A stretch of 64,000 nt of DNA from Phenylobacterium sp. (GTDB taxonomy: Bacteria > Pseudomonadota > Alphaproteobacteria > Caulobacterales > Caulobacteraceae). Below are positions 1 through 64,000 of the stretch, one piece after another. Position 1 is the stretch's first letter, and each line of letters opens with the position of its first letter. The stretch lies in contig NZ_JAUSBZ010000100.1 of NCBI RefSeq assembly GCF_030651755.1, positions 1 to 64,000 on the forward strand, written 5' to 3'. Below the pieces are notes generated by a model. That model saw nothing but the letters and a program-made list of their open reading frames with translations. It made no database searches and had not been told where the DNA came from. A program made the position numbers and the translations under genes.

Positions 1-134
1 CCGCGGGTGTCGCCCATGAAGAGGGCCTCGGTCTCGGGATAGCGGGCGAACAGCCGCGCATAGACCAGAGGCGTCGGGTCATCGCTGCGCTCAGCGATCA
101 GGTCTAGACTGTCGAGAATGGCCTGGGCGTTCAT
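1..134 (-). CDS. N-terminal part of a globin-like protein (runs off the window edge)
   Basis: Only the first 44 codons are present, reading leftwards from an ATG at 134. The visible protein begins MNAQAILDSLDLIAERSD and continues with PTPLVYARLFARYPETEALF. A helix with 'YARLFARYPE..LF' resembles the start of single-domain bacterial globins, in which the second and third helices carry 'F..L....P....LF'. The heme-ligand region lies beyond the edge, so the assignment rests on this short resemblance only. It lies 11 bp beyond the stop of bioA on the same strand and could share its transcript. An unrelated hypothetical protein is the alternative. Confidence 0.5.
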   Translation of the reverse strand, partial: MNAQAILDSLDLIAERSDDPTPLVYARLFARYPETEALFMGDTR

Positions 135-144
135 GACCACCAGC

Positions 145-1413
145 CTAGCCCTGCGATCCCGCGACGCCCAGGACCTTTCGGATCGCCCCGGTCAGCTGCG
201 CCAGCTCGGCGTCGGTGGTGACGAAGGGCGGGGTCAGATAGACCACCTTGCCCATGGGCCGGATCCAGCAGCCCAGCGCGGCGAACTGCTGGCAGAGATC
301 GCCTGCGTCCACCACAGCGTTGAACTCCACCACCCCGATGGCGCCCAGGGCGCGGACATCGACGACCCCCTTGGCCTGGCGGCAGGGCTCAAGCCCGTCG
401 CGCAAGGCGACTTCGATCCGCGCCACATCGGCCTTCCAGCCGCCGGCCTCGAAGATGTCCAGCGAAGCGCCGGCCGCCGCGCAGGCCAGCGGATTGGCCA
501 TATAGGTCGGCCCGTGCATCAGGGCCGCGCCCGCATCGTCAGACCAGAAGGCGTCGAAAATTCGCCGGCTGGCCACGGCGGCCGACAGGGGCAGGGTGCC
601 ACCGGTCAGCGCCTTGGAGAGCGTGACGATGTCGGGCGTCACGCCTGCGCCCTGACAGACAAACAGGTCGCCGGTGCGGCCAAAGCCGGTGAATATCTCA
701 TCGAAAATCAGCAGCACGTCATGCCGGTCGGCCAGGGCCCGCAGGCGGCGCAACACCTCGTCATCATGGATCAGCATGCCGCCGGCGCCCTGAATGCGGG
801 GCTCGACGATCAGGGCGGCGATCTCGTGGCCCTTCTGCGCCAGCAGGGCGTCCAGCGCGGCTTCGCTGTCGGCGTCCCGGGGCAGGGCGATCACGTGCTG
901 ACTCGGCATGACGCCGGAAAACAGGCTGTGCATGCCTTCTTCCGGGTCGCAGATGGTCATGGTGGCCAGGGTGTCGCCGTGATAGCCGCCGAGGAAGCTG
1001 ACGAACTTCGAGCGACCTGAGACGCCGCGGTTGATCCAGAACTGGATGGCCATCTTCATGGCGATCTCCACCGAGACCGAGCCGCTTTCGGCGAAGAAGA
1101 CGTGATCGAGGTCGCCGGGCAGCAGCGCCGCCAGGCGCCTCGCCAGGTCATAGGCCGGCGCATGGGCCAGGCCCCCGAACATCACATGCGGCGCCCGGGC
1201 CAGCTGGTCCGAAACGGCCTTGGCGATATGGGGGTGGTTGTAGCCATGGCAGGCGGTCCACCAGCTGGCGATGCCGTCCACCAGCTCGCGGCCGTCCTCG
1301 AGGATGATGCGCGCGCCCTGCGTCCGCGCGACCGCCAGGGGCGCAGGCGCAGTCTTCATCTGGCAGTAGGGCCGCCACACATGGGGGGCGCCCCGGTCGA
1401 GCCAGTCGGTCAT
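145..1413 (-). CDS. bioA: adenosylmethionine-8-amino-7-oxononanoate aminotransferase BioA
   Basis: PLP-dependent class III aminotransferase that moves the amino group of S-adenosylmethionine onto 7-keto-8-aminopelargonate to give 7,8-diaminopelargonate, the penultimate stage of biotin synthesis in the cytoplasm. The product has 422 residues, usual for the family. Visible motifs are the N-terminal 'HVWRPYCQM' typical of BioA, 'DGIASWW', the Asp of 'LLIFDEIFTGFGRTG' that contacts the PLP ring nitrogen, and the Schiff-base Lys in 'TLSKALTGG' near residue 265. I use the ATG at 1413 (MTDWLDRG), because the ORF-track extension runs into the divergent bioF promoter region. It is divergent from bioF-bioD with a 64-bp shared spacer; no bioB or bioC lies in the window. 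Confidence 0.95.
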   Translation of the reverse strand: MTDWLDRGAPHVWRPYCQMKTAPAPLAVARTQGARIILEDGRELVDGIASWWTACHGYNHPHIAKAVSDQLARAPHVMFGGLAHAPAYDLARRLAALLPGDLDHVFFAESGSVSVEIAMKMAIQFWINRGVSGRSKFVSFLGGYHGDTLATMTICDPEEGMHSLFSGVMPSQHVIALPRDADSEAALDALLAQKGHEIAALIVEPRIQGAGGMLIHDDEVLRRLRALADRHDVLLIFDEIFTGFGRTGDLFVCQGAGVTPDIVTLSKALTGGTLPLSAAVASRRIFDAFWSDDAGAALMHGPTYMANPLACAAAGASLDIFEAGGWKADVARIEVALRDGLEPCRQAKGVVDVRALGAIGVVEFNAVVDAGDLCQQFAALGCWIRPMGKVVYLTPPFVTTDAELAQLTGAIRKVLGVAGSQG

Positions 1414-1477
1414 GGAGGCCTCCTTCGCCAAGCAAGGGCGCTTTAACGCGGGCGCGGCCTCGTGCATACCGCGCCCC

Positions 1478-2632
1478 GTGACCGACAGCCTCTCCGCCTT
1501 CGCCGCCGCCAAGCTCGCCGATCTGGACGCCGCCCACCTGCGCCGCCGGCTGACGGCGACCCATCGCCTGGACGGCCTCTGGGTGGAGCGGGACGGGCGG
1601 CCGCTGCTGTCTTTTTCCTGCAACGACTATCTGAACCTGTCGCACCATCCGGCCGTGATCGAGGCTGCGGCTGCGGCGGCCCGCGCCTACGGGGCCGGGG
1701 CCGGGGCCTCGCGGCTGGTGACCGGCGACCATCCATTGCTGGGCGAGCTTGAGACGCGGCTGGCGGCTTTCAAGGGGACGGAGGCGGCTTGCGTCTTCGG
1801 CTCGGGCTATCTGGCCAATGCAGGCCTGATCCCGACGGTGGTCGGTCCTGGCGATGGGGTATTCGTGGACGAACTGGCCCATGCCTGCATCTGGGCGGGC
1901 GCGCAGCTGTCAGGGGCGAGGATCATTTCTTTCGCCCACAACGACGTGGCGGACCTCGCGGCGAAACTCGAGGCCGAGCGCGTCGGCCTGCGTCACGCCC
2001 TGATCGCCACCGACGGGGTCTTCTCCATGGACGGGGATCTCGCGCCGCTGGACGTCATCAGCGATCTGGCGCAGGCCCATGAAGCCTGGTTGCTGGTGGA
2101 CGACGCCCATGGCCTGGGGGTTGTCGGGCAGGGGCGCGGAACCGCCGCCCTCTATCCGAGCGCCCGGATCGACCTGGCCATGGGGACCTTTTCCAAGGCG
2201 GTGGGCGGTTATGGCGCCTATGTCTGCGCCAGCGGTCCGGTCGTCGATCTGCTGCGCACCCGGGCGCGGACCTTCGTCTATTCCACGGGCCTGCCGCCGG
2301 CCAGCGCCGGGGCGGCGCTCGCGGCCCTGGACATCATCGCGGGCGACGCAGAGCTCACCGCCCGCCCCCTGGCCAAGGCGCGGAGGTTCACCAGGGCGCT
2401 CGGCCTGCCGGACGCCCAGAGCCCCATCGTGCCGGTGGTGCTGGGGGAGGCGAGCCGCACGCTCGGCGCCATGCAGGCCCTGGAGGCGCAGGGCTTCCTG
2501 GCCGTGGCCATCCGCCCGCCCACCGTGCCGGCTGGCGGCGCCCGCCTGCGGCTGGCCTTCACGGCGGGCCACGATGACGCCGACATCGACCGCCTCGCCC
2601 AGGCCGTGGGCGCCTTGATGGAGACCGCCTGA
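1478..2632 (+). CDS. bioF: 8-amino-7-oxononanoate synthase BioF
   Basis: PLP enzyme of the alpha-oxoamine synthase family that condenses pimeloyl-thioester with L-alanine to form 7-keto-8-aminopelargonate, the first ring-assembly step of biotin synthesis. The 384-residue product shows 'SFSCNDYLNLSHHP', the glycine-rich 'GAGASRLVTGDHPLLGELE', 'LLVDDAHGLGVVG' with the PLP-binding Asp-Ala-His, and the Schiff-base Lys in 'GTFSKAVGGYGAY' near residue 237. The start chosen is the GTG at 1478 (VTDSLSAF), which fits the family N terminus; the ATG at 1412 in the ORF track would overlap the bioA start. Its TGA overlaps the bioD ATG, so the two are translationally coupled. Confidence 0.93.
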   Translation: MTDSLSAFAAAKLADLDAAHLRRRLTATHRLDGLWVERDGRPLLSFSCNDYLNLSHHPAVIEAAAAAARAYGAGAGASRLVTGDHPLLGELETRLAAFKGTEAACVFGSGYLANAGLIPTVVGPGDGVFVDELAHACIWAGAQLSGARIISFAHNDVADLAAKLEAERVGLRHALIATDGVFSMDGDLAPLDVISDLAQAHEAWLLVDDAHGLGVVGQGRGTAALYPSARIDLAMGTFSKAVGGYGAYVCASGPVVDLLRTRARTFVYSTGLPPASAGAALAALDIIAGDAELTARPLAKARRFTRALGLPDAQSPIVPVVLGEASRTLGAMQALEAQGFLAVAIRPPTVPAGGARLRLAFTAGHDDADIDRLAQAVGALMETA

Positions 2633-3291
2633 TGCGCGCCCTATTCGTCGCCGGCGCCCACACCGATGTGGGCAAGACCTACGCCGCCTGCGCCCTGATC
2701 GCGGCGGCGTTGGCGCGGGGCCTGTCGGTCGAGGCCTTCAAGCCGGCGGTCAGCGGCATTGATCCGGCCGACTGGGGCGACAGCGATCCCGGGCGGCTGC
2801 TGGCGGCCCTGGGCCGCCCCCTGACAGAGGCTGCCCTTGAGGCCATGTCGCCGCTGCGGTTTGCGGCCGCCCTGTCGCCGCCCATGGCCGCCCGGCGGGA
2901 GGGCCGTGATCTGCGCCTGCAGACCCTGGTCAGTCTCTGCCAGACGGCGCTGGCGGCCAGCTCCCCCGACCTGATGCTGATTGAAGGGGCCGGCGGGGTG
3001 ATGTCGCCCCTCAGCGAGGACGCCACCAATCTCGATCTGATGGCGGCCCTTGGTCTGCCCATCATCCTGGTGGGCGGCTCCTATCTCGGCGCCATCAGCC
3101 ACACCCTGACGGCGGCCAAGGTGATCCAGGGCGAGGGCCTCACCCTGGCGGCGGTTGTCATCAGCCAGGACGCGGCGCCGGACGCGCCGGACTTCGCTGA
3201 AACGATCAGCGATGTGGCGCGCTTCCTGCCAGGCGTTCGTGTGATTCCAGCCCCGCGGGGCGGGCAGGACTGGGCCGGAGCGCTTATCTGA
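2632..3291 (+). CDS. bioD: dethiobiotin synthetase BioD
   Basis: ATP-dependent carboxylase that closes the ureido ring of 7,8-diaminopelargonate to give dethiobiotin. The protein has 219 residues. The P-loop reads GAHTDVGKT at residues 8-16, a variant of the common G-T-D-T-x-V-G-K-T, followed by 'AFKPAVSG' in place of the usual KPV.(T/S)G and by 'LIEGAGGVMSPL', the loop that binds substrate and Mg. The start codon overlaps the stop of bioF (TGATG). The gene finishes the bioF-bioD unit, and selO follows after 28 bp in the same direction and may be co-transcribed. Confidence 0.9.
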   Translation: MRALFVAGAHTDVGKTYAACALIAAALARGLSVEAFKPAVSGIDPADWGDSDPGRLLAALGRPLTEAALEAMSPLRFAAALSPPMAARREGRDLRLQTLVSLCQTALAASSPDLMLIEGAGGVMSPLSEDATNLDLMAALGLPIILVGGSYLGAISHTLTAAKVIQGEGLTLAAVVISQDAAPDAPDFAETISDVARFLPGVRVIPAPRGGQDWAGALI

Positions 3292-3319
3292 TCCGCAGCC
3301 GCCAAGGGAGCCGCCGACC

Positions 3320-4741
3320 ATGCCGATCTCGCCCGCCTATCAGCCCGATCCGCAGTTCCTGACCCTGGGGCCGGACTTCGCCGATCCCGTCGCGGCCGCC
3401 GACTTTCCCCAGACGATCCTGCGCTATCGCAATGACCGGGCCGCGGCCACGGTAGGGCTGGACAGCTTCAGCGAGGCGGAATGGCTCGCCCATTTCGGCC
3501 GGTTTGCGCCGCTGCCGGACAATCTGAAACAGCCCCTGGCCATGCGCTATCACGGCCACCAGTTCCGCACCTACAATCCCGAGCTCGGCGATGGCCGCGG
3601 CTTCCTGTTCGCCCAGCTGCGGGAGGCCGGGACCGGCCGCCTGCTGGATCTTGGCACCAAGGGGTCGGGCCAGACCCCCTGGTCGCGGTCGGGCGATGGC
3701 CGACTGACCCTGAAGGGCGGCGTGCGCGAGGTGCTGGCCACCGCCATGCTGGAGGCCCTGGGCGTGCCCACCTCGCGCTCCTTCTCGCTTGTCGAGACCG
3801 GCGAGGCGCTGGAGCGCAATGATGAGCCGAGCCCCACCCGCGGCGCGGTGCTGACGCGGCTGTCCCACAGCCACATCCGCTTTGGGACCTTCCAGCGCCA
3901 CGCCTTCGAGGAGGCGCCCGAGCGCATCGGCGCCCTGATCGACCACGTCATCGCCTGCTACTATCCCGAGCTTGAAAGCGCGGAGGATCGCCCGGCCGCC
4001 CTGCTGGAGGCGGTGACCGGTCGGGCCGCGCGGCTGGCGGCGACCTGGATGGCGGCGGGCTTCGTCCATGGGGTGCTCAACACCGACAATATGAACATCA
4101 CCGGCGAGAGCTTCGACTACGGCCCCTACCGGTTCCTGCCGCGCAATGATCCCAATTTCGTCGCCGCCTATTTCGACCACAGCGGGCTCTACAGCTTTGG
4201 CCGTCAGGCCGAGGCGGTGTTCTGGAACCTGCGGCAATTGGGGGGTTGTCTTAGTCTGGTGAGCGAATCGGAGCCCCTGGTCGAGGCGCTCAACGGGTTC
4301 GCCGGCCGCTACAGGACCGAGCTCGCCGCGGCCATGGTGCGCAGGCTGGGCGTTCGCAGCCGGGGCGCCGAGGCCGATTCCAGCCTCGCCCAGGCGGCCT
4401 TTCAGGCGCTGGCGGCCGGGGGCGAGCCCCTGCGCTGGGAGCCCTTCTTCTTCGACTGGTTTGGCGGTGATGAGGCCCGCGCCCTGGCCGGCGTCCGCGG
4501 CGACATCTATCGCCAGGAAGGCTTTGCGGACTTCCGCGCCCAGCTGGCGACCTTTGAGCCGGTCAAGCCAGATGCGCTCAATCACGCCTATTTCGCAGCA
4601 TCCGAGCCCCAGGAGCTGATCTATGAGGAGATCGAGGCGATCTGGGCGCGTATCGATCAGGCCGATGACTGGAGCGCCTTCGACGCCAAGCTCGCCGCCC
4701 TTGAAACCGCCCGCCAGGCCTATGGCCTGAGCAGCGACTAG
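3320..4741 (+). CDS. selO: protein adenylyltransferase SelO (YdiU family pseudokinase)
   Basis: SelO proteins have a protein-kinase fold with ATP bound in flipped orientation and transfer AMP to Ser, Thr or Tyr of target proteins, with a role in oxidative stress. The 473-residue length matches bacterial SelO. Visible blocks are 'MRYHGHQFRTYNPELGDGR', the nucleotide loop 'GTKGSGQTPWSRSGDGRLTL', 'GVREVLATAMLEALGVPT' and the metal-binding stretch 'HGVLNTDNMNITGESFDYGP'. A ribosome site 'AAGGGAG' precedes the ATG. Unlike eukaryotic SelO there is no C-terminal selenocysteine or Cys motif. The 3' end overlaps the convergent EamA gene by 4 bp (shared CTAG), so there is no room for a conventional terminator between them. 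Confidence 0.93.
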   Translation: MPISPAYQPDPQFLTLGPDFADPVAAADFPQTILRYRNDRAAATVGLDSFSEAEWLAHFGRFAPLPDNLKQPLAMRYHGHQFRTYNPELGDGRGFLFAQLREAGTGRLLDLGTKGSGQTPWSRSGDGRLTLKGGVREVLATAMLEALGVPTSRSFSLVETGEALERNDEPSPTRGAVLTRLSHSHIRFGTFQRHAFEEAPERIGALIDHVIACYYPELESAEDRPAALLEAVTGRAARLAATWMAAGFVHGVLNTDNMNITGESFDYGPYRFLPRNDPNFVAAYFDHSGLYSFGRQAEAVFWNLRQLGGCLSLVSESEPLVEALNGFAGRYRTELAAAMVRRLGVRSRGAEADSSLAQAAFQALAAGGEPLRWEPFFFDWFGGDEARALAGVRGDIYRQEGFADFRAQLATFEPVKPDALNHAYFAASEPQELIYEEIEAIWARIDQADDWSAFDAKLAALETARQAYGLSSD

Positions 4742-5652
4742 AGGGGTTTGGGCGCGCTGGCCGCCGGAACCCGCGGCGGCCTGGCGCTCCACTGGGCCAG
4801 CGCCACCCCGGCCAGGGTGACGGCGCCGCCCAAGGCCTGAACTGGACCGAGCGCCTCCGCAAACAGCAGCCAGCCGGCGGCGGCGGCCACCACGGGCTGG
4901 ATCAGCACCACGACTGAGGCGGTGGCTGGCGGCAGGCGACCCAGGGCCCAGGCGATGGCGCCCTGACCGGCCACATGCAGCACGCCGAGGCCCGCGCAGG
5001 CCGCCCAGCCCCCCAGGCTGGCGGGGATCACGCTCTCCCCCAGCAAGAGGGCGGCGATCAGCAGCAGGGGGGCGCCGGTCAGGCTCGACCAGAACATGAT
5101 CTTCAGAGCCGCCTCGGTGCGCCGGGCGGCGCTGACGGCGAGGAAGTAGAAGGCGTACCACAGGGCTGTCAGGGCGGCGGCCGCATTGCCGAGGCCTGGG
5201 GCTGGCCCCACCGCGCCGTTGCGGGCCGCAGCCATGGTGAAGGCGCCGGCGAGCGCCAGGGTCACCGCCAGCAGGAAGAGTTTGCGGGGCGTCTGACGCA
5301 GGAAGATCCAGGCGAAGGCCGTCACCACCACCGGGGTCAGATTGGTCAGCACCGTGGCGTTGGCCACCGAGGTGAGCGCGATGCCGTAGTGCCAGAAGCC
5401 GAGGTCCAGGGCGAACATCACCCCGGCGATCATGGCCAGGCGCGAGGGCCCGCGTCCGAGCCCTGCGCCCGCCCGCCGGGGCATCAGGGCCAGCAGCGGC
5501 AGGGCGAAGGCCAGGCGCCAGAAGCCGGCGGCGGCCGAGCCGGTGTCGGACAGGCGGACCAGGATCGGCACGAAGCCGATGACCACCGCGCCGAAGATCA
5601 GCACCGCCAGGGCGCGGCCATCGCCGGTCTGGGACGCTTGCGGCGAGGTCAC
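4738..5652 (-). CDS. EamA/DMT-family transporter
   Basis: Ten-helix drug/metabolite transporter of the inner membrane, 304 residues, made of two EamA repeats. The N-terminal repeat begins 'LAVLIFGAVVIGFVPILVRLSD' and the second begins near 'LGNAAAALTALWYAFYFLAVS'. Both end with the typical 'NLTPVVVTAFAWIFLRQ' and 'LIQPVVAAAAGWLLFAEAL' helices. Substrate cannot be predicted. Its ATG overlaps the stop of gluQ by 4 bp (ATGA), so it is very likely in one transcript with gluQ, though no functional link is known. It converges on selO. Confidence 0.88.
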   Translation of the reverse strand: MTSPQASQTGDGRALAVLIFGAVVIGFVPILVRLSDTGSAAAGFWRLAFALPLLALMPRRAGAGLGRGPSRLAMIAGVMFALDLGFWHYGIALTSVANATVLTNLTPVVVTAFAWIFLRQTPRKLFLLAVTLALAGAFTMAAARNGAVGPAPGLGNAAAALTALWYAFYFLAVSAARRTEAALKIMFWSSLTGAPLLLIAALLLGESVIPASLGGWAACAGLGVLHVAGQGAIAWALGRLPPATASVVVLIQPVVAAAAGWLLFAEALGPVQALGGAVTLAGVALAQWSARPPRVPAASAPKPL

Positions 5653-6500
5653 AGGCCAATCTCCTGGCGCAGACGCTCAGGCGTGAGGCCCGCGCCGCGA
5701 AGGGCCTGCAAGGTCTCGGCCCGGTCACGCTTGGCGTAACGTTTCCCGTCGGGCCCCGCCAGCAGTCGGTGGTGGCGATAGACCGGCGCGGGCAGGGCGA
5801 GCAGGGCCTGCAACAGACGCTGCACATGGGCGGCCTCAAAGAGGTCGCAGCCGCGGATGACATGGGTCACCCCCTGCAGGGCGTCGTCCACCACCACAGC
5901 CAGGTGATAGGCCACCCCCACATCCTTCCGGGCCAGGACCACATCGCCGCCAAGCTCCGGGCGCGCGCAGATCAGGCCGGTTTCGCCGTCTGGCCCTGCG
6001 CCCTCTTCCTGGAAGGTGAGTTGGTCGAACCCGCCGAGCCGCGCCGCTGCGGCCTCCAGGGACAGGCGCCAGGCGAAAGGCTCGCCCCGGTCCAGGCGCT
6101 GGGCTTCCTCGATGGCGGGAAGCGGCGCGCTGCGGAAGGTGTCCATGGCGCCGTGCGGGGCGCTGGCCATAGCCTGGGCCACCTCCTTGCGGGTGCGGAA
6201 GCAGCGATAGACGAGGCCTTCGCCCTGCAGGCGCGCGAGCGCGGCCTCGTAGTCGGCCAGGTGCAGGGATTGGCGGCGGACGGGCTCTGGCCATGAAAGG
6301 CCGAGCCAGGCCAGGTCCTCGAAGATGGCCGCCTCGAACTCCGGTCGCGCACGGGTGGCGTCGATGTCCTCGATCCGCAAGATGAAGGTCCCGCCGGCCG
6401 CCTGCGCCGCCTGATAGGCCAGCAGGGCCGAATAGGCGTGCCCCCGGTGCAGCAGCCCGGTGGGGGAGGGGGCGAAACGGGTGACGAAAGAGGCGTTCAC
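5649..6500 (-). CDS. gluQ: glutamyl-Q tRNA(Asp) synthetase GluQRS
   Basis: Truncated glutamyl-tRNA synthetase paralogue that attaches glutamate to queuosine at position 34 of tRNA(Asp). It has 283 residues, about the length of a GluRS catalytic domain without the anticodon-binding domain. It starts 'NASFVTRFAPSPTGLLHRGHAYS', with the HIGH motif degenerate as HRGH, and contains 'LRIEDIDATRARPEFEAAI', 'ARKDVGVAYHLAVVVDD' and a weak KMSKS equivalent 'KRYAKRD'. I place the start at the GTG at 6500 since the similarity starts there; the longer ORF in the track runs through a dispersed repeat and into the TetR gene. The downstream EamA gene overlaps it by 4 bp. Confidence 0.9.
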   Translation of the reverse strand: MNASFVTRFAPSPTGLLHRGHAYSALLAYQAAQAAGGTFILRIEDIDATRARPEFEAAIFEDLAWLGLSWPEPVRRQSLHLADYEAALARLQGEGLVYRCFRTRKEVAQAMASAPHGAMDTFRSAPLPAIEEAQRLDRGEPFAWRLSLEAAAARLGGFDQLTFQEEGAGPDGETGLICARPELGGDVVLARKDVGVAYHLAVVVDDALQGVTHVIRGCDLFEAAHVQRLLQALLALPAPVYRHHRLLAGPDGKRYAKRDRAETLQALRGAGLTPERLRQEIGL

Positions 6501-6510
6501 GCCATGGGCT

Positions 6511-6626
6511 CTAGAGCGCGTTCCGATAAGTGGGAACCGGTTATCGGGACGAAACGCGCTCAAGTCTCTGAGTGTAGAGCCTGATTCAACGATCAGACGA
6601 TTCCGTCTGATCGCATCAGGCTCTAG
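6511..6626. repeat. dispersed intergenic palindromic repeat, two-module copy (R1)
   Basis: A 116-bp element bounded by CTAG. It has a first palindromic module (GAGCGCGTTCCGATAA...TTATCGGGACGAAACGCGCTC) and a second one (AGAGCCTGAT...CGATCAGACG / CGTCTGATCG...ATCAGGCTCT) that can fold into a long hairpin. A same-length copy at 59367-59482 differs at 8 of 116 positions by direct comparison. It sits between the gluQ start and the TetR stop. It looks like a REP/MITE-like element without coding capacity. Confidence 0.85.
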
Positions 6627-6628
6627 CC

Positions 6629-7252
6629 CTACAGGCCCTTGGCGAACACCCCCACATGGGCGAGCACGCCGCGCAGGAAGGCCTCCTCGCCGCCGAGGGC
6701 TTCCTTCAGGGGCTCGAACTGCTTGAAGCTGGTCATCTCGGCCAGGCCGTGGGCGGCGCACCAGCAGGCGATGGTGGCGAGTTCCAGCCCGATCTCGTCT
6801 GAGGGATCTGCGCCGGCGGAGATCAGCACCTCGCGCACCCGGCGATAGGCGCTCTCCTCGTTCTCATGGACGTGGGCGGGCATGTCGGCCTTGTCCCGGG
6901 AGCAGTCGTACATCACCCGGTAGAGGTCGGGATGCTGGCTGGCGAAGCGCACATAGGCCACCCCAAGCTCCCGAACCCGTTCAGGCGGCGAGGTCTTGGC
7001 GTCGCGGGCCGCCTGGAAGGCGACATCCAGCTTCTCCCAACCCTCGTGGGCCACCGCGTCGAGCAGTTCGCTCTTGTCCTTGAAGTGGTGATAGGGGGCG
7101 GCCGGACTGACCCCGGCTTCCCGGGCCACGGCCCGCAGGGAGAGGGCGCCGGCGCCCTCTTTCTCCAACAGGCGGCAGGCCGCCTCGACCAGGGCGCGCC
7201 GCAGATCGCCATGGTGATAGGGCCGAGCCTCGGGGGAATCAGATTCTCTCAT
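6629..7252 (-). CDS. TetR/AcrR-family transcriptional regulator
   Basis: Dimeric DNA-binding repressor of 207 residues. The N-terminal helix-turn-helix is clear: 'RRALVEAACRLLEKEGAGALSLRAVAREAGVS' then 'APYHHFKDKSELLDAVA' (roughly residues 18-65). The C-terminal ligand domain with 'VAYVRFASQHPDLYRVMYD' resembles the TetR C-terminal 'WHG' subfamily, whose ligands vary widely. It is transcribed away from a 37-residue membrane peptide whose promoter lies about 50-75 bp upstream, the most obvious candidate target besides itself. The C-terminal end abuts repeat R1, and no partner enzyme or pump lies adjacent in its own direction. Confidence 0.9.
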   Translation of the reverse strand: MRESDSPEARPYHHGDLRRALVEAACRLLEKEGAGALSLRAVAREAGVSPAAPYHHFKDKSELLDAVAHEGWEKLDVAFQAARDAKTSPPERVRELGVAYVRFASQHPDLYRVMYDCSRDKADMPAHVHENEESAYRRVREVLISAGADPSDEIGLELATIACWCAAHGLAEMTSFKQFEPLKEALGGEEAFLRGVLAHVGVFAKGL

Positions 7253-7295
7253 TACCCCGAGTGTAATTCTCTATCTGATCGCCGTAAAGATCATC

Positions 7296-7323
7296 TTGAC
7301 GCCGCTTAGATGTGCGCTATCTT
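7296..7323 (+). promoter_or_regulatory. predicted housekeeping-type promoter of the 37-residue peptide gene
   Basis: TTGACG at 7296-7301, a 16-bp spacer, then TATCTT at 7318-7323 within GCTATCTT, which fits the Caulobacter-type -35 TTGAC and -10 GCTANAWC pattern. It reads toward the small ORF at 7385 and lies in the divergent spacer with the TetR gene. Confidence 0.5.
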
Positions 7324-7384
7324 AGCGTTGTTCAAATAAGAAACCCGCCCCCTCCCCGGGGCGCAAACTCAAAAGGTGTGTGTC

Positions 7385-7498
7385 ATGTCTCTCGCTTCCC
7401 TGTCGGCCGCCGAACGCGTTTTCGACCGCCTCACCCCGGCCCTGTTCGTGGCGCTCAGCCTCGCCCTGGCGGGCGCGCTTCTGGGCGCCTTCGCCTGA
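7385..7498 (+). CDS. 37-residue single-span membrane peptide
   Basis: This ORF is too short for the ORF track. It reads MSLASLSAAERVFDRLTP followed by the hydrophobic stretch ALFVALSLALAGALLGAFA and a TGA. A purine-rich 'AAAAGGTGTG' lies just ahead of the ATG. It has a recognisable promoter upstream and a strong intrinsic terminator 31 bp downstream, so it forms a complete monocistronic unit, which is the main reason to believe it is a gene. The hydrophobic C-terminal half could span the inner membrane once. Function is unknown. Its divergence from a TetR regulator suggests regulated expression. Confidence 0.6.
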   Translation: MSLASLSAAERVFDRLTPALFVALSLALAGALLGAFA

Positions 7499-7529
7499 GG
7501 GCGAACCGTTTCTCTCAGTCTGTCGCCAT

Positions 7530-7558
7530 GAGGGGACCCATCGGGTCCCCTCTTTTTT
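7530..7558 (+). terminator. strong rho-independent terminator
   Basis: Perfect 10-bp stem GAGGGGACCC / GGGTCCCCTC with a 3-base loop, followed by six T residues. It ends the transcript of the 37-residue peptide gene. Confidence 0.9.
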
Positions 7559-7724
7559 GTGTGCGCCAAGGTGCGCAGGTCGCCATGGAGCCGTCACAGA
7601 ATCGCGATTATGGTGATGAGGCGCCTGGGTCTCCCAGGGGCGACACGAGAGGGAGGATCTGCGTCTTCAGTCTCAGTGCATTGGACATAGGGCGCGCCGC
7701 GCCCCTGATTTTGGCGTTCCGGCG

Positions 7725-8285
7725 ATGCAGGTGATCCAGCATCCCCCGTCGGGCTGGCCAGCCCTTGTGCTCAACGCCGACTATCGGCCGCTCAGCTACT
7801 ATCCCCTGTCGGTCTGGCCCTGGCAGGAGGTGATCAAGGCGGTGTTCCTGGATCGGGTCGACGTGGTCTCCACCTATGACCACATGATCCGCTCGCCCTC
7901 CTTCTCCATGCGTCTGCCCAGCGTCGTGGCGCTAAAGAGCTATGTGACGCAGGACCGCCCGCCGGCCTTCACCCGCTTCAACCTGTTCCTCCGCGACGGC
8001 TTCGCCTGCCAGTACTGCCGCTCGGGCGAGGATCTGACCTTCGACCATGTGGTGCCGAGGTCGAGGGGCGGCCGCACCAGCTGGGAAAACATCGTCACCG
8101 CCTGCGCGCCCTGTAACCTGGCCAAGGGCGGCCGCACCCCCCTGGAGGCCGGCATGCGACCCCTGATGATTCCCCGGCGACCGCAGGCCCATGAGTTGCA
8201 GGAGCGGGGCCGGCGCTTCCCCCCCAACTATCTCCACCAGAGCTGGCTCGACTACCTCTATTGGGACATCGAGCTGGAGGCGTGA
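7725..8285 (+). CDS. HNH endonuclease domain protein
   Basis: Protein of 186 residues with a conserved N-terminal region ('ALVLNADYRPLSYYPLSVWPWQ...AVFLDRVDVV') and a C-terminal HNH nuclease module: 'CQYCRSGEDLTFDHVVPRSRG' and 'NIVTACAPCNLAKGGRTP'. The two CxxC pairs should bind a structural zinc, and the His of 'FDHVVP' is the general base of the beta-beta-alpha-metal fold. This architecture is widespread as a single chromosomal gene in alphaproteobacteria; its biological role is not established. The ATG at 7725 has a poor ribosome site, and the GTG two codons later is also possible. No methylase or toxin partner lies nearby, so a restriction role is unlikely. Confidence 0.88.
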   Translation: MQVIQHPPSGWPALVLNADYRPLSYYPLSVWPWQEVIKAVFLDRVDVVSTYDHMIRSPSFSMRLPSVVALKSYVTQDRPPAFTRFNLFLRDGFACQYCRSGEDLTFDHVVPRSRGGRTSWENIVTACAPCNLAKGGRTPLEAGMRPLMIPRRPQAHELQERGRRFPPNYLHQSWLDYLYWDIELEA

Positions 8286-8293
8286 GGATCGCC

Positions 8294-8677
8294 CTAACTG
8301 TCAGGCAGGGCGGCGCGGATCGCGGCAACCAGGGCCGCCCGGTCGAAGGGCTTTTCGAGGGCGCCCTGGGCGCCGAGGGCGCGGGCGGTTTCCAGGATGG
8401 TTTCCGGGTTGATGCTGCGCCATCCCCCGGACATGGCGATGATGGGAAGCTGGGGCCACTGTTCGCGGATGGCGCGAATGGTCTCCATCCCATCCTGGTC
8501 GGGCATGAAAATGTCAATGATCACCAGTGAGATCGGTAGATTTCTCAGGAACTCGACAACGCGTGGGGCCGACTCACAAAGAACAGACTCAAAACCTTCC
8601 AGGTCCAGAATGGCGGCGATCGCCTGTAACAATGATACATCATCATCGACCAGTAGTATCTGAGGTCGAGTCGTCAT
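8294..8677 (-). CDS. single-domain response regulator receiver protein
   Basis: A lone CheY-like receiver domain of 127 residues with no output domain. It has the acidic pocket 'LLVDDDVS' near residue 10, the phosphoacceptor Asp in 'LVIIDIFMPDQDG' near residue 55, the switch Ser in 'IIAMSGG' and the conserved Lys in 'ALEKPFD'. Such proteins act by protein-protein contact or as phosphate shuttles. There is no kinase next to it; the nearest kinases in the window (49109 and 57512) are far away. It is convergent with the HNH gene. Confidence 0.92.
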   Translation of the reverse strand: MTTRPQILLVDDDVSLLQAIAAILDLEGFESVLCESAPRVVEFLRNLPISLVIIDIFMPDQDGMETIRAIREQWPQLPIIAMSGGWRSINPETILETARALGAQGALEKPFDRAALVAAIRAALPDS

Positions 8678-8788
8678 GAACGCGGGCTCCTAGAATCGGC
8701 CCGTTTCTAGAAGCATTCGGTTCGGAGCGCATTTGCGCTCGCCCAGAAAGCGAAGTCTGCACGCCCAGGGATGGGGCCGTGTCAGCGC

Positions 8789-9946
8789 TCAGCCGATGGC
8801 GCGACGACCTTCGGTGAATCGCCAGAACACAGCCGCGCCAGTGGCGATCAGGCCGGCGGCGAAGGTCACCGACAGGGCGCCGGTCTGGGTGAGGAGGGCG
8901 CCGCCCAGGGCGCCGCCAAAGGCCTGTCCCAGGGCGGCCGAAGACCCATTGAAGGCCAGCGCCAGGGGCGCTGAGGCCGGCGCCCTGGAGATCAGGCGGG
9001 TCTGGATGACCGGCATGATCGAGAAGAGGGCCGTCGATCCGGTCAGGACCGCCATCCCGACGATGGCGTAGGCCAGGGCGCCCGGGGCGGCCGTCCGCGC
9101 AAGCTCCAGGCCATGCAGGGCCGCAGCCGCCGCCAGGGCGAGGAATCCTAGTGTGACGCTCAGGCTCCCGGCGCTCCGGTCGGCGGCGCGCCCGCCCAGG
9201 GTGAGGCCCAGAAAGCTGCCGACGCCCACCAGCATCTGGAAGGCGGCGACGCTGGCGCCGGTCACCTCGATCTGCAGGCGCAGGATCGGCGCGATGTAGG
9301 TGGTGATGGTCATATTGGCCCCGAAGGCCAGGAAGGTGGCGGCGAAGAGCGGCAGAACCCCGGCCCCGCGCAGCCCCTGACCTAGGCCAGGCGCCGGCGG
9401 CGTCACCCGGGGGACAAACACGAGGATGGCCGCCAGGGCGAAGGCGCTCAGGCCCGCCGACAGCAGGAAGGTTGCCCGCCAGCCAAAGGCCGCGCCCACC
9501 ACGCTGCCCATGGGGATCCCCATCAGGAAGGCGACCGTCATGCCGCCCATGACGATGGCCAGGGCCGAGCCCCGCCGCTCCGGCGGAACCAGGGCGCTGG
9601 CCGCAGCCGAGGCCGCGGGGCCCGCCATGGCGCCGACGGCGCCCAGGATAGCCCGTAGGATCATCAGGGTTCCGTAGCCTGGGGTCATCAGGCAGGCGAG
9701 GTTGAGCAGAACCGCGACGCTGAGGGCCACCGTCAGGACCCGCTTGCGCTCGAACCGGCCCACCAGGAAGGCCAGCGGCGGTCCCGCCAGGGCCGAGGTC
9801 AGGACATAGACGGTCTGGAGTTGACCCGCCGCCCCGACCGAAACGCCGAGTTCAGCGGCCATGGGCTCCAGGAGGCCTGCAAAGATGAAGGCGCCGGACC
9901 CGAAGGCGAAGGTCGACAGGGCCAGGACAAAGACGCGGAAATTCAA
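8789..9946 (-). CDS. MFS transporter (drug/arabinose-efflux type)
   Basis: Inner-membrane major facilitator of 385 residues with about 12 hydrophobic helices. The first helix 'VFVLALSTFAFGSGAFIFAGLLEPMAAELGVSVG' and the loop 2-3 motif 'FLVGRFERKRVL' are typical of the DHA1-like efflux group. Substrate is unknown. The reading frame starts with TTG at 9946, giving NFRVFVLALS, the usual N terminus of this subfamily; there is no clear Shine-Dalgarno, so the start is moderately sure. The gene stands alone, 176 bp from the coq7 stop. Confidence 0.85.
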   Translation of the reverse strand: MNFRVFVLALSTFAFGSGAFIFAGLLEPMAAELGVSVGAAGQLQTVYVLTSALAGPPLAFLVGRFERKRVLTVALSVAVLLNLACLMTPGYGTLMILRAILGAVGAMAGPAASAAASALVPPERRGSALAIVMGGMTVAFLMGIPMGSVVGAAFGWRATFLLSAGLSAFALAAILVFVPRVTPPAPGLGQGLRGAGVLPLFAATFLAFGANMTITTYIAPILRLQIEVTGASVAAFQMLVGVGSFLGLTLGGRAADRSAGSLSVTLGFLALAAAAALHGLELARTAAPGALAYAIVGMAVLTGSTALFSIMPVIQTRLISRAPASAPLALAFNGSSAALGQAFGGALGGALLTQTGALSVTFAAGLIATGAAVFWRFTEGRRAIG

Positions 9947-10122
9947 TGGAGCGGCCCGGCGACTTGTCCCACGCCGCAGCGCCCAAGGATGTTCTGCATG
10001 GCCAAGTTCCCCCCGCGATCTGGCGCCGCCTATTCCTCGATCAGAAGGCCGGCCGCCCCCGGGGTCAATCGCAGGATTTCTGTGGGCGCGATCAGGCGGC
10101 GGCGACTAGGGCGTGGTCGCGG

Positions 10123-10686
10123 TCAGACCTTCTCGCTGATCTTGATTGCGGTGCGGCAGCCGGCCTGGATCACCGCCGAGAGCAGGCCATAGCCGGGGGC
10201 GTCGTGGGCGCCTTCCTCAATGGCCAGGTCGCGATGGGCCAGCTCCTCATCGCGGAACTTGGCCAGTTCGGCGGCCAGTTCGGGATCGCGGTCGGCCAGT
10301 TCGGCCACCTGGCCGGCATAGTGCTGCTCGATCACCGATTCTACGGCCTCGGTGCAGGCATGGGCGGCCTTCTCGCCCATCAGGGCCGTGCCGGCGCCCA
10401 GGGCGAAGCCGGCCAGGCGCCACAGGGGCGTCATCACGGTGGGCCGGACGCCGTGCTGGTTCAGAAGCGCGTCGAAGCGGGCCAGATGGACGGCCTCATG
10501 CCCCTCCATCTCTTCCAACTGCGCGGCCAGGCGTTCCTTGCCCTTGGCGGCGCCCAGGACGGCGCGCTGGCCCTGATAGATGTGGACCGCCCCCAGTTCG
10601 CCGGCATGGTCGACCCGCAGAATCTCGGCCAGCCTGGCTTCCAGGGTTCCGGCGCCCGGGCGGGCGGGGACGGGTTTGTCGCTCAT
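10123..10686 (-). CDS. coq7: demethoxyubiquinone hydroxylase Coq7
   Basis: Di-iron monooxygenase that hydroxylates position C6 of 2-polyprenyl-3-methyl-6-methoxy-1,4-benzoquinol in ubiquinone synthesis, acting at the inner membrane. The 187-residue protein shows the ferritin-like ligand helices: 'ILRVDHAGELGAVHIYQGQ', 'EEMEGHEAVHLARF', and C-terminal 'EELAHRDLAIEEGAHDAP'. This is the alphaproteobacterial alternative to the flavin enzyme UbiF. Its ATG overlaps the stop of dsbB by 4 bp, so the two are co-transcribed; dsbB itself passes electrons to quinone, which gives the pairing some sense. Confidence 0.94.
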   Translation of the reverse strand: MSDKPVPARPGAGTLEARLAEILRVDHAGELGAVHIYQGQRAVLGAAKGKERLAAQLEEMEGHEAVHLARFDALLNQHGVRPTVMTPLWRLAGFALGAGTALMGEKAAHACTEAVESVIEQHYAGQVAELADRDPELAAELAKFRDEELAHRDLAIEEGAHDAPGYGLLSAVIQAGCRTAIKISEKV

Positions 10687-11198
10687 CGCTTGGCTCTTTC
10701 ATAGGCGGCCGCGGCCAGGCTCATCGCCGCCAGGGCCAGGGAGATGACCGCGTTCCAGCCGGCCATGGACAGTCCGGCGAAAACCCAGGGGGCGGTGTCG
10801 CAGGCCGGCGCAGTGATCCTCTCCCCCGCCAGCAGCCCGCTCATGGCCTCCAGGCTGACCGCCCCCCCGGCCGAGGCGCAGGCGGCCGGCCCCGGCCACC
10901 ACTTCCATTCTGCGCCGGCGTGATAGACGGCCACGGCCGTCCCCACCAGGAAGACGAGGGCCAGGATCAGGTTGAAGACCGGACGGAAACGGGCGCCCCC
11001 TTGCAGCCGCGTCAGGATCATTCCGGCCAGGGCCACGCCGGCGGCCACCCAGTAGACCTCCCGCTGACGCAGGCAGAGGGTACAGGGCGCCAGATCGCCG
11101 AAGGTCTGGAAGCCATGGGCGATCGCCAGCATGCCCGCCGAGGCGAGCAGGGCTGAGAGGCGCCAGCGATGAAGGATGGGATCAAGGCCTGAGATCAT
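10683..11198 (-). CDS. dsbB: disulfide bond formation protein B
   Basis: Inner-membrane protein of 171 residues that reoxidises DsbA and passes electrons to ubiquinone. It has four hydrophobic helices. The first redox pair is in 'APCTLCLRQREVYW' (CxxC); the second periplasmic loop carries the other two cysteines in 'GPAACASAGG' and 'TAPACDTAPW'. The start chosen is the ATG at 11198 (MISGLDPILHRW), since the extended ORF upstream is not membrane-like and enters the hpd promoter region. It is divergent from the tyrosine-degradation operon. Confidence 0.9.
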   Translation of the reverse strand: MISGLDPILHRWRLSALLASAGMLAIAHGFQTFGDLAPCTLCLRQREVYWVAAGVALAGMILTRLQGGARFRPVFNLILALVFLVGTAVAVYHAGAEWKWWPGPAACASAGGAVSLEAMSGLLAGERITAPACDTAPWVFAGLSMAGWNAVISLALAAMSLAAAAYERAKR

Positions 11199-11297
11199 GG
11201 GAGGTGATTGAACTGCAAATCGAGGCGCAGCGCCACTAGCCCGCAAGCGCCGCAGCTGAATCCCCCCAGGCGGCTTGTCTCCCGCCGCCGTTTTGGT

Positions 11298-11321
11298 AGA
11301 TAGTTGCATCTGATACTATCT
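11298..11321. promoter_or_regulatory. candidate operator of the tyrosine-degradation operon
   Basis: Perfect 7-bp inverted repeat AGATAGT-N10-ACTATCT, 18 bp upstream of the hpd start codon. The size and spacing suit a dimeric regulator. The MarR-family gene at the end of the same operon is the obvious candidate binder; this link is inferred. Confidence 0.5.
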
Positions 11322-11339
11322 CGCCGACGGGAGACCACC

Positions 11340-12443
11340 ATGACCGCTCTTGCGACCGCCGCCGCCTCCGCCACCGACCTGTTCGAAAACCCCCTGGGCA
11401 CCGACGGGTTCGAGTTCGTGGAGTTCACTTCGCCTGAGCCCGAGCGCCTGGGCGGCCTGTTCGAGTTGATGGGCTTCACCGCCGTCTCGCGGCACCGGTC
11501 GAAGAATGTGGTCCGTTATCGGCAGGGGGACATCAACTTCCTGCTCAACATGGAGCCCTCGGGCCAGCCGGCCGACTTCCGCGCCGCCCATGGGCCTTCG
11601 GCCAACGCCATGGCGTTCCGTGTGCGGGATGCGGCCAAGGCGCTGGCCCTGGCGGTCGAGCGCGGCGCGAGCGCGGTGCAGGGACCGGTGGGTCCGATGG
11701 AGCTCAATATTCCGGCCATCGAGGGGATCGGCGGCTCGAACCTCTATCTGGTGGACCGCTATGGGGCTCAGGAGATCTACGACGTGGATTTCGTCCCCAT
11801 CCCGGGCGCGGCCGAGCAGGAGGCCGGGCGCGGGGTCGGCCTGACCTATCTCGACCACCTGACCCACAATGTGTTTCGCGGAAACATGGCCAAGTGGGCG
11901 GACTTCTATGAGCGGATCTTCAACTTCCGCGAAATCCGCTATTTCGACATCGAGGGCGCCCAGACAGGCCTGTTGTCCAAGGCCATGACCAGCCCCTGCG
12001 GCAAGATCCGCATCCCCCTGAACGAGAGCCGGGACGACCACTCCCAGATCGAGGAGTTCCTCAAGGACTACAAGGGCGAGGGCATCCAGCACCTGGCGCT
12101 CGGGACCGACGACATCTACGGTGCCGTGGAGACCATGCGGGAGCGTGGGGTCCGCTTCCAGGACACGCCGGAGACCTATTACGACCAGCTCGACGCCCGG
12201 GTGCCCGGCCATGGCGAGAACCTGCAGCGCCTGCGGGCCGACCGCATCCTGGTGGACGGCGCGCCGACCGAGGGCCAAGGTCTGCTGCTGCAGATCTTCA
12301 CGGAGAACATGGTCGGTCCGATCTTCTTCGAGATGATCCAGCGCAAGGGCAATGAGGGATTCGGCGAGGGCAACTTCAAGGCGCTGTTTGAGTCCATCGA
12401 ACTCGACCAGATCCGCCGGGGCGTGCTGCCGAAGAAGGACTAG
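11340..12443 (+). CDS. hpd: 4-hydroxyphenylpyruvate dioxygenase
   Basis: Non-heme Fe(II) enzyme converting 4-hydroxyphenylpyruvate to homogentisate with release of CO2, the entry to the homogentisate route of tyrosine breakdown. The 367-residue product has two vicinal-oxygen-chelate domains. Iron ligands are visible as the His of 'YLDHLTHNVFRGN' near residue 172, the His of 'GIQHLALGTDDI' near 250, and the Glu of 'FFEMIQRKGNEGFGEGNFKAL' near 330, the last being the diagnostic C-terminal signature. I use the ATG at 11340, preceded by GGGAGA, rather than the TTG at 11304. It is the first gene of a compact catabolic operon and lies behind a palindromic operator. Confidence 0.96.
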   Translation: MTALATAAASATDLFENPLGTDGFEFVEFTSPEPERLGGLFELMGFTAVSRHRSKNVVRYRQGDINFLLNMEPSGQPADFRAAHGPSANAMAFRVRDAAKALALAVERGASAVQGPVGPMELNIPAIEGIGGSNLYLVDRYGAQEIYDVDFVPIPGAAEQEAGRGVGLTYLDHLTHNVFRGNMAKWADFYERIFNFREIRYFDIEGAQTGLLSKAMTSPCGKIRIPLNESRDDHSQIEEFLKDYKGEGIQHLALGTDDIYGAVETMRERGVRFQDTPETYYDQLDARVPGHGENLQRLRADRILVDGAPTEGQGLLLQIFTENMVGPIFFEMIQRKGNEGFGEGNFKALFESIELDQIRRGVLPKKD

Positions 12444-12445
12444 AC

Positions 12446-13483
12446 ATGCGGACGTTCGCTTTGGCGGTGGTGCTGGCGAGTTTGGTGACGGGAAGTGCGA
12501 TGGCGCAGCCGAAGTGGGCGATTGTGGTGCATGGGGGGGCGGGCGTCATCGAGCGCGCCGATCTCACCCCTGAGCAGGAGGCGGCCTATCGCGCGGCCCT
12601 GACCAAGGTGACGGAAGCCGGCGGCGAGGTCCTGGCCAAGGGCGGTTCGGCCCTGGACGCCATCGAGGCGGCCATTCACCTGCTGGAGGACGACCCCCTG
12701 TTCAATTCCGGCCGGGGGGCGGTGTTCACCGCCGAGGGCCGCAACGAGCTGGACGCCTCGATCATGGATGGGGCGACCCTGAGGGCCGGGGCGGTAGCGG
12801 GCGTCACCCGCACCCGCCATCCGATCTCGCTGGCTCGGGCGGTGATGGAAAAGTCGCCGCACGTCATGCTGATGGGCTCAGGCGCCGACACCTTCTCGAA
12901 GGAGGCCGGCCTGGAGCAGGTCGAGCCGAGCTACTTCTTCACCGAGCGTCGCTGGCGCTCCCTGGAGAAGTTCCTGGCTGAACAGAAGCTGCCGGTTCCG
13001 CCGAGGCCTGCGGGCGCGGTGGTCGCCGATGAGGCCGCGGCCCTGGCCCATGACGAGGGCAAGTATGGGACTGTGGGCGTCGTGGCCCTGGACCAGGCCG
13101 GCCATGTGGCGGCCGGCACCTCGACCGGCGGCACCACGGGCAAGCGCTGGGGGCGGGTGGGCGACAGCCCGATCATCGGCGCGGGCAACTACGCCTCGGA
13201 CGCGTCTTGCGCGGTCTCGGCCACCGGGACCGGCGAGTATTTCATCCGCCTGACGGTGGCGCGCGAGATCTGCGCCCTGGTGGAGCACAAGGGCCTGTCC
13301 CTGCAGGCCGCCGCCGACGAGGTGATCCAGACCAAGCTCACCGCCCTGGGCGGCGACGGCGGCGTCATCGCCGTGGCCCCCGACGGCCAGATGGCCTGGA
13401 GCTACAACACCTCGGGCATGTACCGCGCCCGGCTGGCGGACGGCGAACCCCTGAGCGTGGGGATCTACAAGGACGAACCCTGA
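12446..13483 (+). CDS. exported isoaspartyl peptidase/L-asparaginase (Ntn hydrolase)
   Basis: Plant-type asparaginase family, which hydrolyses isoaspartyl dipeptides and often L-asparagine. The 345-residue precursor begins with a signal peptide (MRTFALAVVLASLVTGSAMA then QPKW), so the mature enzyme should be periplasmic. Family motifs are 'WAIVVHGGAG', 'NSGRGAVFTAEGRNELDASIMDG', and 'KYGTVGVVALDQAGHVAAGTSTGG', in which autocleavage before the Thr of GTVG creates the beta-subunit nucleophile. It starts 2 bp after the hpd stop and its stop overlaps the hmgA start. It is thus embedded in the tyrosine operon although it has no step in that pathway. Confidence 0.92.
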   Translation: MRTFALAVVLASLVTGSAMAQPKWAIVVHGGAGVIERADLTPEQEAAYRAALTKVTEAGGEVLAKGGSALDAIEAAIHLLEDDPLFNSGRGAVFTAEGRNELDASIMDGATLRAGAVAGVTRTRHPISLARAVMEKSPHVMLMGSGADTFSKEAGLEQVEPSYFFTERRWRSLEKFLAEQKLPVPPRPAGAVVADEAAALAHDEGKYGTVGVVALDQAGHVAAGTSTGGTTGKRWGRVGDSPIIGAGNYASDASCAVSATGTGEYFIRLTVAREICALVEHKGLSLQAAADEVIQTKLTALGGDGGVIAVAPDGQMAWSYNTSGMYRARLADGEPLSVGIYKDEP

Positions 13484-14616
13484 TGGCGACCCGCAACTGG
13501 ATCCCCGTGCGTGGGGCGCAAGGGACGCATTCGCGCCAAGCCCATGCCGACATGCCGGCCGGCACCTATGAGCGCGAGATCTCCAAGGAGGGCTTCTTCG
13601 GCCCCGCCGCCTTTCTGCACCATCCAAGGCCGCCCACCGGCTGGACGAGCTTCGAGGGCCCTCTGCGGCCCCGGGCCTTCGACCTGGCGCGGCTGAACGA
13701 ACCCCAGGCCTCGCCCTGGAGCGCGCCGGTGGTGCTGCACAACGCCGCCACCGAGATCCGCTTCTGGAAGCTCGCCCAACCCATGCCAGGCCTGGCGCGC
13801 AACGCCGATGGCGACCAGCTGCTGTTTGTCCATCAAGGGGCGGGCGATCTCTTCTGTGACTATGGCCGCATCGCCTTTGTCGCCGGGGACTATCTCTATC
13901 TGCCCCGGGGGACCATGTGGCGCCTGGCGCCAGCTGAGCCCTGCGCCATCCTGACCATCCAGGCGACCAACAGCCACTTCACCCTGCCCGACAAAGGTCT
14001 GCTGGGTCCCCACGCCATCTTCGACCCGGCCCTGCTGGACACCCCGGTGATGGACGAGGCCTTCTGCGACCACCAGGCTCAGGACGACGAGACCACGGTC
14101 GCCATCAAGAAGCGCGGCCAGGTCTCGACGGTGACCTATCCCTACAATCCCCTGGACGCGGTGGGCTGGCATGGGGAGCTGGCGCCGGTGCGCCTGAACG
14201 TCAGCCATATCCGCCCGGTGGTCAGCCATCGCTACCACCTGCCCCCCAGCGCCCACACGACCTTCCTGGCCGACCGGTTCGTGGTCTGCACCTTTGCGCC
14301 GAGGCCCTTCGAGACCGATCCGGGCGCGCTGAAGGTGCCGTTCTTCCACAACAATGACGACTATGACGAGGTGCTCTTCTATCACGCGGGCGACTTCTTC
14401 AGCCGCGACGGCATCGATGCGGGCATGATGACCTTCCACCCGTCGGGTTTCACCCATGGGCCCCATCCCAAGGCGCTGAAGAACATGCTGTCCCAGCCCA
14501 AGCCGGCCACCGACGAATATGCGGTGATGATCGACACCCGCGATCCGCTGGAGGTGGGCGAGGCTGCGGGCGCAGTGGAGAACACCGCCTATGTCGACAG
14601 CTGGAAGGCCCGATGA
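13483..14616 (+). CDS. hmgA: homogentisate 1,2-dioxygenase
   Basis: Iron enzyme that opens the homogentisate ring to 4-maleylacetoacetate. The 377-residue protein starts at the ATG overlapping the previous stop (TGATG); the ORF track's earlier start at 13207 lies in another gene. Cupin-type features are 'GDLFCDYGRIAFVAGDYLYLPRGTMW' and, in the C-terminal half, 'NNDDYDEVLFYHAGDFFSRDG' and 'MTFHPSGFTHGPHPKAL', where the His and Glu metal ligands sit. It is shorter than the roughly 430-residue homologues of Pseudomonas and mammals, as usual for this bacterial subgroup. Confidence 0.94.
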   Translation: MATRNWIPVRGAQGTHSRQAHADMPAGTYEREISKEGFFGPAAFLHHPRPPTGWTSFEGPLRPRAFDLARLNEPQASPWSAPVVLHNAATEIRFWKLAQPMPGLARNADGDQLLFVHQGAGDLFCDYGRIAFVAGDYLYLPRGTMWRLAPAEPCAILTIQATNSHFTLPDKGLLGPHAIFDPALLDTPVMDEAFCDHQAQDDETTVAIKKRGQVSTVTYPYNPLDAVGWHGELAPVRLNVSHIRPVVSHRYHLPPSAHTTFLADRFVVCTFAPRPFETDPGALKVPFFHNNDDYDEVLFYHAGDFFSRDGIDAGMMTFHPSGFTHGPHPKALKNMLSQPKPATDEYAVMIDTRDPLEVGEAAGAVENTAYVDSWKAR

Positions 14617-14888
14617 CCGCCGCCATCCATGACGACCTGGAGGCCGCCGCCCAGGAGGAGCTGACCCAGGCCTGTGATCTCGGCTGGCGGGCGCTGGCGC
14701 CCTGCACGCCGTGGGGCGACACCTTCGAGGGTTTCAGCCCCCAGGGCCGGCCGGTGTGCTTCGAGCGGAACTACATGTGGGAGGACAGCCCCGGCGGCGA
14801 CATCCGCGTGGAGGTCCACGTCTATGAGCCCCGCGCCTTCGAGGCCGGTGTGCGTCTGGTGCAGACCCTGATTCAACAACAATCCTAG
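14613..14888 (+). CDS. small conserved-looking protein of the homogentisate operon
   Basis: A 91-residue soluble protein with no signal peptide or membrane segment. It is rich in acidic and aromatic residues: 'GWRALAPCTPWGDTFEGFSP' and 'CFERNYMWEDSPGGDIRVEVHVYEP'. I do not recognise a family with certainty. Its ATG overlaps the hmgA stop by 4 bp and fahA begins 22 bp after its stop, so it is clearly translated as part of the pathway operon. A small accessory or stabilising protein for one of the flanking enzymes is one guess. The pathway's maleylacetoacetate isomerase is not it, as it lacks a glutathione-transferase fold and is far too short. Confidence 0.75.
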   Translation: MTAAIHDDLEAAAQEELTQACDLGWRALAPCTPWGDTFEGFSPQGRPVCFERNYMWEDSPGGDIRVEVHVYEPRAFEAGVRLVQTLIQQQS

Positions 14889-14910
14889 CCCTCAAGCGGA
14901 GACCCCCAAG

Positions 14911-15918
14911 ATGAAGCTCGCCTCGCTGAAGTCCGGCCGTGACGGCCGGCTGGTGGTGGTCTCCAACGACCTGGCCTGGTTCACGGATGCGGCCACTGTG
15001 GCGCCGACCCTGCAGGCGGCCCTGGACGACTGGGAGCGATGCGAACCCATGTTGCGGGCCCTGGCCGAGAGCCTGGAGCACGGCGGGGTGCCCAAGGAAC
15101 GCTTCCACGAACACGAGGCCGCCAGCCCCCTGCCGCGGGCCTATCAGTGGGCCGACGGCTCGGCCTATGTGAACCATGTGGAGCTGGTGCGCCGGGCCCG
15201 CGGGGCGGAGATGCCGCAGAGCTTCTGGACCGATCCGCTGATGTACCAGGGGGGCTCCGACGGCTTCCTGGCGCCCCGCGATCCCATCCCGCTGGCCGAT
15301 GAGGCCTGGGGCTGCGACCTGGAGGCCGAGGTGGCGGTGATTACCGGCGATGTCCCGCAAGGGGTGAGCCCGGCCGACGCGCTGAACCATGTGCGCCTGG
15401 TGCTGCTGGTCAATGATGTGTCCCTGCGCAACCTGATCCCTGACGAACTGGCCAAGAGCTTCGGCTTCTTCCAGTCCAAGCCGGCCTCGGCCTTCTCGCC
15501 CGTGGCGGTGACGCCGGACGCGCTCGGCGAGGCCTGGCGGGACGGCCGCCTGCACGGGGCGGTGGAGGTGGAGCTGAATGGCAAGGTCCTGGGCTGTGCC
15601 GACGCCGGCGTCGACATGACCTTCGACTTCGGTGTGCTGATCGCCCACGCGGCCAGGACCCGGGCGCTCGCGGCGGGCACGATCATCGGATCGGGGACGG
15701 TGTCGAATCGCGGCCCCGACGGCGGTCCAGGAAAATCGGTGGCTGAGGGCGGCGTCGGCTATTCCTGCCTCGCCGAGGTGCGGACGGTGGAGACCCTGGC
15801 CCATGGCGCGCCCAGAACACCGTTCTTGAAAGCCGGCGACACGGTGCGGATTGAAATGCGCGATGGGCGCCGACACTCGATGTTCGGCGCCATCGAACAG
15901 GAGGTCCAGGCCCTATGA
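14911..15918 (+). CDS. fahA: fumarylacetoacetase
   Basis: Hydrolyses fumarylacetoacetate to fumarate and acetoacetate, the last step of tyrosine breakdown. The 335-residue enzyme has the FAH-fold C-terminal domain: the metal-binding region 'CDLEAEVAVITGDVP', the substrate loop 'LVNDVSLRNLIPDEL' and 'SGTVSNRGPDGGPGKSV'. The N-terminal part has 'FHEHEAASPLPRAYQWADGSAYVNHVELVRRARG', typical of the bacterial short type. The ribosome site 'AAGCGGAGAC' precedes the ATG. The downstream MarR gene overlaps its stop by 4 bp. Confidence 0.94.
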   Translation: MKLASLKSGRDGRLVVVSNDLAWFTDAATVAPTLQAALDDWERCEPMLRALAESLEHGGVPKERFHEHEAASPLPRAYQWADGSAYVNHVELVRRARGAEMPQSFWTDPLMYQGGSDGFLAPRDPIPLADEAWGCDLEAEVAVITGDVPQGVSPADALNHVRLVLLVNDVSLRNLIPDELAKSFGFFQSKPASAFSPVAVTPDALGEAWRDGRLHGAVEVELNGKVLGCADAGVDMTFDFGVLIAHAARTRALAAGTIIGSGTVSNRGPDGGPGKSVAEGGVGYSCLAEVRTVETLAHGAPRTPFLKAGDTVRIEMRDGRRHSMFGAIEQEVQAL

Positions 15919-16409
15919 CCGCACAGCCCAGGACGATGCCGGCTGACACTACCGGCCTCCAGCTGGACGCCTATCTGCCCTATCGCCTGTCGGTGGCCTC
16001 CAACGCCGTCAGCCGACTGATCGCCCGGGCCTATGAGGACCGGTTTGGCCTTAGCATTCCGCAATGGCGGCTGACCTGCGTGCTGGCCGAGGATGGCCCG
16101 ATGAACCAGAGCGCCCTGGTGAGCCGCACGGGCATGGACAAGGTGACTGTCAGCCGCGCGGCCCAGGGCCTGGCCAAACGGCGCCTGCTGGTGCGGTCGG
16201 AAAATGACCTGGACGGCCGGTCCCATGTGGTGGCCTTGAGCCCGGAAGGCCTTCGCCTGCACGCCGAGATCGCGCCCCTGGCCTTGGCCTATGAGGCCGC
16301 CCTGATCTCGGGTCTCGACCCCAGCGAAGTGGCCCTGCTCAAGCGCCTGCTGTTACGCCTGCAAGGCGCCGCCGGCGTCCTGGCCGGGGAGCGAACCGAG
16401 GCGAGTTAG
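15915..16409 (+). CDS. MarR-family regulator, probably of the homogentisate operon
   Basis: Winged-helix regulator of 164 residues. The DNA-binding core reads 'IPQWRLTCVLAEDGPMNQSALVSRTGMDKVTVSRAAQGLAKRRLL' followed by the wing 'RSENDLDGRSHVVALSPEG', all standard for MarR. It ends a six-gene operon whose other members include hpd, hmgA and fahA, and overlaps fahA by 4 bp. MarR and IclR regulators that sense homogentisate-type ligands commonly accompany such operons, so autogenous control through the inverted repeat at 11298-11321 is likely but inferred. It converges on feoB with a 4-bp overlap. Confidence 0.9.
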   Translation: MTAQPRTMPADTTGLQLDAYLPYRLSVASNAVSRLIARAYEDRFGLSIPQWRLTCVLAEDGPMNQSALVSRTGMDKVTVSRAAQGLAKRRLLVRSENDLDGRSHVVALSPEGLRLHAEIAPLALAYEAALISGLDPSEVALLKRLLLRLQGAAGVLAGERTEAS

Positions 16410-18283
16410 CCCCAACCCAGGGCGACCGCACCGTGATAGACGGCCATGGCCGCCAGGTAGGCCAGGGTGATCATGTAGGCGAACATCACAGAGGGCCACA
16501 GCCAGCTGTTGGTCTCGCGCTTCACCACGGCCAGGGTCGGGGCGCATTGCGGCGCGAACACGTACCAGGTCAGGAAGGCCAGCCCCATGGCCAGGGACCA
16601 GTCGGCCGACAGGGCGCCGGCCAGGGTGCCCACCTGCTCCTCGGCGTTGGCCACCGCATAGACGGTGCCCAGTGCGCCCACGGCGACCTCCCGGGCGGCC
16701 ATGCCCGGAATGAGGGCCACGGTCATCTGCCAGTTGAAGCCGATGGGGGCGAACAGCGGGTGCAGCAGGTGGCCCAGCTGGCCGGCGAAGCTGTAATCAA
16801 TGTCCGGCCCCGTGGCGCCTTCCGGCGGATAGGGGAAGGTGGACAGGACCCAGATCAGCACCATCAGCGGCAGGATGATCCGGCCGGCGCGGTTCATGAA
16901 GATCGCCGCCCGCTGCCACAGATTGCGCAGCACGCTCTTGGGGTCAGGGGTCTTGTAGGTCGGCAGCTCCATCAGGAAGGGCTCGACCTGGCCACGCCAG
17001 AAGAGCCTGCGGGCGATGAAGGAGATGGCCAGCGCGCTGGTGATGCCGGCCACATAGAGGCCGAACATCACCAGCCCCTGCAGGCTGGCGAAACCCCAGA
17101 CCGTCTGGTTGGGAATGAAGGCGGCGATGATCAGGGTGTAGACCGGGATCCGCGCAGAACAGGTCATCAGCGGCGCGACCATGATGGTGGTCAGGCGGTC
17201 GCGCCTGGAGTCGATCACCCGGGTGGCCATGACCCCTGGAATGGCGCAGGCGAAGGACGACAGAAGGGGAATGAAGGCCCGGCCGTGCAGGCCGGCCCCG
17301 CCCATGATCCTGTCCATCAGGAAGGCGGCCCGGGCCATATAGCCGAAGTCCTCCAGGAGGATGATGAACAGGAACAGGATCAGGATCTGCGGCAGGAAGA
17401 CCAGCACGCTGCCGACCCCGGCGATCAGGCCATCGACGATCAGGCTCTGCAAAAGACCGTCCGGCAGCACCGTGGCCACCAGGCCGCCCAAGGCCCCCAT
17501 GCCCCCCTCGATCCCGTCCATCAGAGGACCGGCCCAGGCGAACACCGCCTGGAACATGACAAACAACAGGGCCAGCAGGATGGCGAGGCCCGCCACCGGG
17601 TGCAGCAACACCCCGTCGATCTTGCCGGTCAGGGTGTCGGGACGTTCGGCCGGCCGCACATGGGCCTTCATGGTCCGCTGGGCTTCGGCGTGGGCCTGGC
17701 GGATCTCCGCAGGCGAAGGCTCGTGCCAGGTGTTGGGAGCCTCCAGGGCGCCGGTCGCCGCCAGGGCCTCGACCTTGGCTTCAATCTGGGCGACCAGATC
17801 CTCGATGCCCCGCTTGCGGGTGGCCACGGTGGTGACGATCGGCGCGCCGATGTCGCGGGACAGGCCCTCCAGGTCGATGCGCAGGCCCTGGCGCTGGGCG
17901 ATGTCGAACATGTTGAGCGCCAGCACCATGGGCCGACCGACCTGCCGCAGCTCGAGGATCAGGCGCAGCACCAGGCGCAGATTGGTGGCGTCGGCGACGC
18001 AGACCACAACGTCGGGCGGGGTCTCCCCCTTCAGCTGGCCGAGGATCGCGTCCCGGGTCACCGCCTCGTCGGGGCTGCGGGCGCGCAGGGAATAGGTGCC
18101 GGGCAGGTCGAGCACCGAGACGGTGCGCCCGCTGGCGGTGGTGATGGTCCCTTCCTTCCTCTCCACTGTCACGCCGGCATAGTTGGCCACCTTCTGGTGG
18201 CTGCCGGTCAGGGCGTTGAACAGGGCGGTCTTGCCGGAGTTGGGATTGCCGACCAGGGCGATGCGGGCGCTGGCTATGCTCAT
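16406..18283 (-). CDS. feoB: ferrous iron transporter FeoB
   Basis: Inner-membrane Fe(II) transporter with an N-terminal G protein. The product has 625 residues, shorter than the roughly 770 of E. coli. The GTPase motifs are G1 'ALVGNPNSGKTALFN' near residue 11, G2 'YAGVTVERKEG', G3 'LDLPGTYSL' and G4 'ALNMFD'. They are followed by a helical GDI-like region and about eight transmembrane helices with two Gate repeats ('IPLLSSFACAIPGVMATRVI' and 'GMAAREVAVGALGTVYAV'). The start overlaps the feoA stop by 4 bp, and a Fur box precedes feoA. Confidence 0.95.
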   Translation of the reverse strand: MSIASARIALVGNPNSGKTALFNALTGSHQKVANYAGVTVERKEGTITTASGRTVSVLDLPGTYSLRARSPDEAVTRDAILGQLKGETPPDVVVCVADATNLRLVLRLILELRQVGRPMVLALNMFDIAQRQGLRIDLEGLSRDIGAPIVTTVATRKRGIEDLVAQIEAKVEALAATGALEAPNTWHEPSPAEIRQAHAEAQRTMKAHVRPAERPDTLTGKIDGVLLHPVAGLAILLALLFVMFQAVFAWAGPLMDGIEGGMGALGGLVATVLPDGLLQSLIVDGLIAGVGSVLVFLPQILILFLFIILLEDFGYMARAAFLMDRIMGGAGLHGRAFIPLLSSFACAIPGVMATRVIDSRRDRLTTIMVAPLMTCSARIPVYTLIIAAFIPNQTVWGFASLQGLVMFGLYVAGITSALAISFIARRLFWRGQVEPFLMELPTYKTPDPKSVLRNLWQRAAIFMNRAGRIILPLMVLIWVLSTFPYPPEGATGPDIDYSFAGQLGHLLHPLFAPIGFNWQMTVALIPGMAAREVAVGALGTVYAVANAEEQVGTLAGALSADWSLAMGLAFLTWYVFAPQCAPTLAVVKRETNSWLWPSVMFAYMITLAYLAAMAVYHGAVALGWG

Positions 18284-18624
18284 CGGGCGTCGGGTCCAGC
18301 CGCCGAGGACTCCAGGCGGATCACGATGTCGACGGCGTCCCGCCGGCGCAGCGCCACGCGCATGTCGTCCAGTCGAACGGCGATGGGATCGCGGCCGATG
18401 GCGCCTTCGTGGATCACTTCGATGGTCGCGCCCTCCACAAAGCCCAGCTCCAGCAGGCGGCGCTCAAGCTCCTGAGCGTCCAGACCCCCAGGACTGGCGG
18501 CGACTCCCGAACCAACTGCGCCGATCACGCCTCGATCCCCCCGCCGCGCCTGGCTCAACCGAAGCTCGCCTGTGGCGAGGTCCGCCGCGGCGGTTAGGGG
18601 CTGCGAGAGGGATAGATCGTCCAT
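18280..18624 (-). CDS. feoA: FeoA-domain protein
   Basis: Small SH3-like cytoplasmic partner of FeoB, 114 residues. The domain occupies residues 30-105, with 'ELERRLLELGFVEGATIEVIHEG' and 'DPIAVRLDDMRVALRRRDA', the two characteristic blocks. The first 30 residues form an Ala-rich lead without homology I can see. The stop overlaps the feoB ATG. A Fur-type box lies 43 bp upstream of the ATG, so iron repression of the pair is expected. Confidence 0.9.
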   Translation of the reverse strand: MDDLSLSQPLTAAADLATGELRLSQARRGDRGVIGAVGSGVAASPGGLDAQELERRLLELGFVEGATIEVIHEGAIGRDPIAVRLDDMRVALRRRDAVDIVIRLESSAAGPDAR

Positions 18625-18666
18625 GGCGGAATCCGACGACGGGGGCGTGGGACGCGGCGGAATGCC

Positions 18667-18681
18667 TGCGAACGATTATCA
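18667..18681 (-). promoter_or_regulatory. predicted Fur box of feoAB
   Basis: TGCGAACGATTATCA matches the 7-1-7 Fur consensus TGATAATnATTATCA at 11 of 14 defined positions and lies 43 bp upstream of feoA. Expected effect: iron-dependent repression of ferrous iron uptake. Confidence 0.65.
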
Positions 18682-18791
18682 GTTACGACTGAGGCGCCCG
18701 CGATGCAAGCCCTGTGGCTGGGCTTGCGGCCTGTCCGGCGCGAGGCTCCGTTGACGCGCCGTATCCTCCCGCTAGATTGCGCCACCCGCGG

Positions 18792-18876
18792 GCCCCTGTG
18801 GTGGAATTGGTAGACGCGCCGCACTCAAAATGCGGTACCGCAAGGTGTGTCGGTTCGAGTCCGACCGGGGGCACCA
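18792..18876 (+). tRNA. tRNA-Leu (anticodon CAA)
   Basis: An 85-nt class II tRNA with a long variable arm. The 7-bp acceptor stem GCCCCTG / CGGGGGC contains one T-G pair; the D-arm is TGGTGGAATTGGTAGACGCG; the anticodon stem CCGCA/TGCGG closes the loop CTCAAAA, giving anticodon CAA (reads UUG). The T-arm is CGGTTCGAGTCCG, and the 3' CCA is encoded. It stands alone between feoA and the DASS gene. Confidence 0.97.
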
Positions 18877-18913
18877 GACCTTGATGGCGGCGGCGGACGC
18901 CGGCCTGGCGGCC

Positions 18914-18991
18914 GAAACGCTCCAGATTTATGGGTTGGAGCGCGCTTTCAACGCAAAAAGCCGGTTTCCACTTTTGCGGAGCGCGCCCTAG
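18914..18991. repeat. dispersed intergenic palindromic repeat, module-A relative (R2)
   Basis: Contains a small hairpin CGCTCCA...TGGAGCG, then GGAGCGCGCTTTCAACGCAAAAAG and CCGGTTTCCACTTTTGCGGAGCGCGCCCTAG. In reverse complement it has the same plan as the first module of R1 (CTAG, GCGCG, CCG..A, GTGG.AACCGG). The terminal CTAG contains the stop codon of the DASS transporter gene. Confidence 0.65.
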
Positions 18992-20457
18992 GTCGCCGCG
19001 AAGACCAGCGGCACGGCGATCAGGGCCGCCATTGAGAGAACGGCGGCGGCGATCAGATTGAGCCAGAGGCCGGACCGACTCATCTGCGCGATGCTGATCA
19101 GGCCGCCCCCATAGACGATGGCGTTCGGGGGCGTGGCGACCGGCAGCATGAAGGCGCAGGAGGCTGCGATCGCCAGGGGCAGGGCGAACAGCATCGGATC
19201 GACCCCGATCGCCAGGGCCAGGGCTCCGCCGATGGGCAGGAAGGTGGCGGCCGAGGCGGTGTTGCTGGTCAGTTCGGTCAGGAAGATCATCGCCACGGTG
19301 ACCAGGACGATGAGGGCGGCCACCGGCCATCCCCCCAGGATGCTGAGAAGCTCTCCCAGCCAGGCGGCCAGTCCGCTGCTGGAAATCGCCGCCGCCAGGC
19401 TGAGCCCGCCGCCGAACAGGGTGAGCACTCCCCAGGGAAGGCGTTTGAGCTCGGCCTCGGTCACCAGGCGGTCGCCCGGCGCCTGGCCTGAAGGCAAGAA
19501 GGCCAGGGCCGCCGCTGCGGCGATGGCGATCCCGGTGTCGTTGAGCCACGGGGCGTAGGGGGTCAACAGCGGGCGGAAGACCCAGGCGAAGGCGGCGAGG
19601 GCGAAGACGATCGACACCCGCTTTTCCGCTGTCGTCATGGCTCCGAGGCGGGCGCGCTCCTCACGGAAAAGGACGCTGGCTTCCGGCAGGGTCAGCTTGA
19701 CGGGGTTCAAGGTGGTCAGGACCAGCCAGGCCCCGGCCAGCAGGAGCAGGGCGACGGGCACGCCAATCATCATCCATTGGCCAAAGCCGATCTCGACGCC
19801 GTGTTCCCGGGCCATGTAGCCGGCCATCAGCGCATTGGGCGCTGTGCCGATCAGGGTCGCCATCCCGCCGATGCTGGCCCCATAGGCCACGGCCAGAAGC
19901 AGGGCGATTCCGAGGTTGCGAAGGGAGACCGGATCTTCCCGCCCGCCATGGTCCTGCGCCAGGGCCAGGATCGCCAGGGCGACGGGCATCATCAGCACGG
20001 CCGACGCCGAGTTGCTGATCCACATGGAGATGAGCGCGGTGGCGCCCAGCATTCCGGCCACCAGGCGACGCGGGGTCGCGCCGGCCGCCGCGGCGCAGCC
20101 GAGGCCGATCCGCTTGTGCAGCCCGCTGCGCTCCATGGCCGCGCCGAGGACGAAGCCCCCCAGAAAGAGGAAGATCACGGGGTCGGCGTAGGGCGTCGCC
20201 GCCTCGCGGATGTCGCTGACGCCCAGGGCTGGAAACAGCACCAGAGGCAAGAGGGCGGTGATCACCAGGGGGGCGGCCTCGCTCATCCAGAGGATAGCCA
20301 TCAGGACGGTCACCGCCGCCACCGGCCGCACGGCCGGGCCGGAGCCGAAGTCCGGCGCCAGTAGAATGGCGACAAACGCCCCGAGGGCGAGCGCCAAGCC
20401 AGCCAAACGGCCGCGCCCCTCGGCTTTGGCCGACCTGTCCTGAAACTCTAACTGCAC
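18988..20457 (-). CDS. DASS/SLC13-family sodium:carboxylate (or sulfate) symporter
   Basis: Inner-membrane transporter of 489 residues with about 11-12 helices. The family signatures are 'MWISNSASAVLMMPVALAIL' (first SNT-like motif) and the second motif 'FLTELTSNTASAATFLPIG' in the C-terminal half; both provide the sodium and carboxylate sites of DASS proteins. 'GFVLGAAMERSGLHKRIGLG' is also typical. The likely substrate is a di- or tricarboxylate such as succinate or malate, though sulfate cannot be excluded. The stop codon TAG lies inside the CTAG end of repeat R2. No operon partners. Confidence 0.9.
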   Translation of the reverse strand: MQLEFQDRSAKAEGRGRLAGLALALGAFVAILLAPDFGSGPAVRPVAAVTVLMAILWMSEAAPLVITALLPLVLFPALGVSDIREAATPYADPVIFLFLGGFVLGAAMERSGLHKRIGLGCAAAAGATPRRLVAGMLGATALISMWISNSASAVLMMPVALAILALAQDHGGREDPVSLRNLGIALLLAVAYGASIGGMATLIGTAPNALMAGYMAREHGVEIGFGQWMMIGVPVALLLLAGAWLVLTTLNPVKLTLPEASVLFREERARLGAMTTAEKRVSIVFALAAFAWVFRPLLTPYAPWLNDTGIAIAAAAALAFLPSGQAPGDRLVTEAELKRLPWGVLTLFGGGLSLAAAISSSGLAAWLGELLSILGGWPVAALIVLVTVAMIFLTELTSNTASAATFLPIGGALALAIGVDPMLFALPLAIAASCAFMLPVATPPNAIVYGGGLISIAQMSRSGLWLNLIAAAVLSMAALIAVPLVFAAT

Positions 20458-20611
20458 CCTTGGAGTCCCCCCTTAGCCGCGTCGCAGCGGCCTCCCCGAC
20501 GGCAATATGGACCCAAGGCCGCCCGCGGCGCCAGCCGTGGCCGTCCCCCTCCGGCGGTAGTCGTGCTAACCTAAGGTCAATCAACGTCCTCGGACGCCAT
20601 CAAGAGACCTC

Positions 20612-21646
20612 ATGGACGAGACCAAGACCACGGCCGGGAATGAGCCGGAGCTGGTCCCGCCCCACGGACCATCCCCAGACGGAGGAAAGCCGGGCGAACC
20701 AGACGTCGCCCGGCTGGTGCTCCAGTGCGCCATCCCGTTTTTTCTGAGCAGCATGAAGCGGCTGGAACACCTGTCGGGGGGCGACTCCCTGTCCGGGCTG
20801 CTCACCCTGGGGATTCTTGAGGCCAATGTCCGCCACGTGTCGCGCGACCCGGTTCTGGCCCGCCGCCACGCCCAGTTCGAGACGCCGCCACCCGACGAGA
20901 CCCGTCGACCCATCAGCGCCCGGGCCCTCGCCGCTTCCCTGGGCGTTCCCTATGACGCCGTGCGCCGACGGGTGGCGGCGCTGGAGGCCGCCGGGATCTG
21001 CGTGCGCACCGCCAAGGGGGTCTATGTGCCCAGCGCCGTGCTCATGACGGAGGCCAATCGGGGCGCCCTGGCCCGCAGCTACCTGGCCGTGAGCCAGCTC
21101 TCGCGGGAGATCATCACCCTGGCGCCGGGCCTCGATCTGACGGGGGGTGTCGCCGCGCCGCCGGATGTCGGACCCCTCACGGCGCCAGAGCGCCTGGCCG
21201 CTCGCATCACGGTGGAATACGTCCTGCGATTCGCCGAGCGGCTCGTGGGTGCAGCCGGCGACTTCAGTCGCGGCCTCATTCTGCTGGCCATCCTGCAGCA
21301 CAATTTCGAGCCCCTGCGGCAGGACCCCGTCCTGACGCGGCGCTACGGCGGCCTGAAAAGGGCGCCTCCGGATGACATGCTGGCGCCCATCAGCGTCCTG
21401 GCCCTGGCCGGGGTGATTGGCCATCCCTTCGAGACCACCCGACGCCATGTGAACCATCTGATCGGCGACCGCCTGTGCGCCCGCACCCGGGGCGGGGTCA
21501 TCGCCCCGGCCGCCGCCCTCCAGTCTGAATTGGCTCAGGGGTTGATGGCGGCCCATCTGGGCGATCTTCAGCGCGCCTTTGGCGCCATGGCCCGCCTCGG
21601 TCTCGTCTTCGACGGAAAACAGGAGCCGCCTGCGGCCAGAGATTGA
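20612..21646 (+). CDS. unknown protein with two tandem helix-turn-helix-like repeats
   Basis: A soluble 344-residue protein that I cannot assign to a family. Its two halves resemble each other. The first has 'GLLTLGILEANVRHVSRDPVLARRHA', then 'PISARALAASLGVPYDAVRRRV' and 'GICVRTAKGVYVP'. The second has 'GLILLAILQHNFEPLRQDPVLTRRYG', then 'PISVLALAGVIGHPFETTRRHV' and 'RLCARTRGGVIAP'. In each repeat the second block looks like a helix-turn-helix ending in a recognition helix with two or three Arg, and the third like a winged-helix wing. This suggests a DNA-binding protein that mimics a dimer within one chain. A promoterless spacer of 154 bp separates it from the divergent DASS gene; the EamA gene downstream starts 30 bp after its stop. 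Confidence 0.75.
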   Translation: MDETKTTAGNEPELVPPHGPSPDGGKPGEPDVARLVLQCAIPFFLSSMKRLEHLSGGDSLSGLLTLGILEANVRHVSRDPVLARRHAQFETPPPDETRRPISARALAASLGVPYDAVRRRVAALEAAGICVRTAKGVYVPSAVLMTEANRGALARSYLAVSQLSREIITLAPGLDLTGGVAAPPDVGPLTAPERLAARITVEYVLRFAERLVGAAGDFSRGLILLAILQHNFEPLRQDPVLTRRYGGLKRAPPDDMLAPISVLALAGVIGHPFETTRRHVNHLIGDRLCARTRGGVIAPAAALQSELAQGLMAAHLGDLQRAFGAMARLGLVFDGKQEPPAARD

Positions 21647-21676
21647 CCTTGGCCCCTCGTCGGGTCATGGCCAGCC

Positions 21677-22603
21677 ATGGCCAGCGCCAGTTCCGTCCCC
21701 ACCCCAGGTTCCGGCCCGGAACGTCCTGCCGCGAGGATCGGGCTGGGGGTCCTTCTGCGGGTCTGCGCCATGGCCTGTCTGGCGGGTCTGTTTGGCCTGG
21801 TGAAGGTGGCGTCGGAGCGGGGAGTCCCGATCTTTGAAACCCTGTTCTTCCGCAACGCCTTCGCCTTCATTCCCATCGCCATCTACATCTTGCGGACCAG
21901 CGGGTTTGGGGTTCTGAGGACCAGCCGACCGGGCGCCCACGCCATCCGGGCCATGGTCGGCCTGACCGGCATGATCGGCGGTTTCGTCGCGGTGTCGCAC
22001 CTGCCCCTGACCGAGGCCACGGCCCTGTCCTTCTCCGCGCCCCTGTTCATGACCGCCCTGTCGGTTCCGCTCCTGAAGGAAGCGGTGGGGCCGCACCGCT
22101 GGGCCGCCGTGGCGGTGGGGTTTGTGGGCGTGCTCATCATGATCCGGCCCGACCCCGCCAATCTGGCCAATATCGGCGTCATCTTCGCCCTGATCGGCGC
22201 CGTCGGCTCGGCGCTGGCCATGATCACCATCCGCCAGATCAGCATGACCGAACCCGGGCCGCGTATCGTCTTCTACTTCACCGTCGCCGGCGCCCTGGCC
22301 GGACTGGCCAGCCTGCCCTTCGGCTGGGTCATGCCCGACCGGGAGACCTTTGCGCTGCTGGTGCTGATGGGCCTGCTGGGCGGGGTCGGGCAGCTTCTGC
22401 TGACCGAAGCGATCCGGGTGGCCCCGGTCGCGGTCGTGGCGCCCTTCGACTACACCCAACTGGTCTGGGCGAGCCTGTTCGCCTTCCTTGTCTGGGATGA
22501 ACTGCCCCGACCGCTCACCCTGGTCGGCGCCGGCGTCGTCGCCGCGAGCGGTCTCTACATCCTCTACCGGGAGACGACCCGGCGCCGCGAGACCCGGAGC
22601 TGA
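21677..22603 (+). CDS. EamA/DMT-family transporter (RhaT/SAM-transporter-like)
   Basis: Inner-membrane transporter of 308 residues with ten predicted helices in two EamA repeats. The first repeat has 'KVASERGVPIFETLFFRNAFAFIPIAIY', and 'GGFVAVSHLPLTEATALSFSAPLFMTALSVPLLKE' is the conserved helix 4-5 hairpin; the second repeat ends 'VVAPFDYTQLVWASLFAFLVWDELP'. This pattern is close to the alphaproteobacterial DMT group that includes S-adenosylmethionine and carnitine exporters or importers, but the substrate is unknown. It follows the tandem-repeat protein by 30 bp and may be co-transcribed with it. It is only distantly like the EamA protein at 4738. Confidence 0.88.
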   Translation: MASASSVPTPGSGPERPAARIGLGVLLRVCAMACLAGLFGLVKVASERGVPIFETLFFRNAFAFIPIAIYILRTSGFGVLRTSRPGAHAIRAMVGLTGMIGGFVAVSHLPLTEATALSFSAPLFMTALSVPLLKEAVGPHRWAAVAVGFVGVLIMIRPDPANLANIGVIFALIGAVGSALAMITIRQISMTEPGPRIVFYFTVAGALAGLASLPFGWVMPDRETFALLVLMGLLGGVGQLLLTEAIRVAPVAVVAPFDYTQLVWASLFAFLVWDELPRPLTLVGAGVVAASGLYILYRETTRRRETRS

Positions 22604-22741
22604 GTCCTCCCCCGGTTGATATTCAACGGTAAATTGCGCCCCTGACGTGTTCTGTCACATTGACGGAACGTCGATACGAGAAGACTCTGCCCCTGTCGTC
22701 GGCGTTGGGCCGGCGAAAGACTCCAAACAGGAGGTCCCACC

Positions 22742-23311
22742 ATGGTGCGTGGCCTTTCCATCCTGGCGGCCCTCGCCGCCATCGCCGCTGTCCCCGGCGG
22801 CGCCCACGGCGCGGTCACCGTCATCGGCGGGGGCATGGCCGAGGCCTGTTCCCGCGCCGCCGTCGATGGTCGGTCCGACAGGCGCTTCGAAGAGTTCTGC
22901 GACATCGCTCTGGAAACCGAGTTCATGAACGCCCGCGATCGGGCTGGCACCCATGTCAATCGCGGCGTCCTGCGCATGCGACGGGCGGAGTACGCGCCGG
23001 CCATCGCCGATTTCGATCTGGCGGTGAAGATGAAGCCAGACCTGGGCGAGGGCCACGTCAATCGCGGCGCAGCCCTGATCGGCCAGCGGAAGTATGCTGA
23101 GAGCCTCCCGTCCATCGACCGTGGTCTGGAACTGGGGGTCGAAGAGCCGGCCAAGGCCTATTACAACCGCGCCCTGGCCCATGAGGGCCTGGAGGACGCC
23201 CGCTCGGCCTATCTCGACTACCAGAAGGCTCAGGAGCTCGCGCCGGAGTGGGCTGCGCCGGCCGAGCAGCTCACCCGGTTCTCGGTGACCACCCGAACGG
23301 AGTCCAACTGA
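22742..23311 (+). CDS. exported tetratricopeptide-repeat protein
   Basis: Precursor of 189 residues with a signal peptide ending about residue 23 (LAAIAAVPGGAHG-AVTV). The mature part contains a Cys pair ('EACSRAA' and 'EFCDIAL') and then three TPR units from about residue 68 to 175, with the anchor pattern 'THVNRGVLRMRRAEYAPAIADFDLAVKMKP', 'GHVNRGAALIGQRKYAESLPSIDRGLEL' and 'AYYNRALAHEGLEDARSAYLDYQKAQELAP'. It is likely a periplasmic scaffold; partners are unknown. The next gene, also exported, lies 65 bp downstream. Confidence 0.88.
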   Translation: MVRGLSILAALAAIAAVPGGAHGAVTVIGGGMAEACSRAAVDGRSDRRFEEFCDIALETEFMNARDRAGTHVNRGVLRMRRAEYAPAIADFDLAVKMKPDLGEGHVNRGAALIGQRKYAESLPSIDRGLELGVEEPAKAYYNRALAHEGLEDARSAYLDYQKAQELAPEWAAPAEQLTRFSVTTRTESN

Positions 23312-23376
23312 CCCGAAGGACGGAGCCCGGGTGGGACTCCGCGCGTTGGGTAGGGAGCTTCCGCCGGAGTCGACGC

Positions 23377-23742
23377 ATGCGCCTGCCCTTCACGATCCTG
23401 GTCCTGACCCTGGCCGCCGCCGCGCCGGCGGCGGCTCAGGACGCCTATCTGCAGCACCAGATCGGGGTGCTGGAGGCCGAGCTGCAGCTGGAGCGCCAGC
23501 GGTCCGTGGCGTTGAACAATGAGCTGAACGCCCTTTCGGCCCAGGCTCAGACCGAGCGCGCCTCGCAGGATCTACGTCGCCAGCAGGCCCCGCCGATCTG
23601 GATGACCGGGCCGGAGGTCCCCTGGCTCGGCGCCGCTCCGGGCCTCGACACCAGCGGCGCGCCCGAGCGTGTGCAGATTCCTGACGGTCGCCTGGCCGAT
23701 TCTCGAGCGCGGGTCGCCGCGATCCTGGAGCGCAGCCGGTAG
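23377..23742 (+). CDS. small exported coiled-coil protein
   Basis: A 121-residue precursor. The signal peptide MRLPFTILVLTLAAAAPAAAQ ends in an AxA site, and the mature chain begins DAYLQHQIGVLEAELQLERQRSVALNNELN, a strong heptad pattern, followed by a Gln/Arg-rich segment and a Pro-rich tail. No family recognised. The start is the ATG at 23377, since the longer ORF in the track has no signal peptide at its N terminus. It probably sits in the periplasm and oligomerises through the coiled coil. It lies between the TPR protein and the metalloprotease gene, all on the same strand. Confidence 0.8.
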   Translation: MRLPFTILVLTLAAAAPAAAQDAYLQHQIGVLEAELQLERQRSVALNNELNALSAQAQTERASQDLRRQQAPPIWMTGPEVPWLGAAPGLDTSGAPERVQIPDGRLADSRARVAAILERSR

Positions 23743-23799
23743 TAGGCGCAGCCCTCCGATCAGGGCATGGTTGGCGCAAGGCTTTGAGAGGGACGGCGG

Positions 23800-24648
23800 A
23801 TGCGGTGGCGCGGGGGACGACGCTCTGGGAACATTGACGACCGCCGAGGGCTCGGCCCTGTGGCGGGCGGGCTCAGTATCGGCGGTGTCGTCCTGGCCCT
23901 GATCGGCTATTTCGTGTTTGGCGTGGACCCCTCGACGACGCTCAGCGTGGTCAATGGCGCAGGCGCTCCAGCGGCCCAGAGTTCTGGGGTTCGCGGCGCC
24001 CCTGACGATGAGGCCGGCCAGTTCGTCGACGTCATTGAGACCTCGACCGCTGAGGTCTGGACCGAGATTTTCGCCCAGGCGGGCCAGACCTATGAACCAC
24101 CGGCGGCCATGGTGCTCTACGAGCAGGCGACCGGCACCCGTTGCGGGACAGGCCAGGCGGCCATGGGGCCCTTCTATTGCCCGGCTGACCGCAGCGTCTA
24201 TCTGGACCTGTCCTTCTGGGATGACCTGGAAAACAGGTTCGGGGCCGCGGGCGAGGCGGCCCGGGCCTATGTGATCGCCCATGAAATCGCCCACCATGTC
24301 CAGAACCTGACCGGCCAGATGAACCAGGCCCAGCGCATGGGCTCCCAGGGCGCCGAGAGCGGGGCGGTGCGCCTGGAGCTTCAGGCTGATTGTTATGCCG
24401 GCGTCTGGGCGGCTCGGGCTGAGCGTACGTCGGGGGGCGCCGTCGCCCTGGGTCCCGACGACATCGCTCAGGGCTTGGCGGCGGCCTCGGCCATTGGTGA
24501 CGACACCCTGCAGAAGCAGAGCCAGGGCCGGGTCGTGCCCGACGCCTTCACCCACGGCTCCAGCGCCCAGCGCATGGCCTGGTTCCGGCGGGGCGCAGAG
24601 ACCGGCGACCCCAACGCCTGCGACACCTTCAGCGCGGCGCGCCTGTAG
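23800..24648 (+). CDS. putative neutral zinc metallopeptidase (YpfJ family)
   Basis: A membrane-anchored protein of 282 residues. The N terminus 'MRWRGGRRSGNIDDRRG' is the typical YpfJ lead, followed by one transmembrane helix (GGLSIGGVVLALIGYFVFG, residues 24-42). The catalytic motif is 'AYVIAHEIAHHVQNLTGQM' (HExxH), and the likely third zinc ligand region is 'RLELQADCYAGVWA'. Four cysteines, including 'GTRCG' and 'FYCPAD', may form disulfides, which agrees with an extracytoplasmic catalytic domain. The substrate is unknown. It ends 3 bp before the convergent racemase gene. Confidence 0.92.
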   Translation: MRWRGGRRSGNIDDRRGLGPVAGGLSIGGVVLALIGYFVFGVDPSTTLSVVNGAGAPAAQSSGVRGAPDDEAGQFVDVIETSTAEVWTEIFAQAGQTYEPPAAMVLYEQATGTRCGTGQAAMGPFYCPADRSVYLDLSFWDDLENRFGAAGEAARAYVIAHEIAHHVQNLTGQMNQAQRMGSQGAESGAVRLELQADCYAGVWAARAERTSGGAVALGPDDIAQGLAAASAIGDDTLQKQSQGRVVPDAFTHGSSAQRMAWFRRGAETGDPNACDTFSAARL

Positions 24649-24651
24649 GCG

Positions 24652-25341
24652 TCAGATGGGCGGCGGCGGTTCGTGCTCCAGGCACACCGCCACGCAGCGC
24701 TGGGCCAGCAGGTCGCCGGCGTCGATCAGGGGGACCTGGGTGTCGGCCGGTCCCAGCACCAGCGGCGCCTCGGTGCAGCCGGCGATCAGGGCCTCGGCCC
24801 CCTCGGCCACCAGTTCGCGGGCGAGCCCGGCCATCTCCGCGCAAGCCTCCCGGGAGAGGTCGCCGGCCTTGATCCGATAGAGGAGCGCCATGAAGGCCCC
24901 CTGCCGCTCGGCCGGCAGCGTGACCAGGCCCAGGCCCCGGGCGGCGAGATATTCCCGATAGAGCCGAAGCGCCCCCTTGGTGCCCAGCACGCCGACCCGG
25001 CGGGCGCCGGTCTCGGCCGCAGCCTTGGCCGCGCCGCCGATCATGTCGATCAGCGGCAGACCTGTGGCCCGGACGATGAGGTCGGCATGGGCATGGGCGG
25101 TGTTGCAGGGCATGGCCAGGATTTCAGCCCCGCCACCCGCCAGACCGCCGGCCATCTCCGCCAGAACGGGACCCGCCGCTGCGCCAGGAACATTGCGGTC
25201 AGGGACCTGGGGGTTCAGATCCATCAGGACCCGGATGTGGTCCTGATCGCGCTCGGCAGGGGTGTAGGCCTGCAGCTTGGCGAGGAATTCCAGGGTCGCC
25301 CGCGGCCCCATTCCCCCAAGAACCCCGAGGATCAGACTCAT
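24652..25341 (-). CDS. aspartate/glutamate racemase family protein
   Basis: Cofactor-independent racemase of 229 residues. Both catalytic cysteines are visible: '[14 protein letters not shown]' near residue 80 and '[13 protein letters not shown]' near 190, each in the family's C-N-T and C-T-E setting. The N terminus '[21 protein letters not shown]' is the standard start, so I use the ATG at 25341. Substrate may be aspartate or another amino acid. The ATG overlaps the stop of the D-cysteine desulfhydrase-type gene by 4 bp, which suggests the pair works together in D-amino-acid metabolism. Confidence 0.92.
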
Positions 25342-26342
25342 GACAGCTGGCCTTCCAACTCGCCCTGATAGCCGAACAGGCCCTGGGCGCCGCCGGTGTG
25401 CAGGAAGACCACGGTCTCGTCCTTGAAGGCGCCCCGGGCGCACAGGTCGATGAGCCCCTTCATGGCCTTGCCGCTATAGACCGGATCCAGGATCAGAGCC
25501 TCGGTGCGGGCCGCCAGCTTCAAGGCGTCGATCACCGCCTGGTCGATCAGGCCGTAGCCGGCGCCCACATAGTCACAGTTGGCCGCCACGCGATCGCGGC
25601 TCACGCGGCCTTCCTGACCCAGCAGGGCGCAGGTCTCCTGGGCGAGCTTGAACACATTGGCCTCCTGGGCGGCCTGGGGCGCGCGCACCCCGATGCCCAG
25701 GACCGGAATGTCGGCGCCGATCACCGCCAGGCCCGCGACCAGGCCCGCATGGGTGCCGGCGCTGCCGGTGGCGGTCACGATGCGGTCGATCTTCAGGCCC
25801 ATGGCGTCGGCCTGCACCACCAGCTCCCGGGCGCAGTCGGCATAGCCCAGGGCGCCGACCGCATTGGAGCCGCCGCCGGGGATCACATAGGGCCGGCCGC
25901 CGCGCTCACGCACCCCCTGGGCGACGCGCTCAAGGGCGGCGTTCATGTCGCTGCCGCCGGGCACAGTCTCGATGTTCGCGCCCAGCAGGCGGTCGAGGAG
26001 CACATTGCCCGATTGGTTGTAGTCCACGGCGCTGGAGCCGGTGCGCGCCTCCAGGATGATCTCGCAGGCCATGCCGAGCTTCGCGGCGGCCGCGGCCGTC
26101 TGGCGCACATGGTTGGACTGGATCGCGCCCTGGGTCACGAGGGTGTCGGCGCCCTGGGCCACGGCTTCGCCCGCCAGGAATTCCAGCTTGCGGGTCTTGT
26201 TGCCGCCACCGGCCAGGCCCGTGGCGTCATCCCGCTTGATGAACAGGTTCAGACCGCCCAGCGCTTCCCCCAGTCGGGGAGCAGCCTCAAGCGGCGTGGG
26301 CAGGTGGGCGAAACGGACGCGGGGAAAGCGGGCCAGGTGCAT
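25338..26342 (-). CDS. D-cysteine desulfhydrase / ACC deaminase family PLP enzyme
   Basis: A 334-residue fold-type II PLP enzyme. The family block '[25 protein letters not shown]' holds the PLP-binding Lys (GGNKTRK) near residue 50; '[24 protein letters not shown]' contains the Ser-Asn pair that stacks near substrate; '[13 protein letters not shown]' is the C-terminal PLP site. D-cysteine desulfhydrase (to pyruvate, sulfide and ammonia) is the best assignment; ACC deaminase is possible, but that group has a distinct active site. Its stop overlaps the start of the racemase gene. Confidence 0.88.
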
Positions 26343-26372
26343 GATCGGCTCCTCGATGAACTCGAGCGTGCC

Positions 26373-26420
26373 CTAGAGCATGAAGCGATCAGACGGAACT
26401 GTCTGATTATCAGAACGCGC
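26373..26420. repeat. dispersed intergenic palindromic repeat, module-B relative (R3)
   Basis: CTAGAGCATGAAGCGATCAGACGGAACTGTCTGATTATCAGAACGCG has the hairpin ATCAGAC-GGAACT-GTCTGAT, matching the core of the second module of R1 (GATCAGACGATTCCGTCTGATC). It lies in the 117-bp gap between the desulfhydrase start and the MAPEG stop. Confidence 0.65.
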
Positions 26421-26459
26421 CCTGTCACGCGCCTGACCCGTCGTCTGCGTTCCACCCGG

Positions 26460-26855
26460 TCAGGGAACGAGGATCGGCGCCGCCACCAGGCCAAGCCCGA
26501 CGATGCTGACCAGCCAGGCCAGGGACCGGAGGCCGCGCACGCCGAAGGCGTAGAGCGGCACATAGGCCACCCGGGCCCAGAAATAGACCTGGGCGCCGAT
26601 GGCGCTCAGCTCGGTTCCGCGACCGGTCACATGGGCGATCAGCACGACGCCGATGAAGATGGGCAGGGTCTCGAACAGATTGGCCTGGGCCCGCTGCAGT
26701 CGCTGGGCGCGGGGACTGAGGGGCGGCATCTCCTCGTCCCGGGCGCCGGTGTTCCACTTCAGGCCGTACTGGGCGGTCCGGGCCATGTCGAAGAGCAGGA
26801 TCTGGATGAAGGCCAGGACCAGCGTCCAGGCCAGCATGACGAGTTCAATGGTCAT
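26460..26855 (-). CDS. MAPEG-family membrane protein
   Basis: Membrane protein of 131 residues with four hydrophobic helices ('MTIELVMLAWTLVLAFIQILLFD', 'ANLFETLPIFIGVVLIAHV', 'GAQVYFWARVAYVPLYAFGV', 'SLAWLVSIVGLGLVAAPIL'). The sequence 'RAQANLFETLPIFIG' and 'YFWARVAYVPLY' are the MAPEG signatures (ExxxN/E and the Arg-Tyr motif) that bind glutathione in the eukaryotic homologues. The bacterial role is uncertain. It stands alone between repeat R3 and the TonB receptor, transcribed in the same direction as the receptor. Confidence 0.9.
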   Translation of the reverse strand: MTIELVMLAWTLVLAFIQILLFDMARTAQYGLKWNTGARDEEMPPLSPRAQRLQRAQANLFETLPIFIGVVLIAHVTGRGTELSAIGAQVYFWARVAYVPLYAFGVRGLRSLAWLVSIVGLGLVAAPILVP

Positions 26856-26967
26856 CGCGTCGTCCCCCTTTTCGCTCCCTGGCGGAGCTTCAGCGCAGGA
26901 GGGGACGCCGGCGCCGGGCCGCCGTCAAGGACGACCCGGCGTCAACGCGGTCAGGTGCGGGACGGAC

Positions 26968-29382
26968 TCAGCCCCCGAACCTGCGGCTGAAGCGCACCCC
27001 GATGGCCCGCGGCGGCAGGACATAGGTGTAGTGGCTGCGCACATAGACCCGGTCGCCGTTCCCGTCGAAGACCGGCTGATTGAACTGGCTGGTTCCCCGG
27101 GCGCCGGTCTCGGCGAACTCATTGAAGAGGTTCTTCACATAGAGCGTCGCCGTCCAGTCGCTGGTCCCCAGGGAGACCGCGGCGTTGTGAACCTGGTAGC
27201 CCTCGAGGGTCAGGCTCTCGGCCCGGCCGCCGGTCCGGGTCAGCACGTCCGACAGGGCGGTGACGCCATAGTTGAAGCCGAAGTCCAGGCCGTTGGCGAG
27301 GGTCCGCTCATAGTCGACGAACAGGCTGCCCTGGTGCTCCGGAGATCCCGGCAGGCGATCCCCGGGCATGCCGTCCTCATAGGTGATGGTGCTCTGGAAA
27401 CCCGGAGGATTGAACCGGGGCACCAGATTCGGAGTCACCTCGGTGAGCTCTGAGGTGTTGTAGGAATAGCTGCCCCGCACGGTCCAGGACTCAGCCAGCC
27501 GGCCGATGAAGTTCACCTCGACCCCCTTGGACTCCGCGGCCGAGCCATTCTTGGTGATCGGGATCAGGCCGTTCTCGGTGGCCGAGGAAACCTGTGGGTC
27601 ACTCCATTCAATGAAGTAGGCCGAGCCGTTCAGGGTCAGGCGATTGTCGAACAGCTGCGTCTTCAGCCCGATCTCATAGTTCAGGGTCTTGTCCGGCTGA
27701 TAGGCCAGTTCGTTGGGCAGGGCGCAGCTGATCTGGTTGGTCGGCAGGGGCACAGGGCAGGGGCCGACCCCGTTGGAGTTGCCGATCCGGTAGCCCTCGC
27801 TGACGGTCAGATAGCCCAGGATATTCTCGCTGAACTTGTAGGAGGTGTTGAACTTGTAGAGCCAGCCGCTGTCCTTCTGGCCGCCGGGTTCGAAGTTCAA
27901 ATTGATCTCGTCTGGGCCGGCGCCGAAAAACACGCTGTAGAGCAGCGGGAAGTCGACGGCCTGGAAGGTCTCCAACTCGTAGGAATAGCGCCGGGCGCCG
28001 ACGGTCACCTGCCAGGCCGAGGTGATGTCGTAGGAGACTTCGCCATAGAGGGCCTGCTCCTTCAGGTCGGTCAGGCCCACATTGTAGTATTCCAGGGCGT
28101 CAGGTCGCTCTCCTCCCAGCCATTCCGCATAGCCCGGGGTGAACTCCTTGCTCGAGGCGTTCGAGTCGAGCTCGTAATAGAAGCCGCCCAGGATCCAGTT
28201 GAAGGGGCCTCCGTGGTCGGAGACCAGGCGTAGTTCCTGGCTCACAACCTGCTGGCCGGCCTCCTCCAGGGTATAGGCGGTGAAGGTCGGGAAGGCCTCG
28301 TAGCTGTATTCCAGGCTGATCAGCAGGTCTGTCTGATCGCGCTGACCGCGTTCGGTGTAGCGCGACTTGCCGGTGGACGAGGTCAGCTGGGCGAAGCCCA
28401 GGTCGGCGGCGATCTCCAGGGCGATCAGTTCGTTCCACCGGCGGTTGGGCTCCAGGACCCGCTCGGCCGAAACATAGTCGCCGGTGGCCAGGGTGCTGCG
28501 GCGATGGCTGACCTGACGGGCGCCGATGTCCTTTTCCTGGAAGTGATAGGTCAGGGTCCCGTCCAGCCAGTCGGTAGGAGCCCAGCGGGCCGCCAGGCGG
28601 CCGGAGGCCACTGACTCGTAGTTCGCATCCTTCTTGCTGGTGAGGTTCTGGGAGACCGCGGTCGGGTTGCTGAAGTCTGGATCGGGGTCGGAAATGCCCG
28701 GCTGCTGGACCAGGAAGTTGTAGTCGATGAAGCCGCTGTCGCTCAGCTGATCGAAGGAGGCGCGCAGGGCGAAGGTGTCGCTGAGCGGCGCATTGAAGGT
28801 GACGCCCAGGTCCCGGGACAGGCTGCTGGCCTCGCTGTACTGATAGGCGTCTGCGCGGACCTCCATCATCGGCGCGAGGAAGCTGGGCTTGTTGGGGATA
28901 TAACGGATCGCACCCCCAAGCGTGCCCGCGCCATAGAGCGTGCCCTGCGGCCCCAGGAGGATTTCCACCCGCTCCAGGTCGTTGGTCCGCAGGTCAACAT
29001 AGAGCGGGATTTCGCCGACATAGGTGGCCACCGTGCCGCCGCCGCCGCTGACCCCTTCGGCGGACCCCAGGGGGTCGGCGTTGAGGCCGCGAACGATGAT
29101 CCGGTTGTCGCCGCGGGAGCCCTGGTCGACGATGTGGATGCCGGGCACCCACTTGGCCACGTCGGACAGGTCCTTGAGCCCCTGTCTCTCCATTTCGACG
29201 GCGCCGACGGCGGCGATGTTGATGGGCGCATCCTGGACGGTCGAGTCTCTCCGGGTGGCGGTGATGACCAGTTCCTGGACTTCGACCGGCTGGGCGGAGA
29301 CGATGGTCGGGGTCGCGACGGTGACGGCGAGCGTGCTGATCGAGGTCAGCAGGATGGCCCGCGGAGACAGGTTGAGACGCAT
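26968..29382 (-). CDS. TonB-dependent outer-membrane receptor
   Basis: An 804-residue precursor. Its signal peptide (MRLNLSPRAILLTSISTLAVTVATPTIVSA) is followed by the TonB box region 'VEVQELVITATRRDSTVQD', the plug domain ('GLKDLSDVAKWVPGIHIVDQG', 'LERVEILLGPQGTLYGAGTLGGAIRYI') and a 22-strand barrel ending in an aromatic residue pattern (VRFSRRFGG). It resembles the large 'OMR family' receptors of Caulobacter and sphingomonads, whose ligands vary (glycans, flavonoids, siderophores). I use the ATG at 29382; the ORF track start at 29967 overlaps the sulfotransferase. It is divergent from the TPR-sulfotransferase, with an AT-rich spacer of 141 bp. Ligand unknown. Confidence 0.92.
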   Translation of the reverse strand: MRLNLSPRAILLTSISTLAVTVATPTIVSAQPVEVQELVITATRRDSTVQDAPINIAAVGAVEMERQGLKDLSDVAKWVPGIHIVDQGSRGDNRIIVRGLNADPLGSAEGVSGGGGTVATYVGEIPLYVDLRTNDLERVEILLGPQGTLYGAGTLGGAIRYIPNKPSFLAPMMEVRADAYQYSEASSLSRDLGVTFNAPLSDTFALRASFDQLSDSGFIDYNFLVQQPGISDPDPDFSNPTAVSQNLTSKKDANYESVASGRLAARWAPTDWLDGTLTYHFQEKDIGARQVSHRRSTLATGDYVSAERVLEPNRRWNELIALEIAADLGFAQLTSSTGKSRYTERGQRDQTDLLISLEYSYEAFPTFTAYTLEEAGQQVVSQELRLVSDHGGPFNWILGGFYYELDSNASSKEFTPGYAEWLGGERPDALEYYNVGLTDLKEQALYGEVSYDITSAWQVTVGARRYSYELETFQAVDFPLLYSVFFGAGPDEINLNFEPGGQKDSGWLYKFNTSYKFSENILGYLTVSEGYRIGNSNGVGPCPVPLPTNQISCALPNELAYQPDKTLNYEIGLKTQLFDNRLTLNGSAYFIEWSDPQVSSATENGLIPITKNGSAAESKGVEVNFIGRLAESWTVRGSYSYNTSELTEVTPNLVPRFNPPGFQSTITYEDGMPGDRLPGSPEHQGSLFVDYERTLANGLDFGFNYGVTALSDVLTRTGGRAESLTLEGYQVHNAAVSLGTSDWTATLYVKNLFNEFAETGARGTSQFNQPVFDGNGDRVYVRSHYTYVLPPRAIGVRFSRRFGG

Positions 29383-29523
29383 GATGGTTCTTCCCCTCGG
29401 CTTTGCTGAGAGGCAGGCTGCGGAACGGCTGGACCGGGCCTCAAGGGCCTTGTTGCACCGCAGAACGCAATTATTCAGTATGACGAAATTATGTGCGCGT
29501 ATGCGCTCGTTTGACGGCGCCCC

Positions 29524-31125
29524 ATGACCGAAACGTCCATTGAGGCCGACGCGGACGGCCCTGGGAGTCGCCTCGCCAGGGCCGAGCGCCTGATGGCGCA
29601 AAAGGCCTATGAGCCCGCCCACGCCCTTTGCATGGAGGCCCTGGCGGCCGATCCCCAAGCGGCCGGCGCCTGGTTCCTGCTGGGCGTGCTGGCGGCCGAT
29701 CACGACAATCCGGGCAAGGCCGCCGAGCTGTTTGGCAAGGCCGCGTCCCTTGATCTCGATGATCCCCGGGCGCCGGCCCAGCTGGCCCGCTGCCTGATTG
29801 CGCTGAACCGCCGAGACGAGGCCCTGACCCAGGCCCAGGTCGCCGCTGGCCGCGGGCCTGCGGACGCCCTGACCCTCGATACGTTGGGCGTGGTCTATAG
29901 CCGGGCGGGTCTGCATGATCGCGCCATCGGCTATTTCGAGGCGGCGTTTGCGCGCGAGCCACGCCATGCGAGCTTTGCTTATAACCTCGCCGCGTCACGG
30001 CAGTTTTCCGGGGACTTCGACGGCGCCGAGACGGCCTACGCCCAGGCGCTGGCCCTGGATCCCGACCTGCACCGCGCCTGGTCGTCCAGGGTTCAGCTCA
30101 GACGTCAGACCTCAGAGGCCAATTTCCTGCCGGAGCTTGAGGCGCGGTTTTCGGCAGCGGACTCAGCCGAGGCGCGCCTGCACCTTGGCCACGCCCTGGC
30201 GAAAACCCACGAGGATCTCGGCGACTTCGCCCAGGCCCTCGACTGGCTGATCGCGGCCAAGGCGGCCAAGGGCCGACAGGTGGGCTACGATCCCCGGGCC
30301 GACGCCGAGCTCTTCGCCGCCGCCCAGGCGACCTTCCCGCCAGGGACAGCGGCCCTGGGCCACCGGTCGGATCGGCCGATCTTTGTGGTGGGTCTGCCGC
30401 GCACCGGCACCACCCTGGTGGATCGCATTCTTTCCAGCCATCCACAGGTCGCCTCGGCGGGCGAACTGACCAATTTCGGTCTGGTCCTCAAGCGCATGAC
30501 CGGTTCGCCGGGCGCCTTCGTGCTCGACGAGACCACCCTTGAGGCGGCCGGCGACCTCGACCTGCGCAAGGCTGGCGAGGCCTATCTGAAGAGCGTGGAA
30601 GCCCTGGTCTCGGGGAGTGGTCGCTTCATCGACAAGATGCCCCTGAACTTCGTCTATGCGGGGCTCATCCACCGGGCGCTGCCCGATGCGCGGATCATCT
30701 GCCTGAGGCGCCATCCCATGGACGCCTGCCTGTCGAACTTCCGGCAGCTCTTCGCCACCGGCTTTTCCTATTACGACTACGCCTACGACCTGGCCCATAC
30801 GGGGGCCTATTATGGCGGCTTCGACCGGCTGGTGGCCCACTGGCGCGACGTCCTGCCCGCCGACCGATTCACCGAACTCGCCTATGAGGATCTGGTCGCC
30901 GACCAGGAGGCTGAGACGCGGCGGCTCCTGGACTTCTGCGGCCTGGACTTCGATCCCCGCTGCCTGGCCTTCCACGAGAACACAGCCCCGGTGGCCACAG
31001 CCAGTTCTGTCCAGGTGCGCAGCCCGATCTACGCCACCTCCATCGGACGCTGGCGTCGCTATGGACCAGGCCTTGCCCCCCTACGTCAGGCGCTGGAGGC
31101 GGCTGGGGTTCAGGTGGAGGATTAG
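29524..31125 (+). CDS. TPR-containing sulfotransferase
   Basis: Cytoplasmic fusion protein of 533 residues. Residues about 15-250 form six or so TPR units ('AERLMAQKAYEPAHALCMEALAADP', 'LGVVYSRAGLHDRAIGYFEAAFAREP', 'AETAYAQALALDPDLHRAWSSRV'). From about residue 280 comes the sulfotransferase domain, with the PAPS 5'-phosphosulfate loop 'IFVVGLPRTGTTLVDRILSSHP' and the 3'-phosphate site 'ARIICLRRHPMDACLSNF'. This architecture is frequent in Caulobacterales and sphingomonads. The acceptor could be a glycan, lipid or protein Tyr; none is evident. It lacks a signal peptide. Confidence 0.9.
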   Translation: MTETSIEADADGPGSRLARAERLMAQKAYEPAHALCMEALAADPQAAGAWFLLGVLAADHDNPGKAAELFGKAASLDLDDPRAPAQLARCLIALNRRDEALTQAQVAAGRGPADALTLDTLGVVYSRAGLHDRAIGYFEAAFAREPRHASFAYNLAASRQFSGDFDGAETAYAQALALDPDLHRAWSSRVQLRRQTSEANFLPELEARFSAADSAEARLHLGHALAKTHEDLGDFAQALDWLIAAKAAKGRQVGYDPRADAELFAAAQATFPPGTAALGHRSDRPIFVVGLPRTGTTLVDRILSSHPQVASAGELTNFGLVLKRMTGSPGAFVLDETTLEAAGDLDLRKAGEAYLKSVEALVSGSGRFIDKMPLNFVYAGLIHRALPDARIICLRRHPMDACLSNFRQLFATGFSYYDYAYDLAHTGAYYGGFDRLVAHWRDVLPADRFTELAYEDLVADQEAETRRLLDFCGLDFDPRCLAFHENTAPVATASSVQVRSPIYATSIGRWRRYGPGLAPLRQALEAAGVQVED

Positions 31126-31146
31126 GCCAGGTTCAGGACCGCTTCC

Positions 31147-31587
31147 TCAGGGCCGCTGGTCGCGGGGCAAGGCGGCGACCTCGGCGGGGGTGAGCTTGCG
31201 GATTTCCTGCACCAGGCAGGGCGTGGCGCCGATGGGCGAGGCCACGCGCACATCCAGGTCCATTCGGTCGCAGACCATGTCCGAGCCCCCCGACGGGATC
31301 AGCACCAGGGGGTCGGAGGCGCTGGTGGTCAGGCAGGCGTTGCGCATGGTCACGCGAAACACGTCCTGCGGACCGACGCTGGTGCGGAACAGGACGGTGT
31401 TGCGGTCGACAATCTTCTGGCCGCGAATGGCGTTCAGGCGGAAGCAGGCGCGGCCGGCTTCGGGACCGCCTGCGGCCATGGACTGGGCGGTCGGCCCGCC
31501 GACGGGAGCCTGAGGCCCCCCTGCGGCGCAGCCGGCCAGGGTGAGGGCGCCGAGGGCGGCCAAGGCCGTAGCGAACGGGACGGTCAT
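31147..31587 (-). CDS. small lipoprotein of unknown function
   Basis: A 146-residue precursor with a lipobox: 'ALAALGALTLAGCAAGG', Cys near residue 20. The mature domain has four further cysteines ('GRACFRLNAIRG', 'MRNACLTTS', 'DMVCDRMD', 'TPCLVQEIR'). The layout (start with CF-L..I-G..IVD..T.LF.T) resembles the DUF6491-type lipoproteins common in Caulobacterales, but I am not certain of that name. The even number of Cys may mean two disulfides in the periplasm. A TPP riboswitch and thiC operon start divergently about 140 bp away. Confidence 0.75.
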   Translation of the reverse strand: MTVPFATALAALGALTLAGCAAGGPQAPVGGPTAQSMAAGGPEAGRACFRLNAIRGQKIVDRNTVLFRTSVGPQDVFRVTMRNACLTTSASDPLVLIPSGGSDMVCDRMDLDVRVASPIGATPCLVQEIRKLTPAEVAALPRDQRP

Positions 31588-31724
31588 TGCTGTCTCCTCC
31601 TGTGGCCAAACGAGGGGCCTGCCCCCGATGTTCCAGTCCGTCAGCCGGTCTCGCGGCACAATGGGGCCAAAGCTTGACCCGCCGCCCCTTGGCGGACCGG
31701 TCGGTGCGGACTAGAGTTCTTTCG

Positions 31725-31813
31725 TCCTCGGGGGGCCGCGCTTGGGCGGCTGAGAGGCGGGGGAGCCCGCGACCCGTTGAACCTGATCCGGGTCATGCCG
31801 GCGAAGGGAACGG
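31725..31813 (+). ncRNA. TPP riboswitch (THI element)
   Basis: Contains the conserved thiamin pyrophosphate aptamer blocks in order: GGGGG..., CTGAGA in 'GGCGGCTGAGAGGCGG', 'GAACCTGATCCGGGTCATGCCGGCGAAGGGAA'. It ends 8 bp before the start codon of the next gene, so ligand binding probably blocks translation initiation by occluding the GGAG site there. It should turn off the membrane-protein/thiC operon when TPP is abundant. Confidence 0.95.
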
Positions 31814-31821
31814 AGAGCGCC

Positions 31822-34097
<2,276 letters not shown>

Positions 34098-34103
34098 GGG
34101 GCT

Positions 34104-34583
34104 TCAGCCCTTCAGGACGGCGCTGAGGCTGCCGTCTGACTCCAGCACCACGAAGGCGGCGTCCGAAAGCTGGGCGCCGCCCGAGGTGCGGATGGCGGCG
34201 ACCAATTCCTCCTGCGTAACCCTTTGCTGACGCAAGGCGCCCGGCAGGGGTTCCCCATCCTTCAGCAACAGGCTGGGCTCTGACTTGACCAGCCGGTCGA
34301 CCCCTTTGATGCGGACTGACAGGAAGGTGACGCCGTATTGCAGGCCGACCAGCAGGGCGAGCGCCGCCACGCCCTCGGCCAGGGCCAGATCCTTGGAGGT
34401 GAGGATGCTGGAAAAGGTCGAACCAATCGCCACTGTCACCACCAGATCGAAGGCGTTGAGCTTGGACAGGGTCCGTTTGCCGGAGGTCCGTAGGACGACG
34501 ACCAGGGCGAGATATGCTGCGGCCCCGACCACCAGGATGCGGACGATCGGGTCCCAGCCTGTGAACAGGGCGTCAGGCGACAT
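34104..34583 (-). CDS. DUF421 (YetF-like) membrane protein
   Basis: Protein of 159 residues with an N-terminal membrane part of three helices (PIVRILVVGAAAYLALVVVLR, 'DLVVTVAIGSTFSSILT', 'GVAALALLVGLQYGVTFLSV') and a cytoplasmic C-terminal domain 'SEPSLLLKDGEPLPGALRQQRVTQEELVAAIR'. The block 'RTSGKRTLSKLNAFDLVVTVAIGS' is the DUF421 signature. Function is not established; the homologue YetF of Bacillus is linked to membrane stress and lipid state. The start is the ATG at 34583 (MSPDALFTGW). It converges on thiC, 6 bp apart. A FixK/FNR-type box lies 75 bp upstream of the start. Confidence 0.9.
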   Translation of the reverse strand: MSPDALFTGWDPIVRILVVGAAAYLALVVVLRTSGKRTLSKLNAFDLVVTVAIGSTFSSILTSKDLALAEGVAALALLVGLQYGVTFLSVRIKGVDRLVKSEPSLLLKDGEPLPGALRQQRVTQEELVAAIRTSGGAQLSDAAFVVLESDGSLSAVLKG

Positions 34584-34657
34584 GGAGGCGAAGATGGGGC
34601 GAGCGCATGGGCCATCAACCCTTCGGGGGGGCAAAGGCTCCACCGCCACGGGAAGCC

Positions 34658-34671
34658 TTGACGTTGATCAA
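34658..34671. promoter_or_regulatory. predicted FNR/FixK-family binding site
   Basis: TTGACGTTGATCAA is a full TTGA-N6-TCAA palindrome. It lies in the divergent spacer between the DUF421 gene (75 bp) and the small membrane protein gene (about 50 bp), a location suitable for oxygen-responsive control of either. Confidence 0.6.
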
Positions 34672-34721
34672 GGCGCCGCCTCCTCGACAGACCAAGCTAA
34701 ACCTGCGTCAGGAGCATGATG

Positions 34722-34979
34722 ATGGACGGTGAAGACCCCCAGCCGCAAATCGGCAGACGGCCCATGCTGCGTCGCGCAGCGTGGGGCATGGCGGCGGCCT
34801 TGGCCGGGTTCACCCTGGTCAGCGCGATGCTGGCCGTCTCCTACGGCCGCACCCCGATGCTGGAACAGGCCCTGTTTCAGCTGGGTCTGGGGGCTACCAC
34901 CCTGATCGCCGCCATCGGCCAGGTCCTGATCCTGGCCGGTCTGACCCTGCTGTGGAGCGCCCTGCGCCGACAGCGGTGA
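34722..34979 (+). CDS. small two-helix membrane protein
   Basis: Small protein with two hydrophobic helices ('AAWGMAAALAGFTLVSAMLAVSYG' and 'LGLGATTLIAAIGQVLILAGLTLLWSALRRQR'). Three in-frame ATGs occur in a row at 34716, 34719 and 34722. The ribosome site AGGAG ends at 34714, so only the third ATG has normal spacing (7 bp); I prefer it (85 residues). Its short N-terminal tail is acidic. No known family. A FixK/FNR-type box lies about 50 bp upstream, suggesting induction at low oxygen. Confidence 0.7.
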   Translation: MDGEDPQPQIGRRPMLRRAAWGMAAALAGFTLVSAMLAVSYGRTPMLEQALFQLGLGATTLIAAIGQVLILAGLTLLWSALRRQR

Positions 34980-35053
34980 TTGTCGTCGGCCGCCATTGAC
35001 GGCGGCGGTGGGACGCGAAAGGCTCCACCCCTTCGTTCGCCCAGGGGTCGGTC

Positions 35054-36982
35054 ATGGTGTTGCGTACAATCTGTCTTGGAGCGGGGCTGGCCCTGTGCAT
35101 GGCCGCAGGCGCGGCCGCCCAGGTCGAGCGCCGGGAGATCGGCCAACTGGTCTATGAGGGCGTTCCCGCCGCCCCGCCCGGGCTGCAGGCGGCCATTTCG
35201 CCCTATTACGAGGTTCGCTCGGCGGAGTTCAAAGACTGGCTGGCCGACGGCTCCATGCTGATCTCCACCCGGTTCGGCGAGACGACGCAGATCCACAGGC
35301 TGACGGCGCCCGGCGCGGCGCGGACCCAGCTCACCTTCTTTGCTGAGCCGATCACCGCAGCCAAGGCGCAGCCCGGCGCGAGCCGCTTCGCCTATCGGCG
35401 GGATGAGGGCGGCTCGGAATATTATCAGGGCTTCCTGCGGGATGTGGACGGACAGGAGGTGCGGCTGACGGCGCCCGACACCCGCAATAGCGACTTCGTC
35501 TTCTCCAAGGACGGCGCGGTGGTGGTGTGGAGCCAGGTGACCCCGGGCGATCCCAACTATGACATCATGCTGGCCCAGACCTCGGCGCCGGACTCCCGCC
35601 GGGTGGTTCTGGAGGGGCAGGGCGCCATGGCGCCTGCGGCCATCTCGCCCGACGGCCGGCGCATCCTGATCAGCCGCTACAATTCCATCGCCTTTGTGGA
35701 GCTGTTCGTCCTTGACGTGGCCTCGGGCCAGCTGACGCCGGTGGGGCCAACCGATCGCCAGGTGTTCTATGAGGGCGCGGCCTTCGTCGATGGCGGCGCG
35801 GGCGTGGTGACCCTGTCGGACGACGGTTCGGAGGTGGCCCGTCCGGTGGTGTTTGATCTCGCCACGGGCGCCATGCGGGACCTCGCCCCCGGGTCAACCT
35901 GGGGCGCCGAAGGCTTTGATCTGTCGCCGGACGGCAGGACCATCGCCTATGTGGTCAATGAGGAGGGCTATTCGAAGGTCCTGCTGCGGGATGTGGCCAG
36001 CGGCCGTCTGCTGCCTGGGCCAGACCTGCCCAAGGGCGTGCTGACCGCCCTGAAGTTCTCCAAGGACGGCGCGCGCCTGGGGCTCAGCCTCTCCACCTCG
36101 ACGACCTCAGGGGATGTCTGGGACTATGAGCTTTCCAGCCGCCGGCTGACCCGCTGGACGCAGAGCGAACTGGGCGGCTTGAACCCGTCGACGCTCGTGG
36201 AGCCGGCTCTGTTCCGCTACCCGACCTTCGATGACCGCTCGATTCCCGCCTTCATCTATCGCCCCGAAGGCGCGCGCGGAAAGCTGCCGGTGGTCATCCA
36301 GATTCATGGTGGGCCTGAGGGTCAGGAACTGCCGAGCTTCAATCCCCGCCGCCAGTCCTGGGTCAACGAGCTGGGCGCCGCCGTGATCATCCCCAATGTC
36401 CGGGGCTCCACCGGCTATGGGAAGACCTACCTCTCCCTCGACAACGCCGAAAAGCGCGAGGACTCGGTCAAGGATATCGGCGCCCTGCTGGACTGGGTTG
36501 CGACCCAGCCGGACCTGGACGCCCGCCGCGTGGCCGTGGTCGGTCAGTCCTATGGCGGCTACATGGCGCTCGCCGTCGCCGCCCACTACAACGACCGGCT
36601 GGTGGGGGTCATCGACCTCTACGGCATCTCCGACTTCATCACCTTCCTGGAAAACACCGAAGGCTATCGCCGCGATCTGCGCCGGGCCGAATATGGCGAT
36701 GAGCGCGACCCGGCCATGCGGGCGGTGTTCGAGAAGATCTCGCCGGTCAATATGAGCGACCGGATGAAGAAGCCGATGATGATCTATCAGGGCGCCAACG
36801 ATCCCCGGGTGCCGGCCTCGGAATCCGAACAGATGGTCGCCAGTCTCCGGGCCCAGGGCACGGAGGTCTGGTACATCCTGGCCAAGGACGAGGGCCACGG
36901 CGTGCACAAGAAGTCGAACCAGGAAGCCGTGCGCGCCACCGAGGTCCAGTTCTTGAAATCGGTGCTGAACCCGGCTCCTTGA
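35054..36982 (+). CDS. exported prolyl-oligopeptidase family (S9) serine peptidase
   Basis: A 642-residue precursor with a signal peptide (MVLRTICLGAGLALCMAAGAAAQ). Residues about 40-380 form a TolB-like beta-propeller with repeated 'S.DGR.I...' blades. The alpha/beta-hydrolase domain follows: 'PVVIQIHGGPEGQ', the nucleophile elbow 'VAVVGQSYGGYMALAV' (Ser near residue 499), the acid 'IYQGANDPRVPASES' and the His of 'DEGHGVHKKSNQ'. This makes it an S9C-type acyl-aminoacyl or dipeptidyl peptidase acting in the periplasm. Signal peptide and propeller together restrict it to small peptides. It converges on the DUF1428 gene, 5 bp apart. Confidence 0.93.
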   Translation: MVLRTICLGAGLALCMAAGAAAQVERREIGQLVYEGVPAAPPGLQAAISPYYEVRSAEFKDWLADGSMLISTRFGETTQIHRLTAPGAARTQLTFFAEPITAAKAQPGASRFAYRRDEGGSEYYQGFLRDVDGQEVRLTAPDTRNSDFVFSKDGAVVVWSQVTPGDPNYDIMLAQTSAPDSRRVVLEGQGAMAPAAISPDGRRILISRYNSIAFVELFVLDVASGQLTPVGPTDRQVFYEGAAFVDGGAGVVTLSDDGSEVARPVVFDLATGAMRDLAPGSTWGAEGFDLSPDGRTIAYVVNEEGYSKVLLRDVASGRLLPGPDLPKGVLTALKFSKDGARLGLSLSTSTTSGDVWDYELSSRRLTRWTQSELGGLNPSTLVEPALFRYPTFDDRSIPAFIYRPEGARGKLPVVIQIHGGPEGQELPSFNPRRQSWVNELGAAVIIPNVRGSTGYGKTYLSLDNAEKREDSVKDIGALLDWVATQPDLDARRVAVVGQSYGGYMALAVAAHYNDRLVGVIDLYGISDFITFLENTEGYRRDLRRAEYGDERDPAMRAVFEKISPVNMSDRMKKPMMIYQGANDPRVPASESEQMVASLRAQGTEVWYILAKDEGHGVHKKSNQEAVRATEVQFLKSVLNPAP

Positions 36983-36987
36983 GGCGG

Positions 36988-37341
36988 TTAGCGGATGATC
37001 ATCGACTCAAAGCCGCCGAAGATCATCCGCCTGCCATCGAAGGGCAGCTTGTCCGGCTCATAGGCCATCCGGGAATCGGCCATCACCTTGGCCATGACCT
37101 CGTCGCGCTTTTCGCGAGAATCGTAGGTGGCCCAGGCGAACACCACCACCTCGTCGTCCTTGGCCAGGACCGCGCGGGGGAATGAGGTCACCTCGCCGAC
37201 GGGCGTGTTGTCGCCGACGCACTCCACATAGCTCAGGGCGCCGTGCTCCATCCAGACCTCCGAGGCCAGGGTGGCCATGGCCTTGTAGGCGTCCAGATTG
37301 GCCTTGGGGACTGCGAGCACGAAGCCGTCAACATAGGGCAT
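36988..37341 (-). CDS. DUF1428 family protein
   Basis: A 117-residue protein of the dimeric alpha-beta barrel (ferredoxin-like) type. The family start is 'MPYVDGFVLAVPKANLDAYKAMA', followed by 'WMEHGALSYVECVGDN', 'VVFAWATYDSREKRDEVMAKVMADSRM' and 'MIFGGFESMI'. These are the full DUF1428 blocks, as in E. coli YbaA. Function unknown, no catalytic motif. The short spacer of 78 bp to the DUF188 gene on the same strand suggests possible co-transcription. Confidence 0.92.
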   Translation of the reverse strand: MPYVDGFVLAVPKANLDAYKAMATLASEVWMEHGALSYVECVGDNTPVGEVTSFPRAVLAKDDEVVVFAWATYDSREKRDEVMAKVMADSRMAYEPDKLPFDGRRMIFGGFESMIIR

Positions 37342-37419
37342 GGGTCTATCCTTGGTGGGGTCAGGTCACGGCTCAAGGACGGATGGCGCCCGCAGACTCC
37401 GACAGCCGCCGCGCAATTC

Positions 37420-37887
37420 TCACCGTTGACGGCGGCGCTCCTTCTGGATCACCTCGTCCAGGGCCTGCAGGAACCGGGAACGGTCGTTGCGGTCGAAGGG
37501 CTTGGGGCCGCCGAAGATGTCGCCGGTGGAGCGCAGTTGCTCCATCAGGGCCCGTTGAGCGATGGCCGAGCCGATGGAGTCCTCGGTGAACAGCTTGCCG
37601 TTGGGCGCGATGGCGTGGGCGCTCGCCTGCAGCACCCGCTCGGCGAGCGGAATGTCGTTGGTGATGGCCACGTCGCCCGGCGCCACATGCTCGGCGATCC
37701 AGTCGTCGGCCACGTCGGGGCCGGCGTCGACGATCACCCGCTCCACCATGGGGGACGTCGGGATCATCATGAAGGCGTTGGAGACGACCCAGGTCTTCAG
37801 GCCATAGCGCTGGGCGACCTTGTAGACCTCGTCCTTCACCGGACAGGCGTCGGCGTCGATGAAGATCTCGATGGGCTTGCGGCTCAT
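37420..37887 (-). CDS. YaiI/YqxD family protein (UPF0178, DUF188)
   Basis: A 155-residue protein. It starts 'IEIFIDADACPVKDEVYKVAQRYG' and contains 'VIVDAGPDVADDWIAEHVAPGDVAITNDIPLA', with the conserved acidic residues of a PIN-like nuclease fold. 'KLFTEDSIGSAIAQRALMEQLR' and 'FDRNDRSRFLQALDEVI' complete the family pattern. PIN-like architecture hints at RNase activity, but none is established. The promoter side faces the MBL nuclease gene, with a FixK/FNR-like box in the 159-bp spacer. Confidence 0.93.
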   Translation of the reverse strand: MSRKPIEIFIDADACPVKDEVYKVAQRYGLKTWVVSNAFMMIPTSPMVERVIVDAGPDVADDWIAEHVAPGDVAITNDIPLAERVLQASAHAIAPNGKLFTEDSIGSAIAQRALMEQLRSTGDIFGGPKPFDRNDRSRFLQALDEVIQKERRRQR

Positions 37888-37968
37888 GGAAGGCTCCCTG
37901 GGGCGTCGGTCTCCGTCCTAGCCGAGATGCGTCCCAAGGGGGACCGCTGCGGCACAGAGTTCTGCAAC

Positions 37969-37982
37969 TTGATCTGGATCAC
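37969..37982. promoter_or_regulatory. predicted FNR/FixK-family binding site
   Basis: TTGATCTGGATCAC matches TTGAT-N4-ATCAA except at the last base. It lies 64 bp upstream of the MBL/beta-CASP gene that is followed by a universal stress protein, a gene pair often controlled by low-oxygen regulators in alphaproteobacteria. Confidence 0.6.
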
Positions 37983-38046
37983 AGGGTGAGGCGAGCAGGC
38001 GTCCGATGGTCCTGACCTGTCCGTCGCAGCTTTCGAAGGCGTCCCC

Positions 38047-39666
38047 ATGTCCATCACCCTGACCTTCCATGGCGCCGCCGGGTGCGTGACCGGGTCCTGT
38101 GTGGAGGTCGAGACCCCGAAGGCGCGGCTGCTCATTGATTGCGGCATGTTCCAGGGACCCAAGACCCTCAAGGCCCTGAACTATGCCGATTTTCCCTTTG
38201 ATCCGAAGACGGTCGACGCGGTCCTACTGACTCACGCCCATCTCGACCATGCCGGCCTGCTGCCCAAGCTGGTCAAGGCGGGCTTCAAAGGCCCGATCCA
38301 CGCCACCGCAGCCACCCGGGACCTTTGTGGCGTGATGCTGCCCGATGCTGGCGGCATCCAGGAGACCGAGGTCCGCCACCTGAACCGGCGCAATCTCCGC
38401 CGGGGCCTGCCGCAGGTGGAGCCGATCTACACCGCCCGGGACGGCGAGCGGACCATCCGTCAGTTCTCCAAGGTCAAGCTCGGGGTTCCAGCCGAGATCG
38501 CCCCGGGCGTCCGGGCCATCTACTGGGAGGCGGGTCATATCCTGGGGGCGACCTCCATCGAACTTCGGGTGGAGACTGAAGAGGGTGAAACCTCGTTCCT
38601 GTTCTCCGGGGACATTGGGCAGGGGGGGCGTGACTACGCCGCCGACCCAGAGGGGCCCATCGGCGTCGATCACCTGATCCTCGAGTCGACCTACGGAAAC
38701 CGCGACCGACTGAACCTGGCGCCGCCAGAGCGCCGCGCGGCGCTCGCCCAGGAACTGCGCGACGCTCATGCGGCCGGCGGGCCCGTCCTGATCCCCACCT
38801 TCGCCGTGGAGCGGGCCCAGGAGATCATCGCCGATCTGGTCGCCCTCATGGAGGCCGGCGACGTCCCGGAAGCCGACATCTTCCTGGACTCCCCCCTGGC
38901 CATCGAGGCCACCGAGGTCTTCCAGCAGCGGGGCTATAACCGCACGACGGGGGTCAATCCTTTCGACCGCCTGCGCGCCGGGGGGCGGCTGAACTTCCTG
39001 CGCAAGCCGGCCGAAAGCGACCGGATCGAGCGCCTGCGGGGCTGGCACATCATCCTCGCCGGCAGCGGCATGTGCGACGCCGGCCGGGTCCGGAAGCATC
39101 TCAAGCGGCTGCTCTGGCGCCGGGAGGCCACCGTGCTCCTGTCGGGCTATCAGGCGGTCGGAACCCTGGGCCGCATCCTGGAGGAGGGCGCTAGCCGGGT
39201 CAGCATTCAGGGCGAAGAGGTGCAGGTTCGCGCCCGCATCCGCGCCCTCGACATCTATTCCGGCCACGCCGATGCTGGCGGCCTCGTGGCCTGGGCCAAG
39301 GCCCGCGCCCCGGTGGCCGGCGCCGTCTTCCTCTGCCACGGCGAGCCCGACGCCCTTGAGGGTCTGAGGGACCGTCTGGTCACCGCCGGCTTCGAGGGGG
39401 CCGCCATCCGCATCCCCGATCTCGACACCACCTATGTGGTCTCCGGCGCCGCGGTGGAGGCGACAGGTGGCGGCGCTGCGCCGCGGCCGCCCCGGCTCCC
39501 TCCAGGGGCGGCGGTGAAGGCCGATTGGCACAACGCCCGGATCGCCCTCAACATGGCCTTGAACGCCGCCCTGGCTGATGCGCCGAGCGACGCGGCGCGC
39601 GAGGCGCTGCTGGCGAAGCTGGCTGAGGCGCTGGGTGAACAAAACGACCCGGCGTCGGCGCCATGA
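38047..39666 (+). CDS. MBL-fold/beta-CASP ribonuclease-type hydrolase
   Basis: A 539-residue protein of the CPSF/KH-less RNA-processing metallo-beta-lactamase group. The zinc motif 'LLTHAHLDHAGLLPKL' (HxHxDH) is near residue 60, further ligands are in 'EAGHILGATS' and 'FSGDIGQGG', the beta-CASP domain includes 'ESTYGNRDR' and 'IPTFAVERAQEII', and the C-terminal RMMBL part has 'DIYSGHADAGGLVAWAKARAPV' and 'FLCHGEP'. A roughly 60-residue tail rich in Ala and Pro follows. It is expected to cleave RNA or another phosphodiester. The universal stress gene starts 57 bp downstream in the same direction, and a FixK/FNR-like site sits upstream. Confidence 0.93.
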   Translation: MSITLTFHGAAGCVTGSCVEVETPKARLLIDCGMFQGPKTLKALNYADFPFDPKTVDAVLLTHAHLDHAGLLPKLVKAGFKGPIHATAATRDLCGVMLPDAGGIQETEVRHLNRRNLRRGLPQVEPIYTARDGERTIRQFSKVKLGVPAEIAPGVRAIYWEAGHILGATSIELRVETEEGETSFLFSGDIGQGGRDYAADPEGPIGVDHLILESTYGNRDRLNLAPPERRAALAQELRDAHAAGGPVLIPTFAVERAQEIIADLVALMEAGDVPEADIFLDSPLAIEATEVFQQRGYNRTTGVNPFDRLRAGGRLNFLRKPAESDRIERLRGWHIILAGSGMCDAGRVRKHLKRLLWRREATVLLSGYQAVGTLGRILEEGASRVSIQGEEVQVRARIRALDIYSGHADAGGLVAWAKARAPVAGAVFLCHGEPDALEGLRDRLVTAGFEGAAIRIPDLDTTYVVSGAAVEATGGGAAPRPPRLPPGAAVKADWHNARIALNMALNAALADAPSDAAREALLAKLAEALGEQNDPASAP

Positions 39667-39723
39667 CCCTGGCCTCGGGTTGCGGTCCCAGGCAGGATGA
39701 AAACAACTTCAAGGAGACCCCTG

Positions 39724-40560
39724 ATGTCCTTTCGTCAAATCATTGTGCAGGTCGATGAAAGCCAGGCCTCAGGGCTCCGGGCGAAGGCGGCGGCCGACCT
39801 TGCCCAACGTCATGGGGCGCAACTGACCGGGGTCTTTCTCACCAGCGAATATGTTCGCCAGTACATGGCGGCCGAGAGCCTCACGGCGCTGCCGGCCGAT
39901 GTGGTGCAGCGGGTCTTGAGCGGCCATGACGAGGCCGTGGCCAAGATCGCTGGCGAGGCGAAAGCCCAGTTTGAAGCCGCCTGCGCCGAGAGCGGTGTCG
40001 AGCACGGCTGGCGAATGGCGGGCGGCGACTCTCCGCAGGCCTTCCTGGCGGTGGCCCGGCGCAGCGACCTGACCATCTTCCCCCGTCAGGCCAAGGCCTG
40101 CCTCAGCGAGCATGGCTTGAGCGCAGCCCAGGTCACCCTGGCCAGCGGCGGTCCGGTGCTGATCATGCCGGACGACGACTACGCCCCACCGGTGGGACGT
40201 CGCGTGCTGGTGGCCTGGAACGGCGGGCGGGAAGCCGCCCGCGCCCTGCAGGACGCCTGGCCGATCCTGGAACAGGCCGAGACCATCCATGTCCTGACCG
40301 TCTCCCCCGATGGGGAAGGGGGGCCAGATGGCCAGCTGCAGAGTCTGCTGGCGAAACATGGGGTCAAGGCGCAGCTGATTGTCGATCCCAGCCAGGACGA
40401 GTCCGCCGTCGAGGTGATCGAGCGGCAGGTGGCCGAACTGGGGGCTGATCTGCTGGTCATGGGACTATACGGACGGCCCCGGCTGCAGGAGCTGCTGCTG
40501 GGCGGGGTCAGCCGTCGGATGGTGGCGGCCAGCCCCATCCCGATCTTCGCCTCCCATTAG
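39724..40560 (+). CDS. tandem universal stress protein (UspA)
   Basis: A 278-residue cytoplasmic protein with two Usp domains. The first, residues 1-145, begins 'FRQIIVQVDESQASGLRAKAAADLAQRHGAQLTGVFL'. The second begins 'GRRVLVAWNGGREAARALQDAWPIL' and carries the ATP-loop G-x2-G-x9-G-S pattern in 'VMGLYGRPRLQELLLGGVSRRMVAASPIPIFASH'. The first domain lacks this loop, so only one nucleotide site is expected. I use the ATG at 39724, with AAGGAG 8 bp ahead. It probably shares the transcript of the MBL gene and its low-oxygen box. Confidence 0.92.
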   Translation: MSFRQIIVQVDESQASGLRAKAAADLAQRHGAQLTGVFLTSEYVRQYMAAESLTALPADVVQRVLSGHDEAVAKIAGEAKAQFEAACAESGVEHGWRMAGGDSPQAFLAVARRSDLTIFPRQAKACLSEHGLSAAQVTLASGGPVLIMPDDDYAPPVGRRVLVAWNGGREAARALQDAWPILEQAETIHVLTVSPDGEGGPDGQLQSLLAKHGVKAQLIVDPSQDESAVEVIERQVAELGADLLVMGLYGRPRLQELLLGGVSRRMVAASPIPIFASH

Positions 40561-40633
40561 GGCGCAGGCGCCGCCTCTGGGCGCGCCTGTCACAAACCTC
40601 GCCTTCCCTGCGAAGGCCGGGCTTGACTCCGAG

Positions 40634-40650
40634 ATATGTTATAACGTTAC
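40634..40650. promoter_or_regulatory. Zur-like operator upstream of the TonB/CobN operon
   Basis: ATATGTTATAACGTTAC has the central palindrome GTTATAAC that forms the core of known proteobacterial Zur sites of the type TGTTATAACATAAC. It lies 31 bp upstream of the GTG start of the receptor gene, within 20 bp downstream of a TTGACT hexamer at 40623-40628. Zinc-dependent repression is the inferred role. Confidence 0.55.
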
Positions 40651-40651
40651 A

Positions 40652-40674
40652 CCTCCCGCGTTCTTTGTGGGAGG
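40652..40674 (+). promoter_or_regulatory. hairpin that pairs the Shine-Dalgarno of the receptor gene
   Basis: CCTCCC-N11-GGGAGG can form a 6-bp perfect stem. The 3' arm GGGAGG is the ribosome-binding site (6 bp before the GTG at 40681), so the 5' arm would act as an anti-Shine-Dalgarno in the mRNA leader. No T-run follows, so it is not a terminator. Confidence 0.6.
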
Positions 40675-40680
40675 CGTTCT

Positions 40681-42636
40681 GTGTCGCTGTCTATTGCTTC
40701 GTCCCGTTCCTGGGTTCCGTCCCGTCGCGCCGCTCTGTTGGCCAGCCTCGCCTGGCTGATCCCCCTGGCGCCGGCCGTCGCTGACGACGCCACCGACCTT
40801 GCCCAGGTGGTGGTCACCCCCATGGCCGGTCCCCAGGCCCTGCGAGACGCGCCGGCCACCATCTCGGTGGTGAGCCGCGCGGAGCTGGAGGCGCGCCCCA
40901 TCGCGGATCTCAGTGACGCCCTGCGCGATGAGCCCGGGGTCAACATCACCGGGATCGGCATGACCCGGCGGGGAATCAGCCTGCGGGGCATGCCGGTGGA
41001 GCATACGCTGGTCCTGGTGGACGGACGACGGATCAGCGCTGTCGGCGGCCTGGTGGCCCATGCGGACTATGACCTCGCCTGGACGCCGGTGGAGGCCATT
41101 GAGCGGATTGAGGTCGTGCGCGGCCCCATGTCCTCCCTTTACGGCGCCGACGCCCTGGGCGGGGTGGTCAACATCATCACCCGCAGCGCCACAGACGCCT
41201 GGGTGCGCAGCGCGACGCTGAACGGCTCTGTCCCCGAGCGGGGGGCCGGGCGCAGCTATCAGATGGGCGCCTATGCCGGCGGCCCCCTGGTGGAGGGCGT
41301 GCTAGGTTTGAGCCTCTACGCCGACTCCACTGGACGGGACCCCACCTATCAGGAGGCCGATCCCCGGCAGGCCGAACTGGAAGGCCGCCGGGCGCTGAAC
41401 GCCTCGGCCACCCTCAGCTGGACGCCGGATGACTCCCAGCGGATCGACCTGACCTACGGGGCCGGAACCGACTTCCGCTATCGGGATACGGTCACCACCG
41501 GAACGGCGCCGGTCTATTACCGATTCTCCGACGACATCACCCGCCAGCAGATCTCCGCCAGTCACCGGGGCGACTTCAGCTTTGGCCAGACCCTGGCGCG
41601 GGCCTATCGCAGCGAGGTTGAGCGGGTGAACATCCGCTCGCGGAACCAGACCCCCAGCGGCACGGTGCGCATCGTGGAATCTGTGGTCGATGGCCATGTA
41701 AGCACGACGTGGGGCGCCCATCAGTTGAGCGCCGGCGGCGAGGCCCGCCGCCAGGAGCTGCGCAATCCGGCCGTGAACGCCCAGGGCCGCAGCGAAGCCG
41801 ACCAGTACGGCCTCTTCATCCAGGACGCCTGGAGCATCACCGAGCAGTGGTCCCTGGTGGGCGGCGCGCGCTTTGACCATCACGACACCTATGACTGGCA
41901 GACCAGCCCGCGCCTCTACACGGTGTTTCACCTCAATGAGCGCCTGACCCTGAAGGGCGGGATCGGTCGCGGGTTCAAGGCGCCCAGCCTGACCCAGCTG
42001 TCACCCGACTATCAGGTCGTGGCCGCCGGTGGCCGGTTCACGGTCTTCGGCAATCCGGACCTCAAGCCCGAGATCGGCACGACCTATGAGGCCAGCGCCG
42101 ACTATGCGGGCGAGGGCTGGTCGGCGCGTCTGGGGGTCTTCCAGAACGATCTTGAGGATCTGGTGGAGACCCAGTGTGTCCGACTCTGCGGCATCCGCGG
42201 CCGCGAGGTGCGCGTCTATGGCAATGTCGCCGAGGCCCGAATCCGCGGGCTGGAGCTCGGCGGGGATGTGAACCTTCCGGCCCAACTCAACCTGTCCGCC
42301 AATCTCACCCGCATGGAGACGGAGAACCGGCTGACCGGCCAGGACTTGCTGGAGCGCCCGAAGACCCGCGCCAACGCCACCCTGCGCTGGCGGCCGACCC
42401 CGGGGCTGAGCGCCCAGTTGCGGGGGCAATATGTGGGCGAGCAGACTGTCAGCACCGGCCGCCTGCCCGACTATAGCCTGTGGTCCCTGGAGGCGAGCCA
42501 GCGTCTGTTCGAGGGGGTGACCCTGCGGGTGGGCGTGGAAAACCTCACCGACCAGCGGCTGGCGGAGAAGTCTGGCTCCTTCACCTATGCGGAGCCCGGC
42601 CGCCTCTATCACCTTGGCTTCAATCTGAGCTTCTAG
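40681..42636 (+). CDS. TonB-dependent receptor of a CobN-linked metal/metallophore uptake operon
   Basis: Outer-membrane receptor of 651 residues, in the size class of BtuB/CirA. The start is GTG; the signal peptide (SRRAALLASLAWLIPLAPAVADD) is followed by the TonB box 'LAQVVVTPMAG', plug blocks 'PIADLSDALRDEPGVNITGIG', 'TLVLVDGRRISAVGG' and 'ERIEVVRGPMSSLYGADALGGVVNIIT', and a barrel ending 'GRLYHLGFNLSF' with the terminal Phe. A Cys pair in a late extracellular loop (TQCVRLCG) might touch a metal. The stop is followed without any gap by the GTG of the CobN-like gene. A Zur-like palindrome and an SD-masking hairpin precede it, and no cobalamin riboswitch is present, which argues against vitamin B12 as ligand. 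Confidence 0.9.
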   Translation: MSLSIASSRSWVPSRRAALLASLAWLIPLAPAVADDATDLAQVVVTPMAGPQALRDAPATISVVSRAELEARPIADLSDALRDEPGVNITGIGMTRRGISLRGMPVEHTLVLVDGRRISAVGGLVAHADYDLAWTPVEAIERIEVVRGPMSSLYGADALGGVVNIITRSATDAWVRSATLNGSVPERGAGRSYQMGAYAGGPLVEGVLGLSLYADSTGRDPTYQEADPRQAELEGRRALNASATLSWTPDDSQRIDLTYGAGTDFRYRDTVTTGTAPVYYRFSDDITRQQISASHRGDFSFGQTLARAYRSEVERVNIRSRNQTPSGTVRIVESVVDGHVSTTWGAHQLSAGGEARRQELRNPAVNAQGRSEADQYGLFIQDAWSITEQWSLVGGARFDHHDTYDWQTSPRLYTVFHLNERLTLKGGIGRGFKAPSLTQLSPDYQVVAAGGRFTVFGNPDLKPEIGTTYEASADYAGEGWSARLGVFQNDLEDLVETQCVRLCGIRGREVRVYGNVAEARIRGLELGGDVNLPAQLNLSANLTRMETENRLTGQDLLERPKTRANATLRWRPTPGLSAQLRGQYVGEQTVSTGRLPDYSLWSLEASQRLFEGVTLRVGVENLTDQRLAEKSGSFTYAEPGRLYHLGFNLSF

Positions 42637-45600
42637 GTGCGGCGCGCACGCCTTTGGCTCGCGGGGCTCAGCCTCTGGCTGGCGGCGGTCCTGGGGCCGC
42701 CGGCCTTGGCCGCGACCAACGACGATGGCCCGTTGATGCGGGTCATCACCACCGACTTCGTTCTGCCGGGCAAGATTGAGCGCCTGCGGAACCTGGCCGA
42801 GGCTGAGGGCCTGGGCCTGGATGGAGTCTGGGTCGAAACCGATGAGCGGCCGGCCGAGGCCTGGTTCGACGGGGCCGATCTGATCCTGATCGACACGCCG
42901 CGGGCCAATGACCTGGCCAAGGTCATGGGCCGATTGGAGGGGGGGCTGGAGGACGCTCCGGTTCCCTGGCTGCGGGTCGGCGGCGGTCCCCCGGCCTTCG
43001 GCGGCGGACTGCGGCCCGAGGCGGCGGCCCGGCTGAGCGCCTATTACGCCAATGGCGGGGCGGCCAATCATCAGGCCCTGTTCGCCTATGCGGCCGCTAT
43101 GATCTCCGGCGCGGATCTGAGCGGATTTCCCGCGCCGCAGGCCCTGCCGGCCAGCGGGATTTACCACCCGGACGCCGCCAGGCCGTTCGCCGCGGTGGCG
43201 GACTATCTCGCCTGGGGCCAGGGCCGCTGGGCGGCGGACGCCCCGCGCCTGGGGATCATCACCTATGGCGGCGCCATTTCCAGCGGCGAGACGGCCCTGC
43301 TGGACGCCCTGGCCCGCAGCGCCGAGGCCAGGGGGGTTGCTCCGGTGGTCTTCTGGTTCGAGGCTGCTCAGGCCGACGCCATCTCCCAGATCGCCGCTCC
43401 GGCCGGCCTCGACGTGCTGGTCAATCTGCAGCACCTGCAGAACGGCGGCGCGCGCAAGGCCGAGTTCGAGGCCCTGGGCCTGCCGGTCCTGTCGGGCTTC
43501 GTCTACCGGGAGGGCGACCTCGCCGCCTGGCGGGCCTCGCCCACCGGCCTGGCGACCCAGTCCACCGCGGTTCTGCTCGCCACGCCGGAGGCCTGGGGGG
43601 TGAGCGACCCCATGGTGCTGGCGACGGTGGATCGGGGGGAGACGCGGCCGATCCCGGCCCAGGTGGACGCCCTGATCGCCAAGGCCGCCCGGCTGGGCGC
43701 CTTGCGGAACAAGGCCAATGCCGACAAGCGGCTGACCCTGATGTTCTGGAACCATCCCGGGGGCGAGAAGAATCTGGGGGCGTCGAATCTCAATGTGCCG
43801 CGCAGCCTTGAGGCCTTGAGCGCCCGACTGGCGGCCGAGGGCTATGACGTGCCGCCGACCGAGGAGCAGGCCCTGATCAGCGGGGCGCAGGCCCTGCTCG
43901 GGGGCTACTACCGGCCAGAAACCCTGGATGACCTTCTGGCCCGGGACCTGGCCGCCACCCTGCCGGTGGCCGCCTACCGAGCCTGGCTCGACGCCCAGGC
44001 CCCGGAGATCGGCGCGGCGGTCCGCCAGCGCTGGGGCGCGCCTGAAGACCACTGGGCGGTGCGCCGCGTGGCGGGCGAACCCCACTTCGTCATTCCCCGG
44101 CTGAGCCTGGGCAAGCTGACCCTGATGCCCCAGCCCCCCCGGGCCGACCGGCCAGGGGAGTCCTATCACGACACCAAGGTCCCGCCGGGCCACCTCTATC
44201 TGGCAGCCTATCTGCTGATGCGGGAGCCGCTGGCCAGCGACGCCCTGATCCACTTCGGCACCCACGGGACCCAGGAATGGACCCCGGGCAAGGATCGCGG
44301 CCTGTCGGTGGAGGACTATCCCTTCCTCACGGTCGGGGACGTTCCGGTCTTCTATCCCTACATCCAGGACAATGTGGGCGAGGCCATCCAGGCCCGCCGG
44401 CGCGGTCGGGCGGTCACCATCAGCCACCAGACCCCGCCCTTCGCCCCGGCCGGCCTCTATGACGAACTGCGCGACGTCCACGCCCTGGTGCACGAGTACG
44501 GGCAGCTGGAGGATGGGCCGGTGCGCCAGCGCACCGCCGCGCAGATCGCGGAGCTGACCGTCCGCGAGGGCATCGCCCAGGACATCGGCTGGGACGGTGG
44601 CCGCGTGGCGGCTGATTTTCCCGACTACATGATCGAGCTGCACGACCATCTGCACGCCCTCGCCGCGTCCGTGACGCCGCTGGGCCTGCATACCTTTGGC
44701 GAGCCGGCGGCGCCGGAACAGCGCCTGCTGACGGTGATGCAGCAACTGGGGCGGCCCTATTACCAGCAGCTTGGCCTCGACGCCGACGAGGTGTTCGCCG
44801 AGGACGCCGAGCAGATCCGCCAGAGCGAACCCTATCTCCTGCTCCAGCGGCAGCTGCGGGAGGGGGAGCCCCCTGAGGCCGTGGCTGACGAGGCTCTGCG
44901 CGCCCTCCTGGCGCGGGCCGCCGAACTGGATCGCCACCTGGCCGAGACCGGGGAGATGGAAGCCCTGCTGGCCGGCCTTGCGGGCGGCTTCATCGCCGCG
45001 GGGCCGGGCGGCGACCCGGTGCGCAATCCCGACGTGCCGAGCGGCCGCAACCTGTTCAGCTTCGAGCCTGACAAGCTCCCCACCCTGGCGGCCTATATCG
45101 CCGGCGGCGAGGCCTTCGACCGCCTGCAGGCCGCCTATGTGGACCAGCATGGCGAGCCGCCGCGCAAACTCGCCTTCACCCTCTGGTCTGGGGAGGCGGT
45201 GAGAACGCTGGGGGTGGTGGAGAGCCAGGCCCTGCACGCGCTTGGCCTGCGTCCCGTCTGGGACCAGGGGGGACGGGTGGTGGACCTGGAGATCGTCCCG
45301 GCCGCCGAGCTGGGACGCCCGCGGGTGGATGTGGTCTTCCAGATCACCAGCGTCTATCGCGACCAGTTCGACGGATTCATGCGGCTGCTGGGCGGGGCGC
45401 TGACCCGGCTGGCCGCCCTTGAGGAGGCCGGCAACACCATCGCCGCCAACAGCGCCAAGGTGGAGGCCCAGCTGATCGCCGCGGGCCAGCCGGCCGATCA
45501 GGCCAGGCGGCTGTCGGCCATCCGCCTCTTCAGCAACGCCCCTGGCGACTATGGCAGCGGGGTTCCGGCCGCCGTGCTGGACTCCACGGCCTGGGAGTCT

Positions 45601-46581
45601 GACGGCGAGGTGGCTGATCGGTTCCTCTCGCGCCTGCAGTACGCCTATGGGGCTGAGGCCTGGGGGGAGACGGTCGAGGGGACCAACCTCTTCGCCGCCC
45701 AGCTCAGCGGGGTCCAGGCCGCGTTGCTGTCGCGCTCGTCCAACCTGCACGGCGTGCTATCGACCGACCATCCGTTCGAATATCTGGGCGGCCTGTCCAT
45801 GGCGATCCGCAAGCTGGATGGGGCCAGCCCCGACCTGTTCATCACCGACGCCCGGGGCGCGACCCCGCGGGTGCGAACCGCCGCCTCGGTCCTCTCCGAC
45901 GAACTGCGCAGCCGCTATCTGAACCCCCAGTGGATCACCGCCATGCAGGGAGAGGGCTATGCCGGGACCCTGGAGATCCTCGACGTCACCAACAATCTGT
46001 TCGGCTGGCAGGTGACCGATCCGGCCATGGTCCGCCCCGACCAGTGGCAGGCCATGCACGAGACCTTCGTCATGGATCGGCGGAAATTGGGGCTGAACGA
46101 CTGGTTTGAGGCCCATAATCCCACCGCCCAGGCCCAATTGATCGAGCGGCTGACCGAGACCATCCGCAAGGGCTATTGGACCCCTGACGCCGAAACCCTG
46201 GCCGAGCTCTCCAAGCGTTGGTCAGAGCTGACCAAGGCCGGGGCCATGGCCGGCGAGGCGGCCACCACCGCCTTGCTGAGCAGCGGCTTTGGCCTGTCGG
46301 CGCAGGCCCCCGTGGCGGGCGCCGCCGCCCCCCAGGGCCAAGCGTCCCCGGGCGAGGCCTCGCCGCCGGAGCCCGCCGCGGAGGTCGCGCCTGCGCCGCC
46401 CCCCGTCGTTCGGGGTCAGGTGCTGGAGAAGGTGCAGCCGCCGGCGCCCCCGACCCCCCTGTCCCACTGGCGGGCCCTGCTGGGCCTCGTCGCCCTACTG
46501 ACCTTCACCCTGATCGGGGCGGCCGGTCAGGCCCAGTCCCGTCCGCGTTCCTTCCTGGAGTTGTCCCATGCACGGCCTTGA
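42637..46581 (+). CDS. CobN-like protein with signal peptide and C-terminal membrane anchor
   Basis: A 1314-residue homologue of the large subunit of cobaltochelatase and magnesium chelatase. CobN hallmarks are 'ALIHFGTHGTQEWTPGKDRGL' near residue 540, 'FYPYIQDNVGEAIQARRRGR', 'VPRSLEALSARLAAEGYDVPP' and 'ITSVYRDQFDGFMRLL', so the fold seems complete. Unlike cytoplasmic CobN it starts with a signal peptide (VRRARLWLAGLSLWLAAVLGPPALA) and ends with a Pro/Ala-rich linker (about residues 1220-1275) and one helix 'HWRALLGLVALLTFTLIGAAG'. The chelatase domain should therefore face the periplasm, tied to the inner membrane. It starts directly after the receptor stop (TAGGTG) and overlaps the ExbB-like gene by 14 bp. 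There is no cobS, cobT or other cob gene nearby. It probably handles a metal or a metallated tetrapyrrole or metallophore after TonB-dependent entry. Confidence 0.9.
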   Translation: MRRARLWLAGLSLWLAAVLGPPALAATNDDGPLMRVITTDFVLPGKIERLRNLAEAEGLGLDGVWVETDERPAEAWFDGADLILIDTPRANDLAKVMGRLEGGLEDAPVPWLRVGGGPPAFGGGLRPEAAARLSAYYANGGAANHQALFAYAAAMISGADLSGFPAPQALPASGIYHPDAARPFAAVADYLAWGQGRWAADAPRLGIITYGGAISSGETALLDALARSAEARGVAPVVFWFEAAQADAISQIAAPAGLDVLVNLQHLQNGGARKAEFEALGLPVLSGFVYREGDLAAWRASPTGLATQSTAVLLATPEAWGVSDPMVLATVDRGETRPIPAQVDALIAKAARLGALRNKANADKRLTLMFWNHPGGEKNLGASNLNVPRSLEALSARLAAEGYDVPPTEEQALISGAQALLGGYYRPETLDDLLARDLAATLPVAAYRAWLDAQAPEIGAAVRQRWGAPEDHWAVRRVAGEPHFVIPRLSLGKLTLMPQPPRADRPGESYHDTKVPPGHLYLAAYLLMREPLASDALIHFGTHGTQEWTPGKDRGLSVEDYPFLTVGDVPVFYPYIQDNVGEAIQARRRGRAVTISHQTPPFAPAGLYDELRDVHALVHEYGQLEDGPVRQRTAAQIAELTVREGIAQDIGWDGGRVAADFPDYMIELHDHLHALAASVTPLGLHTFGEPAAPEQRLLTVMQQLGRPYYQQLGLDADEVFAEDAEQIRQSEPYLLLQRQLREGEPPEAVADEALRALLARAAELDRHLAETGEMEALLAGLAGGFIAAGPGGDPVRNPDVPSGRNLFSFEPDKLPTLAAYIAGGEAFDRLQAAYVDQHGEPPRKLAFTLWSGEAVRTLGVVESQALHALGLRPVWDQGGRVVDLEIVPAAELGRPRVDVVFQITSVYRDQFDGFMRLLGGALTRLAALEEAGNTIAANSAKVEAQLIAAGQPADQARRLSAIRLFSNAPGDYGSGVPAAVLDSTAWESDGEVADRFLSRLQYAYGAEAWGETVEGTNLFAAQLSGVQAALLSRSSNLHGVLSTDHPFEYLGGLSMAIRKLDGASPDLFITDARGATPRVRTAASVLSDELRSRYLNPQWITAMQGEGYAGTLEILDVTNNLFGWQVTDPAMVRPDQWQAMHETFVMDRRKLGLNDWFEAHNPTAQAQLIERLTETIRKGYWTPDAETLAELSKRWSELTKAGAMAGEAATTALLSSGFGLSAQAPVAGAAAPQGQASPGEASPPEPAAEVAPAPPPVVRGQVLEKVQPPAPPTPLSHWRALLGLVALLTFTLIGAAGQAQSRPRSFLELSHARP

Positions 46582-47038
46582 GGCTGGTCTGTTCGACCTC
46601 GCCCGACTGTTTCTGCTGCCGGCCCTGGCCCTGATCGTCATCGCCCTGGCCTATGCCTTCATCGCCCTGGGCGCCTTCCTGATGGAGTTCGCCCAGCGGC
46701 GCTCAGGCGCCTACAGCTCCCGCCTCATCGCCCATCAGGCGGCCACGGGCGCGTCGAGCGAGGATCTGGAGCTGTGGATCATGAAGCGCCTGGAATGGCT
46801 GCGGATCACCTCGCGCAGCGCCCCCATGCTGGGCCTGGTGGCGACCATGATCCCCATGGGCCCGGCTCTGCTGGCGCTTGGCGAAGGCGACGGGCGAACC
46901 ATTGGCGAGAACCTGGTGGTGGCCTTTTCCGGCGTGGTCCTGGCCCTGATCGCCGCCAGCATCACCCATGTCATCCTGACCATCCGGCGGCGCTGGTTGC
47001 TGGAGGAGCTGCGCAGCTTCGAACGCGGGGCGGCCTGA
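46568..47038 (+). CDS. MotA/TolQ/ExbB-like proton-channel protein
   Basis: A 156-residue inner-membrane protein with three hydrophobic helices: 'LFLLPALALIVIALAYAFIALGAFLMEF' near the N terminus, then a cytoplasmic segment, and the paired helices 'SAPMLGLVATMIPMGPALLAL' and 'NLVVAFSGVVLALIAASITHVILTI'. The sequence 'RSAPMLGLVATMIPMGPALLALG' corresponds to the TolQ/ExbB 'AP.LGLLGTV.GM...F' signature, and 'GRTIGENLVVAFSGVVLALIAA' to their conserved second block. It is shorter than ExbB (about 240). It overlaps the CobN-like gene by 14 bp and the DUF2149 gene by 3 bp, so the products should be made at a fixed ratio. Confidence 0.88.
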   Translation: MHGLEAGLFDLARLFLLPALALIVIALAYAFIALGAFLMEFAQRRSGAYSSRLIAHQAATGASSEDLELWIMKRLEWLRITSRSAPMLGLVATMIPMGPALLALGEGDGRTIGENLVVAFSGVVLALIAASITHVILTIRRRWLLEELRSFERGAA

Positions 47039-47343
47039 TGCGCTTCCTCGAGGACGATGAGGCCGACGACCCCATCCTGTCGGTGGTCAATCTGATCGAT
47101 GTCTTTGTGGTGGTGATCGCCATCCTGATGATCGTCATCGTCCAGAACCCGCTCAACCCGTTCAACGCCGAGAACGTCATCGTGGTGCAGAACCCAGGCG
47201 CGGCGGACATGACCATGATCATCAAGGAGGGCGAGGAACTGACCCGCTATGAATCCTCCGGCGCCATCGGCGAGGGCCAGGGGGTCAAGGCCGGGATCAC
47301 CTATCGTTTGCCCGACGGCAAGATGGTCTATGTGCCCGAATAG
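47038..47343 (+). CDS. DUF2149 protein, minimal ExbD/TolR-like partner
   Basis: A 101-residue protein that starts at the ATG overlapping the previous stop (TGATG). A short acidic cytoplasmic head (MRFLEDDEADDPI) precedes one transmembrane helix 'LSVVNLIDVFVVVIAILMIVIV', after which a small periplasmic domain with 'EGEELTRYESSGAIGEGQGVKAGITYRLPDGKMVYVPE' follows. This matches DUF2149. In the helix the Asp of 'VNLIDVFVVV' is placed as in the ExbD/TolR 'PLVDVMLVLLI' segment, where it carries protons. With the ExbB-like partner it likely forms a dedicated motor for this system. Last gene of the operon. Confidence 0.88.
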   Translation: MRFLEDDEADDPILSVVNLIDVFVVVIAILMIVIVQNPLNPFNAENVIVVQNPGAADMTMIIKEGEELTRYESSGAIGEGQGVKAGITYRLPDGKMVYVPE

Positions 47344-47459
47344 ATGACCTTGCGGGGCTTGCCGCGGAGGCGCGGAGGCTCTTGATTGGCGCTCAAGCTG
47401 TCGCCCTGCCGCCGCTGACCAGCCGCCGCGGCGACGTTGTTCAAGATCTGGAGTTCCGC

Positions 47460-49055
47460 ATGATTCCTCGCCGCATGATCGCCTTCGCCGCTCCCGGCGC
47501 CCTGGCTCTGGCGCTCTGCCTGCCCACCGCCGCCGATGCGCAGCCCCGAGGCGCCCAGGCGCCGGCCCGGGGAGCCCTCGCGGTTCCCGCCACCCAGCGC
47601 CCGGTCACCTTCGCTGTCCAGGCGCCGGCGCCCGGTGGCGTGCTTGTCCTGCCCCTTGCGGCCGAAGGCGATCTGGCGCGGCGCGGCGCCAGCCTTGGTG
47701 AGGCCGAACGGGCCGCGGTGGCCCGGGCCCTGACGTCTGCGAAGTTCACCTATGCAGACGGCAAGTCCCTCACCTTGCGGGGCCTTGGCGCCTGGGATCT
47801 GATCCAGGTGGTGGGCCTGGGGGAACAGGCTGACGCCAAGGCCTATCAGGCCGCTGGCGCTGGCGCTGGACGCGCCCTGCGGGACGAGGCCGGCGCCATC
47901 ACCGTTCTGGCCGAGGGCCTGCCTGCGGCGGCGGTGGCCGAACTGGCCATCGGCCTGGGGCTGGGGGAATACCGCTCGGACTTCCATCAGGCCAAGGCGC
48001 GCGGGCGTGGGGCGACGGGGCCGATCACCATGGTCAGCGAGGCCGCCCCATCGGCCGAGGCCCTGTTCCGACCGAGGGGGCAGGCGCTGGTGACGGGCAT
48101 GGCCTGGGCCCGGGACGTGTCCAACGAGCCGGCCAACATACTCTATCCAGAGTCCTTCGTGGCGCGGGCGCGGGCGAGCCTGGCCGGCGTGCCTGGCGTC
48201 AGCGTCGAGGTGCTGGACGTGCCGGCCATGGAGCGCCTGGGCATGGGGGCGATTCTGGGGGTTGGCCAGGGTTCGGAGCGCCCGCCGCGCATGCTGATCA
48301 TGCGGTATCGCGGGGCCGGCGCGCCCGCCGCCCCGGTGGTGCTGGTGGGCAAGGGGATCACCTTCGACACCGGCGGCATCTCCATCAAGCCCAGCGCCAA
48401 TATGGGCAACATGAAGATGGACATGTCCGGCGCCGCCAGCGTGACGGGAGCGTTCATGGCGCTGGCCAAGGCCGGCGCGCCGGTCAATGTGGTGGCCATC
48501 GCCGCCCTGGCCGAGAACATGCCCGATGGCCGCGCCATCCGGCCGGCCGATGTGCTGACCGCCATGAACGGCAAGACCATCGAGATCGTCTCCACCGACG
48601 CCGAGGGCCGACTGGTCCTGGCCGACGCCCTGTCCTGGGTCGACGCCAACCTGCAGCCGTCCGCTGTGGTGGATGTGGCCACCCTGACCGGCGCGGTGCG
48701 GCAGGCCCTGGGGGACAAGTATGCCGGCCTGTTCAGTCGGCATGACGCCCTGGCCCAGCAGTTGACGGCCGCCGGTGAGGCGGTGGGCGAGCCCCTGTGG
48801 CGCCTGCCCTTGCATCCCAGCTACGGCACCGACATCAGCTCCACCATCGCCGATCTGCGCAATGGCGGCGGCGAGGGCGCCGGCGCCGGCACAGGCGCCC
48901 ACTTCATCGGGGAGTTCATCAGCCCGGATACGCCCTGGGCGCATCTGGATATCGCCGGCGTCGCCTATGGCGCGGCCACCGTCGCCAAGCCCGCAGGTTC
49001 GGCAGGCTTCAGCGTCCGCCTGCTCGAGCGCTTCGTCCGCGACTTCCAGCCGTGA
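47460..49055 (+). CDS. exported leucyl aminopeptidase (M17)
   Basis: A 531-residue precursor. The ATG at 47460 opens a signal peptide (MIPRRMIAFAAPGALALALCLPTAADA-QPRG); the ORF track start at 47382 adds an unsupported lead. The M17 core is complete: metal and catalytic residues in 'VLVGKGITFDTGGISIKPSA', 'MKMDMSGAASVTGAFMALA', 'AENMPDGRAIRPADVLTAMNGK', 'IEIVSTDAEGRLVLADAL' and 'WAHLDIAGVAYG'. It should remove N-terminal residues from peptides in the periplasm with two divalent metals (Zn or Mn). It is 116 bp downstream of the metal-linked operon in the same direction, but has its own ribosome site and is not clearly part of that operon. Confidence 0.92.
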   Translation: MIPRRMIAFAAPGALALALCLPTAADAQPRGAQAPARGALAVPATQRPVTFAVQAPAPGGVLVLPLAAEGDLARRGASLGEAERAAVARALTSAKFTYADGKSLTLRGLGAWDLIQVVGLGEQADAKAYQAAGAGAGRALRDEAGAITVLAEGLPAAAVAELAIGLGLGEYRSDFHQAKARGRGATGPITMVSEAAPSAEALFRPRGQALVTGMAWARDVSNEPANILYPESFVARARASLAGVPGVSVEVLDVPAMERLGMGAILGVGQGSERPPRMLIMRYRGAGAPAAPVVLVGKGITFDTGGISIKPSANMGNMKMDMSGAASVTGAFMALAKAGAPVNVVAIAALAENMPDGRAIRPADVLTAMNGKTIEIVSTDAEGRLVLADALSWVDANLQPSAVVDVATLTGAVRQALGDKYAGLFSRHDALAQQLTAAGEAVGEPLWRLPLHPSYGTDISSTIADLRNGGGEGAGAGTGAHFIGEFISPDTPWAHLDIAGVAYGAATVAKPAGSAGFSVRLLERFVRDFQP

Positions 49056-49108
49056 ACTGCGCGCCCGGGACGGTTGAGCAAGGACTTTGCAATAGCGTTC
49101 TTGCCGCG

Positions 49109-50854
49109 TCAGGCAGAGATGGCGCCCGCCGCGTCCGGGATTTGATCTGGCGCGGGAGGCTCAAGGGCGCGACCCATGGCCTGGATCAGTTGTCCGGCGT
49201 CTATGGGCTTGAGGACGTGATCTGTCATGCCGGCCGCGCGACAGGCGTCGATATGGGCTGGCTCGCCGGCGCCTGTGACGGCGATGACCGGAGTGTGCTG
49301 ATTGGGGCCGGCGCGGCGGCGCAGTTCGCGGGTAACCGACATGCCGTCCATGCCGGGCATGTGGCAATCCATCAGAACGAGATCAAAGGCCTGCGCCTCA
49401 AGCAGTCCAAGGGCCTCGAAGCCGGACGCCGCCTCGGTCAGGCGAACATCCATGTCTCGCAGCATCAGGCCGACGGCGCGGCGGTTGATCTCATGATCGT
49501 CGACCACCAGAACCGCCAGCGGAGGCAGGTCCAGGCTTTCGGTTGCGGCATCTGAACCCGAAGTCGGGGCCAAGGCCTGAGGCAGGGGTAGGGTTACGGT
49601 GAAACATGCCCCCTTGCCAGGTTGGGAGGCCGCCACCAGATCCCCGCCCATCAGGCGCGCCAGGTCACGGCTGATGGCGAGGCCAAGCCCGGTTCCGCCG
49701 TGAGTGCGGGCGACCTCGGCCCCTGCCTGCTGGAAGGGGGCGAAAAGTCCCTCAAGGGCCGCCGGCTCCAGACCGGGGCCGGTGTCCTCTACCGAAAGAA
49801 CCAGGAGGTTGTCTGGCCAAAGGCTGACAGTCACGGTGACGGCGCCAGCGTCGGTGAACTTGATGGCGTTGGACATCAGATTGTTGAGGATCTGACGCAG
49901 TCGCGTCGGGTCGCCTGTCACCCATTGAGGACATGTCCGCCCCCCATCCAATCGCAGTCGCAGCCCCTTGCGACGGGCCTCCGCGCGCCAGAAGGACAGC
50001 TGTTGCGCCAGGAGCCGACGCAGGTTGAACGGGATGGTCTCCACGCTCATTCGCCCGGCATCAAGTTTCGCCTGATCCAGTAGATCGTTCAGCAGGGTGC
50101 GCATCATGGCGCCGGCCTCGGCGATCAGCTCGGCCTTGGCCGCGTCGCTGCCTTGGCCGTGACGCCGAATGTCCTCGGCTCCGGCCAGGATGGCGCTGAT
50201 CGGGGTGCGCAACTCGTGGCTCACCACGGCGATGAAGGCGGACTTGGCCGCTACGGCGCTTTCAGCCTCAAGGCGGCGCCGGTCGCTTTCGGCATGGGCG
50301 TCGCTCTCACGTTTGCGGGCTGCAGCGGCCTCTCGCCAAATGGCGCCAGCGACCCCGAGGACCATAAGGCCTGCGGAACCCATGGCGAAGATGCTGCTCC
50401 AAGGTGCGCCCACCCATCGGGACTCGATCAGCAGCAACACCGTCATCAGGGCGAAGGGCGCAAGCGCAGCTCGGAACATATGGCGCGAAGCGATATTGGC
50501 CAGGACGATGTAGCAGGTCGCGCCCGCCAGCATCCAGCCGCCGCTAGCGGCGCCCCATGGCCCGTCGACAAGCGGCCCGACCAGGGAGATTGAGGCGAAC
50601 ACAAAGGCGTTGAGCGCCGTGAACCACATCAAACCCTTCGCTGACTTGGCTGTCACGGGACGCGATAGGGGGTATGCGCGCCTTTCATAGACCTGCAGGA
50701 GGACAAATGTCGTCCACCAGGCGGCCATGAGAGCCCACCCCACAAAGGCGCCGAACAGAGCCGCAAGTACGGTCGCGGCAACGAGCCGAGCCCGCACCGT
50801 GCGATGCCGCCCTCGCAGGACGGTGGTGATATCTTCGATGTCCGCAGGCGACAT
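49109..50854 (-). CDS. hybrid sensor histidine kinase/response regulator
   Basis: A 581-residue inner-membrane protein. The N-terminal 170 residues hold five or six hydrophobic helices without a periplasmic sensor domain. A short coiled coil leads to the HisKA domain with H-box 'AFIAVVSHELRTPISAILAG' near residue 213, then HATPase boxes N 'ILNNLMSNAIKFTD', G1 'LSVEDTGPGLE' and G2 'GGTGLGLAISRDLARLMGG'. After a linker the receiver domain has 'AVLVVDDHEINRRAVGLML', the Asp of 'FDLVLMDCHMPGMDG' and Lys in 'DHVLKPIDA'. I start at the ATG at 50854 because it has a GGAG 6-bp ahead, unlike that at 50887. No Hpt or response regulator adjoins it. Confidence 0.9.
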   Translation of the reverse strand: MSPADIEDITTVLRGRHRTVRARLVAATVLAALFGAFVGWALMAAWWTTFVLLQVYERRAYPLSRPVTAKSAKGLMWFTALNAFVFASISLVGPLVDGPWGAASGGWMLAGATCYIVLANIASRHMFRAALAPFALMTVLLLIESRWVGAPWSSIFAMGSAGLMVLGVAGAIWREAAAARKRESDAHAESDRRRLEAESAVAAKSAFIAVVSHELRTPISAILAGAEDIRRHGQGSDAAKAELIAEAGAMMRTLLNDLLDQAKLDAGRMSVETIPFNLRRLLAQQLSFWRAEARRKGLRLRLDGGRTCPQWVTGDPTRLRQILNNLMSNAIKFTDAGAVTVTVSLWPDNLLVLSVEDTGPGLEPAALEGLFAPFQQAGAEVARTHGGTGLGLAISRDLARLMGGDLVAASQPGKGACFTVTLPLPQALAPTSGSDAATESLDLPPLAVLVVDDHEINRRAVGLMLRDMDVRLTEAASGFEALGLLEAQAFDLVLMDCHMPGMDGMSVTRELRRRAGPNQHTPVIAVTGAGEPAHIDACRAAGMTDHVLKPIDAGQLIQAMGRALEPPAPDQIPDAAGAISA

Positions 50855-50970
50855 GCAGAACTCCGTTCTCCCAAAGAACGGTGTCATCTGCTGTTTAAGT
50901 TTCGCCTAATCCAGCTGTGGCCGACGGTCGCGGGACCCCTGGCTGCAACCGTGCTGGACGCAACCTGGGA

Positions 50971-53118
50971 TCAGCCCGCCCCCTGAGCCTTCCGCTCCCG
51001 CCGCCGGCGGGTGAGGATGTGCTCGGTATAGCCGTTGGGCTGGGCGCGGCCTTCGAACACCAGCTCCAGGGCCGCCTGGTAGGCGACGCTGGCGTCGAGA
51101 TCGGGGCTCATCGGCTGATAGAGGGCGTCGCCGGCGTTCTGGCCGTCCACCACCTTGGCCATGCGGGCGAAGGTCTCGCGCACCTGGGCCTCGGTGCAGA
51201 CCCCGTGGTGCAGCCAGTTGGCGATGTGCTGGCTGGAGATCCGCAGGGTCGCCCGGTCTTCCATCAGCCCGACGTCGTGGATGTCCGGCACCTTGGAGCA
51301 GCCGACCCCCTGGTCGATCCAGCGGACCACATAGCCGAGGATGCCCTGGACGTTGTTGTCCAGCTCCTGGGCCACGTCGGCGGCGTTCCAGTTGGACTTG
51401 GCGAGCGGCAGGGTCAGCAGGTCTTCGAGGCCGGTGGGCTCGGTTGCGTCCATCGAGGCCTGCAGGGCGGCCACGTCCACCTGGTGATAGTGCAGGGCGT
51501 GCAGGACCGCGGCGGTGGGTGAGGGGACCCAGGCGGTGTTGGCGCCGGCCTTGGGGTGGCCGATCTTGGCGGCCAGCATGTCCTTCATCATGTCGGGGGC
51601 CGCCCACATGCCCTTGCCGATCTGGGCGCGGCCGGGGAAGCCGGTGGCCAGGCCGATCTCCACATTGCGCTTCTCATAGGCCGGCAGCCAGGGCTCGGCC
51701 TTCATGGCGTCCTTGCGGACCATGGGGCCGGCTTCCATGGCGGTGTGAATCTCATCGCCGGTGCGGTCGAGGAAGCCGGTGTTGATGAAGACGATCCGCT
51801 CACGGGCGGCGTAGATGCAGGCCTTGAGGTTGGCGCTGGTGCGGCGCTCCTCGTCCATGACGCCGATCTTGACCGTGTTGCGGGGGATGCCGAGCGCATC
51901 CTCGACCAGATCGAACAGATGGACGGCCAGCGCCACCTCGTCGGGGCCATGCATCTTGGGCTTCACCACATAGATGGAGCCGGCCGGGCTGTTGGCCTTC
52001 TGGCCCTTCAGGTCGTGCAGGGCCGCAGCCACGGTGATCAGGGCGTCGACGGCGGTCTCATAGGCGTCCTGGCCGCCATAGCGCACCGCGTCGGTGGTCA
52101 TGTGGTGGCCGACATTGCGCACCAGCAGCAGGCTGCGGCCGCGCAGGGTCAGGTCCGAACCGTCGGGCGCTGTATAGACACGGTCGGCCTCCAGCCGGCG
52201 GGTCTCGGTGCGGCCGCCCTTGGGGAAGCTCGCCTCCAGGTCGCCGCGCATCAGGCCGAGCCAGTTGCGATAGACGCCCGTCTTGTCCTCGGCGTCCACG
52301 GCGGCGACGGAGTCCTCGCAGTCCTGAATGGCCGTCAGGGCGGCCTCCACCAGCACGTCGGCGACGCCGGCCGGGTCGTCCTTGCCGATATTGCTGGACC
52401 GGTCGACCAGGATCTCCAGGTGCAGGCCGTTGTGGCGCAGCAGCACGCCGTCCGGCGCGTCCTTCGACCCGCGCCAGCCGGCCAGCTGGCCGTCGGTGGC
52501 GAGCCTGGCTTCGGCCCCGTCCTTCAGGCGGACCACCAGGTCCTGGCCGTTGATGGCGTAGCCGACGGCGTCGGCGTGGGAGCCGGCCGACAGAGGGGCC
52601 ACCTGGTCCAGCAGCTGGCGGGCATAGGCGATGACCTTGCCGCCGCGCTCGGGATCATAGCCCTTGCCGCCGGTGGGCGGCTCCAGGGCGTCGGTGCCGT
52701 ACAGCGCGTCATAGAGGCTGCCCCAGCGGGCGTTGGCGGCGTTCAGCGCATAGCGGGCGTTGGACACCGGGACCACGAGCTGCGGCCCGGCCAGACGGGC
52801 GATCTCGGCGTCGACGTTCTGGGTGTCGATCTTGAAGGCCGGCGGGGCGGGAACCAGATAGCCGATCTCGCGCAGGAAGGCGGTCTGTTCGGCGACGCTG
52901 ACCTCCTTGCCCCGGCGCTCGCGCCACCAGGCGTCGATGGTGGTCTGCAGCTCGTCCCGGCGCTTGAGCAGGTCGGCGTTGCGCGGGGTGAAGTCGGCCA
53001 GGACGCTTTCCAGCGCCGCCCAGAAGGTCTTCGGCTCTACGCCCGTCCCCGGCAACAGCTCGCCTTCGACAAAGGCGTGCAGCAGATCGTCGACCGAAAG
53101 GGTGTTGCTGATGTCCAT
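50971..53118 (-). CDS. glcB: malate synthase G
   Basis: Enzyme that condenses glyoxylate with acetyl-CoA to malate, the second step of the glyoxylate shunt. The 715-residue length and sequence fit type G. Visible blocks are '[26 protein letters not shown]', '[29 protein letters not shown]', '[21 protein letters not shown]', '[26 protein letters not shown]' and '[11 protein letters not shown]'. I use the ATG at 53118 ([13 protein letters not shown]), since the ORF extension has no similarity to known proteins. It shares a locus with a ScfR-type regulator and aceA, and the 252-bp spacer upstream contains an 'AAGTTTG' motif also seen next to aceA. Confidence 0.96.
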
Positions 53119-53370
53119 GCGCTTAACCAGGGCTCTCGATAAGGCGTTCGGGGGAGACGCCCCACGGGGCGGGGCGTTCCTGCTCGGCCGCTTTACTGCA
53201 CGGAAGCGTCGCGCTTTGAAGCCCCAAATGCGAACAAGATCGGCTACAGGCCGGGCTCTGCGCCCTGGTTGGGCGCGCGGGGCGCAGGATGAAGTTTGCG
53301 CAGGCTGCGGCGACCCAGCGCATTTCATTGCGCTCAGGCGGGCCTCGCAGGAAGGTCCCGCCCTCAGGCC

Positions 53371-54792
53371 TCAGTTGTCGGAGAATCCGAAGGGCGCGCT
53401 GGTCCGGCGGATATCGTCCACCAGGATCTGCCGGCCGATGGGGGGCGCCGAGCGGGCCGTACATTCGGTCCGGTGGCAAAGCCGGCAGGTCACCCCGATG
53501 GGCGTCGCCGTTTCAGGGCCAAATCCTGGACGGTCCTGGGTGTAGATCAGACGGCCGGCGTGTTCGGCCGCGCAGCCGAGTGCGATCGCTCGCTCCACCC
53601 GTTGGGCCCCATAGGCGCCGCCGCCGGCGCTGACCGTGCGGGCGATGGAAAAGAACCGCTGGCCATCCGGCAGCTCCAGCCACTGGGTGACGATCTGGCG
53701 GGGCGTGCGGAAGGCCTGGTGGACCGACCAGAGGGGGCAGCCGCCCCCATGGCGGGCGAAGGGAAAGCCCGCCCCGTCCAGGCGCTTGGAGACATTGCCG
53801 GCCTCATCCACCCGGATGAAGAAGAAGGGCGCCCGCTCCTGGCCGGGCTTCTGCAGGGTGGTCAGCCGGTGGGCGGTCTGCTCGAAGCTCGCCCCGAACT
53901 GACGGGCCAGGGCCTCGACGTCATAGCGCCGCGCCTCCACCGCCCTGGCGAAGGCCGAATAGGGCATCAGGATCGCCGCCGCCGCATAGCTGGCCAGGGC
54001 CCGGCGGGTCAGGCGCTCGCCGCTTTCGGTGGCGAAGGCGCCCTCGGACAGGGATGTCTCCACCTCCTGGCGCATCTCCAGATAGGCCAGCTGCAGGGCG
54101 ATCTGGAAGGTCTGGCTGGCGGTGTCGAGGGAGTCGTCCAGCAGGATTTCCTTGCGGTGCTGGTCCAGTCGCCGCACCGAGCCGACCATGACGTTGGGGG
54201 GCAGCCGCCTCACCCGCAACCCATGGCGGGCCTTCAGATAGCCGACCATGTTTTCGTGGGCGAGGACCCCCTGGGCCAGTCGCTCAGCGGCGTCATCCAG
54301 GTTGGGAAAGTTGTTGCGCCGCGCGGCCAGGAACCGCCGGGACTCGGCCACCGGATCGGGCGCCTCGGCGAGGGTTCCGCCCCCCTGAGCGTGCGCCTCG
54401 GCGCTGCGGTCGGCCAGGGCCAGCTGCTCCTCGCGATAGGCCGTATAGAGCCGCAGCAGCGCTTCGGTCACCCCTGGGAAGTTGGTCGCCACATCGGCGG
54501 TTTCCAGACCCGGCAGATCGATGTCGGCGAACATCGGATCCTTCAGCACCCCTTGCAGCCGGGCCGCGTCGTCGGAATCGGAGTTGCCCGCCAGCGCGGC
54601 CACATCGATGCGGTAGGTCTGGGCCAGGCGCAGCAGCATTTCGGCGCTGAGCGGCCGATGGTTGCGTTCCAGCAGCGCGATGTAGGAGGCCGAGACATCC
54701 AGGTCGGAGGCCATGTCCGCCTGGGTCAGGCCCAGATCCCGGCGCATCCGCCGCAGGTTGGCGCCGACATAAAGGCGACGTTCGCTCGACAT
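53371..54792 (-). CDS. ScfR/RamB-type short-chain fatty acyl regulator of the glyoxylate shunt
   Basis: A 473-residue regulator. The XRE-type helix-turn-helix lies at residues 8-65 ('VGANLRRMRRDLGLTQADMASDLDVSASYIALLERNHRPLSAEML'). The large C-terminal region holds an IrrE-like M78-type peptidase remnant without the HEXXH motif and the DUF2083 domain with 'FFFIRVDEAGNVSKRLDGAGFPFARHGGGCPLWSVHQAF'. A Cys/His cluster 'TCRLCHRTECTAR' near the end is typical. Such proteins (RamB, PrpC-type, MccR) control isocitrate lyase and related genes in response to acyl-CoA. It is divergent from aceA and on the same strand as glcB, so regulation of both shunt genes is likely. Confidence 0.92.
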   Translation of the reverse strand: MSSERRLYVGANLRRMRRDLGLTQADMASDLDVSASYIALLERNHRPLSAEMLLRLAQTYRIDVAALAGNSDSDDAARLQGVLKDPMFADIDLPGLETADVATNFPGVTEALLRLYTAYREEQLALADRSAEAHAQGGGTLAEAPDPVAESRRFLAARRNNFPNLDDAAERLAQGVLAHENMVGYLKARHGLRVRRLPPNVMVGSVRRLDQHRKEILLDDSLDTASQTFQIALQLAYLEMRQEVETSLSEGAFATESGERLTRRALASYAAAAILMPYSAFARAVEARRYDVEALARQFGASFEQTAHRLTTLQKPGQERAPFFFIRVDEAGNVSKRLDGAGFPFARHGGGCPLWSVHQAFRTPRQIVTQWLELPDGQRFFSIARTVSAGGGAYGAQRVERAIALGCAAEHAGRLIYTQDRPGFGPETATPIGVTCRLCHRTECTARSAPPIGRQILVDDIRRTSAPFGFSDN

Positions 54793-54827
54793 CCCAGGAT
54801 CCTTCTGACGTAGGCGTCCTTACAACA

Positions 54828-54846
54828 TTACAATCAAAATCTGTAA
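54828..54846. promoter_or_regulatory. candidate operator between scfR-type gene and aceA
   Basis: TTACAATCAAAATCTGTAA is an inverted repeat (TTACA-N9-TGTAA) directly followed by AGTTTGACA. The spacing of 36 bp to the regulator and 96 bp to aceA suits divergent control, likely by the regulator itself. Confidence 0.45.
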
Positions 54847-54941
54847 AGTTTGACATCCCAACCGCGCGGGGGCTTTCGCCGCCCCCGGCCGGCCCTGTAG
54901 GCAGCGCCTCAAATCCCCGGCGGATTTCGAGGAGAAGCGAA

Positions 54942-56534
54942 ATGGCCTACCAAGATCACACCACCAAGATGAGCGAGCTCATCAAGAGCAAGAACGGGAC
55001 CTGGGACGGGATCAACCCCGAATCCGTGGCCCGGATGCGGCTGCAGAACCGCTTCCAGACCGGCCTGGACATCGCCCGCTACACCGCGGCGATCATGCGC
55101 AAGGACATGGCGGCCTATGACGCCGACCCGTCCCTGTACACCCAGTCGCTCGGCTGCTGGCACGGCTTCATCGGCCAGCAGAAGATGATCTCCATCAAGA
55201 AGCACTTCGGCAACACCGACCGTCGCTACCTCTATCTGTCGGGCTGGATGGTTGCGGCCCTGCGCTCGGACTTCGGCCCGCTGCCCGACCAGTCGATGCA
55301 CGAAAAGACCTCGGTCCCGGCCCTGATCGAAGAGCTCTACACCTTCCTGCGCCAGGCCGACGCCCGTGAGCTGGGCATGATGTTCCGCGACATCGACGCC
55401 GCCCGCGCCGCCGGCGACAAGGCCAAGGAAAAGGCCCTGCTTGAGGCCGTCGACAACTACCAGACCCACGTGGTTCCGATCATCGCCGACATCGATGCCG
55501 GCTTCGGCAACGCCGAGGCCACCTATCTGCTGGCCAAGAAGATGATCGAGGCCGGCGCCTGCGCCCTGCAGATCGAAAACCAGGTCTCCGACGAAAAGCA
55601 GTGCGGCCACCAGGACGGCAAGGTCACCGTCCCGCACGAGGACTTCATCCAGAAGGTCCGCGCCTGCCGCTACGCCTTCCTGGAGCTGGGCGTCGAGGAC
55701 GGCATCATCGTCACCCGCACCGACTCCCTGGGGGCTGGCCTGACCAAGCAGATCGCCGTCAGCCATGAGCCGGGCGACCTGGGCGACCAGTACAACAGCT
55801 TCCTGGACTGCGACGAAGTCGATGCCTCGCAAGTGGGCAACGGCGACGTCATCATCAGCCGCAATGGCAAGCTGCTGCGTCCCAAGCGCCTGCCGTCCAA
55901 CCTGTTCCAGTTCCGTGAAGGCACCGGCGCCGACCGCTGCGTCCTGGACTCCATCACCTCGCTGCAGAACGGCGCCGATCTGCTCTGGATCGAAACCGAG
56001 AAGCCGCATGTCGAGCAGATCGCCTCGATGATGGACAAGGTCCGCGAAGTCATCCCGAACGCCAAGCTAGTCTACAACAACAGCCCGTCCTTCAACTGGA
56101 CCCTGAACTTCCGCCAACAGGTCTATGACGCCTACAAGGCGGCCGGTAAGGACGTCTCGGCCTATGACCGCGACAAGCTCATGAGCGTCGATTACGACAC
56201 CACCGAGCTGGCCATCGAAGCCGACGAGAAGATCCGCACCTTCCAGGCCGATGGCGCCAAGCGGGCGGGCATCTTCCACCACCTGATCACCCTGCCGACC
56301 TACCACACCGCGGCCCTGTCCACCGACAACCTGGCCAAGGAGTACTTCGGGACCCAGGGCATGCTGGGCTACGTGCTCGGCGTGCAGCGTCAGGAAATCC
56401 GCCAGGGCATCGCCTGCGTGAAGCACCAGAACATGTCGGGTTCCGACATCGGTGACGATCACAAGGAGTACTTCGCCGGCGAAGCCGCGCTGAAGGCCGG
56501 CGGCGTCCACAACACGATGAACCAGTTCGGCTAA
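54942..56534 (+). CDS. aceA: isocitrate lyase
   Basis: First enzyme of the glyoxylate shunt, splitting isocitrate to glyoxylate and succinate. The protein has 530 residues, the longer bacterial form. The catalytic loop 'SDEKQCGHQDGKVTVPHEDF' (KKCGH motif as KQCGH) is near residue 219; metal ligands are in 'IIADIDAGFGNAEATYLLAKKM' and 'ALQIENQVSDEK'; 'YNNSPSFNW' binds the substrate carboxylates. The codon usage (many AAG, CTG, ATC, very few rare codons) suggests high expression. A terminator hairpin follows the stop. It lies divergent from the ScfR-type regulator. Confidence 0.97.
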   Translation: MAYQDHTTKMSELIKSKNGTWDGINPESVARMRLQNRFQTGLDIARYTAAIMRKDMAAYDADPSLYTQSLGCWHGFIGQQKMISIKKHFGNTDRRYLYLSGWMVAALRSDFGPLPDQSMHEKTSVPALIEELYTFLRQADARELGMMFRDIDAARAAGDKAKEKALLEAVDNYQTHVVPIIADIDAGFGNAEATYLLAKKMIEAGACALQIENQVSDEKQCGHQDGKVTVPHEDFIQKVRACRYAFLELGVEDGIIVTRTDSLGAGLTKQIAVSHEPGDLGDQYNSFLDCDEVDASQVGNGDVIISRNGKLLRPKRLPSNLFQFREGTGADRCVLDSITSLQNGADLLWIETEKPHVEQIASMMDKVREVIPNAKLVYNNSPSFNWTLNFRQQVYDAYKAAGKDVSAYDRDKLMSVDYDTTELAIEADEKIRTFQADGAKRAGIFHHLITLPTYHTAALSTDNLAKEYFGTQGMLGYVLGVQRQEIRQGIACVKHQNMSGSDIGDDHKEYFAGEAALKAGGVHNTMNQFG

Positions 56535-56566
56535 ACCCGACGGTTCGTCCTGAGAGACGATTGATC

Positions 56567-56601
56567 AGGCGGCTTGGGGCGAAAGCTCCAGGCCGCCTTT
56601 T
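56567..56601 (+). terminator. rho-independent terminator of aceA
   Basis: AGGCGGC at 56567-56573 and GCCGCCT at 56592-56598 pair as a 7-bp stem, the loop contains a further GGGGC/GCTCC pairing, and TTTT follows. It ends at the convergent TspO-related gene. Confidence 0.7.
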
Positions 56602-57366
56602 CTATGCCCGCAGCCCCCGGGGGCGCCGCAGGATCAGGATAAGGGTCCAGCCGAGCACCAGAGCCGCGCCGATGACGGCCGCGACGGCGACGATGGGCTT
56701 CGGACCCGCCTCCGCCACCGCGACGGCGACGAGGCCCCAGCCTACGGCCAGGCCATAGGCGCCGACCCGCACGACCCAGGCGCCGAAGAGGGCCGCGGCG
56801 GTTACGCCGGCGACGCCGGCCAGGGCGGCGGTCTGGGCGGCCTCCGGGCCGATGACGCCCTGGGCGGTGAGGACGGTGAGAATGTTCAGCGCCGCCGCCG
56901 CCGTCAGCCAGCCGGCCAGGAGTCCAAGGGGCCAGATCACCAGCCGCCGGGGCCAGCCGGCCTGGCCCGACCCGGCGCTCCGGGCCCGTGCCAGGCCCAG
57001 GGTCATGGCGCCCGCGGAGATCAGGATGATGGCCACGGACGCCCAGTCGAGGTCGGCCGCCGAGGCGATGATCCACAGACCGCATCCGAGGGTGGCGATG
57101 ACGGATGGCCATCCGACCGCGGCCAGCAGGCCCGGCGGCGCGCGGCGGGGCAGGAGCTGGTAGATCGCATAGACCACCAGACCGGCATAGATCAGGCTCC
57201 AGATGGAGAAGGCGTAGCCCGCGGCGCGCAGCGTGCCGTCGCCGTCGGCGGAAAACTCAGCCGCGCTCTGGCCCCAATCCGTCAGGGCCTGGACCGCCGG
57301 GACCAGGATGGCGAAGGCCACCGCGCCCAGCACCGCCCATTTCCGACCCATCTGTCGATCGCTCAT
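56602..57366 (-). CDS. TspO/MBR-related membrane protein
   Basis: A 254-residue integral membrane protein with seven or eight hydrophobic helices. The segment 'RAAGYAFSIWSLIYAGLVVYAIYQLLP' contains the (P/A)-G-Y-x-F-S-I-W-S-L-I-Y pattern shared with tryptophan-rich TspO/MBR proteins, which bind tetrapyrroles or cholesterol, but the chain is about 90 residues longer than TspO. The start is the ATG at 57366 (MSDRQMGRKW). It converges on aceA and its stop touches the terminator. Function is not known. Confidence 0.8.
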   Translation of the reverse strand: MSDRQMGRKWAVLGAVAFAILVPAVQALTDWGQSAAEFSADGDGTLRAAGYAFSIWSLIYAGLVVYAIYQLLPRRAPPGLLAAVGWPSVIATLGCGLWIIASAADLDWASVAIILISAGAMTLGLARARSAGSGQAGWPRRLVIWPLGLLAGWLTAAAALNILTVLTAQGVIGPEAAQTAALAGVAGVTAAALFGAWVVRVGAYGLAVGWGLVAVAVAEAGPKPIVAVAAVIGAALVLGWTLILILRRPRGLRA

Positions 57367-57511
57367 GTCACCCGTCCCATTGTGTCGCGAACATGCAGCC
57401 TCCCGCGGCGGAGGCTGCGCCTCTCCCATTCAGGACGACTCGCATCGCCATGTGACAAACGCCTACAGCGCAGCCATGTTCAACGGCCGAGTAGGGGAGG
57501 GCTCTTTACCC

Positions 57512-58117
57512 ATGCCAGACCATCAGCCTGGAGCGACCGCGGAGAACGCCTCGGAGGTGCGGCACCGCACGGCCAACACGCTGCAACTCCTGGCGACCTT
57601 GGCCCGCATGCGCGGTCAGAAGGCTAGCGACGCCGAGGTCCGTCGCCAGATGATCTGGATGGCCGAGGCCATCGGCGCCCTGGGGTCACTGGAACGCCAA
57701 CGCACGCCCGCGGGCATCGATTTCGCCGGCTATATTGAGGAGATGGCGCCCGTCTGGCGCCGACGTCAGGCCGGGCAGGCGGTGGAAGTCATCGTCACTG
57801 TAGAGCCGATGCACGTCCGCGACCAATCGGCCTCGACGCTCGCCCTGATCACCAACGAACTTGTGGCCAACGCCCTGACCCACGGGCTGCAGGCCGCCGC
57901 GACCCGGCGGATTGAGGTGACCCTGGCCGCCCATGGGGACGGCCTGGCCCGCTTGAGCATCACCGACAGCGGGCTGGGGCTTCCCGCTGGATCGGAGGGC
58001 CGCGAGCGCTTCGGACTTTGGCTGGCGCGCAGTCTGGCGAATCAGGTGCGGGGAGAACTCGCCCTGCTTCCTGCCATAGGCGGCGGCCTTACAGCGCAGC
58101 TGATCTTTTCGCCCTAA
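57512..58117 (+). CDS. HisKA_2/HWE-type sensor histidine kinase without sensor domain
   Basis: About 201 residues. The His-containing block 'EVRHRTANTLQLLATLARMRGQKAS' is a HisKA_2 dimerisation motif; the catalytic domain shows the N box 'LALITNELVANALTHGL', 'LSITDSGLGLPAGSEG' and 'RFGLWLARSLANQVRGELAL'. No input domain or membrane segment is present. In alphaproteobacteria, kinases of this family act in the general stress PhyR-NepR-EcfG pathway, so a phosphodonor role is conceivable. I start at the ATG at 57512, since GGGGAGG is ahead at a rather long 12 bp; an ATG at 57476 gives 12 more residues. Confidence 0.85.
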   Translation: MPDHQPGATAENASEVRHRTANTLQLLATLARMRGQKASDAEVRRQMIWMAEAIGALGSLERQRTPAGIDFAGYIEEMAPVWRRRQAGQAVEVIVTVEPMHVRDQSASTLALITNELVANALTHGLQAAATRRIEVTLAAHGDGLARLSITDSGLGLPAGSEGRERFGLWLARSLANQVRGELALLPAIGGGLTAQLIFSP

Positions 58118-58216
58118 GGCTTAAATACCACCAAAGGGCGAACAAGCTTTGCGACGATCACTGGGAACTATGACCCGGTGTGGGGGCTTCCTGACGGCAT
58201 CAAGGGAGCAAGCTAC

Positions 58217-58576
58217 ATGATCAGATCCATCCTCAGCCTTACCGCCGCCGCCGCCCTGCTGGCGGCCTGTGGCGGCCAGGACAATACGGCGGAGACCGAC
58301 ACCACCCAGGGTCCGGTCGTCTCGGCCTCCGAATCTCCGCGCAACGAAGCTATCGACACCCAACCCAATATGGGCGACGGCGCCCAGACCCCCGGGGCCA
58401 GTTCGTTCACTGAGGGCCAGGCCCGCGGCGCCATCGAGTCCGCCGGCTACACCCAGGTGGGCCCCCTGACCCAGAACGAGCAGGGCCTGTGGCAAGGGAC
58501 CGCCACCCGCAACGGCGCTGAGGTTCAGGTCTCCGTCGACTATCGCGGCGCCGTGACGCCGACGCCGGCCAACTGA
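58217..58576 (+). CDS. small secreted lipoprotein with a PepSY-like fold
   Basis: A 119-residue precursor with a lipobox (ILSLTAAAALLAACGGQ, Cys near residue 19). After a low-complexity, acidic Ser/Thr/Asn linker, the C-terminal 50 residues 'FTEGQARGAIESAGYTQVGPLTQNEQGLWQGTATRNGAEVQVSVDYRGAV' resemble one PepSY-type beta-alpha-beta unit, the sort found in periplasmic inhibitors and stress lipoproteins; that resemblance is only visual. It lies 23 bp upstream of the glycine-zipper protein gene and probably is in one transcript with it. Confidence 0.8.
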   Translation: MIRSILSLTAAAALLAACGGQDNTAETDTTQGPVVSASESPRNEAIDTQPNMGDGAQTPGASSFTEGQARGAIESAGYTQVGPLTQNEQGLWQGTATRNGAEVQVSVDYRGAVTPTPAN

Positions 58577-58599
58577 ACCCCATTCAAGGACCAAATTTC

Positions 58600-59370
58600 A
58601 TGACCAAGACTGTGACCCGGCTGTACGACAGCCACACCGAAGCCCTCCGGGCCGTCGACGACCTGGAACGCGCCGGAATCCATCACGACCGCATCAGCCT
58701 GGTGTCGAACAATGCCGACAACTGGCACGCGGGCCACAAGCATGACGAGGCCAAGACCCGCGGCGGTCCCCTGGGCGATCGCAACGGCGACGGTGAGAAC
58801 GACGTCGCTGAAGGCGCCGGCAAGGGCGCGGCCACCGGCGGGCTGGTCGGCGGCGCCGGCGGGCTCCTGGCCGGCCTTGGGATGCTGGCCATTCCGGGCC
58901 TTGGCCCGGTCGTCGCGGCAGGCTGGCTCGCCTCCACCGCGGTGGGCGCGGCCATCGGCGCCGCAGCTGGCGGCGCGGCGGGCGGCCTCCTGGGCGCCCT
59001 GAAGGAAGCGGGCCACTCTGACGAAGAGGCCCATGTCTACGCCGAGGGCGTCCGTCGGGGCGGCACCCTGGTGAGCGTCAAGGTGGAAGGCGGCGACGCT
59101 GCGCGTCTCGAGCAGATTCTCGACCAGCACCGGGGCGTCAGCGCCCAGGCGCGCGGTGAGGTCTATCGTGACGCCGGCTGGACGCGGTTCGACCCGGAAT
59201 CCCAGCCCTATACGGTCGAAGAAATCCGCGTCGAACGTCAGCGGTTTTCTGAGGGACGGTCCTTCGCCGGCCAGGAACCTCGCGATCCGTCAATGGACAC
59301 CGATGCGGGGCGCCGCACCGGTCAGGCGGGGGGCGATATCGTCAAGCCGATCCCCGGCGTCGATCGCTAG
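58600..59370 (+). CDS. general-stress-protein 17M-like/glycine-zipper protein
   Basis: A 256-residue protein. The N-terminal domain 'KTVTRLYDSHTEALRAVDDLERAGIHHDRISLVSNN' matches the general stress protein 17M fold, in which a ferredoxin-like beta-alpha-beta unit is followed by Gly-rich helices. The middle carries a Gly/Ala zipper membrane segment ('GAATGGLVGGAGGLLAGLGML', 'AAIGAAAGGAAGGLLGAL') and the C-terminal part a soluble tail with 'TVEEIRVERQRFSEGRSFAGQ'. This layout is frequent in osmotic or desiccation stress loci. The stop codon TAG lies within the CTAG end of repeat R4. Confidence 0.85.
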   Translation: MTKTVTRLYDSHTEALRAVDDLERAGIHHDRISLVSNNADNWHAGHKHDEAKTRGGPLGDRNGDGENDVAEGAGKGAATGGLVGGAGGLLAGLGMLAIPGLGPVVAAGWLASTAVGAAIGAAAGGAAGGLLGALKEAGHSDEEAHVYAEGVRRGGTLVSVKVEGGDAARLEQILDQHRGVSAQARGEVYRDAGWTRFDPESQPYTVEEIRVERQRFSEGRSFAGQEPRDPSMDTDAGRRTGQAGGDIVKPIPGVDR

Positions 59371-59482
59371 AGCGCGTTCCGATAAGTGGGAACCGGTTAT
59401 CGGAACGAAACGCGCTCCAGACCTAGAGTTTAGAGCCCGATTCAACGATCAGACGATTCCGTCTGATCGCATCAGGCTCTAG
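59367..59482. repeat. dispersed intergenic palindromic repeat, two-module copy (R4)
   Basis: A 116-bp copy of R1 (108 of 116 positions identical by direct comparison), bounded by CTAG at both ends. Its 5' CTAG contains the TAG stop of the glycine-zipper gene. The central 27 bp CGATCAGACGATTCCGTCTGATCG plus arms are unchanged between copies. Confidence 0.85.
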
Positions 59483-59507
59483 GCCCGACACTTCAGACCG
59501 ACAGAAG

Positions 59508-59538
59508 CCCCCTGGTTCGCAAGGACCAGGGGGTTTTT
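59508..59538 (+). terminator. rho-independent terminator of the stress-protein transcript
   Basis: CCCCCTGGT / ACCAGGGGG stem with an 8-base loop, followed by TTTTT. Ends the lipoprotein/glycine-zipper transcript after repeat R4. Confidence 0.88.
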
Positions 59539-59550
59539 GCTGTCAGGCCC

Positions 59551-60048
59551 TCAGTTGAACCGAACCTCAGCCCGGGCGCCGAGGTCGGGGGTATGGCCGG
59601 TGGCGTTGGCCTTGGCGATCTCCCAGGCGAACCGCATGGGACCCGCCTGGGAAATCCAGACCTGAGCGTCGTCGCAATCGAGGCTCAACAGGGTGAGGTG
59701 CGGGTCGTCCTTGCCCTCCGGATACCAGGCCGCAACCACGGCGTTCCAGTAGCGGTCCATGCGCTCGCGGTCCTGCCGCACCGTCAGTCGCCCGCCGACG
59801 CAGGCGCGGAAGTCGCGCTGCTGGAAGACGAACATCGCCGTATGGCCCGCACCGATATCACGGACCAGGTCGGTGTCGTTTCGGGTGAAGAACCATAGGC
59901 GGTTGGCCGAAGGCTCAACAAAGGCCGTCATAGGTTGCAGGTGGTGAGCCGGGCCGCCGACGACGCCCAGCATCCCGATCTGATCCTTCTCGATCTCGTC
60001 CCACAGGCGGCGTTCGACGGCCGCGGCGTCCTTGATGTCGGTGGTCAT
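59551..60048 (-). CDS. pyridoxamine 5'-phosphate oxidase-like general stress protein
   Basis: A 165-residue FMN-binding split-barrel protein of the general stress protein 26 group. Visible are 'LWDEIEKDQIGMLGVVGGPAHHLQPMTAFVE', 'RLWFFTRNDTDLVRDI' and 'AMFVFQQRDFRACVGGRLTVRQDRERMDRYW'. These match the barrel blocks that bind flavin or heme; the real substrate in this group is unknown. The start is the ATG at 60048, in agreement with the family N terminus (MTTDIKDAAAVERRLW). An EcfG-type promoter is positioned 32-56 bp upstream. Confidence 0.88.
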   Translation of the reverse strand: MTTDIKDAAAVERRLWDEIEKDQIGMLGVVGGPAHHLQPMTAFVEPSANRLWFFTRNDTDLVRDIGAGHTAMFVFQQRDFRACVGGRLTVRQDRERMDRYWNAVVAAWYPEGKDDPHLTLLSLDCDDAQVWISQAGPMRFAWEIAKANATGHTPDLGARAEVRFN

Positions 60049-60079
60049 GTCTAGCCTCTCGTCAGGCCCCCTAAAAGGG

Positions 60080-60104
60080 AACCCGACCTGCGGGCCGCGG
60101 TTCC
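60080..60104 (-). promoter_or_regulatory. EcfG (general stress sigma) type promoter
   Basis: On the minus strand GGAAC (60104-60100), a 16-bp spacer, then GGTT (60083-60080). The alphaproteobacterial EcfG/SigT consensus is GGAAC-N16/17-CGTT, so one base differs. It points at the PNPOx-like stress protein 32 bp ahead. Confidence 0.55.
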
Positions 60105-60118
60105 AGCCCGAGCCCGGT

Positions 60119-60925
60119 TCAGACCAGGTAGAGGAAGGCGAGGGCGGCCGAGCCCAAGGCGATGCGGTACCAGGCGAAGGGGGCGAAACCAAAGCGCCCC
60201 ACCACGGCGATCAGGCTCTTGACCACCATCAGGGCCGTTAGGAAGGCCACCAGAAAGCCGATGGCGATTCCCGCAAAATCTTGAAAGTTCAGCAGATGCC
60301 AGGATTTGAACAGGTCATAGGCGGTGGCCGCGACCATGGTCGGAGCCGCCAGGAAAAAGGTGAACTCCGCCGCGGTCTTGCGCTCCACCCCCATCATCAG
60401 CGAGCCCATGATGGTCGCTCCCGACCGCGAGACCCCTGGGATCATGGCCATGCACTGGAAGAGACCGATCAACAGGGCATTGCGCCAGGACAGTTCCTCA
60501 ATGCCGTGGATCACCGGCGGCGGCGCGATCTTTTCGATGACCAGGATGGCGACGCCCCCAATGACCAGCATCACCGCCACGATGGTGGGGTTTTCCAGCA
60601 TGAGCTTGATGGCGTCATAGGCGAACACCCCGATGACCATGGCCGGCAGGACCGCCAGGGCGAGGTTGCGGATGAAGGCGATGTCGGCGGGCCTGGCCTG
60701 CAGGGCCCCCAGCCCCACCCCGATGAAGCGCTGGGCGTAGACCACCAGCACCGCCAGGATGGCGCCGAGCTGGACGACGATCTTGAAGGTGGTCTCTGCC
60801 GGGCCTTTGAAGCCCAGGAGTTCTGCGGCCAGGATCAGGTGGCCGGTGGATGAGACCGGAAGGAACTCGGTCAGGCCCTCGATGACGCCGAGGATGATGA
60901 CACTGATGAGCGAATTCTGATCCAA
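60119..60925 (-). CDS. uppP: undecaprenyl-diphosphatase UppP (BacA)
   Basis: Integral membrane phosphatase that recycles the lipid carrier C55-PP for peptidoglycan and other envelope polymers. The 268-residue protein shows the two family motifs 'LGVIEGLTEFLPVSSTGHLILAAELLG' and 'AMIPGVSRSGATIMGSLMMG' and about eight helices. I use the TTG at 60925, giving LDQNSLISVIILGVIEGLTEF, the standard N terminus; the ORF-track start adds about 30 non-homologous residues. GGGGGC lies about 6 bp ahead of it as ribosome site. Confidence 0.94.
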   Translation of the reverse strand: MDQNSLISVIILGVIEGLTEFLPVSSTGHLILAAELLGFKGPAETTFKIVVQLGAILAVLVVYAQRFIGVGLGALQARPADIAFIRNLALAVLPAMVIGVFAYDAIKLMLENPTIVAVMLVIGGVAILVIEKIAPPPVIHGIEELSWRNALLIGLFQCMAMIPGVSRSGATIMGSLMMGVERKTAAEFTFFLAAPTMVAATAYDLFKSWHLLNFQDFAGIAIGFLVAFLTALMVVKSLIAVVGRFGFAPFAWYRIALGSAALAFLYLV

Positions 60926-61030
60926 GTCGGCCCCCAAAAGTCCAGGCCGCTGCGATAGCGAATATCCCGCCCCTTGGCGAGGCGGCCAGGCGCCCGAGAC
61001 GGGAAAGGCCTCCAATTTCCGCTGACGCCA

Positions 61031-61057
61031 TGTCGGAGGAGGGCATAATCGCCCGTC
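61031..61057 (+). promoter_or_regulatory. candidate ECF42 autoregulatory promoter
   Basis: TGTCGG-N17-CGTC, where the known ECF42 promoter in Streptomyces is described as TGTCGA at -35 and CGA/TC at -10. It lies 24 bp upstream of the DGPF gene of the sigma operon. One mismatch at -35. Confidence 0.45.
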
Positions 61058-61081
61058 CTTGGATCAACAGGAAGAACGCCC

Positions 61082-61465
61082 ATGCTCTATGCCATCCTTT
61101 GCTATCACTCCGAGGCCATCGTCGGCGGCTGGTCCAAGGCGCAGGACGACGCGGTGATGGAGAAGCTGGACGTGGTCCACCAGAAGCTGGCGGCGCAAGG
61201 CCGGCTGGGGCCTGTAGCCCGCCTCTTGCCGACGTCGGCGGCGACGACCCTGCGCAAGGACAGTGATCCGCCCCTGGTTCTCGACGGCCCCTTCGCCGAG
61301 ACCAAGGAGCAACTGCTGGGCTTTTACATTGTCGACTGTGACGACCTCGATCAGGCCCTGGAAATCGCCCGCGAGCTGGGCCGCGCCAATCCGGGCGGCG
61401 CCTATGAGCTGCGACCCATCGGGGTCTATCATTCCAGCGCCCTGCCGGCCGACGCCGGACAATGA
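61082..61465 (+). CDS. YCII/DGPF-domain protein partner of the sigma factor
   Basis: A 127-residue alpha-beta barrel protein. The naming motif DGPF is clear in 'LVLDGPFAETKEQLLGFYIVD', with 'AILCYHSEAIVGGWSK' and 'ALEIARELGRANPGGAYELRPI' also typical. Proteins of this group form dimers with a conserved pocket and are encoded next to ECF42 sigma factors, as here; the function of the pairing is still unclear. Its stop overlaps the sigma ATG by 4 bp (ATGA). Confidence 0.93.
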   Translation: MLYAILCYHSEAIVGGWSKAQDDAVMEKLDVVHQKLAAQGRLGPVARLLPTSAATTLRKDSDPPLVLDGPFAETKEQLLGFYIVDCDDLDQALEIARELGRANPGGAYELRPIGVYHSSALPADAGQ

Positions 61466-62715
61466 GCGAGCTGGCCTGGATCGACGGAGCGCTCGCTGCT
61501 GCGCGCCCCCAGGCCATGGCCGCCCTGCTGCGCTATTTCCGCGACCTCGACACCGCCGAGGAGGCCTTTCAGGAGGCCAGCCTGCGAGCCCTCCGGAACT
61601 GGCCTGAGAAGGGACCGCCAAGGGATCCCGCCGCCTGGCTGATCTTTGTCGGACGCAATGCGGCGCTGGATGGGGTCCGCCGCAAGGCCCGGGAAACGCC
61701 CCTGCCGCAGGAGGTGCTGATTTCCGACCTGGAGGACGCCGAGGCCGATCTGGTGGAGCGTCTGGACGGGGCCGACTATCGGGACGACGTCCTGCGGCTG
61801 CTGTTCATCTGCTGCCATCCCGACCTGCCGGCCACCCAGCAGATCGCGCTGGCCCTGCGGATTGTCTGTGGTCTGAGCGTGGCCGAAATCGCCCGGGCCT
61901 TCCTGGTGGGCGAGAGCGCTATGGAGCAGAGGATCACCCGGGCCAAGGCCAAGGTGGCCAAGGCCGGCGCCCCCTTCGAGGCGCCAGGGGCGGTGGAGCG
62001 GGCCGAGCGACTGGCGGCGGTGGCGGCCATGATCTACCTGCTGTTCAACGAGGGCTATTCCGCCAGCGGCGGCGAGGCGCCCCTGCGCGGCGGGCTCTGC
62101 GACGAGGCGATCCGATTGGGGCGCCTGCTCTTGCGCCTGTTCCCGGCTGAAGCGGAAATCATGGGTCTGACCGCCCTGATGCTGTTGCAGCACGCCCGCG
62201 CCCAGGCCCGTTTCGACGCCGACGGGGCCATCATCCTGATGGAGGATCAGGATCGCACCCATTGGAACGGTCGGATGATCGCTGAAGGACTGGCCCTGAT
62301 CGACAAGGCCATCCGACATCGTCAGCCCGGCCCCTACCAGATCCAGGCGGCCATCGCCGCTCTCCATGCCCGCGCGCCGCGCCCCGAGGATACGGACTGG
62401 CCGCAGATCGCCGGCCTCTATCAGGCTCTGGAGCATCATATGCCGTCGCCGGTGGTGACCCTGAACCGGGCTGTGGCGGTGGCGAAGACGCAAGGGCCAC
62501 AGGCGGCCCTGGAGCTTATCGATCCCCTGGCTGAGCGGCTGGCCGCCTATTTCCATTTCCATGGGGTGCGCGGCGCCATGCTGCTGGAGCTCGGCCGATC
62601 GGCCGAGGCCCGCGAGGCGTTTGACCGGGCCATCGCGCTCGCGCGTACGCCAGCGGAGGCCGCCCATATCCGCCAGCATATCGACCGACTGCAGGCCGAG
62701 GCCGCCCCGTCCTGA
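61462..62715 (+). CDS. ECF42-type sigma factor with C-terminal TPR extension
   Basis: A 417-residue RNA polymerase sigma factor. Residues 1-80 hold the sigma2 domain ('LLRYFRDLDTAEEAFQEASLRALRNWP'), residues about 110-165 sigma4 ('QIALALRIVCGLSVAEIARAFLVGESAMEQRITRAKAKV'). The large C-terminal part (about 240 residues, starting 'RLAAVAAMIYLLFNEGYSASGG') holds TPR-like helices ('LLELGRSAEAREAFDRAIALA'). The combination with an overlapping DGPF gene defines ECF42, which lacks a classical anti-sigma; the extension is thought to control activity. Sequence context suggests autoregulation from the promoter-like site at 61031. Confidence 0.92.
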   Translation: MSELAWIDGALAAARPQAMAALLRYFRDLDTAEEAFQEASLRALRNWPEKGPPRDPAAWLIFVGRNAALDGVRRKARETPLPQEVLISDLEDAEADLVERLDGADYRDDVLRLLFICCHPDLPATQQIALALRIVCGLSVAEIARAFLVGESAMEQRITRAKAKVAKAGAPFEAPGAVERAERLAAVAAMIYLLFNEGYSASGGEAPLRGGLCDEAIRLGRLLLRLFPAEAEIMGLTALMLLQHARAQARFDADGAIILMEDQDRTHWNGRMIAEGLALIDKAIRHRQPGPYQIQAAIAALHARAPRPEDTDWPQIAGLYQALEHHMPSPVVTLNRAVAVAKTQGPQAALELIDPLAERLAAYFHFHGVRGAMLLELGRSAEAREAFDRAIALARTPAEAAHIRQHIDRLQAEAAPS

Positions 62716-62723
62716 GCCCAGAC

Positions 62724-62750
62724 AAAAACCCCCGGCCTTGCGGCCGGGGG
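62724..62750 (-). terminator. rho-independent terminator of the acyl-CoA dehydrogenase transcript
   Basis: On the minus strand a GC-rich hairpin CCCCCGGCC / GGCCGGGGG (loop GCAA) is followed by TTTTT (AAAAA at 62724-62728 on plus). It ends leftward transcription from the gene at 62794. Confidence 0.85.
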
Positions 62751-62793
62751 TCCATGTCGTCCGACGCTTCCGACCGAAGTCGGAAGAAGCGTC

Positions 62794-63930
62794 TTAGTAG
62801 CCCTGGATGCGGGCGTAGCGGTCGCGATGATAGGCCTGGTTGCCGAAGGCCGCCTCGGCCGCACGGGCGCGCTTCATATAGAAGCCCGCGTCGTGGGCGT
62901 CGGTCATGCCGATGCCGCCATGCATCTGAACCATCTCGTTGGACACGAGGTGGAAGACGTCGCCCATCTTGGCCTTGGCCAGGCTGACCAGTTCCGGAAC
63001 GTCCGGGGTGTCGGCGTCGATGGCCTGAAGGGCGGCTTCGACGGCCGAACGGGCCAGTTCGAGATCGGTGAACATCTTGGCCGCGCGGTGCTGCAGGGCC
63101 TGGAACGAACCGATGACCTGACCGAATTGCACCCGGACCTTGAGGTAGTCGAGGGTCACTTCGAAGGCCTGCACGGCCGAGCCGAGCATTTCGGCGCAGA
63201 GGCCGGCGCGGGCGCGGTCGAGGGTCTTTTCCAGCAGGGCATAGCCCTTGTCGACTTCGCCCAGAACCGCGTCTTCACCCACTTCGACGCCGTCGAAGGT
63301 GATGTTGGCGGCGCCGCGGCTGTCAGCCAGGTGCAGACGCTTGCGGCTTACGCCCTTGGCGTCGCCGGCCACCAGGAACAGGGTGATCCCGTCGGTGTCG
63401 CCCGGCTTGCCCGAGGTGCGCGCCGAGACGATCAGCAGGCCAGCGGCCATGCCTTCCAGCACGAAGGACTTGGAGCCCGACAGCTTGTAGCCCGAACCGG
63501 ACTTTTCAGCCTTCAGGGCGACCTTTTCCGGCGCGTGATGCGCGCCTTCGTCGATCGCCAGGGCGCCGACGACTTCACCGCCGGCGATCTTCGGCAGCCA
63601 TTCGGACTTCTGGGCGTCGGAGCCGCCCAGAACCAGGGCCGAGGCCGCGGCCAAGCCCGACGCCAGCAGCGGCGAGGCGGTCAGGGTGCGGCCGGTTTCC
63701 TCCAGGATCAGGCCCATGGAGAGGTAGCCGAAGTCCGAGCCGCCGTACTCCTCGGGGATGATCACCCCGGCCCAGCCCATCTCGGCCATTTCGTTCCAGG
63801 CGTTGGCGTCGTAGCCAAGCTCGACCCCGCTGTCGCGCATCTTGCGGAAGGCGGTGACGGGAGACTTTTCCTGCACCCAGCTCTTCGCGGCGTCGCGAAG
63901 CATTGTTTGTTCTTCGTTGAGAACGGCCAT
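62794..63930 (-). CDS. acyl-CoA dehydrogenase subunit lacking the usual catalytic Glu
   Basis: A 378-residue flavoprotein of the acyl-CoA dehydrogenase fold, with the N-terminal helical domain ('MAEMGWAGVIIPEEYGGSDFGYLSMGLILEETGRTL'), the beta domain (GYKLSGSKSFVLEGMAAGLL) and the C-terminal helix bundle ('VRVQFGQVIGSFQALQHRAAKMFTDLELA'). In the final motif 'VQMHGGIGMTDAHDAGFYMKRA' the residue after 'MTD' is Ala, where related enzymes have the catalytic base Glu (GGIGMTDEHD...). It may therefore be the non-catalytic half of an alpha2beta2 enzyme with the adjacent upstream gene, which also encodes an ACAD. Substrates in such pairs are often branched, cyclic or steroid-side-chain acyl-CoAs. Confidence 0.88.
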   Translation of the reverse strand: MAVLNEEQTMLRDAAKSWVQEKSPVTAFRKMRDSGVELGYDANAWNEMAEMGWAGVIIPEEYGGSDFGYLSMGLILEETGRTLTASPLLASGLAAASALVLGGSDAQKSEWLPKIAGGEVVGALAIDEGAHHAPEKVALKAEKSGSGYKLSGSKSFVLEGMAAGLLIVSARTSGKPGDTDGITLFLVAGDAKGVSRKRLHLADSRGAANITFDGVEVGEDAVLGEVDKGYALLEKTLDRARAGLCAEMLGSAVQAFEVTLDYLKVRVQFGQVIGSFQALQHRAAKMFTDLELARSAVEAALQAIDADTPDVPELVSLAKAKMGDVFHLVSNEMVQMHGGIGMTDAHDAGFYMKRARAAEAAFGNQAYHRDRYARIQGY

Positions 63931-63965
63931 CTTATTGTAATCCCTATAAAAATTCGAGTGAGTGC

Positions 63966-64000
63966 TTATTTCGGGTCGGGCAGGCCGAGGATGCGCTTGG
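63966..64000 (-). CDS. C-terminal end of a second acyl-CoA dehydrogenase
   Basis: Only the last 11 codons are present: KRILGLPDPK then TAA, reading leftwards. 'RILGLP' is a typical end of acyl-CoA dehydrogenases. It lies 35 bp upstream of the previous gene on the same strand, so the two are presumably one operon. Confidence 0.6.
   Translation of the reverse strand, partial: KRILGLPDPK

Follow-up and report, generated by a model that had tools for sequence, protein, structure and literature searches.

A Zur-box operon of Phenylobacterium that joins an exported CobN-like protein to a candidate ExbB-like/DUF2149 proton motor

Operon architecture and the upstream Zur box

Four genes on the + strand of the window (the whole 64-kb stretch of Phenylobacterium DNA that was analysed) run in the order receptor, CobN-like, ExbB-like and DUF2149. 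The first encodes a CirA-like TonB-dependent outer-membrane receptor with a GTG start (positions 40681 to 42636; PF00593/PF07715) and a TonB-box-like segment, DLAQVVVTPM. It is followed by genes for a 1314-aa exported, membrane-tethered CobN-like class I chelatase or dechelatase (42637 to 46581; PF02514, 969.6 bits, with an AlphaFold model and PDB comparison), a 156-aa ExbB/TolQ/MotA-like proton-channel subunit (46568 to 47038; PF01618, 23.1 bits, barely above the 22.9 cut-off) and a 101-aa DUF2149 protein corresponding to HmuV (47038 to 47343; PF09919, 93.6 bits). An earlier sequence-only reading had described four tightly coupled genes in this order, and the ORF coordinates and Pfam matches agree; its 0-bp gap and 14-bp overlap stand, but at the final junction the genes share 1 bp (TGATG) rather than 3 bp. 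The same gene order, which it had proposed to look for across genomes, recurs across Proteobacteria far above chance. It was also right about the surroundings: no cob genes and no CobS/CobT were found among the scanned neighbours, and the only riboswitch in the 64-kb window is a TPP element (31719-31826), with no cobalamin riboswitch. Outside the window, the same genome has two cobalamin riboswitches and one CobS gene; a second CobN was not found in it.

A Zur-box-like palindrome, ATGTTATAACGTTACAC, lies at 40636 to 40652, 29 bp upstream of the receptor start codon, and resembles, as a sequence match, the operator of a Zur regulon. It had 0 matches in 100 shuffles, and under a matrix built on known Caulobacter Zur sites and scored within the 64-kb window it is the top site (14.3, the next unrelated place scoring 9.1); an earlier pattern, TGTTATN6TAACA, whose spacing was wrong, matched no more often than in the control. 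A Zur-like box is kept upstream of the operon in two Phenylobacterium relatives (L080 and L038), and this genome has further Zur-like boxes in front of a gene of the Fur family, of two COG0523 GTPase genes and of TonB receptor genes. Since the palindrome is the window's best match to the Caulobacter sites and is conserved in relatives, a zinc reading of the operon is well supported at the level of sequence, and expression is apparently triggered by zinc shortage.

One of the closest known systems is PA1922-PA1925 of Pseudomonas aeruginosa, reported to comprise a receptor, a CobN-like protein, an ExbB/D-like protein and a small protein under Zur control. It has a Zur site, and in a delta-znuA strain its expression increases 45- to 147-fold (PMC4542158). 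Zinc- and zur-dependent expression is known for this counterpart only (PMC4542158), which belongs to another species and is likened here by its reported gene content, PA1923 lying outside the compared sequences; the gene order is shared by relatives from P. delhiensis, P. khazarica and P. fulva. The sequence-only reading had named PA1922-PA1925 as a similar set induced by zinc starvation, had proposed a zinc-starvation role and had suggested looking for co-occurrence with Zur sites; the reported content and induction, the conserved box upstream of the operon and the other Zur-like boxes of the genome all agree with it.

Export and active site of the CobN-like protein

The CobN-like protein begins with a Sec signal peptide (aa 1-25, with predicted cleavage between PPALA and A; 42637 to 42711, + strand, as for all features below) and ends, by sequence and in the AlphaFold model, with a transmembrane helix (aa 1277-1300; 46465 to 46536) and a short basic tail, the model showing a globule, a disordered linker and the helix. 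Hydrophobic N-termini occur in the other full-length CobN-like proteins of the set (one over-long ORF excepted), and 98 of 102 relatives end in a hydrophobic helix, which 4 canonical CobN lack. These features and PF02514 support the earlier description of an exported, periplasmic chelatase-like protein. The catalytic-subunit fold is shared with the class I chelatases CobNST and ChlHID (PF02514; TM 0.68-0.77). Unlike CobN of CobNST, which is cytoplasmic without membrane segments and has co-encoded cob genes or CobS/CobT, the protein is predicted to be periplasmic, has a His/Glu site, and has no AAA+ partner co-encoded among the neighbours scanned.

Its top PDB sequence match is HmuS (423 bits), and the AlphaFold model compares at TM 0.76 with HmuS and 0.77 with M. 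tuberculosis CobN. By alignment, His543 in HFGTHG (44263 to 44265), which fits the HFG(T/A)HG motif of HmuS, corresponds to His538 of HmuS, a catalytic residue (PMC12583661). His1045 and Glu1048 in LSTDHPFEYLGG (45769 to 45780) correspond to HmuS His1209/Glu1212; relative to the HmuS motif LSLDHxxEFMGG, LSTDHPFEYLGG keeps the His and Glu but departs from it at three further positions, which are T, Y and L, whereas canonical CobN, the Trichlorobacter B12 protein and the sister clade mostly have Asp/Gln there. His266 (43432 to 43434), aligned with the HmuS heme ligand His254, is retained in 54 of the 78 relatives scored, almost all from the DH..E clade; its context is HLQ as against HGR in HmuS, and the Met79-Gly80 region of HmuS is poorly alignable.

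The hmuYRSTUV heme operon of Bacteroidota (HmuS, PDB 9D26) offers a known mechanism: in Bacteroides, HmuR, HmuS, HmuU and HmuV are the receptor, CobN-like, ExbB-like and DUF2149 proteins, and HmuS is a gut-bacterial heme de-chelatase whose removal of metal from heme has been demonstrated (PMC12583661). The earlier remark that the mechanism of such systems is undescribed is thus out of date. In both systems the CobN-like protein is exported, has a membrane segment at either end and carries the HFGTHG and DH..E residues. Unlike hmu, the operon here has no HmuY, HmuT or HGR motif, and it has a Zur box where hmu is under iron control. The Met-rich insertion of HmuS domain IV is absent: HFGTHG and GGDP are 252 aa apart, as against 314-501 aa in HmuS-clade proteins, and Met density does not exceed 2 per 100 aa, as against up to 25. 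In the family tree the protein's clade is separate from HmuS and from canonical CobN, and the data reject a tree in which HmuS and the His/Glu-type proteins form one clade (AU p = 6.75e-7). Judged by its residues and its phylogenetic position, the CobN-like protein would work like HmuS without being HmuS.

The ExbB-like/DUF2149 pair and its candidate client

The ExbB-like protein has the form of a three-helix ExbB-family subunit, with the pore threonine T93 in GLVATMIPMG (GLxxT in aligned members). The DUF2149 protein has one membrane helix with an invariant Asp21 (NLID; NLxD near the helix start throughout), a motif like that of ExbD, followed by a small beta domain. We also considered DUF2149 as an ExbD homologue; beyond the helix motif this was unsupported by profile or fold, as an hhalign comparison covered the membrane helix only, at 10% probability, and a low-confidence structural model (five strands, pLDDT 66) gave no PDB match, ExbD structures included.

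ExbB and DUF2149 genes are present at 78 of 80 CobN-like loci, both exceptions ending at a contig edge, and genome loci found from DUF2149 have CobN in 31 of 32 cases, the remaining one being cut by its contig. The new element is that, by genome comparison, the CobN-like, ExbB-like and DUF2149 proteins are an almost invariable core with swapped receptor and regulator. Different receptor families attach to this core, which remains when the receptor is replaced (some loci appeared receptor-less by BLAST, but 4 of these carry a receptor of another kind by Pfam, and absence is not claimed for them), and its contexts include zinc with Zur, a B12 riboswitch, nickel hyp genes and heme. The B12 case is the cobN cluster of Trichlorobacter (Geobacter) lovleyi pGLOV01/pSZ77, which has CobN-like, ExbB-like, DUF2149 and receptor genes; unlike the operon here, it has cobalamin riboswitches, DUF2162 and the Asp/Gln catalytic variant. 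Trichlorobacter itself has no CobS/CobT (PMC3403914). No cobalamin riboswitches were found in the non-Zur sister clade, Trichlorobacter alone having them.

The linker of the CobN-like protein contains a proline-flanked motif, VRGQVLEKV (46408 to 46434), conserved in relatives and placed like the D-box of TonB. Of 102 relatives, 88 have the pattern [VI]xGxx[LM], where shuffled linkers would give 4.1, and it lies 13-28 aa from the membrane helix; the TonB D-box lies 10-15 aa from its helix. This is a resemblance in layout, not homology, and it gives the CobN-like protein the membrane helix and nearby short motif of a TonB/TolA-type client. The Ton and Tol motors (ExbB-ExbD-TonB, TolQ-TolR-TolA) likewise combine an ExbB-family channel with a pore Thr, a single-helix partner with a membrane Asp, and such a client; here, in contrast, the proposed client is an enzyme anchored at its C terminus rather than its N terminus, and the DUF2149 periplasmic domain has, in its low-confidence model, no detectable ExbD fold. 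We tentatively propose, at somewhat less than even odds, that a dedicated ExbB/DUF2149 motor acts directly on the exported CobN-like proteins as its clients, coupled to them via the helix and D-box-like motif. Together they would make up a class I chelatase that draws on the proton gradient and works outside the cytoplasm, in a metal-generic module redeployed with different receptors and regulators for zinc, heme iron, nickel and corrinoids. As a counterpoint, the motor would not be needed in every case, because purified HmuS is reported to be active without HmuU/HmuV (PMC12583661).

An alternative, which we consider unlikely but credible, is that the pair energises the operon's own TonB-dependent receptor and that the CobN-like protein demetallates without a motor. 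HmuU/HmuV are assumed to energise HmuR, as stated for hmu (PMC12583661); a receptor adjoins the core at most loci, and receptors across the family carry TonB boxes. One Magnetospirillum operon (L131) has tonB within it, which fits a receptor-serving motor. Against this, tonB is missing from the operon here and from about 75 of the 80 loci (a TonB gene being near only about 5), canonical ExbD and TonB are encoded elsewhere in this genome, a single Trichlorobacter cluster contains a canonical exbB-exbD-tonB alongside the ExbB-like/DUF2149 motor, and the latter stays with the CobN-like gene across receptor families. A control search also located DUF2149 in Methanosarcina acetivorans, an archaeon that lacks an outer membrane. 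The sequence-only reading had the receptor powered or served by its own proton motor; the motor genes are indeed in the operon, but the receptor is the weaker candidate for their client.

Proposed route and competing readings

With the CobN-like protein as client of the motor, zinc shortage would release Zur from the 40636-40652 site and the operon would be expressed. The receptor, energised by TonB/ExbBD encoded elsewhere, would import a metal-bound chelate, for which a zinc tetrapyrrole or a comparable macrocycle is the likeliest candidate. In the periplasm the CobN-like protein, anchored in the inner membrane by its C-terminal helix, would hold this chelate between the two catalytic histidines and strip the metal in the manner of HmuS, and the released zinc would enter the cell through ordinary inner-membrane zinc transporters. 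We infer metal removal rather than insertion. The motor would engage the C-terminal helix and VxGQVLExV motif as ExbB/ExbD engage the helix and D-box of TonB, the proton gradient supplying the work done by the CobST or ChlID ATPase for cytoplasmic class I chelatases. We put the probability of this whole scheme at roughly 0.45. Zinc is not redox-active, so the HmuS chemistry with NADH need not transfer; in the literature we found nothing on a zinc tetrapyrrole as substrate and nothing linking zinc porphyrins to Zur. If the scheme is true, there is a periplasmic metal-stripping family, with a counterpart in P. aeruginosa, by which bacteria mine metals, including zinc, from macrocycles under starvation; a chelatase that runs on a proton motor in place of an AAA+ ATPase would put the ExbB/MotA motor family to a new use and give a reason why HmuU/HmuV-type genes accompany hmuS.

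It is improbable that the zinc-starved cell instead takes up corrinoids or chelated cobalt and removes the cobalt as a stand-in for zinc. Cobalt does rise in P. aeruginosa delta-znuA (PMC4542158), and two cobalamin riboswitches near bzaF precede the related Trichlorobacter cassette, but this clade has the HmuS-type His/Glu site, which is Asp/Gln in the B12-linked protein and in most canonical CobN, and the operon lacks a cobalamin riboswitch although its genome has two. Slightly less probable again is a CobN-like protein that performs no chemistry, acting as a periplasmic carrier or chaperone that hands the intact chelate to an inner-membrane transporter. That option was proposed for P. gingivalis HmuS (PMC13227078), and binding-protein-dependent ABC transporters adjoin some cassettes; the operon here has no such transporter, however, and retains catalytic His543, His1045 and Glu1048.

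Cobaltochelatase is the usual annotation for such proteins, and NCBIfam places this one above a curated cut-off (equivalog NF004644, 1774.7 bits against 1248), but a genuine CobN subunit of B12 synthesis is very improbable even with a CobS gene in the genome, given the signal peptide and C-terminal anchor that place it outside the cytoplasm, the neighbours without cob genes, the separate clade and the Zur box. Across the loci, the only recurrent candidate for a conserved fifth gene in the flanks is a COG0523-type GTPase, at 6 loci.

Operon structure and the conserved core

The operon consists of four ORFs, as the sequence-only reading had it. All lie on the forward strand, and Pfam assigns them to a TonB-dependent receptor (40681-42636), CobN/Mg-chelatase (42637-46581), MotA/TolQ/ExbB (46568-47038; a weak match, 23.1 bits) and DUF2149 (47038-47343). 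The 0-bp gap between the receptor and CobN-like genes and the 14-bp overlap between the CobN-like and ExbB-like genes were both borne out, but the last overlap is a single base shared in TGATG, not the 3 bp claimed. The closest relative found was from Phenylobacterium (87% identity), which places the window in the Caulobacterales. Neighbouring genes scanned encode a prolyl oligopeptidase-like hydrolase, a metallo-beta-lactamase/beta-CASP protein, a Usp protein, a hybrid histidine kinase, malate synthase G and two ORFs without a family. No cobalamin riboswitch was found within the 64-kb window; a TPP riboswitch at 31719-31826 (+) is unrelated to the operon.

When the CobN-like alignment was scanned against 85,462 species genomes and the best 80 loci were retained, ExbB-like and DUF2149 genes were both present in 78, and the remaining two loci end at a contig edge. 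A reverse survey from DUF2149 in sampled genomes found a CobN-like gene in 31 of 32 loci, the exception being truncated; therefore, the CobN-like/ExbB-like/DUF2149 core is a unit. DUF2149 is patchy (13/299 genomes of the order, 17/399 of the phylum), with a match in Methanosarcina acetivorans among the control genomes. The receptor is variable: loci of the window clade share 34-89% identity with the window receptor, those of the sister clade 24-44%. BLAST-based calls overlook distant receptors; at L083, L090, L120 and L126, four compared loci lacking a Zur box, Pfam recovered a receptor beyond BLAST reach, immediately 5' of a CobN-like gene of the same kind.

The core also occurs in other metal contexts. 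Plasmid records of Bacteroides and Prevotella contain it in hmuYRSTUV-type operons, in which HmuU is annotated as ExbB-family and HmuV as DUF2149 (PMC10434189). On Runella slithyformis plasmid pRUNSL01 (L079, 60-13917), a 'urease accessory' protein accompanies the receptor/ExbB/DUF2149/CobN-like cassette, which lies between hypABF and hypCDE of a nickel-hydrogenase maturation cluster; this setting suggests that the cassette supplies nickel to [NiFe]-hydrogenase. On Trichlorobacter lovleyi pGLOV01 (L072, 1152-11134), the core lies behind two tandem cobalamin riboswitches, in a cluster that also has DUF2162 and a separate canonical exbB-exbD-tonB; this genome has neither CobS nor CobT (PMC3403914).

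Several variants were seen. In Magnetospirillum fulvum (L131, 5163-5858), the receptor and CobN-like genes are separated by tonB, the only case among the 80 loci in which this gene was seen inside the operon. On a Paracoccus alcaliphilus plasmid (L075, 3629-4555) and in Azospirillum TSH58 (L076), a receptor fragment directly adjoins a DUF2149 gene or fragment without a CobN-like gene, apparently as remnants of the cassette. A divergent clade (L054, L061, L062, L065, L066 and L068) has HLGRHSTYEF and LDNNDAFDYLGG, an ExbB-like gene, weak DUF2149 matches and another linker motif; in many of these loci no adjoining receptor was detected.

The CobN-like protein and its predicted motor

NCBIfam labels ORF 2 cobaltochelatase CobN, above cut-off, an identity contradicted by the evidence presented here. 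In a PDB sequence search, the heme de-chelatase HmuS ranked first (423 bits), followed by CobN (405 and 348 bits) and ChlH. A model of residues 115-1314 (pLDDT 81) has a globule to about residue 1215, joined by a disordered linker to a membrane helix (1277-1300); its fold matches HmuS (TM 0.76) about as well as Mycobacterium tuberculosis CobN (TM 0.77). His543 corresponds to catalytic His538 of HmuS and His1045/Glu1048 to His1209/Glu1212, all conserved; Asp/Gln occupies the latter two positions in the Trichlorobacter protein, in most canonical CobN and in the sister clade, whose loci mostly have no Zur box. In the family tree, His-type and Asp-type proteins form two sister clades. Grouping HmuS with the His-type proteins was rejected (p = 7e-7), HmuS forming its own clade. 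Given this separation and the absence of the Met-rich HmuS insertion, the window protein is not an HmuS, yet its predicted active site is HmuS-like. The genome itself has a full-score CobS gene (contig C141, 1103-2071; L179) while cytoplasmic CobN is absent; Caulobacter vibrioides also has a CobS match.

Pore GLxxT is conserved in the ExbB-like protein, and the DUF2149 helix begins with an invariant NLxD, which hhalign places on the ExbD Asp motif with only 10% probability. A C-terminal hydrophobic helix is present in 98 of 102 CobN-like family members, followed by a basic residue in all that have it. Four canonical CobN proteins lack such a helix. The linker contains [VI]xGxx[LM] 13-28 residues before the helix in 88/102 (4.1 expected after shuffling), usually as VxGQV[LM]ExV within otherwise unalignable sequence; it reaches deep branches (Trichlorobacter VEGFEM, Runella VKGYKM), and HmuS proteins have only a looser version. 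The TonB D-box, flanked by prolines and captured by the ExbD dimer, is at a distance of 10-15 residues from the TonB helix (PMC10907165, PMC12905483). Here, as in all claims on motor coupling and substrate, we infer rather than observe: the CobN-like protein would be the client of the ExbB-like/DUF2149 motor. In the literature searched, no paper was found proposing this; PMC12583661 assigns HmuU/HmuV to the receptor.

Predicted Zur control

A candidate Zur box, ATGTTATAACGTTACAC, matches at 40636-40652, 29 bp upstream of the receptor start; its pattern had zero matches in shuffled windows. With a matrix built from the five Caulobacter crescentus Zur sites of the repressor type (PMC4176598), this site scored 14.3, the top place in 64 kb (next unrelated place, 9.1), and it is also present in the Phenylobacterium relative L080 and in L038. 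Genome-wide, TGTTATNNNATAACA with <=2 mismatches occurs at 14 places versus 1 for the reversed pattern, including upstream of a Fur-family gene, two COG0523 GTPases, two TonB receptors and an exported methyltransferase. In a znuA mutant of Pseudomonas aeruginosa, PA1922-PA1925, which have a Zur site, are up 45- to 147-fold (PMC4542158).

Zur boxes, as sequence matches, lie beside 38/57 His-type loci versus 1/20 Asp-type loci (Fisher p = 1e-6, which overstates the association: the types are two sister clades, so it is close to one evolutionary event). In the window's own genome, an exported SAM-dependent methyltransferase gene (contig C160; L203, 1554-2252) is preceded by a Zur-like box, 38 bp upstream; PA1921 of P. 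aeruginosa is likewise annotated as a methyltransferase, and its listed Zur site scores equal to that of PA1922.
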